Shown here one piece after another: positions 1-33,141 of a stretch of 33,141 nucleotides of DNA. The notes beneath the pieces are model-generated. The model saw only the letters and a list, made by a program, of their open reading frames with translations, was not told the DNA's origin and ran no database searches. The stretch spans positions 1 to 33,141 of the forward strand of contig JAUIBG010000006.1 in assembly GCA_030428165.1 (NCBI GenBank), read 5' to 3'. Source of the DNA: Actinomycetes bacterium (GTDB taxonomy: Bacteria > Actinomycetota > Actinomycetes > Actinomycetales > Demequinaceae). Within the stretch, counting starts at the first letter, position 1. Every line of letters starts with the position of its first letter. Made by a program: the position numbers and the translations under genes.

Positions 1-139
1 CACGCTCGCGCTGACCAACCGCGGAGGCGCGACCGCCGACGAGATCGTCGCCCTCGCTCGCCGCATCCGCGACGGCGTCCGCGAGGCCTTCGGCATCACG
101 CTGGTGCCGGAGCCCGTCGCGGTCGGCATCGAGATCTGA
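1..139 (+). CDS. murB: UDP-N-acetylenolpyruvoylglucosamine reductase (MurB), C-terminal end
   Basis: Only the last 45 codons are in the window; the reading frame begins at base 2 and ends with TGA at 137-139. The tail reads [20 protein letters not shown] and then a [14 protein letters not shown] segment. This matches the C-terminal substrate-binding part of MurB, where an asparagine-arginine-glycine loop is followed by a helix and the conserved LVPEP strand. MurB is the cytoplasmic flavoenzyme that reduces the enolpyruvyl group of UDP-GlcNAc-enolpyruvate with NADPH to give UDP-MurNAc. The FAD domain lies outside the window. The next gene starts 23 bases downstream on the same strand, so the two may be cotranscribed. 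Confidence 0.85.
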
Positions 140-162
140 TCAGCCCTTCGAAGGGAGCCCCC

Positions 163-1506
163 ATGTCGCCTGACGACATCCGCACCGCCGTCGCCGGGCT
201 CATGCCCGGTGTGATCGCCGACCTCGAGGAGCTCATCGCCGTCCCGTCGGTGTCGTTCCCCGGCTACCCGGAGGAACCCGTCCAGCGCATGGCGGAGCTC
301 ACCGTCGAGAAGTTCAGGGCCGCAGGCTTCGAGGACGCCCGCCTGATGGACGTGCCCAGCGGATACCCGCCCATCTACGGCGAGCTTCCCGGGCCCGATG
401 GCGCTCCCGTCGTCGTGCTGTACGCGCACTACGACGTGCAGCCCGCGCATGAGTCGCAGGGCTGGACCACCGATCCGTTCACGCCCACCCGCAAGGACGA
501 CGGCCGCCTCTACGGGCGCGGCGCGTCGGACGACAAGAGCGGCATCGCCACTCACCTCGGCACCCTGCGGGCCTTCGACGGGCGCCCGCCCGTCACCATC
601 CGCCTGATCGTCGAGGGCATGGAGGAGACGGAGAGCAACCTCGAGGCGTTCGTCGAGGCGCACCCCGAGCTGTTCCGGTGCGACGTCTTCGTGGTGGCGG
701 ACATGGGCAACCTGCGCGTGGGAGAGCCCGTGCTGACGACGGCGCTGCGCGGCGACGTGTCGTGCGTCGTCACCGTGAGCACCCTCGAGCACCCGCTGCA
801 CTCAGGCGTGTTCGGCGGGGCCGCGCCCGACGCCATGATGGCGCTCGCGCGCCTGCTGAGCTCGCTGCAGGACGATGCCGGCGACGTGATCGTTGAGGGC
901 GTCACCGGAGGCGTGTGGGACGGCGGCGACCTGGGCGAGGATGCCTTCCGCGCCAGTGCCGACCTGCTGCCAGGCGTGGGCCTCATCGGCGTCGACCGCG
1001 TTGGCGATCGCCTCTGGGCCAAGCCGTCGATCAACGCGATCGGCATCGACACCACGAGCATCGCCCAGTCGTCGAACGTGCTGCACCCCAGCGCGAGCGC
1101 CAAGATCTCGATGCGCATCGTGCCGGGGACGGACCCCGAGCAGGAGCTCGCCGCGCTCGTGCGGCACCTCGAGACGCACGCGCCCTGGGGCGCGAGGGTC
1201 GAGGTGACCCCGATGAAGACCGCCCCCGCGTTCCTCGTGGCGACCGACGGCCCCGCCTACGCCGCCGCGCGCGAGGCGATGTCGGAGGCGTTCGGCATGC
1301 CCTGCGACGAGGCCGGCTCAGGGGGATCGATCCCGCTTCTCCAGACGCTTGCGGAGGCTTCGCCCGGTGCCGAGTTCGTGCTGTGGGGCCCCGAGGACGT
1401 GACGCTGTCGAGGATCCACGCGTCCGACGAGAGCGTGGACCCGGCCGAGATCGAGTCGATGATCGTCGCGCAGGTGCTGCTGCTCGAGAAGCTGGCAGGC
1501 CGGTAG
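163..1506 (+). CDS. M20 family metallopeptidase (dipeptidase)
   Basis: A 447-aa protein of the M20/ArgE/DapE/CPG2 family, cytoplasmic di-zinc hydrolases that cleave dipeptides or N-acyl amino acids. The expected motifs are in order: HYDVQP with metal ligand His89 and Asp91, GRGASDDK (118-125) with the bridging Asp, EGMEETES (151-158) with the catalytic and metal-binding glutamates, Asp180 in VVADMGN, LHSGVFGG in the lid domain, GGSIP, and a C-terminal HASDE that supplies the last histidine. Length and motifs are normal for the family. The ATG at 163 follows an AAGGGAG ribosome-binding site by about seven bases. It follows murB closely and is insulated downstream by a strong hairpin. The exact substrate cannot be read from the sequence; a role in peptide turnover is inferred. 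Confidence 0.88.
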   Translation: MSPDDIRTAVAGLMPGVIADLEELIAVPSVSFPGYPEEPVQRMAELTVEKFRAAGFEDARLMDVPSGYPPIYGELPGPDGAPVVVLYAHYDVQPAHESQGWTTDPFTPTRKDDGRLYGRGASDDKSGIATHLGTLRAFDGRPPVTIRLIVEGMEETESNLEAFVEAHPELFRCDVFVVADMGNLRVGEPVLTTALRGDVSCVVTVSTLEHPLHSGVFGGAAPDAMMALARLLSSLQDDAGDVIVEGVTGGVWDGGDLGEDAFRASADLLPGVGLIGVDRVGDRLWAKPSINAIGIDTTSIAQSSNVLHPSASAKISMRIVPGTDPEQELAALVRHLETHAPWGARVEVTPMKTAPAFLVATDGPAYAAAREAMSEAFGMPCDEAGSGGSIPLLQTLAEASPGAEFVLWGPEDVTLSRIHASDESVDPAEIESMIVAQVLLLEKLAGR

Positions 1507-1534
1507 CGCGATCCCGCGCGCGCGCCGGACGCGA

Positions 1535-1583
1535 CTGCGGCCCCGGGGCGCGGACTCGAGAGTCCGCACGCCCGGGGCCGCAG
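1535..1583. terminator. Bidirectional hairpin between convergent genes
   Basis: A perfect 13-bp inverted repeat (1535-1547 with 1571-1583, core GCGGCCCCGGG) encloses a second 6-bp stem (1551-1556 with 1561-1566, loop CGAG). It lies between the stop of the M20 peptidase gene and the stop of the opposing permease gene. No U tract follows on either strand, which is common in high-GC actinobacteria, so it can serve both directions. Confidence 0.75.
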
Positions 1584-1595
1584 CGTCGCGAGTGA

Positions 1596-4151
1596 CTAGC
1601 CGTCCGTGGCGATGGCCTCGAGGATGTCCATCCTCGACGCACGCCAGGCGGGCCAGATGGCGGCCACGATGCCGGCGACGAACGCGCCGACCGCGTAGAT
1701 GCCCAGCCATGCCCACGGCACGGTCGGCGTCGCGAAGCCGAACTCCTCGAGGGAGTACACGATCGCCGCGCCGATGCCGACGCCCAGGATCATGCCGGTG
1801 ATCGCGCCGAACAGGCTCATCACGACCGACTCGAGCGTGATCATGCGCCACACCTCGTTGCGCCTCAGGCCGACGGCGCGGAGCAGTCCGATCTCCCTGG
1901 TGCGCTCGGTGACGGAGAGCAGCAGGGTGTTCGCGACGCCGAGGATGGCGACGAGGATCGCCGCGCCCAGCAGGCCGGAGATGACGCCGAGCAGCAGGTC
2001 GATGGACTGGTTCGCCACCTGCTGGAGCAGGCCGGGCGGGAATGCCAGCACCGTCGGGTAGTCGGCCAGCACCGTGTTGACGTCGTCGGAGACCTCGTCG
2101 AAGCGGTCGGGGTCGTCCTCCTCGTTGATCCCCTCGTCGAAGAGCACGATCGCCTGGATGGCGGCCGCCTGCTCGCCGAACATGTCCTCGGCAGTGCCCC
2201 AGTCGACGAAGAAGTTGCCGTCTCCCTCGTTGAGGTACTCGCCGGTGACCTCGAGGTCGAAGCTGCCCTCGTCGGTGACGATCGTCACGGTGTCGCCCAC
2301 CTCGACGCCGCCCTCGACGATCGACGGGCCGACGAAGACGCCGTCGCCGATCTCGGAGACGCCGGGCTCGGAGTTGTAGGTGAACGTCTGCTCTGCGGTG
2401 TCGGTGTCGAGGTAGCTGACGAGCACGTCGTCGCCCTCGAACTGGGCGTCCGAGACTCCGATCCTCGACACGATCTCCACGCCGTCCACGCCTGCGACGT
2501 CGTCCATCGCGTCCTGCACGATCCCGTTCGGGTCCGCGCTGATGAGGAACAGCGCCGCATCGGTGCCGCCCAGCTGCTTCTCGATGATTGCCTTGGCCGA
2601 CTCCGTGAACGTCGCGACCAGGGCGAGCAGCAGCACGCCGATCATCAGCGCCGCTGCGGTGTTGCCCGAGCGACGCGGCTCGCGGTGGATGTTGTTCGCC
2701 GCGAGCTTGCCGTCGATGCCGAACGTCCTGGTGAGGATGCCGCGCAGGCCGAACGCCAGCGGGACGAGCACCTGGGCTGCGAGCAGCGTGACGCCGATCA
2801 CGAGGACGGCGGCGCCGACTCCCACGTAGATGTACGGGTCGCTGAGGTCCATGAACAGGCCGGCGACGATCACCAGGATGCCCAGCAGGGTCAGGGCGAT
2901 GCCCATGACGTTGCGCATCCTCAGCGGCTTGCGCATCTGCGTGCCGGCCTCGCGGAGCGCCTCCATGGGCGAGATCGTCGCCGCGTGGATCGCGGGCGCG
3001 AGCGCCGCGACCAGGGTGACCGTGATGCCCAGGATGTAGCTCCACATCACGGCGTCCCAGGGAACGATCAGCGCCCCGAGGATGTCGCCGTTGACCAGCT
3101 CGACCAGGGTGCCCAGGCCGAACGCGAGCGCCCAGCCCAGCAGGATGCCGAGCGTGGAGGCGACGATCGCGATGACGAGCGCCTCGAAGAGGATCATCGT
3201 GGTGACCTGGCGGCCGGTCATGCCGATCGCCCGCAGCAGGCCGAACTCCCTGGTGCGCTGCGTCACGATGATGCGGAACGTGTTGAGGATGATGTACGAG
3301 CCGACGAAAAGCGCGATCACGGCGAAGGCGATCGTGAAGATGTCGATGTACTCGAGCGCGCTGTCGAGCGCCTCCGCGCTCTCCGCCGCCAGGTCCTCGC
3401 CCGTGATGGCGCGGGTGCCGTCAGGCAGGACCTCCTGCACGGCAGGCACGACATCGGCCGGGTCCTCGCCGTCGGCGACCTTGACGCCGATGCTCTGGTA
3501 GCCGGTCTTGCCGACCATCTCGTGGGCGGCGTCCTCCGTGATGAAGGCGAGCGTCGCGCCCTGGAGGTTGTTGTCGTCGCCGAACCGGACGGTGCCGACG
3601 AGCTCGAACGGTGTCGCGCCGGAGGCGGACAGGACCGAGACGGTGTCGCCCACCTCGTAGCCGAGCGCCTCGACCGCGTCGAAGTCCATGACGATCTCGT
3701 CGTCGGACGTCGGGGCCGAGCCCTCCTCGAGCGTGGCCCTGTCGAACTTCTCGTCGCCGGTCCAATTGAACAGCTGGGTCGGGGGCCCGAACTGGGCGAG
3801 CGGGTCGGTGGGGTCGGCGTCCTTCGCGAGGATCGCAGCGGTGTCGACCTGGACCGATCCCGCGGCGCCGCCGACCCCGGCGACGCCCTCGATGGCGGTC
3901 ACGTCGTCGGAGGTGAAGAGGAAGTCGCCGGACGTGAAGTCCTGCTCCTCGTCGCTGTCGGCAGGCTCGGCCTGCACGACGATGTCGGAGCCTCCGTAGA
4001 TGTCGTCGAACAGGCCGGTGAAGCCGTTCGAGAGGGCTGCGGTGAGCGTCTGCGTCGTGGAGACGAGCATCACGCCCAGCGCGACCGCGATCGCGGTCAG
4101 CAGGAGCCGCTTCGGATTATGCCGAACCGACTTGAGAGCAAATGTGAGCAT
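1596..4151 (-). CDS. ABC transporter permease, MacB/FtsX family, two FtsX domains
   Basis: An 851-aa membrane protein. A first transmembrane helix (about 14-34) is followed by a large acidic extracytoplasmic MacB_PCD-like domain (about 40-268). An FtsX domain (about 272-395) carries the coupling sequence TREFGLLRAIGMTGRQ. Further helices (about 415-435, 441-465 and 498-516) lead to a second extracytoplasmic domain (about 520-725) and a second FtsX domain with TREIGLLRAVGLRRNEV. The two halves are a tandem duplication, so one polypeptide provides both permease halves. The ATG at 4149-4151 lies six bases downstream of the stop of its ATPase gene and has no clear Shine-Dalgarno, so translation is probably coupled. 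Such type VII ABC exporters do mechanical work on lipoproteins or export or detoxify peptides and drugs. The substrate here is unknown. The two-component system next door hints at a cell-envelope stress response. Confidence 0.9.
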   Translation of the reverse strand: MLTFALKSVRHNPKRLLLTAIAVALGVMLVSTTQTLTAALSNGFTGLFDDIYGGSDIVVQAEPADSDEEQDFTSGDFLFTSDDVTAIEGVAGVGGAAGSVQVDTAAILAKDADPTDPLAQFGPPTQLFNWTGDEKFDRATLEEGSAPTSDDEIVMDFDAVEALGYEVGDTVSVLSASGATPFELVGTVRFGDDNNLQGATLAFITEDAAHEMVGKTGYQSIGVKVADGEDPADVVPAVQEVLPDGTRAITGEDLAAESAEALDSALEYIDIFTIAFAVIALFVGSYIILNTFRIIVTQRTREFGLLRAIGMTGRQVTTMILFEALVIAIVASTLGILLGWALAFGLGTLVELVNGDILGALIVPWDAVMWSYILGITVTLVAALAPAIHAATISPMEALREAGTQMRKPLRMRNVMGIALTLLGILVIVAGLFMDLSDPYIYVGVGAAVLVIGVTLLAAQVLVPLAFGLRGILTRTFGIDGKLAANNIHREPRRSGNTAAALMIGVLLLALVATFTESAKAIIEKQLGGTDAALFLISADPNGIVQDAMDDVAGVDGVEIVSRIGVSDAQFEGDDVLVSYLDTDTAEQTFTYNSEPGVSEIGDGVFVGPSIVEGGVEVGDTVTIVTDEGSFDLEVTGEYLNEGDGNFFVDWGTAEDMFGEQAAAIQAIVLFDEGINEEDDPDRFDEVSDDVNTVLADYPTVLAFPPGLLQQVANQSIDLLLGVISGLLGAAILVAILGVANTLLLSVTERTREIGLLRAVGLRRNEVWRMITLESVVMSLFGAITGMILGVGIGAAIVYSLEEFGFATPTVPWAWLGIYAVGAFVAGIVAAIWPAWRASRMDILEAIATDG

Positions 4152-4157
4152 CGTGGA

Positions 4158-4904
<747 letters not shown>

Positions 4905-4990
4905 GGTCTCCTCTTTACATGTCGGGGAACGTGGCAAGTCTTGTCCAGGGCCGCGGGGAGGCGCCATCGGCCGCAAGGACGGTTTCGGGG

Positions 4991-5008
4991 CATCGTCCAT
5001 GGGGATGA
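4991..5008 (-). promoter_or_regulatory. Candidate response-regulator operator upstream of the ABC operon
   Basis: The stretch CATCGTCCATGGGGATGA is an imperfect inverted repeat. It matches the site at 7101-7118 (CATCGTCCGAGGGGACGA) at 15 of 18 positions. One copy precedes the ABC operon and the other precedes the kinase-regulator operon. Autoregulating NarL-type regulators commonly bind such paired sites. That the adjacent regulator binds here is an inference. Confidence 0.5.
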
Positions 5009-5024
5009 CCTCGGGGACATCCCC
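5001..5024 (-). terminator. Possible terminator of the two-component operon
   Basis: GGGGATG (5001-5007) pairs with CATCCCC (5018-5024) across a 10-base loop, about 60 bases beyond the stop of the response regulator. The stem overlaps the candidate operator, so the same DNA could be a binding site, a terminator, or both. There is no U tract and the stem is short, hence low confidence. Confidence 0.3.
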
Positions 5025-5085
5025 CGGGGGAGGCGCCGATGCCGGAGGCGACCAGGAGCATCGGCCCTGGTAGCGAGCCCGGCGG

Positions 5086-5790
5086 CTAGGAGGAGAGGTC
5101 GGCGGAGCCGGGCGTGACGAGCCCGGACTCGTACGCCTCCACGACCGCCTGCACGCGGTCGCGCACGCCCAGCTTGCTGAGGATGTGGCTGACGTGGGTC
5201 TTCACGGTCGTCGACGAGACGAAGAGCTGGGAGGCGATCTCCCGATTCGACAGGCCCCTGGCCATCAGCTGGAGCACCTCGAGCTCGCGCTCGGACAAAT
5301 CGGCCTCGAGGCCCGCCGGATCGTTCGCGGCGCCCTCGTGGGGAGCGCTCGCGGTCGCCGCAGGCAGCGTGCCCGAGGCGAAGTGCTCGATGACGCGCCT
5401 GGTCACCTGCGGGGCGAGCAGCGCCTCGCCTGCGGCGACCACGCGGACCGCCTCGACGAGGGAGTCGCCGTCGGCGCTCTTCAGCAGGAAGCCGGAGGCC
5501 CCCGCTCTCAGTGCCTCGTAGACGTAGTCGTCCTGGTCGAAGGTCGTGAGCACGATGACCCTCAGCGGCGGGTCGTCCTTGAGGAGCTCCCGCGTCGCCG
5601 TCAGGCCGTCCATGCCAGGCATGCGCACGTCCATGAGGACCACGTCGGGGGTGCGCTGAGCGACCATGGTGATCGCCTCGTGGCCGTCGGCGGCCTCGCC
5701 GACCACCTCGATGCCGTCCTCGGCGTCGAGGATCATCGTGAGCCCTGCGCGGACCATCGCCTGGTCGTCGACCACGCCCACTCGGATCAC
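5086..5790 (-). CDS. Response regulator, NarL/FixJ (LuxR HTH) family
   Basis: A 234-aa two-domain regulator. The N-terminal receiver domain (about 1-120) has the acidic pair at Asp8-Asp9, the phosphoacceptor Asp54 in VVLMDVRMPGMDG, a conserved threonine in VIVLTTFD and the lysine in FLLKSADGD. A linker of about 40 residues leads to a LuxR-type helix-turn-helix (about 165-228) with LSERELEVLQLMARGLSN and the recognition helix around SSTTVKTHVSHIL. It overlaps the upstream kinase gene by four bases (ATGA), so the pair is translationally coupled. The likely targets are its own operon and the adjacent ABC exporter, because both carry the same inverted repeat. Confidence 0.95.
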   Translation of the reverse strand: MIRVGVVDDQAMVRAGLTMILDAEDGIEVVGEAADGHEAITMVAQRTPDVVLMDVRMPGMDGLTATRELLKDDPPLRVIVLTTFDQDDYVYEALRAGASGFLLKSADGDSLVEAVRVVAAGEALLAPQVTRRVIEHFASGTLPAATASAPHEGAANDPAGLEADLSERELEVLQLMARGLSNREIASQLFVSSTTVKTHVSHILSKLGVRDRVQAVVEAYESGLVTPGSADLSS

Positions 5791-7067
5791 CTGCCTGCTC
5801 CCTTCACGGCTGCCTGGGCGGCGCCCACCTGGTCGTCGCCCGAGGCCAGCACCGCCCTGACACGGTAGCCCCCGCCGCGGCGCAAGCCGTGCTCGAACGT
5901 CCCGCCCACCGCCTGCACGCGCTCGCGCATGCCCGTGAGCCCATGGCCGCCCGAGAGCTGCACCGCCTCCTCGACGGCTCCGCGGCCGTCGTCCTCGACG
6001 ACGATCTCGACGTGGTCGCTCTCGCGCCTCACCTCGACGGTGGCGTGCGCGCCGGGCCCCGCATGCTTGAGGGCGTTCGTCAACGCCTCCTGCACGATCC
6101 GGTAGGCCTGCACCTCGACGCCGGCCGGCACGTGCGCGTTTCCCGCGATCTCGAGCCTGACCGGCAGGCCCGCCTGCTCGACGTGCGCGGCGAGCGCGGG
6201 CAGCGCGGCCAGCGACGGCATTGGCGCGTGCGACTCGTCGATGACGATGGGGCCCTGCTGGCCCGTCCCTCCGCCGCCGGCGATCGCACGCTCGCTCTCG
6301 GCGCGCTCCGCCGCCTCCTCCTCGGAGGTGCGCAGGACGCCGATCATGCGCTGCATCTCGGCGAGCCCGGTGCGGCCCGAGTCGGAGATCGTCGCGAGCG
6401 CGCGCTGGATGCGCGGGTCGGCGTCCTTGGCGAGACGCCTCGCGCCCTCGGCCTGGAGCGTCATCACGGTGACCTCGTGCGCGACCACGTCGTGGAGCTC
6501 CCTCGCGATCCTGGCGCGCTCGGCGCGGACCGCATCGGCCGCGGCTTCCTCGGCGGCGAGCGCCTTCCTGGCGTGCCTGACCTCCAGCTCGGTGAACCTC
6601 TCACGGCGGATGCGGTCGGCGCGGCCGAACGCGAACGGCACCGCGACCACGAGCGCCACCATGAGCACGGCGGCGAGCGGGATGTCCTCGTAGACGAAGT
6701 GGCCGATGAGGGTCCAGCCCGCGCTGATCGCCAAGAGGAGCGCCGCGTGGAGGTAGGCGCGGCGCTTGGGCACCAGCGAGCCGACGCCGTAGAAGGCGAT
6801 GAACAGCGCGATGCCAGTGAGTCCGGTCGAGTAGTTGAGCCCGACGTAGACGATCCACGCCATCGTGCTGATCCAGGCGACCGCGAGCGGGAAGCGGGAG
6901 CGGTAGGTGAGCGGCAGGATCGCGACGGCCAGCAGCGCGTAGCCCGGGGCGTCCATCTGCTTGGACGCGAGATTGCCGATCTCGACGGTGAGGGACCAGG
7001 CGATCGCGATCGCGAAGAGGCCGAGCACGATCAGGACGTCCGAGCCGGCGGGGCGCAGGGACTTCAT
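5787..7067 (-). CDS. Sensor histidine kinase, NarL-partner (HisKA_3) type
   Basis: A 426-aa membrane kinase. Four to six hydrophobic helices fill residues 10-150 with very short loops, so sensing is probably within the membrane or by contact with a membrane protein, as in intramembrane-sensing kinases. A HisKA_3 domain follows, with phosphoacceptor His192 in RELHDVVAHEVTVMTLQAEG. The ATPase domain has an N-box (VQEALTNALKHA), a G1 box (EDDGRG) and a G2 box (GHGLTGMRERV). A Gly/Glu-rich linker of about 45 residues sits between the two. No Shine-Dalgarno precedes the ATG at 7065-7067. Instead TAGATT ends six bases upstream, so the mRNA is probably leaderless. The substrate of the neighbouring exporter is a plausible but untested signal. 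Confidence 0.93.
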   Translation of the reverse strand: MKSLRPAGSDVLIVLGLFAIAIAWSLTVEIGNLASKQMDAPGYALLAVAILPLTYRSRFPLAVAWISTMAWIVYVGLNYSTGLTGIALFIAFYGVGSLVPKRRAYLHAALLLAISAGWTLIGHFVYEDIPLAAVLMVALVVAVPFAFGRADRIRRERFTELEVRHARKALAAEEAAADAVRAERARIARELHDVVAHEVTVMTLQAEGARRLAKDADPRIQRALATISDSGRTGLAEMQRMIGVLRTSEEEAAERAESERAIAGGGGTGQQGPIVIDESHAPMPSLAALPALAAHVEQAGLPVRLEIAGNAHVPAGVEVQAYRIVQEALTNALKHAGPGAHATVEVRRESDHVEIVVEDDGRGAVEEAVQLSGGHGLTGMRERVQAVGGTFEHGLRRGGGYRVRAVLASGDDQVGAAQAAVKGAGR

Positions 7068-7073
7068 CCGCCC

Positions 7074-7103
7074 AATCTAGGGGGAGGGGAGCAGGCGGGT
7101 CAT
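7074..7103 (-). promoter_or_regulatory. Promoter of the kinase-regulator operon, leaderless
   Basis: Reading the minus strand, a -10 element TAGATT (7079-7074) is followed by GGGCGG and then the ATG, placing the expected transcription start on the A of the start codon. A weak -35 element, ATGACC (7103-7098), lies 18 bases upstream of the -10. It touches the inverted repeat at 7102-7119, a good position for an activator site. Confidence 0.6.
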
Positions 7104-7119
7104 CGTCCGAGGGGACGAT
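7102..7119. promoter_or_regulatory. Candidate operator, inverted repeat, upstream of the two-component system
   Basis: ATCGTCC, four bases (GAGG), then GGACGAT form a perfect 7-bp inverted repeat. It is 35 bases from the kinase start and abuts its -35 region. The sequence recurs, slightly degraded, upstream of the ABC operon at 4991-5008. It also lies about 50 bases upstream of the divergent FHA-FtsK gene, which could share the control. Confidence 0.55.
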
Positions 7120-7168
7120 CGCGCGGGCGTCGCTCCCAGCCTCGCGGCCGAGGCTCCCGTCCACATCC

Positions 7169-10100
7169 GTGTTCGTGCTTCTGGTGTGCGCGCCGCGAGC
7201 AGACGATGCTCACGTGGTGCGGTGGCGAGTCGAGGTGCAGGACGACCGCTCGGTCGCCAGGCTCGTGGATCTCGAGGCCGAGGGCGCGGTCACGGCGGGG
7301 GACGTCCTGAACGCACTCGCCTCGCGGGGATGGACGGCTGACGGCGTTGAGTCGTCCGCACTCGAGCTCTCGCGTCCGCATGAGCCTGGATCGGCGCCCA
7401 TCGTGGTGGCGTGGCGCGACGACGTCGGCTCGCTCCTGACGTCGGGGGACCGGTTGCGCGCGGTCCCGGCGGGCACGGCCGATGCCCGGGCTTCTCCGCT
7501 CGCGACCGTCACGGTCGTGTCCGGTCCCGACCGTGGCCTCTCCGTCGGCCTGGGTCGCGGGGAGCACGGCATCGGCAGCGGCTCCGTTGCGGTGCGACTG
7601 TCGGACCCGGCCGTCGCGGCGTGCCATGCCGTACTGGCGGTCGGCGGCGGTGCGCTCGATCCGGTCGAGATCGTGGATTCCGGCTCGGCGACCGGGATCC
7701 TCGTCGACGGCGTGTTCGCGGTCCGTGCGCGCGTCAGCGACCGTGCGATCGTCGCCCTGGGGTCCACCGTGCTCGAGGTCGAGTCCTCGCAGCGGCGGGA
7801 CGCGGAGGCCGTCAGCAGGGGAGCCGTGCCCGTGACGCGCAACCGGCTTCCCGTGCCGCCATGGGACCCGCCCTCGATCGAGCTGCCGCGACTCGCGGTC
7901 CCGCCGCCGCGCGCCGGCCTCCCGCGGCTCGCGATGCTCGCGCCCGCCCTGCTCGGGGTCGGCATGTTCGCGATGACGGGACGAGCGACGTCGCTGCTCC
8001 TGGTCGCCATGAGCCCGCTGCTGGCCGGCGCCTCGGTGCTGGACGGGCGCCTCGCCATGCGCCGCTGGGCGAGGCGGGCGCGCGAGGCGTTCGGCGCGCA
8101 GCTCGAGCAGGTTGAGACGCGCATCGCCGCCGCTCAAGCCCGAGAGAGGCGGCGATGGGAGGCCGTCCTCCCGCCCCTCGCCGCGGTTGCCGACGCAGTC
8201 GTGGCGCGCGGGCCGCTGCTGTGGTCGACGTCCGCGCTCGCCGAGCACTTCCTCGTGCTGAGGGTCGGCACCGGCGCGCGCGAGTCCGACCTGCGGGTGG
8301 AGGTGCCCGACGTCGATCGCGACGCCGCGGCGCTCGCGGGCATCGATCTTGACCGTCGCGACGCGGCCGTCGAGCATGCCGGCACGCTCGATGCCGCCCC
8401 TGTCCCGATCGCGCTCGCGGACGTCGGAGCCGCTGCTGTGGTCGGGCCGCAGCGCGAGGTAGAGGGCGCCGCTCGCGCCATGCTCGTGAGGCTCGCCGCG
8501 ACCCACGCGCCGAGCGAGACGGCGATCGCCGCATTCCTGAGCCCCGCCGCGGCGATGCGCTTCGAATGGCTCGCCTGGCTCCCTCACGTGGGGACGACCG
8601 GCACCGTCCTCGGGTGCGCGCCCGTAGCCGCAGATGACGGCGTTGAGCTGCTCGACGCACTCGAGCGCCTTGTCGCTCGGCGGCTCGCGAGCGGAGCCTC
8701 GGCACCCGCGGTCGTCGTGCTCGTCGACGACGGCAGCCCGGCGGACCGCGCTCGACTCATCCGCCTGGCCGGCTCGGGCGCCGCGGCCGGCGTCCACCTG
8801 CTGTGGGTCGCTGCGGACGACACGCGTGTGCCCGCGGCCTGCGGAGCGGTGGTGCGCGTGACGACCGGCGCGGCGCGCATCCTGGATCACTCAACCGGGG
8901 CGGCAAGGGATGCCGTCGAGCCGGACCTGCTCGCGCTCGACGCGGCCGCCAGGCTCGCCCGTTGCCTGGTCGCCGTGCGTGACGACGGCATCCCTGATGA
9001 GGTGGGGAGCGAGCCGCCGCGGACCATCGGGCTCTCCGAGCTGCACAGCCGTGCGGGCCTCACCGCGATGGCGCTCGCCGCGGGCTGGGGTGCGGCACGA
9101 GCCGAGGGAGCGGCTCCGCTCGCCTCGCTGCGCGCGCTCGTGGGACGCGGGGCTGAGGGGCCGGAGTACCTCGACCTCGCCACGGACGGTCCGCACGCGC
9201 TCGTCGGCGGTACCACCGGCTCGGGCAAGTCGGAGTTCCTGCAGTCGTGGGTGCTCGGCATGGCCGCGGCGCATCCGCCCTCGCGCGTGACGTTCCTGCT
9301 TGTCGACTACAAGGGCGGCAGCGCCTTCGCCGACTGTGTGCGCCTTCCCCACTGCGTCGGCCTGGTGACGGACCTGACACCTGAGCTCGTGGACCGCGCG
9401 CTCGTCTCTCTGCGTGCGGAGATCCGCCGCCGTGAGGTGGTGCTCTCCGAGGCAGGCGCCGCGGATCTGGAGGGCCTGCTGCGCTCCGGCGGGGAAGCCC
9501 CGCCCAGCCTCGTGATCGTCGTGGACGAGTTCGCCGCGCTCTCGCAGGAGGTGCCGGCGTTCGTCGACGGGATGGTGGACATCGCGCAGCGCGGGCGCTC
9601 GCTCGGGGTTCACCTGATCCTCGCGACTCAACGTCCCGCCGGCGTGATCCGGGACAGGATCAGGGCCAACACGAACCTCAGGATCGCTCTGCGCATGGCG
9701 GATGAGGCCGACTCGATCGACGTGCTGGGCACTCCCGATGCCGCACGCCTGGACCGCTCGGTCCCTGGACGGGTGCTCGCCCGCACCGGGCCTGGCGTCG
9801 TCCGGTGCTTCCAGGCGGCATTCGCCGGGTCGAGCGTCGAGGATCGGGCCCGGCCGGCCGTGACGCTGTGCGACGCCGGCTCCTCCTCTTGGACCTCTGC
9901 CGGGTCGCAGCCGCTCTCCGCCGCGCTCGTGCCGCATGACCGTCCGTCCGATGCGAGGACAGCGGTGGAGGCGATGGGGCGCGCGGCCGCCGACCTGCGG
10001 CTGCCGCCACCTCGACGGCCGTGGTGCGAGCCACTGGAGGCCGGCGGCGACGTCTTCGAACTCTCTTCGAACGCCGGTGAGCCGTGCATCGGCCTCGTCG

Positions 10101-11470
10101 ACGATCCCGGCCGTCAGCGCCAGGACCCCCTCCCGCTCCGCACTCGCCGCGCGGGACCCACGCTGGTGATCGGCTCCCCGGGCTCGGGCGTCTCGACCTC
10201 GCTGCGGAGCGCGGCGGTCGTCGCGCTCGCGGACGCCCAGACGCCCACGCATGTGTACGCGATCGATGCGGCCGGCGGCGGCCTCGAGGCGCTCGAATAC
10301 CTTCCCCACGTCGCTGGAATCGTCGCGCTCGACGACCGCGAGGGTGTGGCGCGAGTGCTGGCGCTCCTGTCTCGCCCCGCGGCAGACCGAGGCGTCCGTC
10401 GCATGCTGCTCGTCGACGGCGTCGGCCCGTTCACGGAGGCGCTGACCCGGGATCGCGCCCGAGTCCGCGAGCTCGATGACCTGCGGACGGTGCTCTCGCG
10501 AGGCGGCCAGCTCGCCGTCGACGCCGTCCTCGGAGCGTCTCGTCCAGGCGAGGTGCTGGGGTGGGTGAGCGCGCTCGTGGCGCGCACGGTGGTGCTTCGG
10601 CTCGCTGAACCCGGCGGCTACGCCGTGGCGGCCGCGCGCGGTGTGCTTCCGACGCACGAGGCGCCTCCGGGGCGCGGGGTCGTCGTGCCCGACGGTCTCG
10701 CCGTCCAGCTCGCAGTCCCTGGCGTGGCGGCAGATCTCGCCGGTCAGATGCGCGTGGCAGGCGCCATGGCGGAGCAGCGGGGAGTCGACCCCCGCTGGCG
10801 TGCGCCAGGGGTGCCGCGACTGCCGGACCGCATCCCCGCGTCGAGGGTGCGTAGGGTCGCGGGCGAGGGCATCGTCCTCGGCATCGAGTCGGACACGCTG
10901 GCGCCGCTCGAGGTCGACCTCCGCAGGCCGATCGTGGTGGCCGGCGCTCCTCGATCCGGGCGCAGCACCGCGCTCGCGTGGCTCGCGCACGCCGCGCGGC
11001 GCCGGCTTCCGCGCGGCCGTCTCGTGCTGTGCACCCCTGAGTCCTCGGCGCTGACCGGCCTGTCGCTCTGGGACGACGTGTGCGCGGGACCCGACGCCGG
11101 CCCTGAGGGCCTGGAGCGATGGTCCGGCGCTCTGGGCCGGAGCGCAGATGAGGATCGCGTCGTGCTGGTGCTCGAGGACGTCGCGGACCTCTGGCCCGCG
11201 TTCGGAGACGGCGGTGCCACGCTGCTCCGGGAGGCGCAGCGGCGCGGTCATGCGGTCATCGGCGAGGCGGAGACGTCTCGGTGGGGTGCGGGAGGCGTGT
11301 CGGCGCTCCTGCGCGCCTCGCGCCGCGGGCTGATCCTGCAGCCGCAGGGCCAGGAGGCGGCCCAGCTCCTGGGTGCGGCCTCGGTGCCGAGCCTGGACGA
11401 GTGGCCGCCAGGACGAGGCGTCTGGGTCGAGGGCGGGCGCGCCACCATCGTCCACATCCCCCTGGCCTGA
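7169..11470 (+). CDS. FHA-FtsK/SpoIIIE triple-ATPase protein, EssC/EccC-like (type VII secretion)
   Basis: 1433 aa if the GTG at 7169 is used; in-frame GTGs at 7184, 7214 and 7217 are possible, and none has a clear ribosome-binding site. The N-terminus is a ubiquitin-like/FHA-like region (FHA about 111-206), followed by two membrane helices (about 252-270 and 273-291). Three FtsK/SpoIIIE-type ATPase domains follow. The first has an intact Walker A, GGTTGSGKSEF with Lys687, and Walker B IVVDEFAAL with Asp786-Glu787. The second (GSPGSGVST, Val1008) and third (GAPRSGRST, Arg1265) lack the P-loop lysine. This architecture is that of EssC/EccC, the motor that recognises and pushes WXG100 substrates through type VII secretion membranes. 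A WXG100-like gene follows 100 bases downstream. No other secretion component is in view, so a full secretion role is inferred. Confidence 0.85.
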   Translation: MFVLLVCAPRADDAHVVRWRVEVQDDRSVARLVDLEAEGAVTAGDVLNALASRGWTADGVESSALELSRPHEPGSAPIVVAWRDDVGSLLTSGDRLRAVPAGTADARASPLATVTVVSGPDRGLSVGLGRGEHGIGSGSVAVRLSDPAVAACHAVLAVGGGALDPVEIVDSGSATGILVDGVFAVRARVSDRAIVALGSTVLEVESSQRRDAEAVSRGAVPVTRNRLPVPPWDPPSIELPRLAVPPPRAGLPRLAMLAPALLGVGMFAMTGRATSLLLVAMSPLLAGASVLDGRLAMRRWARRAREAFGAQLEQVETRIAAAQARERRRWEAVLPPLAAVADAVVARGPLLWSTSALAEHFLVLRVGTGARESDLRVEVPDVDRDAAALAGIDLDRRDAAVEHAGTLDAAPVPIALADVGAAAVVGPQREVEGAARAMLVRLAATHAPSETAIAAFLSPAAAMRFEWLAWLPHVGTTGTVLGCAPVAADDGVELLDALERLVARRLASGASAPAVVVLVDDGSPADRARLIRLAGSGAAAGVHLLWVAADDTRVPAACGAVVRVTTGAARILDHSTGAARDAVEPDLLALDAAARLARCLVAVRDDGIPDEVGSEPPRTIGLSELHSRAGLTAMALAAGWGAARAEGAAPLASLRALVGRGAEGPEYLDLATDGPHALVGGTTGSGKSEFLQSWVLGMAAAHPPSRVTFLLVDYKGGSAFADCVRLPHCVGLVTDLTPELVDRALVSLRAEIRRREVVLSEAGAADLEGLLRSGGEAPPSLVIVVDEFAALSQEVPAFVDGMVDIAQRGRSLGVHLILATQRPAGVIRDRIRANTNLRIALRMADEADSIDVLGTPDAARLDRSVPGRVLARTGPGVVRCFQAAFAGSSVEDRARPAVTLCDAGSSSWTSAGSQPLSAALVPHDRPSDARTAVEAMGRAAADLRLPPPRRPWCEPLEAGGDVFELSSNAGEPCIGLVDDPGRQRQDPLPLRTRRAGPTLVIGSPGSGVSTSLRSAAVVALADAQTPTHVYAIDAAGGGLEALEYLPHVAGIVALDDREGVARVLALLSRPAADRGVRRMLLVDGVGPFTEALTRDRARVRELDDLRTVLSRGGQLAVDAVLGASRPGEVLGWVSALVARTVVLRLAEPGGYAVAAARGVLPTHEAPPGRGVVVPDGLAVQLAVPGVAADLAGQMRVAGAMAEQRGVDPRWRAPGVPRLPDRIPASRVRRVAGEGIVLGIESDTLAPLEVDLRRPIVVAGAPRSGRSTALAWLAHAARRRLPRGRLVLCTPESSALTGLSLWDDVCAGPDAGPEGLERWSGALGRSADEDRVVLVLEDVADLWPAFGDGGATLLREAQRRGHAVIGEAETSRWGAGGVSALLRASRRGLILQPQGQEAAQLLGAASVPSLDEWPPGRGVWVEGGRATIVHIPLA

Positions 11471-11522
11471 CGGCGTCTTCCAGGTGGCAGGCGAGCGCGC
11501 TCCACCGCGGGGTGAGGCGGCC

Positions 11523-11528
11523 TACCGT
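11523..11528 (+). promoter_or_regulatory. Possible -10 element for the WXG100-like gene
   Basis: TACCGT fits TANNNT and lies about 43 bases before the start of the small secreted-protein gene. No good -35 is visible. It would allow the WXG100-like protein to be made in excess over the large ATPase upstream. Confidence 0.25.
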
Positions 11529-11570
11529 CGTTGGCACCGCCGCACCGCGCGGCAAGGATGAGGGGGAACC

Positions 11571-11870
11571 ATGGCAAATCTGAGGGTGACGTTCGAGGAC
11601 ATGAGGGGAGCGGCCGTGCGCCTGCGCGGCGGCCAGGACGAGCTCACTGCCACGCTCGCGGGGCTGCAGGGCCTCATCGACTCGCTCGTGGCGGAGGGAT
11701 TCGTGACCGATGCGGCATCGGTCGCCTTCCAGGAGACCTACTCGCAGTTCACGCACTCGGCGACGAGCACCGTCGCCGCGCTCGAGCAGCTGGGGGCGTT
11801 CCTCGCGAGTGCAGCGGACGCGATGCAGCAGACCGACGAGGCGCTCGCGGGGCAGATCCGCTCCCGCTAG
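11571..11870 (+). CDS. WXG100-like protein (EsxA/EsxB family), motif-divergent
   Basis: A 99-aa, all-helical, cysteine-free protein with two amphipathic helices (about 5-48 and 57-95) joined by a short turn, the size and fold of the WXG100 family. The canonical Trp-X-Gly turn is missing. The turn reads AEGFVTDAAS, as in divergent actinobacterial members, and the C-terminus (QQTDEALAGQ) lacks the usual tyrosine of the YxxxD/E export signal. A strong GAGGGGG ribosome-binding site precedes the ATG. It lies directly behind the FHA-FtsK ATPase gene, its likely recognition partner. It is probably a secreted dimer or a co-secreted chaperone; the function beyond that is unknown. Confidence 0.8.
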   Translation: MANLRVTFEDMRGAAVRLRGGQDELTATLAGLQGLIDSLVAEGFVTDAASVAFQETYSQFTHSATSTVAALEQLGAFLASAADAMQQTDEALAGQIRSR

Positions 11871-11890
11871 CCCGGTGCGGTGCGCGCCGC

Positions 11891-12694
11891 CTAGTTGTCG
11901 CCTGCCCGCTGCCAGCGGAACGTGCGCACGGCGAGGACCAAACCGGCCACGAGCCACACGAACAGCACCAGCGCCGTGAGCGGCAGCTGCCACGAGCCCG
12001 CCGCCTCCGCGGAGGCGAAGCTCTCGGGCAAGAACACCGAGCGCATGCCCTGCGCCAGCCACTTCAGCGGGAACACCTGAGCGACGTTCTGCATCCACTC
12101 GGGCAGCTGCGTGTACACGAAGAAGACACCTGAGATGAACTGCAGCACGAGCACGATCGGCGTGACGATCGCCGAGGCTGACCGGGCGGACCTGGGCAAG
12201 GACGACGCCGCGAGTCCCAGGACGGTCGAGGCCGAGGTGCCCAGCAGGAAGACCCAGGCGAACGTGAGCCATGCCGTCGGGGACTGAGGCAGCTCGAGCC
12301 CGTAGAACGCCATGCCGACCGCGATCAGCAGGACGACCTGCACGAACGTCACGGCCAGGATGTGGACAACCTTGCCCAGGAAGAACGCCAGCGGCGGCAG
12401 CGGGGTGCCGCGCAGGTGCTTGAGGGTGTCGTTCTCGCGGTCCATCGCCAGGGTGATCGCGAGCGACTGGAAGCCGCTGTTGAGGACGCCAGAGGCGATG
12501 AGCCCGGCGGTCAGGTATTGGCTGAAGGTCACGCCTGACGCGAGCTCCTGGTCGCCGAAGATCGATCCGAGCAGCACGAGCATGAAGACCGGGAACGCGA
12601 AGATGAAGAACATCTGGTCGCGCGAGCGGACGAACTCCTTGGTGTCCAGCACGGCGCGATCCCACGACAGTGCGAGCAGTGAGGGCTGCATCAC
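11891..12694 (-). CDS. ABC-2 type transporter permease (DrrB-like)
   Basis: A 267-aa permease with six predicted membrane helices (about 28-48, 63-83, 108-130, 142-163, 173-194 and 237-256). It contains the ABC-2 family hallmark loop AMDRENDTLKHLRGTPLPP between helices two and three. The start is either GTG at 12692-12694 or ATG at 12689-12691; both are consecutive codons. The GTGATG overlaps the TGA stop of the ATPase gene, so the two are translationally coupled. It faces the WXG100-like gene with only 20 bases between the stop codons and no obvious terminator. With its ATPase it forms a small exporter of the daunorubicin-resistance type, exporting a hydrophobic compound or glycan/teichoate-like substrate that cannot be named. 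Confidence 0.9.
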   Translation of the reverse strand: MMQPSLLALSWDRAVLDTKEFVRSRDQMFFIFAFPVFMLVLLGSIFGDQELASGVTFSQYLTAGLIASGVLNSGFQSLAITLAMDRENDTLKHLRGTPLPPLAFFLGKVVHILAVTFVQVVLLIAVGMAFYGLELPQSPTAWLTFAWVFLLGTSASTVLGLAASSLPRSARSASAIVTPIVLVLQFISGVFFVYTQLPEWMQNVAQVFPLKWLAQGMRSVFLPESFASAEAAGSWQLPLTALVLFVWLVAGLVLAVRTFRWQRAGDN

Positions 12695-13569
12695 TCGTCA
12701 CCGCCTTCCTCTGAGGCGTCGGCGTCGACGGCATCGGCCCCCACGAGGCCCAGGTAGACGTCCTCGAGCGAGGGGCGGTAGATCTCGAGCCCCTCGATCT
12801 CGCCCTCGTGCGTATCCATCAGCTCCCGCACCGTGGCAGTCGGTGTCTGGGTGGTGACCTCGCGGTGGTGGGTGCCCTCGCGCCACCTCACGACGGCCCC
12901 GTCCGCCAGCGAGCGCAGCCCCTTCGGGGTGTCGAGCGCGACGAGCTGGCCCTTCGCGATCACCGCGACCCTGTCGGCGAGGTACTCGGCCTCGTCGAGG
13001 TAGTGGGTGGTGAGCACGATCGTGGCGCCGGAGTCCTGAAGGCTCTCGATCAGGGTCCAGAACTGGCGCCGCGCCTCGGGGTCGAACCCGGTGGTCGGCT
13101 CGTCGAGGAAGATCAGGTCGGGATTGCCGACCACGGCCAGCGCGACGTCGAGCCGGCGGCGCTGGCCCCCGGACAGCGTCCGCGACTGCGCCCTGGCCTT
13201 CTCGGTCAGTCCCACGGCCTCGAGGGTCTCGTCGACGTCCCTGGGGTTGGGGTAGAGGCGCGAGGTTGCGTACACGGCCTCGCGCGCCGTGAGCAGCGAC
13301 GTGGCCGAGGTGGACTGCAGCATGATCCCCAGCCGCTCGCGCCAGGCGCGCGTCGGGCGGGCCGGGTCGTGGCCCAGCACCTCCACGTCGCCGGCCGTGC
13401 GCCTGCGGAAGCCCTCGAGGATCTCGACCGTCGTGGACTTGCCGGCGCCGTTCGGGCCGAGCAGCGCGAACACCTCGCCAGGGGCGATCTCGAGGTCGAG
13501 GCCGTCCACGGCGCGCAGGCTGCCGTAGTGCTTGTGGAGTCCGCTGACGCGGATCGCTGGTGTGCTCAC
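12691..13569 (-). CDS. ABC transporter ATP-binding protein (DrrA-like)
   Basis: A 292-aa ATPase. Walker A is GPNGAGKST (38-46), the signature is LSGGQRRRLDVALA, Walker B is LIFLDEPTTGFDP and the switch is VLTTHYLDEAEYLADR. The C-terminal extension of about 70 residues with YRPSLEDVYLGLVG is typical of the DAN/DrrA subfamily that pairs with ABC-2 permeases. The start is GTG at 13567-13569. No Shine-Dalgarno is present; TAGCCT ends six bases upstream, so a leaderless transcript is likely. It is the first gene of a two-gene operon. Confidence 0.92.
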   Translation of the reverse strand: MSTPAIRVSGLHKHYGSLRAVDGLDLEIAPGEVFALLGPNGAGKSTTVEILEGFRRRTAGDVEVLGHDPARPTRAWRERLGIMLQSTSATSLLTAREAVYATSRLYPNPRDVDETLEAVGLTEKARAQSRTLSGGQRRRLDVALAVVGNPDLIFLDEPTTGFDPEARRQFWTLIESLQDSGATIVLTTHYLDEAEYLADRVAVIAKGQLVALDTPKGLRSLADGAVVRWREGTHHREVTTQTPTATVRELMDTHEGEIEGLEIYRPSLEDVYLGLVGADAVDADASEEGGDE

Positions 13570-13575
13570 ACGCTC

Positions 13576-13581
13576 AGGCTA
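13576..13581 (-). promoter_or_regulatory. -10 element of the DrrAB-like operon, leaderless
   Basis: On the minus strand TAGCCT is followed by GAGCGT and then the GTG start codon, the exact spacing seen at three other genes here. No convincing -35 is visible. Confidence 0.5.
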
Positions 13582-13602
13582 GCCAGGCCCCGGCCGGGGC
13601 GC

Positions 13603-13620
13603 ATGGGGGATTCGCCCCAT
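13603..13620 (-). terminator. Hairpin downstream of the aminotransferase
   Basis: ATGGGG (13603-13608) and CCCCAT (13615-13620) pair across six bases, 13 bases beyond the aminotransferase stop. A second palindrome, GCCCCGGCCGGGGC, follows at 13587-13600. No U tract follows either, and together they probably separate this gene from the ABC operon. Confidence 0.45.
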
Positions 13621-13632
13621 TTCGGCAGCGGC

Positions 13633-14829
13633 TTAGGAGAACAGTTCCTGAATGCGGCCGACACCCTCGACGAGGTCCTCGTCGCCCAGCGCGTAGCTCA
13701 GTCGGGCGTAGCCACCGGGGCCGAAGGCCTCGCCGGGCACGACCGCGACCTCGACCTCCTCGAGGATCATCGTGGCGAGCTCGGCTGAGGTGCTCGCGAT
13801 CTTGCCGCGCACCTCCTTGCCGAGCAGGCCGCGCACCGACGGGTACGCGTAGAACGCACCCTTGGGGGTCGGGCAGTCGACGCCATCGATCTCGTTGAGC
13901 ATCTGCACCATGGTGCGGCGGCGGCGGTCGAACGCCTCGCGCATCATGACGACGTCCTCGAGCCCGCCCTCGAGCGCGGCGATCGCGGCGCGCTGCGACA
14001 CGTTCGCGACGTTCGAGGTGAGGTGGCTCTGGAAGTTCGTGGCGGCCTTGATGACGTCCATCGGGCCGACCATCCAGCCCACGCGCCATCCGGTCATCGC
14101 ATAGGTCTTGGCGACGCCGTTCAGCACGATCGTGGTGTCCGCGAGCTCGGGGACGAGCTTCAGGATCGGGGTGAACACCGCGTCGTCGTAGACGAGGTGC
14201 TCGTAGATCTCGTCGGTGATGACCCAGACGCCGTGCTCGAGCGCCCACTGGCCGATCGCGGTGATCTGCTCGGCGGTGTAGACGGCGCCGGTGGGGTTCG
14301 AGGGCGAGCACAGCAGCAGCGCCTTCGTGTTCTCGGTGCGTGCCGCCTCGAGCTGCTCCACGGTCACCAGGTAGTCCTGGTCAGGGCCGGCGAAGACCTC
14401 GACGGCGCGGGCGCCGGCCAGGCCGATTGCCTCGGGGTAGGTGGTCCAGTACGGCGCGGGGAGGATGACCTCGTCGCCCGGGTCGAGGATCGCAGCGAAG
14501 GCCTGGAACACGGCCTGCTTGCCGCCGTTCGTCACCAGGACCGATGCCGGGTCGATCTCGTAGCCGGAGTCGCGCAGCGTCTTGGTCGCGATGGCCTTCT
14601 TGAGCTCGGGAAGGCCGCCAGCGGGGGAGTAGCGGTGGTTCTTGGGCTCCGCGGCCGCGGCGATCGCCGCGTCGACGATGTGCTGCGGCGTGGGGAAGTC
14701 GGGCTCGCCCGCGCCGAAGCCGATGACGGGACGGCCCTCGGCCTTCATCGCCTTGGCCTTGGCGTCGACCGCGAGGGTCGCCGAGGGCGCGATGGAGGAC
14801 AGGCGGGCGGACACGCGTGAGGAAGGCAT
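13633..14829 (-). CDS. aspC: Class I/II aminotransferase (aspartate aminotransferase, subgroup Ib)
   Basis: A 398-aa PLP enzyme that transfers the amino group between aspartate and 2-oxoglutarate. Motifs: [14 protein letters not shown] (35-48), the SPSNPTG loop with Asn178, Asp206 in [14 protein letters not shown], and the Schiff-base Lys241 in [16 protein letters not shown]. Usual family sequences have [10 protein letters not shown], so the Ala before Lys241 is mildly unusual. The frame is open far upstream, but homologues begin near [20 protein letters not shown]. The ATG at 14827-14829 is therefore the right start. No Shine-Dalgarno is seen; AACAAT followed by six bases suggests a leaderless message. 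It lies divergent from tRNA-Trp/secE, a frequent actinobacterial arrangement. A prephenate or other keto-acid specificity cannot be excluded. Confidence 0.9.
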
Positions 14830-14894
14830 GACAGCATTGTTCCACGACGCGGAGGTCCCGATGGGGGGACCCGGGTCGGGGGATCTGAGCCGGG

Positions 14895-14924
14895 TTCGCT
14901 TTATCCGGCCTGACCCCGTAAGAT
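14895..14924 (+). promoter_or_regulatory. Candidate promoter P1 of tRNA-Trp-secE-nusG
   Basis: TTCGCT (14895-14900), an 18-base spacer and TAAGAT (14919-14924) give a reasonable sigma-70-type promoter about 90 bases before the tRNA. Confidence 0.45.
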
Positions 14925-14937
14925 GTTCATTCGGCTG

Positions 14938-14966
14938 TTGACAAACGCCATGCTGAGTCATGCCTT
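14938..14966 (+). promoter_or_regulatory. Candidate promoter P2 of tRNA-Trp-secE-nusG
   Basis: A perfect -35 TTGACA (14938-14943) is followed after 17 bases by the weak -10 TGCCTT (14961-14966). A 7-bp inverted repeat (14956-14973) covers the -10. This may be the main start, P1 may be, or both may act. Confidence 0.5.
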
Positions 14967-14973
14967 CATGACT
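14956..14973. promoter_or_regulatory. Inverted repeat over the tRNA-Trp promoter
   Basis: AGTCATG, CCTT, CATGACT is a perfect 7-bp inverted repeat with a 4-base spacer, covering the -10 of P2. It could be an operator, or a hairpin at the 5' end of a transcript from P1. Confidence 0.45.
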
Positions 14974-15015
14974 TGCGTGGAGTTCAGCCGCCGCGGGGGT
15001 ACCAACCACCCCCGA

Positions 15016-15088
15016 AGGGCAGTGGCGCAATTGGTAGCGCATCGGTCTCCAAAACCGACGGTTGGGGGTTCGAGTCCCTCCTGCCCTG
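15016..15088 (+). tRNA. tRNA-Trp (anticodon CCA)
   Basis: A complete cloverleaf of 73 nt. The acceptor stem AGGGCAG/CTGCCCT has seven pairs. The D arm is GCGC/GCGC, the anticodon stem TCGGT/ACCGA carries the loop CTCCAAA with anticodon CCA at 15049-15051, and the T arm is GGGGG-TTCGAGT-CCCTC. The discriminator is G15088, correct for tRNA-Trp, and CCA is not encoded. It lies 55 bases before secE and is probably cotranscribed with it. Confidence 0.97.
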
Positions 15089-15091
15089 CGG

Positions 15092-15110
15092 GGCGCCCGT
15101 TCCGGGCGCC
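15092..15110 (+). other. Hairpin between tRNA-Trp and secE
   Basis: GGCGCCCG pairs with CGGGCGCC around a TTC loop, four bases after the tRNA. There is no U tract, so it is more likely a 3'-processing or mRNA-stabilising hairpin, or a leaky attenuator, than a full terminator. Confidence 0.5.
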
Positions 15111-15142
15111 GTACCACCACAGACCACTTAAGGACCCCATCG

Positions 15143-15400
15143 GTGAGCGAACCCGTTGTGACAGACGCAGGCGAGAAGGACCCTCGCCACGAGTCGGCGC
15201 GCGGCCGGAACATCTTCGGTCGCATCGCGCTGTTCGTGCGCCAGGTCGTCGCCGAGCTGCGCCGCGTCGTCACGCCGACGCGCGACGAGCTCGTCAACTA
15301 CACGTGGATCGTCATCGGCTTCGTCGCGGTCATGATCCTGCTGGTCTTCCTCTTCGACTGGGGCTTCGGCTACCTCGCGACTCTGGTGTTCGGCGGCTAG
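15143..15400 (+). CDS. secE: Preprotein translocase subunit SecE
   Basis: An 85-aa subunit of the SecYEG protein-conducting channel in the cytoplasmic membrane. A charged N-terminus is followed by an amphipathic helix with the conserved [17 protein letters not shown] segment (about 41-57) and one transmembrane helix (about 59-80). This is the short single-helix form usual for actinobacteria. The frame opens earlier, through the tRNA, but the GTG at 15143 has AAGGA about nine bases upstream and gives the family-like N-terminus. It is followed after 33 bases by nusG, the universal bacterial order. Confidence 0.93.
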
Positions 15401-15433
15401 GCCGCGCGACGCCCATCTAGGAGTGATGAATTC

Positions 15434-16252
15434 ATGACCGACGAGACGTTCGAGGACGCCGCAGCCGAGCTGCTCGCCGAGGCCGTGGCCGACAAGGTCG
15501 AGGCCGAGGAGGAGTTGGCTGAGGCCGTCGCCGACGGCGACGAGGCCGAGGTCGAGGCCGCCGAGCAGGCTGTCGCCGCCGCCGACGCCGAGGAGGAGGC
15601 CGTCGAGGAGGCGATCGCCAAGGTCGCCGCCGACGAGGTGATGCTGTCCCCCGAGGAGGAGATGCGCGCGCAGCTGCGCTTCCTGCCCGGCGAGTGGTAC
15701 GTCGTGCACTCGTACTCCGGCCACGAGCGCCGCGTGAAGCAGGCCATCGAGCACCGCATCGAGTCGCTCAACATGGAGGACTACATCTTCCAGATCGAGG
15801 TCCCGATGGAAGAGGTGACCGAGGTCAAGAACGGCCAGCGCAAGAAGGTCAACCGCGTGCGCATGCCCGGCTACGTCATGGTCCGCATGGACCTCACCGA
15901 CGCCTCCTGGGGCGCCGTGCGCAACACCCCCGGTGTCACCGGCTTCGTGGGCCACGCCCAGCAGCCCGTGCCGCTGACCATCGACGAGACGATCGCGATG
16001 CTCGCCCCGAAGGCTCCCGAGCTGGAGGACGAGTCGACCGGCGGCTCCACCAAGACGTCGTCCGCCCCGACCATCGAGGTCGACTTCGAGGTGGGCGAGT
16101 CCGTCACCGTCATCGACGGCCCGTTCGCGACGCTCCCCGGCACCATCTCGGAGATCAGCGCGGAGTCGCAGAAGCTCCACGTGCTCGTGTCCATCTTCGG
16201 TCGCGAGACCCCGGTTGAGCTGTCGTTCAACCAGGTGCAGAAGCTCCAGTAG
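15434..16252 (+). CDS. nusG: Transcription termination/antitermination factor NusG
   Basis: 272 aa. A highly acidic Ala/Glu/Asp-rich N-terminal extension (about 1-80) precedes the NGN domain, which starts at [20 protein letters not shown] (about 88-107) and includes MPGYVMVRM and [12 protein letters not shown]-terminal KOW domain follows (about 215-272; [20 protein letters not shown]). NusG binds the clamp helices of RNA polymerase and couples it to Rho or the ribosome. The acidic extension is absent from E. coli NusG but occurs in actinobacterial orthologues. An insertion of about 20 residues ([15 protein letters not shown]) separates the two domains. The ATG at 15434 has AGGAG ten bases upstream. 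Confidence 0.96.
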
Positions 16253-16268
16253 TCGCAGAGATTTCCGG

Positions 16269-16284
16269 CCGCGGCACACCGCGG
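16269..16284 (+). other. Short hairpin in the nusG-rplK spacer
   Basis: CCGCGG, CACA, CCGCGG forms a 6-bp stem about 35 bases before rplK. It is followed by a purine-rich stretch and the AAAGGA ribosome-binding site. In other bacteria L1 binds the rplK leader to repress translation. Whether this structure serves that purpose is not clear. Confidence 0.3.
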
Positions 16285-16318
16285 GCGGTAAGAGAAAAGA
16301 AAGTACAAAGGACCCAAC

Positions 16319-16750
16319 ATGGCACCTCCCAAGAAGAAGGTCGCCGGACTGATCAAGCTTCAGATCCAGGCCGGCGCCGCGAACCCCGCTCCGCCCGTCG
16401 GCCCGGCACTGGGCCAGCACGGCGTGAACATCATGGAGTTCTGCAAGGCCTACAACGCCGCGACCGAGTCGCAGCGTGGCAACGTCATCCCGGTGGAGAT
16501 CACGGTCTACGAGGACCGCTCCTTCACCTTCATCACGAAGACGCCGCCGGCCGCTGAGCTCATCAAGAAGGCAGCAGGAGTCCCCAAGGGCTCCGGCGTC
16601 CCGCACACGGACAAGGTCGGCTCCATCACGGACGCTCAGGTCCGCGAGATCGCCGAGACCAAGATGCAGGACCTCAACGCCAACGACATCGACGCCGCCG
16701 CGAAGATCATCGCCGGCACCGCCCGCTCGATGGGCATCGTCGTCAAGTAG
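16319..16750 (+). CDS. rplK: 50S ribosomal protein L11
   Basis: 143 aa, full length. The N-terminal domain contains [20 protein letters not shown] and [19 protein letters not shown], the proline-rich face that forms the thiostrepton and RelA/EF-G contact site. The C-terminal rRNA-binding domain contains [20 protein letters not shown] and ends with the usual MGIVVK. It belongs to the GTPase-associated centre of the large subunit. The ribosome-binding site AAAGGA precedes the ATG at 16319. It is followed by rplA as in nearly all bacteria. Confidence 0.98.
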
Positions 16751-16754
16751 TACC

Positions 16755-16778
16755 CGCTCGCACCGACCGGTGCGAGCG
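16755..16778 (+). other. Hairpin between rplK and rplA
   Basis: CGCTCGCACC pairs perfectly with GGTGCGAGCG around GACC, five bases after the rplK stop. No U tract follows. It may lower rplA expression relative to rplK, protect the rplK 3' end, or act as a partial terminator. Confidence 0.55.
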
Positions 16779-16832
16779 ACACCAGTGGGAGGGTCGCGCT
16801 GACCCGCCACCACGACTGCAAAGGAAACGCAG

Positions 16833-17531
16833 ATGACCAAGCGCTCCAAGGCTTACCGCGACGCAGCACAGCTCGTCGACAAGAGCCAGATCTACAGCCC
16901 CCGCGAGGCGATCGCCCTCGCGAAGAAGACGTCCTCCAAGAAGATGGACGCGACGATCGACGTCGTGTTCAAGCTGGGCGTCGACCCCCGTCACGCGGAC
17001 CAGGCCGTCCGTTCGACCGTCATCCTGCCTCACGGCACCGGCAAGACCGCCAGGGTCCTGGTCTTCGCCAACGGTGACAAGGCAGAGGCGGCGACCGAGG
17101 CCGGCGCCGACATCGTCGGCGGCGACGAGCTCATCGCCGAGGTGCAGGGCGGACGTCAGGACTTCGACGCCGTCGTCGCCACCCCGGACATGATGGGCAA
17201 GGTCGGCCGTCTCGGAAAGGTGCTCGGCCCCCGCGGCCTGATGCCCAACCCGAAGACCGGCACCGTGACGATGGACGTGGCGAAGGCCGTGTCCGACATC
17301 AAGGGCGGAAAGATCGCGTTCCGTGTCGACAAGCACGCCAACCTCCACACGCTGATCGGCAAGGCGTCCTTCTCGGACGACCAGCTGGCCGAGAACTTCG
17401 CCGCCCTCGTGGACGAGCTCCAGCGTGTGAAGCCGTCCTCCTCGAAGGGCCGCTACATCGTGAAGGCGTCGATCTCCTCGACCACCGGCCCCGGCGTCCC
17501 CGTCGACGCCCTGGGCTCGACCGAGGCGTAG
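16833..17531 (+). CDS. rplA: 50S ribosomal protein L1
   Basis: 232 aa, full length. The N-terminal [16 protein letters not shown] and the domain-II signature with [32 protein letters not shown] and [16 protein letters not shown] are textbook L1. It forms the mobile L1 stalk at the ribosomal E site and in many bacteria represses its own operon. AAAGGAAACGCAG supplies the ribosome-binding site. It is the last gene before a strong terminator. Confidence 0.98.
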
Positions 17532-17561
17532 CACTTCCCGCGGCTCACGCCGCACCGCGCC

Positions 17562-17595
17562 AAGGCCCGGTCCTCCAGCAGGAGAGCCGGGCCTT
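17562..17595 (+). terminator. Terminator of the secE-nusG-rplK-rplA unit
   Basis: AAGGCCCGG (17562-17570) pairs with CCGGGCCTT (17587-17595), extended by CTCC/GGAG around an AGCA loop. It lies 30 bases after the rplA stop. No long U tract, as usual at this GC content. Confidence 0.75.
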
Positions 17596-17701
17596 CGTGC
17601 GTCCGGAGGTGCCGTGTCCATGCCGCCCCGGCATCGGCTGCGGTGCCTGCCGCCTTGCCCCGGCATCGACTCCGCGGCCGGCCCCGAACTCCCTCCACCC
17701 A

Positions 17702-17758
17702 CAAGTGGAACGTGACGCACGATGAAACCGCGATTCTCCGTGCGCGATGTTCCACTTG
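17702..17758. repeat. 57-bp palindromic element in the rplA-rplJ spacer
   Basis: The ends CAAGTGGAAC (17702-17711) and GTTCCACTTG (17749-17758) are perfectly inverted. Inside, GCACG (17717-17721) pairs with CGTGC (17739-17743), leaving a symmetric 5/5 internal loop. It lies between the rplA terminator and the rplJ promoter, so it is neither. The rest of 17596-17789 shows only the direct repeat CCCCGGCATCG (17626-17636 and 17658-17668). Confidence 0.6.
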
Positions 17759-17789
17759 CGAGCGCTCGCGTCGTCCCAGCAGTGCCGGT

Positions 17790-17819
17790 TTGCTTCAGCG
17801 GGCTGCCGACCCGTACACT
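17790..17819 (+). promoter_or_regulatory. Promoter of rplJ-rplL
   Basis: TTGCTT (17790-17795), an 18-base spacer and TACACT (17814-17819) form a good sigma-70-type promoter. The start would be near 17826, which puts a leader of about 240 nt before rplJ. Confidence 0.65.
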
Positions 17820-17825
17820 TGACGA

Positions 17826-18065
17826 CGCCCAAGACCGCCGGTCGTAGGGTTCGGGAAACCGGACCTCACCGAAGTCCCGCAGCAGCGGAGGCCAGCGCAG
17901 GTGAACTGAGACGCGTCAGAAGCGTCGGAGCTCGGGCGGCCCTTCGTGGTCGCCCTTCTTGCGTCCGAGGCCCTCCCGCTGCCCAGCCCCGCCTGCGCGG
18001 GGCTTTTCTGTTCTCCGGGGCGGGTTCCGCAAGGAGCCGACGGTCAGATATTCGGAAGGACAACT
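17826..18065 (+). ncRNA. Ribosomal protein L10 leader (rplJ 5' UTR)
   Basis: The untranslated leader of about 240 nt begins with CCAAGACCGCCGGTCG, which resembles the CCGAAGACCGCNGGU core of L10 leaders. In those leaders the L10(L12) complex binds a kinked stem and represses its own operon. A series of pairable segments follows, and the leader ends with an intrinsic terminator-like hairpin at 17985-18007. The leader assignment rests on position, length and the conserved core; the fold was not computed. Confidence 0.7.
17985..18007 (+). terminator. Attenuator hairpin in the L10 leader
   Basis: AGCCCCGC pairs perfectly with GCGGGGCT around CTGC and runs straight into TTTCTGTTCT. It is the only classical stem-plus-T-tract terminator in this window, and it lies 58 bases upstream of rplJ, inside the leader. 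Premature termination controlled by L10 binding is the natural reading. Confidence 0.75.
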
Positions 18066-18587
18066 ATGGCGACGCCAGACAAGGTGGCAGCGGTCCAGGA
18101 GCTCGTGGAGAACTTCCGCGCGTCCAACGCCGTTGTGATCACCGAGTACCGCGGCCTCTCCGTTCCGGAGCTCGCTGAGCTCCGCGGAAAGCTCCGTGGC
18201 AACGCGACGTACAACGTTGCGAAGAACACTCTGACGGCGCTCGCGGCCAAGGAGGCTGGGATTGAGGGGCTCGACGAGCACTTCACCGGCCCCACGGCCA
18301 TTGCATTCGTCACCGGTGACCCGGTGGAGGTTGCAAAGGGTCTGAAGGACTTCGGCAAGGAGCACAAGGATCTGGTCGTCAAGGCCGGCCTCCTCGAGGG
18401 CAACGTCCTCTCTCCTGAAGACATCTCGAAGCTCGCAGACCTCGAGTCCCGTGAGGTACTGCTCGCCAAGGCAGCCGGCGCCATGAAGGCGTCGCTGTTC
18501 GGTGCGGCATACATGTTCCAGGCGCCGCTCGCTCAGGCAGCGCGCGCCGTCGACGCCCTGCGTGCCAAGCAGGAGGAGGCCGCGTAA
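18066..18587 (+). CDS. rplJ: 50S ribosomal protein L10
   Basis: 173 aa. It anchors the L7/L12 stalk dimers on 23S rRNA. The N-terminal rRNA-binding domain has [39 protein letters not shown] and YNVAKNTL. The C-terminal helix that carries L7/L12 ends with [19 protein letters not shown]. The frame is open from 17946, but the ATG at 18066 has GGAAGGA seven bases upstream and gives the conserved [10 protein letters not shown] start. Gene order with rplL is conserved. Confidence 0.97.
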
Positions 18588-18647
18588 GCGGTCTCCACAT
18601 TCACCACCACACCCTGCGCGCACGCGCACAACCGTTAGGAAACAGAA

Positions 18648-19040
18648 ATGGCAAAGCTCAGCACTGAGGAGCTCATCGAGCAGTTCAAGGAGCTCTCGCT
18701 CATCGAGCTCTCCGAGTTCGTGAAGGCGTTCGAGGAGACCTTCGAGGTCACCGCCGCCGCCCCGGCCGCCGTGGCCGTGGCCGCCCCGGGTGCCGCCGGT
18801 GGCGACGCCGGTGAGGCCGCCGAGGAGAAGGACGAGTTCGACGTCATCCTCGCCGCCGTCGGCGACAAGAAGATCCAGGTCATCAAGGAGGTCCGCGCGC
18901 TGACCTCCCTCGGCCTGGGCGAGGCGAAGGCTCTCGTCGACGAGGCCCCCAAGGCCGTCCTCGAGGGCGCCAAGAAGGAGGACGCCGAGAAGGCCAAGGC
19001 TCAGCTCGAGGCTGCCGGCGCCACCGTCGAGCTCAAGTAG
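18648..19040 (+). CDS. rplL: 50S ribosomal protein L7/L12
   Basis: 130 aa. The N-terminal dimerisation helices ([19 protein letters not shown]) lead to an Ala/Pro/Gly-rich hinge (about 41-58) and a C-terminal factor-binding domain with [20 protein letters not shown] and [20 protein letters not shown]. It recruits and stimulates translational GTPases. The ribosome-binding site is TTAGGAAAC. The gene ends the rplJL unit in front of a long terminator stem. Confidence 0.98.
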
Positions 19041-19073
19041 CTCGGCCGCGCGGGATTCCCGCGCATCGGCTCC

Positions 19074-19111
19074 GCGAAGGCCGTCATCCCTCACGGGGTG
19101 GCGGCCTTCGC
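19074..19111 (+). terminator. Terminator of rplJ-rplL
   Basis: A 17-bp stem (19074-19090 with 19095-19111, outer part GCGAAGGCCG/CGGCCTTCGC, inner part with some wobble pairs) closes on a TCAC loop. A smaller hairpin GCGCGGG-ATT-CCCGCGC (19047-19063) precedes it. Confidence 0.8.
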
Positions 19112-19183
19112 TGCGTCTCGGGGCCTGCGACGGGCCGGGCGCGGGACCTGGTGCGGGCCTCGGCCACATGATTGACTCGACCT

Positions 19184-19702
19184 ATGCGCGCTATCAATGG
19201 AGTCGTTCTCTCCGCAGCCGCCACCGTAGCTGTGCTCGCGGCGTGCTCGGTCACCCCGCGCTCCGTGGAGGACGCGGTGCCGGACTTGGCGCTGGACTCC
19301 GAAGTCGAGGTCGTGCTGCCCGGTGCAGGCGAGACCGGTACCGCTCACCTGCTCGGCGACGGCGGCGGGGCGACTCATTATGTGGCGCTCGCGGGGGCAG
19401 TCGACGATGCGCCTGACGACGAGCATGGACAGGACGCTGATGATGTGTGCTTCGTCGTCGTGCTGGACTCGGAGGCTGCGGCAGGTTCTGCGTGCGGAAC
19501 TCCGGAGAGTTTCGCGGCTCGAGGTGCCTGGATCGAGCTCTCGTCCGGTGTGACCCAGGAGTCCGCCGTCGCGTACCTCGCGCCGTTCGACAGCGACCTC
19601 GACGCGATCCCCGAGGGCGTCGACTGGTACGAGACACCGGGCGGTGCAGCGGTCATCACCGAGGATCTGACCGCGGAGCAGTGGGACGCGATCGTCGGCT
19701 AG
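19184..19702 (+). CDS. Putative lipoprotein, unknown function
   Basis: A 172-aa protein that I do not recognise. It has a type II signal peptide: MRAI, a hydrophobic stretch (about 7-18) and the lipobox VLAAC with Cys21. The mature part is acidic and Ala/Gly-rich, with a run of Asp/Glu/Gln near DDAPDDEHGQDADDVC and two cysteines (CFVVV and ACGTP) that could form a disulfide outside the cell. The region from about 105 to 172 is mixed alpha/beta. The frame opens at a TTG at 19172, but the ATG at 19184 gives the better signal peptide. There is no Shine-Dalgarno; TTGACT ends six bases before the ATG. It is inserted between rplL and rpoB, but nothing ties it to transcription. Confidence 0.65.
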   Translation: MRAINGVVLSAAATVAVLAACSVTPRSVEDAVPDLALDSEVEVVLPGAGETGTAHLLGDGGGATHYVALAGAVDDAPDDEHGQDADDVCFVVVLDSEAAAGSACGTPESFAARGAWIELSSGVTQESAVAYLAPFDSDLDAIPEGVDWYETPGGAAVITEDLTAEQWDAIVG

Positions 19703-19771
19703 GCAGGAGCGCGGCCCGGGCCTCCTGACGGTGAGAATCGTCATCGAATCGCGCTGTGCCACCATGCCTGC

Positions 19772-20665
19772 ATGGCACACGATCACGGGCAGCACGCGGG
19801 CGCCGTCCACCGCTGGCGCCTGATTGTCGCGCTCGCGCTCGCGGCCACGTTCATGGTCGTCGAGTTCGTCGCCGCCGCCGTCACCGGGTCGCTCTCGCTG
19901 CTGTCCGATGCCGGGCACATGCTGGCGGATGTCGTCACCCTCGCGGTGGCGACCGTCGCGACGATCGTCGCCGCCCGCACCCGTCCCAGCGCACACAGCA
20001 CCTACGGCGCCTACCGCGCCGAGGTCTTCGCCTCGGCGGTGGCTGTCCTCATCATGCTCGGCACCGCCGTCGCCGTGCTGATCGGCGCGTTCACCCGCGG
20101 ATCGGACCACGAGATCCTGGTCGGGCCCATGCTCGTCGTCGGCGCGATCGGCCTGGTCGTCAACGTGGTCCAGCTGTGGATCCTACGCACCGGCGCAGGG
20201 GAGTCGATCAACGTGCGGGGCGCCTACCTCGAGGTCATGGCCGATGCGCTGGGCTCGGTGGGCGTCATCGTCGCCGGCGTGCTCGTCGCCTGGACGGGCG
20301 ACACGTGGTGGGATGCCGTGCTGGCGGTCGCCATCGGCGCGTTCGTCGCGGTGCGCGCCGTCGGACTGGGGCGCGAGGTGCTGCACGTGCTCGCGCAGCA
20401 CGCTCCGCACGGCATGGACCTCGACGAGGTCGAGGCGAGCCTCGCGGCGCTGGACGGGGTGACCGGCGTGCACGATGTCCACGCCTGGACGCTCACCTCG
20501 GGCATGGATGTCCTGACGGCGCACGTCCTCACCGGCGAGGGGGTGGACGGTCAGGCGGTGCTGCGTGCAGCTCGAGCCATGCTCGCGGACAGCTACGGGC
20601 TGACGCACGCGACGCTGCAGATCGAGGCGGAGCCGAGCGGCGACTGCCTTGACGCCTCATGGTGA
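19772..20665 (+). CDS. Cation diffusion facilitator (CDF) family transporter, CzcD-like
   Basis: A 297-aa zinc/divalent-metal proton antiporter of the cytoplasmic membrane. It has a His-rich N-terminus (AHDHGQH), six helices between about 15 and 195, and a cytoplasmic C-terminal domain with HDVHAWTLTSGMDVLTAHV. The TM2 metal site reads SDAGHMLAD (His49, Asp53). The TM5 site reads AYLEVMADALGSVG, with Glu154 where CzcD/ZitB have His, and Asp158. The Glu could change the metal preference; it may be usual in actinobacterial members. There is no Shine-Dalgarno; CACCAT ends six bases before the ATG. The hairpin CGCCTCA-TGG-TGAGGCG (20653-20669) overlaps the stop codon and may help to end transcription. 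Confidence 0.9.
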   Translation: MAHDHGQHAGAVHRWRLIVALALAATFMVVEFVAAAVTGSLSLLSDAGHMLADVVTLAVATVATIVAARTRPSAHSTYGAYRAEVFASAVAVLIMLGTAVAVLIGAFTRGSDHEILVGPMLVVGAIGLVVNVVQLWILRTGAGESINVRGAYLEVMADALGSVGVIVAGVLVAWTGDTWWDAVLAVAIGAFVAVRAVGLGREVLHVLAQHAPHGMDLDEVEASLAALDGVTGVHDVHAWTLTSGMDVLTAHVLTGEGVDGQAVLRAARAMLADSYGLTHATLQIEAEPSGDCLDASW

Positions 20666-20756
20666 GGCGAGCGGAGGCGACTGACGGCTAGACCAGGCCC
20701 CGGCATCGGCCCGGGAGCGACGCGCGGGCGAGACCAAAGTGACGCGGTTTCGTGAC

Positions 20757-20785
20757 TGGACAAGACTTGCGCAGACGGGTAGAGT
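20757..20785 (+). promoter_or_regulatory. Promoter of rpoB-rpoC
   Basis: TGGACA (20757-20762), a 17-base spacer and TAGAGT (20780-20785) fit a housekeeping sigma promoter. This leaves an untranslated leader of about 160 nt. The 14-mer TGGACAAGACTTGC that starts at the -35 also occurs upstream of the ABC operon (minus strand, 4947-4934). Confidence 0.65.
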
Positions 20786-20951
20786 CATTCCTTGCGCTGT
20801 CTATTGCCCTGCCCTCATATGCCTACCCGGCGTGCGGTCGTGCGGTGAATCCCCTTCATTGGGGCCTCATCACGCTGAACGCCACGGGATCCGGTGGAGC
20901 CGCGGCTAGTCAGACTCGATGAATTCGAATCTTATAGGGAAGGACTCGCCC

Positions 20952-23900
20952 TTGGCTGCCTCGCGCACCTCTGACGCCACCGCCATCGCCAACCGTTCTC
21001 AGTCCAACCGCATCTCGTTCGCCTCGATCTCCGAGCCGCTCGAGGTCCCCAACCTCATCGGCCTCCAGACCGACAGCTTCGACTGGCTGCTCGGCAACGA
21101 CACGTGGAAGAAGCGTGTCGAGGCGGCCAAGAAGGAGGGGCGCACGGACTTCCCCGAGACGGCAGGCCTCGAGGAGATCTTCGAGGAGATCTCCCCGATC
21201 GAGGACTTCGGCAAGACGATGTCGCTGAGCTTCTCGGACCCGTACTTCGAGGAGCCGCGTCACACTCCTGAGGAGTGCAAGGAGAAAGACTTCACCTACG
21301 CGGCGCAGCTCTTCGTCACCGCGGAGTTCATGAACCACAACACCGGCGAGATCAAGTCGCAGACGGTGTTCATGGGCGACTTCCCGCTGATGACCCCCAA
21401 GGGCACGTTCATCGTGAACGGCACCGAGCGCGTCGTCGTGTCGCAGCTCGTCCGCTCGCCCGGCGTCTACTTCGAGCGCACCCCCGACAAGACGTCCGAC
21501 AAGGACATCTTCACCGCCAAGGTGATCCCGTCGCGCGGCGCATGGCTCGAGTTCGAGATCGACAAGCGCGACGCCGTCGGCGTCCGCGTCGACCGTAAGC
21601 GCAAGCAGCCCATCACGCTGTTCCTCAAAGCCCTCGGCATGACCGACGAGGAGATCTCGGAGCAGTTCAAGGAGTACCCGGCCGTCCTCGAGACCCTGGC
21701 CAAGGACACCGTCCACACCCAGGACGAGGCGCTCGTCGACCTGTACCGCAAGCTCCGTCCTGGCGAGCCCCCGACGGTCGAGGCGGGCCAGACCCTGCTC
21801 GACAACTACTACTTCAACCCTAAGCGCTACGACCTCGCCAAGGTGGGCCGCTTCAAGCTCAACAAGAAGCTGCTCGTCGGCAAGCCGCTGAACGACTCCG
21901 TGCTGGGCCTCGACGACATCATCGCCGCGGCCAAGTACATCGCCGCAGCGCACGCCGGCCACGACACCTTCGAGTCCGCCGAGGGTACCGTCCAGGTCGA
22001 GACCGACGACATCGACCACTTCGGCAACCGCCGCATCCGCGCGGTCGGCGAGCTGGTCCAGAACCAGATCCGCACCGGCCTGTCGCGCATGGAGCGCGTC
22101 GTCCGCGAGCGCATGACGACCCAGGACGTCGAGGCGATCACGCCGCAGACCCTGATCAACACGCGCCCGGTCGTGGCCGCGATCCGCGAGTTCTTCGGCA
22201 CCAGCCAGCTCTCGCAGTTCATGGACCAGAACAACCCGCTCGCGGGCCTGACCAACAAGCGCCGCCTCTCGGCGCTGGGCCCCGGCGGCCTCTCCCGCGA
22301 CCGCGCGGGCATGGAGGTCCGTGACGTCCACCCGTCGCACTACGGCCGCATGTGCCCGATCGAGACCCCTGAGGGTCCGAACATCGGTCTGATCGGCGCG
22401 CTCGCGACCTACGGGCGCATCAACCCGCTGGGCTTCGTCGAGACGCCCTACCGCAAGGTCGTCAAGGGCAAGGTCTCGGACAAGGTCGACTACCTCACGG
22501 CCGACGACGAGGACCACTTCGTCATCGCCCAGGCCAACGCCCCGCTGAACGACGACAACTCGTTCGCTGAGGACCGCGTCCTGGTGCGCGCCAAGGGCGG
22601 CGAGGTCGAGTTCGTGCCCCGCGAGGCCGTGGACTACATGGACGTCTCGCCGCGTCAGATGGTGTCGGTCGCGACGGCCCTGATCCCGTTCCTCGAGCAC
22701 GATGACGCCAACCGCGCGCTCATGGGCGCCAACATGCAGCGTCAGGCCGTGCCGCTGGTGCGCGCGGAGCGCCCGCTCGTCGGCACCGGCATGGAGCGCC
22801 GTGCGGCGATCGACACCGGCGACGTGGTCGTGGCCACCAAGCCCGGCGTCGTCACCGAGGTCAGCTCCGACCTGGTCACCGTCGCGAACGACGACGGCAC
22901 GACCGGTTCGTACCGCATCGCCAAGTTCGAGCGCTCGAACCAGGGCACCAGCTACAACCAGCGCGTCCTCGTCAACGAGGGCGACGCCATCGTCGAGGGC
23001 TCGGTCATCGCCGATGGCCCGTCCACCGACGACGGCGACCTCGCCCTGGGCAAGAACCTGCTCGTGGCGTTCATGTGCTGGGAGGGTCACAACTACGAGG
23101 ACGCGATCATCCTCAGCCAGCGCCTGGTGCAGGACGACGTCCTGTCCTCGATCCACATCGAGGAGCACGAGGTCGACGCCCGCGACACCAAGCTGGGCCC
23201 CGAGGAGATCACGCGCGACATCCCGAACGCCTCCGAGGAGGTGCTCGCGGACCTCGACGAGCGCGGCATCATCCGCATCGGCGCCGAGGTGCGCGCAGGC
23301 GACATCCTCGTCGGCAAGGTCACGCCCAAGGGCGAGACCGAGCTCACCCCCGAGGAGCGCCTGCTCCGCGCGATCTTCGGCGAGAAGGCGCGCGAGGTGC
23401 GCGACACCTCGCTGAAGGTGCCCCACGGCGAGTCCGGCACCGTCATCGGCGTCCGCGTGTTCACCGAGGAGGACGGCGACGACATGCCTGCGGGCGTGAA
23501 CGAGCTGGTCCGCGTGTACATCGCGCAGCGCCGCAAGATCTCCGAGGGCGACAAGCTCGCGGGCCGTCACGGCAATAAGGGCGTCATCTCGACGATCCTG
23601 CCGGTCGAGGACATGCCGTTCCTCGAGGACGGCACGCCCGTCGACGTCATCCTCAACCCGCTGGGTGTCCCCGGCCGCATGAACGTCGGCCAGATCCTGG
23701 AGACGCACACCGGCTGGGTCGCCAAGAACGGCTGGGACGCGACCGGCTCCACGGAGGAGTGGGCGCAGAGCCTGCCCGACGTGGCGCGCTCGTCCGAGCC
23801 CGGCAACCCGGTGGCGACGCCGGTGTTCGACGGACTGAAGGAGGAGACCCTCGACGGTCTCCGCACGGTCGTGAACCCGAACCGCGACGGCGACCGCCTG

Positions 23901-24431
23901 GTCGGCGAGGACGGCAAGGCGCGTCTGTTCGACGGCCGCACCGGCCTGCCGTTCCCGGACCCGATCACCGTGGGCTACAAGTACATCCTGAAGCTCCACC
24001 ACCTCGTGGACGACAAGATCCACGCCCGCTCGACCGGCCCGTACTCGATGATCACCCAGCAGCCGCTGGGCGGTAAGGCGCAGTTCGGCGGTCAGCGCTT
24101 CGGTGAGATGGAGGTCTGGGCACTGGAGGCGTACGGCGCCGCCTACGCCCTCCAGGAGCTCCTCACCATCAAGTCCGATGACGTCACCGGCCGCGTGAAG
24201 GTGTACGAGGCCATCGTCAAGGGACAGAACATCCCAGAGCCCGGTCTGCCCGAGTCGTTCCGCGTCCTCATGAAGGAGATGCAGTCGCTCTGCCTGAACG
24301 TCGAGGTGCTGAACCACGACGGCCAGGTGGTCGAGATGCGCGAGACCGACGAGGACGCGTACCAGGCCGCCGAGTCCCTCGGCATCTCCCTGTCCAGCCG
24401 CCCGGACGCCTCGAGCGTCGACGAGATTTAA
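20952..24431 (+). CDS. rpoB: DNA-directed RNA polymerase subunit beta
   Basis: 1159 aa from a TTG start at 20952. The open frame also has an ATG at 20919. The TTG is preferred because GGGAAGGA stands seven bases before it and the product begins with AASRT, as the mycobacterial TTG start does. RpoB forms one half of the polymerase active cleft. The rifampicin cluster is at about 420-442 ([20 protein letters not shown]). Compared with E. coli numbering it has Ala431 at 522 and Asn435 at 526; Asp516 and Ser531 (here Ser440) are kept. Other hallmarks are [41 protein letters not shown] and [20 protein letters not shown]. rpoC follows after 15 bases. Confidence 0.98.
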
Positions 24432-24446
24432 GGAGCGTCCACACCT

Positions 24447-28337
<3,891 letters not shown>

Positions 28338-28350
28338 CCCCTACGCATCG

Positions 28351-28380
28351 GACCCCGGTCACCGTCAGGTGGCCGGGGTC
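28351..28380 (+). terminator. Terminator of rpoB-rpoC
   Basis: GACCCCGGTCACC (28351-28363) pairs with GGTGGCCGGGGTC (28368-28380), with one wobble, around GTCA. TTGTGCGTT follows. It lies 13 bases after the rpoC stop. Confidence 0.85.
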
Positions 28381-28429
28381 TTGTGCGTTCAGGGCTCCCC
28401 GAGCCCGCGCCCGCCCCCACCTCCGCCAA

Positions 28430-28654
28430 CGGGAAGTGGTGAGTTCTTCGCACGTGCTCCGGCGTGTCGCGCCCGATGTGGTGAGTTCTGGGCGCGAGAC
28501 GTACCGCGCCCCGTCCGCTGCTGCTCCGGTGCGCCGTTGGACGTCGACCTCCGCGCCGGCAGCCGAAGGGCCGAGGTGCCGCACCGGCAGGTGAAGAACT
28601 CACCACATCGACAGCGACACGCCGGGTCTGGCGTCAACAAGTCACCACTTCCCG
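28430..28654. repeat. 225-bp palindromic element with two 60-nt inverted arms
   Basis: The left arm (28430-28489) and the reverse complement of the right arm (28595-28654) align without gaps at 48 of 60 positions. Each arm contains two copies of GTGGTGAGTTCT or a close variant, 42 bases apart: 28436-28447 and 28478-28489, then the inverse at 28595-28606 and, degenerate, at 28637-28648. C/G-rich similarity continues some 20 bases outside the arms. The 105-base centre is GC-rich with no credible gene. It fills the space between convergent rpoC and the dehydrogenase gene, as a REP/BIME-like or MITE-like element would. Confidence 0.75.
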
Positions 28655-28671
28655 GTGGGGTGGGGTGGGCG

Positions 28672-29526
28672 TCAGTCGAGGAAGATGTCCGGGTACAGCT
28701 CGAAGTCCGGAGTCCCCGGCACCGCCGCGTACTTCGAGAAGTCGCTCACCCCTGCGGCCTCGAGCACGTCCTCGACGATCAGCGACCGGCCCGCGACCGA
28801 GACGGGCCACGATGTGAGCACCTCGTACGTCGCGTCCGCGTAGATCTCCGGCGTCCGGCTCAGGGTGGCGAGCTTCTCCCCGCCGAGCACGTTGCGCACC
28901 GCAGCCGTGTCGATGGTGGTGCGCGGCCACAGCGTCGAGGCGACGACGCCCTGCTCCGCGAACTCGGCGCCGATCCCCAGGGTCGCCAGCGTCATCCCGT
29001 ACTTGGCCATCGTGTAGCCCATGTGGGCGCCGAGCCAGCGCGGGTTGAGGTTGATGGGCGGCGACATCGACACCACCCTGCGGTGCTCCGACAGCAGGAG
29101 GTGGGGCATCGCGGCGCGGGTGAGCATGAAGGTGCCCCGCGTGTTGATGTCCTGCATGAGGTCGTACCTGCCCGGCTCGAGCGCGAGCGAGCGCGACAAG
29201 TCGATCGCGCTGGCGTTGTTGATGACGATGTCGATGCCGCCGAAGTCAGCCACCGCGGTCTCGACGGCATGCTCGATGTCGTCGTCGCTGCGCACGTCGC
29301 CGACCACCGCGACCGCCTGTCCGCCGGCCTCGCGGATCGCGGCTGCCGCGGTATGGACGGTGCCCTCGAGGCGGGGGTGCGGCTCGTCGGTCTTGGCGAG
29401 CAGCACGATGTTGGCGCCGTCCCGCGCGATCCTCAGGGCGCAGGCCAGGCCGATGCCGCGGCTGCCACCCGACATCAGCACCGTAGCCCCGCGCAGAGGG
29501 GCGTCCTGGGTGTCCACCGTGCTCAT
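28672..29526 (-). CDS. Short-chain dehydrogenase/reductase, HSDL2-like
   Basis: A 284-aa NAD(P)-dependent oxidoreductase with a Rossmann fold. The dinucleotide motif is GGSRGIG (20-26), with NNAS at 103-106. The catalytic region has SMSPPINLNPRWLGAHMGYT, Tyr171 and Lys175 (YTMAKYG). The SPPLNLNP stretch and the AEF segment after the active site are characteristic of the HSDL2 (hydroxysteroid dehydrogenase-like 2) group, usually linked to fatty-acid or sterol metabolism. This protein lacks the C-terminal SCP2 domain of eukaryotic HSDL2. The ATG at 29524-29526 overlaps the stop of the upstream crotonase gene by four bases (ATGA), so the two are coupled and probably act in one acyl-CoA pathway. 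Confidence 0.88.
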   Translation of the reverse strand: MSTVDTQDAPLRGATVLMSGGSRGIGLACALRIARDGANIVLLAKTDEPHPRLEGTVHTAAAAIREAGGQAVAVVGDVRSDDDIEHAVETAVADFGGIDIVINNASAIDLSRSLALEPGRYDLMQDINTRGTFMLTRAAMPHLLLSEHRRVVSMSPPINLNPRWLGAHMGYTMAKYGMTLATLGIGAEFAEQGVVASTLWPRTTIDTAAVRNVLGGEKLATLSRTPEIYADATYEVLTSWPVSVAGRSLIVEDVLEAAGVSDFSKYAAVPGTPDFELYPDIFLD

Positions 29527-30290
29527 CGGCGCTCCACCGACCTCTTGGCGAAGGCCGCGATGCGCTCCTGGGCGGCGTGCGTCTCGAAGGCGGCGCCGAT
29601 GGTCGCGGCCTCGTCGGCAAGGCTCGCCGCGAAGGGACGGTGCGCGCCCTCCCGCACGAGCCGCTTGGCGTGGCCGTACGCAGCAGTCGCGCCGGTGAGC
29701 CAGTGGGTGGCGATCTCGCGGGCACGGGTGTCGGGGTCGTCCGCGACCTCGGCGACCATGCCCCACTCGAGCGCCTCGGCCGCATCGAGCTGGCGGTCGG
29801 TCATGAGGAGCTCGAGCGCCCGGCGCTGGCCCACGGTCGCGGGCAGCAGCGTGGAGACGCCCAAGTCGGGAGTCAGCCCGACGTCCGCGTACTTGCCGAC
29901 CACCTTGAGGTCGGGTCCCGCGACGATGTAGTCCGCGAGCAGCATGATGCCGATGCCCCCGCCGGCGACCGCGCCCCGCACCGAGGCGACGATCGGGATG
30001 GGGGAGAGCACGAACGTCTGGATCGCCTCGTTGATCGTCACGGCCGCGCGCGTCACATCGGCCCCGGTGGCCCCCGTGCCCGCCATCGCCAGCACGTCCC
30101 CGCCCGAGCAGAACGCGGGTCCGTGAGCGTCGAGCAGGATCGCCCCGACGCCTGCCGCGCTCGTGACGTAGGTGGCGACGTCGCGCAAGAAGTCGCCCAT
30201 CTCGAAGTCGATCGCATTGAGGCGGGCGGGCCTGTCCAGGGTGATGTGGGCAAGGCCGCCGTGGACGGCGAGGCGGATGGGCTCCGTCAT
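29523..30290 (-). CDS. Enoyl-CoA hydratase/isomerase family protein (crotonase fold)
   Basis: A 255-aa crotonase. The oxyanion-hole motifs are present: AFCSGGD (59-65) and VAGGGIG (108-114). The two glutamates that hydratases use (GGGCELA and the QPEI segment) are absent, replaced by GGGIGIM and KYADVGL. Instead the sequence has GLTPDLGVSTLLP with Asp142, the pattern of PaaG-type isomerases. An isomerase or other acyl-CoA reaction is therefore more likely than classical hydration. The frame is open upstream to 30338, but the ATG at 30288-30290 has AAGAGG and the family N-terminus MTEPIRLAV. It is the first gene of a pair with the dehydrogenase. Confidence 0.87.
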   Translation of the reverse strand: MTEPIRLAVHGGLAHITLDRPARLNAIDFEMGDFLRDVATYVTSAAGVGAILLDAHGPAFCSGGDVLAMAGTGATGADVTRAAVTINEAIQTFVLSPIPIVASVRGAVAGGGIGIMLLADYIVAGPDLKVVGKYADVGLTPDLGVSTLLPATVGQRRALELLMTDRQLDAAEALEWGMVAEVADDPDTRAREIATHWLTGATAAYGHAKRLVREGAHRPFAASLADEAATIGAAFETHAAQERIAAFAKRSVERR

Positions 30291-30424
30291 GGATCCTCTT
30301 CTCTCGGGCGGTCTCCGTTGACTGCGCTGCCTCAGCATCCTGCCACAGCAGCTCGCGCCTCGACAGGGGCGTGAGAGCGTTCACACGGGACTTTCGCAGG
30401 ACCGGCGCGCGACCCCAGCGCTCC

Positions 30425-30430
30425 TAGACT
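30425..30430 (+). promoter_or_regulatory. -10 element of the thioesterase gene, leaderless
   Basis: TAGACT is followed by GCGGGC and then the ATG at 30437, so the transcript should start at the start codon. No -35 of note. The divergent spacer 30291-30436 must also hold the crotonase promoter, which I cannot place. Confidence 0.55.
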
Positions 30431-30436
30431 GCGGGC

Positions 30437-30850
30437 ATGGCTGCGATCACCGTCCCCATCCATCTGCGCTGGAGCGACCTCGATGCCTACGGGCACGTCA
30501 ACAACGTCGCGATCGTGGGTCTGCTCGAGCAGGCGCGCGTCCTCGTGTTCTGGCGGGACGAGGACCCGATCCTGCCGCCGCTGAATGCCGCGGCGGAGAC
30601 GTGGGTGCTGGTCGCGGGTGTGCAGGTGGCCTACCAGCGCCCCATCGACCACCGCACGGAGCCCATCGAGGCGGAGGTGTCTGTCTCCAAGGTCTCGGGC
30701 GCCAGCTTCGTGATCGACTACCGGCTGATCGTCGACGGCACGGTGTGCGTCACCGCGGCGACCACCATGGCGATGGTCGACGGGGCGAGCGGCCGTCTCA
30801 CCCGCATCGGCCCGGACCTGAAGGAGCGCCTGCTCGTGTACGCGCCTTAG
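30437..30850 (+). CDS. Acyl-CoA thioesterase, 4HBT hotdog family
   Basis: A 137-aa single hotdog domain. The active-site helix motif RWSDLDAYGHVNN (11-23) contains the aspartate that 4-hydroxybenzoyl-CoA-type thioesterases use, followed by LLEQARVLVF. The enzyme hydrolyses acyl-CoA thioesters in the cytoplasm; the chain length or aromatic preference cannot be read. No ribosome-binding site is present. Its stop codon TAG (30848-30850) overlaps the stop of the convergent acetyltransferase by three bases. It is divergent from the crotonase/dehydrogenase pair and may serve the same acyl-CoA pathway. Confidence 0.87.
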   Translation: MAAITVPIHLRWSDLDAYGHVNNVAIVGLLEQARVLVFWRDEDPILPPLNAAAETWVLVAGVQVAYQRPIDHRTEPIEAEVSVSKVSGASFVIDYRLIVDGTVCVTAATTMAMVDGASGRLTRIGPDLKERLLVYAP

Positions 30851-31419
30851 GCGGGGTCGAGGACTCGCGCCATGATCCAGGCGTGCTTGCCCACCTGGCG
30901 GACGCGATCGAAGCCCAGGCTCTCGAGGAGCTCGACCGTGCCGCTGAACAGGAAGCGCCCGTGCGCCACCCTGTCGGCGGTCGTCTCGGAGATCGCCTCG
31001 ACCCGTCCTCCGCCCTGAGCGGCGATCTGTGCGAGCGCGCCCTCGATGGCGAGGCGAGCGACGCCCTCGCCGCGATGTCGCTTGTCGACGAACACGCAGG
31101 TGATCCGCCAGTCGGGTGTCTCCGGCGGCTCCTGGCAGTATGCGCGGAGGTGCTTGATTCCCGGGAGCTCCGCTCTGCTGCCCCACTGGGCCCACCCCTG
31201 TGCGGCGCCCTCGCCGTCGACGACCAGAGCGGCGTGGGCGTTCCCGCTGCGCACGCGTTCCTCCTTGGCACCCTTGCGGTCGGCGGTGCGGTCGCCGGGC
31301 TCGAGGTGGAAGCCCAGGCACCAGCAGCCGCCGAAGATCCCGCCGTTGCGCTCGACGAGGTCCGCGAACTGGTCCCAGGTCGAGCCGTCGAGCGTCGTCA
31401 GGGAGTAGGCGTCGTCCAT
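30847..31419 (-). CDS. GNAT family N-acetyltransferase
   Basis: A 190-aa protein. The N-terminal segment has the unusual GGIFGGCWCLGFHLEPG (about 26-42), a Cys/Trp-rich stretch seen in a small GNAT subgroup. The acetyl-CoA-binding core has WRITCVFVDKRHRGEGVARL (about 103-122), with the R/Q-x-x-G-x-G/A-type loop RHRGEGVA. The C-terminus ends with ESLGFDRVRQVGKHAWIM. The substrate is unknown. Instead of a ribosome-binding site, TACGGT ends six bases before the ATG at 31417-31419, suggesting a leaderless message. The gene lies 33 bases beyond the F420-dehydrogenase stop, but it has its own promoter-like element. Confidence 0.83.
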   Translation of the reverse strand: MDDAYSLTTLDGSTWDQFADLVERNGGIFGGCWCLGFHLEPGDRTADRKGAKEERVRSGNAHAALVVDGEGAAQGWAQWGSRAELPGIKHLRAYCQEPPETPDWRITCVFVDKRHRGEGVARLAIEGALAQIAAQGGGRVEAISETTADRVAHGRFLFSGTVELLESLGFDRVRQVGKHAWIMARVLDPA

Positions 31420-31425
31420 GGACGC

Positions 31426-31431
31426 ACCGTA
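31426..31431 (-). promoter_or_regulatory. -10 element of the acetyltransferase gene, leaderless
   Basis: Minus-strand TACGGT, then GCGTCC, then ATG. It is the fourth instance here of a TANNNT hexamer with exactly six bases before the start codon. Confidence 0.5.
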
Positions 31432-31452
31432 CGCCTAGGGTACGACGCCTGC

Positions 31453-32472
31453 TTAGGCCATCGCGCGCAGGCGCGGCGCGAGGTCCTTCTCGAACAGCGC
31501 CATGAAGCGGCGCTGGTCGTGCCCAGGTGCGTGGAAGACCAGGTGCGTGAAGCCCATCTCGACGTACTCGCCGATGCGCGCCGCGACTTCGTCCGCGTCC
31601 GTCCCCACGATCCAGCGCGACGCGATCTGCTCGATGTCGAGCGCATCGGCAGCCTGCTCCATCTCGACCGGGTCGGTGATGGAGTGCTTGGCCTCAGCCG
31701 GCAGTGACAGGGGAGACCAGAAGCGGGTGTTGTCGAGTGCGGCGTCCATCGTCGTCTCGTAGGACAGCTTGATCTCGATCATGCGAGCGGTGCTGCCGAC
31801 CTCCTTGCCGCCGGCCTCCTCGCCAGCGGCGACGGCGGGCAGCAGCTTCTCGGTGTAGAGCTCGCGGCCCTTGCCCGAGGTGCAGATGAAGCCGTCGCCC
31901 GCGCGCCCCGCGTACTTGGCGACGACCGGGCCGCCAGCGGCGATGTAGACGGGGATGCCGCCTTCGGGGCGGTCGTAGATCGACGCGTCGTGCGTCGAGT
32001 AGTACTCGCCGTCGAAGCTCACGCGGGCGCCGGACCACAGGGCGCGCATGAGCCGCACCGACTCGCGCAGGCGCGCGAAGCGCTCCTTGAACTTGGGCCA
32101 CGACTGCTCGCCTGCCCCCTGGTAGCCCGTGGCGATCTCGTTGAGCGCCTCGCCCGTGCCGACTCCCAGCCAGACGCGGCCGTCGTGCATGTCGCCGAGC
32201 GTCGCGAACGCCTGGGCCAGCACCGCGGGGTTGTACCGGAAGGTGGGCGTGAGCACGGACGTCCCGAGCGTGATGGTCGAGGTGCGCTCGCCCGCCGCGG
32301 CCAACCAGGCCAGCGAGAAGGGAGCGTGTCCGCCGGTGTGGCGCCACGGCTGGAAGTGGTCGCTGACCGCGGCGGTCTCGAAGCCGTGGGCCTCTGCCGC
32401 GACGGTGAGCTCCACGAGCTCGCGCGGGCCGAACTGCTCCGCTGATGCCTTGTATCCGAGCGTGAGTGTCAT
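31453..32472 (-). CDS. fgd: F420-dependent glucose-6-phosphate dehydrogenase
   Basis: 339 aa, closely resembling mycobacterial FGD1 throughout. It oxidises glucose 6-phosphate to 6-phosphogluconolactone and passes a hydride to coenzyme F420. It is a luciferase-fold (LLM) enzyme in the cytoplasm. The active site is conserved: His39 and Trp43 in [19 protein letters not shown] (equivalent to His40 and Trp44) and Glu108 in [15 protein letters not shown] (equivalent to Glu109). [32 protein letters not shown] and [14 protein letters not shown] are typical. An insertion of about four residues ([10 protein letters not shown]) follows the active-site loop. AGGAG stands five bases before the ATG at 32470-32472, which overlaps the stop of the F420 ligase gene by four bases. 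Confidence 0.94.
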
Positions 32473-33141
32473 GCCGTCTCCTGATCTCCCTGCGACCACG
32501 TGGGGTCCTGAGCCTCCGCGAGCCCGGCTGCATAGCCGTCGTCGAAGGCCTCGCGGTGGCCCCTCCTGAACATGTCCTTGGCCGGATCGCGCACGATGCT
32601 GCGCGCCCCCGGCAGGTCAAGCGCGCCGACCGCCCGCGACACTCCGCGGACGATCGCGATCGGCAGTCCTGTCGCCTTGCCCTTGACCAGATCGGCCGCT
32701 GCGGCGATCTCGTCGGCGAGGCACGGCCGGGTGGCCACCAGCTCGCGGCCCTGCGAGTCGGCGGTGCCGAGCAACTCGTCGAACACGGTGACCCCGGCCG
32801 CGCCGATGGCGTGGTCGGTCTGGCCGTCGCGCCACGCGCGCCCGAGCGTGTCGGTGATGATCACGCCGATGCGCGCGCTGGTCGCCTCGCGCAGTCCATC
32901 CGCGAGGGCGCGCGCGGAGGCGTCGGGGTCCGCGGGCAGCAGCAGCACGGTGCCGTCGGCGGTGTTCGAGGCGTCCACGCCGGCCGCGGCGGAGACGATA
33001 CCGAGTCGGTTCTCCACGATCAGCGTCGCACCGTCGTCGTTCGCATGGGGGATCGACGCCACGACGCGCACGGTCTCGCCCGCGATGGCCTGGTCGCGGG
33101 TCTCGGCCGCGACGATCCGCCCTTCCGCCTTCGAGACGATC
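32469..33141 (-). CDS. fbiB: Coenzyme F420-0:L-glutamate ligase (CofE/FbiB), 5' end outside the window
   Basis: At least 223 residues, running to the window edge. The N-terminal part in view reads [20 protein letters not shown], then [40 protein letters not shown] and [20 protein letters not shown], all characteristic of the CofE ligase. This GTP-dependent enzyme adds gamma-linked glutamates to F420-0 to complete the cofactor. It ends about 40 residues after LPIAIVRGV with no nitroreductase-like C-terminal domain, so it is a single-domain CofE rather than the two-domain mycobacterial FbiB. The stop overlaps the fgd start (ATGA), coupling cofactor synthesis to its main reductase. The in-frame GTG at 33071 is internal, since family sequence continues upstream. 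Confidence 0.9.

Follow-up and report, generated by a model that had tools for sequence, protein, structure and literature searches.

The closest described systems are the REP and REPIN repeats with their RAYT enzymes. As presented in part of one account (PMC3733652), these repeats are dispersed and intergenic, lie mostly downstream of genes that are convergent or unidirectional, and flank the gene for the enzyme. The same part of that account has REPs often occurring as close pairs in opposite orientation, some of them species-specific. It also says that REPs tagged with CGTC lack a dedicated transposase, and it describes TIRtrons, in which RAYT-like genes lie between long inverted repeats, some of which belong to repeat families. 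Elsewhere, MTES_1575 is classed as a Vsr-type domain (an excerpt of PMC3710099), and VsrA of Caulobacter is proposed to act in mismatch repair and to be linked to a methyltransferase (an excerpt of PMC12907096).

We found that a palindrome between two convergent genes, rpoC and a dehydrogenase gene, is made of two oriented, facing arms, both belonging to a dispersed repeat that is specific to this species (Table 1). In the window, that is, the whole 33,141-nt stretch of DNA that was analyzed, positions 28430-28489 and 28595-28654 match as inverted copies at 48 of 60 positions, without gaps, around a 105-nt center. The best 60-nt inverted match in 40 shuffles (of 30-nt blocks and of single bases) was 35. 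A repeat finder lengthened both arms to 75 nt at 76% identity, again with 105 nt between them. There are four units, two on the plus strand (starting at 28436 and 28478) and two on the minus strand (28595 and 28637), with spacings of 42 and 42. The unit GTGGTGAGTTCT is exact at 28436, 28478 and 28595, and the copy at 28637 has two mismatches. Judged within the window alone, four unit matches are unremarkable, as at least four were found in 5 of 100 shuffles. An earlier note made from the sequence had described the inverted arms, the symmetric 2+2 layout with its 42-base spacing, and an rpoC terminator separate from and upstream of the palindrome. The shuffles, the unit positions and a hairpin just after rpoC bore out all three.

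Table 1. Features at and around the palindrome (positions in the window)
Feature	Position	Strand	Basis
rpoC	24447..28337	+	ORF, C-terminus translated; present in 44/44 genus genomes
rpoC terminator hairpin, apart from the element	28349..28382	+	sequence, fold
Left-arm outer tract, C-rich	28404..28429	+	sequence
Left arm: two direct units 42 bp apart, CGGCGTGTCG between	28430..28496	+	62.9 bits
Left-arm 12-mer cores	28436-28447 and 28478-28489	+	
Center, unconserved between copies	28497..28587	.	comparison of copies
Right arm: two direct units 42 bp apart	28588..28654	-	62.3 bits
Right-arm cores	28637-28648 and 28595-28606	-	
Right-arm outer C-rich tract (G-rich on + strand), runs to the stop codon of the next gene	28655..28671	-	
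Short-chain-dehydrogenase-like gene, convergent, start codon assumed; right arm follows its 3' end	28672..29526	-	translation

The region from 28338 to 28670, which includes the rpoC terminator, folds far better than shuffled sequence (z -10.3). By eye, the stem differs from that of an intrinsic bidirectional terminator: it is strong, but G/C tracts and no T run lie outside each arm. A search of Rfam with 28300-28720 gave no match at E values up to 1. Hairpins resembling the rpoC terminator are visible by eye after rpoC in several congeners, for example G012. In G063 (L101), the gap downstream of rpoC appears by eye to hold a different inverted element made of GACGATGCGG units. In G060 (G060:C1:1721846-1722266), the rpoC C-terminus is in two overlapping pieces in different open frames, which suggests a frameshift or an assembly error.

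The arms recur through the genome that contains the window (G000) and appear to be confined to it. The exact 12-mer occurs 17 times in this genome, compared to 0 occurrences of the reversed pattern. We searched with an arm profile that was itself built from 42-bp-spaced arms; filters were strict, and scores were computed for the top 105 candidates of each genome. This search found 27 arms at 16 places in G000, all between 57 and 76 bits; the next match in the same genome had 14 bits, and the best match in the 43 congeners had 22.1 bits. The 27 arms make up 11 pairs and 5 single arms. Among other genomes, 11 of 58 have a single exact 12-mer, 4 of these 11 being among 36 congeners. None of the fetched loci from the 11 genomes contains a second unit, and a few genomes have matches to the reversed control as well; we therefore take these lone 12-mers to be chance. 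We also scanned 84,980 genomes, a set that may omit records near G000, with a two-unit pattern. There were 35 matching stretches; among the matches listed, many are tandem arrays and none has the inverted 2+2 layout, and we rejected the occurrence of the arm family outside its own genome on these grounds. In congener G012, rpoC and the dehydrogenase gene adjoin, the terminator hairpin is present, and the element is absent. Multiple copies and a site without the element downstream of rpoC in a relative, both of which the earlier note had proposed to look for, were thus found, together with restriction to one lineage.

Some loci in G000 seem to be present in two forms. Contigs C17 and C124, which carry two of the 11 pairs, look like one locus in two versions that have diverged (two blocks of DNA, 84% and 94% identical), and contigs C43 and C83 apparently contain the same locus twice, with two valS ends. 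The draft may therefore mix two strains or close species. Other convergent gaps of G000 hold further inverted elements (L188:5272-5419, L197:5180-5379 and L207:16098-16279). By eye, the units of L197 and L207 are common to repeats beside DUF559 genes on contigs C120 and C219.

Arms have the same orientation as the gene that they follow. The start of an arm is within 40 nt of the stop of a same-direction ORF (at least 80 codons) for 21 of 27 arms; of 4000 positions picked at random, 509 are so placed. Cytosine makes up on average 60% of the 20 nt that precede the arm core (27 arms) and 40% of the 20 nt that follow a stop codon in the background sample (162 stops from 210 kb of the 2.38-Mb draft). 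Most pairs lie between convergent genes, and the pairs on C108, C135 and C156 lie between tandem genes. One arm of each of these three pairs is not at a 3' end, and we rejected a strict rule of one arm per gene end.

Each arm has a constant order: a C-rich tract, GGGAAGTGGTGAGTTsTTGACGC, CGGCGTGTCG, and GAAGTGGTGAGTTsTT; arms of this family carry GTGGTGAGTT. All 27 arms, found with a profile that was itself made from 42-bp arms, have their two units 42 bp apart. This spacing is also kept in both arms on C32 and in the arm on C169, despite a 1-nt slide of the middle motif. Such constancy would be required by a protein that grips the two units from the same face of the helix. In contrast to the arms, the centers are not conserved. 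The mean similarity score between centers of 9 of the 11 pairs was 10.8, compared to 9.4 for shuffled centers (maxima of 15 and 18), and 31% of the shuffles reached the observed mean. Measured between their starts, the inner units of a pair lie at a distance of 53-117 nt, or 990 nt on contig C52. Similarity between the two arms of an element (0.78; 10 pairs) does not exceed that between arms of different elements (0.79; 286 comparisons). In the C17 and C124 versions of one element the arms are 93% and 87% identical and the centers do not align, either directly or inverted, beyond about 11 nt, which led us to reject an invertible segment. We also rejected a structured RNA: RNAalifold on 25 arms predicted seven weak pairs at -0.66 kcal/mol, none of which is backed by a change on both sides, so the arms contain no supported pairs, and there was no match in Rfam. 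A coding repeat was rejected because conservation in the arm alignment, by eye, ignores codon positions. The consensus of the 25 arms does not contain GTAG, also by eye, and the edges of 9 of the 11 pairs have no direct repeat over 6 nt, with C/G-rich edges that blur the ends.

The widely spaced pair of arms on C52 encloses a gene for a protein of about 300 amino acids (inverted score 48 over 57 nt). The protein matches Pfam DUF559 at 21.6 bits, above the cut-off of 20.6, and MTES_1575 at 33.4 bits, below the cut-off of 38.2; a match to AbiEi_4 was not significant (E 0.16). PADLOC AbiEi profiles match its N-terminal half at 13.7-22.4 bits, and a DpdF model matches the nuclease half at 27.2 bits, better than the AbiEi models match the front. 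We aligned the proteins from 22 of 53 unique loci. Residues E195, D227, E238, D240, H245, D254, R257, G265 and R270 are invariant in all 22, and the C52 protein thus appears to keep the putative catalytic residues of Vsr/DUF559 (MTES_1575) nucleases. A profile of the 22 relatives matches the endonuclease-like PDB chain 3hrl (E 3e-5). Judging from these profile matches, the protein probably consists of an AbiEi-like N-terminal part and a Vsr-type nuclease part. AbiEi proteins contain a DNA-binding winged helix. The C52 gene is one of six DUF559 genes in G000 and the only one between arms of the window's family. By eye, the flanks of other DUF559 genes show inverted units of different sequence, and we therefore tested the class as a whole. 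A protein search with one such nuclease gave 2-10 matches per genome in all 44 genomes of the genus.

Pairing between nuclease genes and flanking repeats is well supported across the genus. We compared 350 nt before each gene to 200 nt after it and, as a control, the upstream region of one gene to the downstream region of another. The 58 loci given included 1 without a hit, 4 duplicates and 1 that was dropped because its upstream region was masked (the perfect 64-bp case described below), leaving 52 that were scored. An inverted flanking match with a score of at least 16 was present for 23 of the 52 nuclease genes, compared to 9 of 600 sampled mismatched pairings. Ordinary genes, compared over slightly different windows, had a flanking pair in 1 of 74 cases. 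The positives came about equally from loci fetched with one nuclease as query (12 of 26) and from loci chosen by family membership alone (11 of 26). These loci are not fully independent because related species share orthologues. For the remaining 29 nuclease genes the score reveals no clear pair; one of these is the gene that follows valS in G036 (L238), with a score of 9. For 24 genes with flanking pairs, similarity of the repeats is correlated with similarity of the proteins (Mantel test, Pearson r 0.56, equaled in 0 of 2000 permutations). The Spearman coefficient is only 0.25; that is, the correlation rests mainly on the closest protein pairs. One nuclease gene (L227, G023:C11) has a hairpin element on both sides, with a 23-bp stem that is perfect downstream and near-perfect upstream. 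These hairpins differ from the two-unit arms and are another geometry of the class.

The repeats beside nuclease genes of other species have their own sequences, or dialects. One nuclease gene in G036 is flanked by a perfect 64-bp pair. Its unit, searched as AARTGGNNCCATTTC and with palindromic copies counted on both strands, occurs 52 times in G036, 75 times in G008, 43 times in G029 and 9 times in G065. Two other genomes have 1-2 copies and 38 of the 44 have none; the reversed pattern was absent throughout. The closest homologues of this nuclease are in G065 (74% identity) and G008 (71%), and the next full-length ones are 45-48% identical. G029 is among the latter: it has its 43 copies despite a homologue that is only 45% identical. 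G029 also has genes that are followed by a variant of the unit (GCGAARTGGGCCCATTTCGC and similar) in tandem-like runs (e.g., L292, L296, L300). We rejected the idea that the nuclease has decayed in G065 and G008, since the reported stops (at residue 21 of 333 and residue 3 of 314) are probably before the real start. A search of plasmids for the G036 nuclease was negative at E 1e-5. Among the dialects of other species, AAATGGCTCCATTT is a palindromic one.

A second family in G036 has CTGGCCGAACATAC, with the second unit 42 bp on. There are 14 exact copies in G036 and none in the other 43 genomes, and 12 of the 14 are within 80 nt of the stop of a same-direction ORF. One copy lies between valS and a nuclease gene, where a second arm is absent by score. 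G019 and G011 share a dialect with AAGTGGTnnnTGGT, and the spacing in the G019 element is 41 bp. A survey of the region behind valS covered 30 of 44 loci, with the end of valS located in 19; a recognizable nuclease gene follows it in 10 of these 19. The sequence after the valS stop varies, by eye, between species groups. A home behind valS that is kept while the repeat changes is expected if repeat and DNA-binding protein co-evolve.

Based on these results, we consider it probable that the window's repeat and the C52 nuclease are a cognate system that resembles REP and RAYT but has an unrelated enzyme, and that the two co-evolve. The C52 nuclease is the likely cognate enzyme of this repeat family. 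The AbiEi-like part would bind the two units of an arm, which, at 42 bp or four turns of the helix, would lie on the same face. The Vsr-type nuclease part would then nick or cut at the bound arm, and repair or copying after the cut would homogenize or mobilize arms. New arms would occasionally be planted just after genes, where insertion is tolerated. Repeat and enzyme would co-evolve as REP and RAYT do, giving rise to species-specific dialects. Binding, cutting, and spread or maintenance of the repeats by the nuclease are steps that we infer from sequence comparisons. The arms may also serve the host as bound 3'-end insulators, as the C-rich tract and the strong fold allow both roles.

It is also conceivable, but in our judgment unlikely, that the arms are only protein-bound or Rho-type 3'-end elements (terminators or insulators) under selection for the host gene, and that nuclease genes merely share such gaps. 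This would account for the orientation of arms with genes, their placement right after stops and behind C-rich tracts, the conserved arms around a non-aligning center in C17 and C124, and the strong fold of the whole gap, to which the rpoC terminator contributes. It fits poorly with the species-specific sequence of the arms and with congener G012, which does without the element. rpoC already has its own terminator, and no T run follows the stem, by eye. Against it, too, 23 of 52 nuclease genes have matching repeats on both sides, and the repeats track the nuclease sequence. The simpler notion that all arms are mere terminators was demoted after the link to the nuclease was found.

Inverted arms, dispersal, restriction to a lineage, and a congener site without the element are equally features of a MITE family, which the earlier note had offered as one possibility, and such a family could be moved by an ordinary DDE or tyrosine transposase encoded elsewhere, with the nuclease gene as a passenger. 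We regard this as quite improbable. Internal sequence shared between the terminal repeats, as in MITEs, was not seen: the centers are unrelated and differ in length, most of all at C52. Single arms occur at 5 of 16 places, and no target duplication is visible at the edges of nine pairs, although their C/G-rich sequence blurs the ends. There are several dialects, in several species, and each adjoins a nuclease gene of its own. Finally, nothing was found that speaks for chance or a local inverted duplication at one locus; we give this almost no credence and consider it ruled out by the many arms and exact 12-mers elsewhere in the genome, with no reversed matches, and by an inverted match well above the shuffle maximum.

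We therefore return to a repeat with a cognate nuclease, which can be compared to the known systems. Like the REP/RAYT systems in the part of the account cited above, the window family is dispersed, multicopy, intergenic and mainly 3' of genes, with opposed pairs and an enzyme gene between arms. The earlier suggestion of a REP/BIME-like repeat or protein-binding array thus held in kind, that is, for a multicopy, intergenic, lineage-specific repeat with an empty site in G012. It did not hold in detail: unlike classical REPs, whose unit is a 20-40 nt palindromic hairpin with a GTAG tag at one end, the window units form no hairpin by RNAalifold, have no GTAG by eye, and are direct pairs 42 bp apart behind a C-rich tract. 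The enzymes differ as well. RAYT (TnpA_REP) is an HUH tyrosine transposase, and the enzyme gene found here encodes an AbiEi-like/Vsr-type protein. The same is true of TIRtrons as partly described: they share the placement of an enzyme gene between inverted repeats, and their enzyme family is unrelated. CGTC REPs, a REP-like class with no known enzyme, may be comparable: several dialects have GACG/CGTC near the end of the unit, by eye; unlike the window units, CGTC REPs are palindromic in that description. Caulobacter VsrA belongs to the same nuclease superfamily by domain name, but the excerpt of PMC12907096 names no repeats for it. The N-terminal half found here resembles AbiEi antitoxins by its profile matches but is fused to a nuclease. 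In the portions of the open-access literature (PMC) that our search returned, there was no report tying DUF559, MTES_1575 or AbiEi-like nucleases to dispersed repeats.

A broader proposal is more tentative, and we hold it to be possible but somewhat short of probable. AbiEi-like/Vsr (DUF559) proteins might be unrecognized repeat-associated, possibly domesticated, mobilizing nucleases. Each would copy its own dialect, often a two-unit, helically phased arm, into the 3' ends of genes, and neither RAYT nor a known transposase family would be involved. REP families that have no enzyme of their own, the CGTC REPs for instance, may be served by such proteins as well.

We know of no role for these nucleases in these bacteria. 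DUF559-type proteins are common in the genus, and the link to cognate repeats gives them a testable function. It would provide a second, unrelated counterpart of the REP/RAYT pair, and is a candidate answer to the question of which enzyme serves REP families that are without a RAYT.
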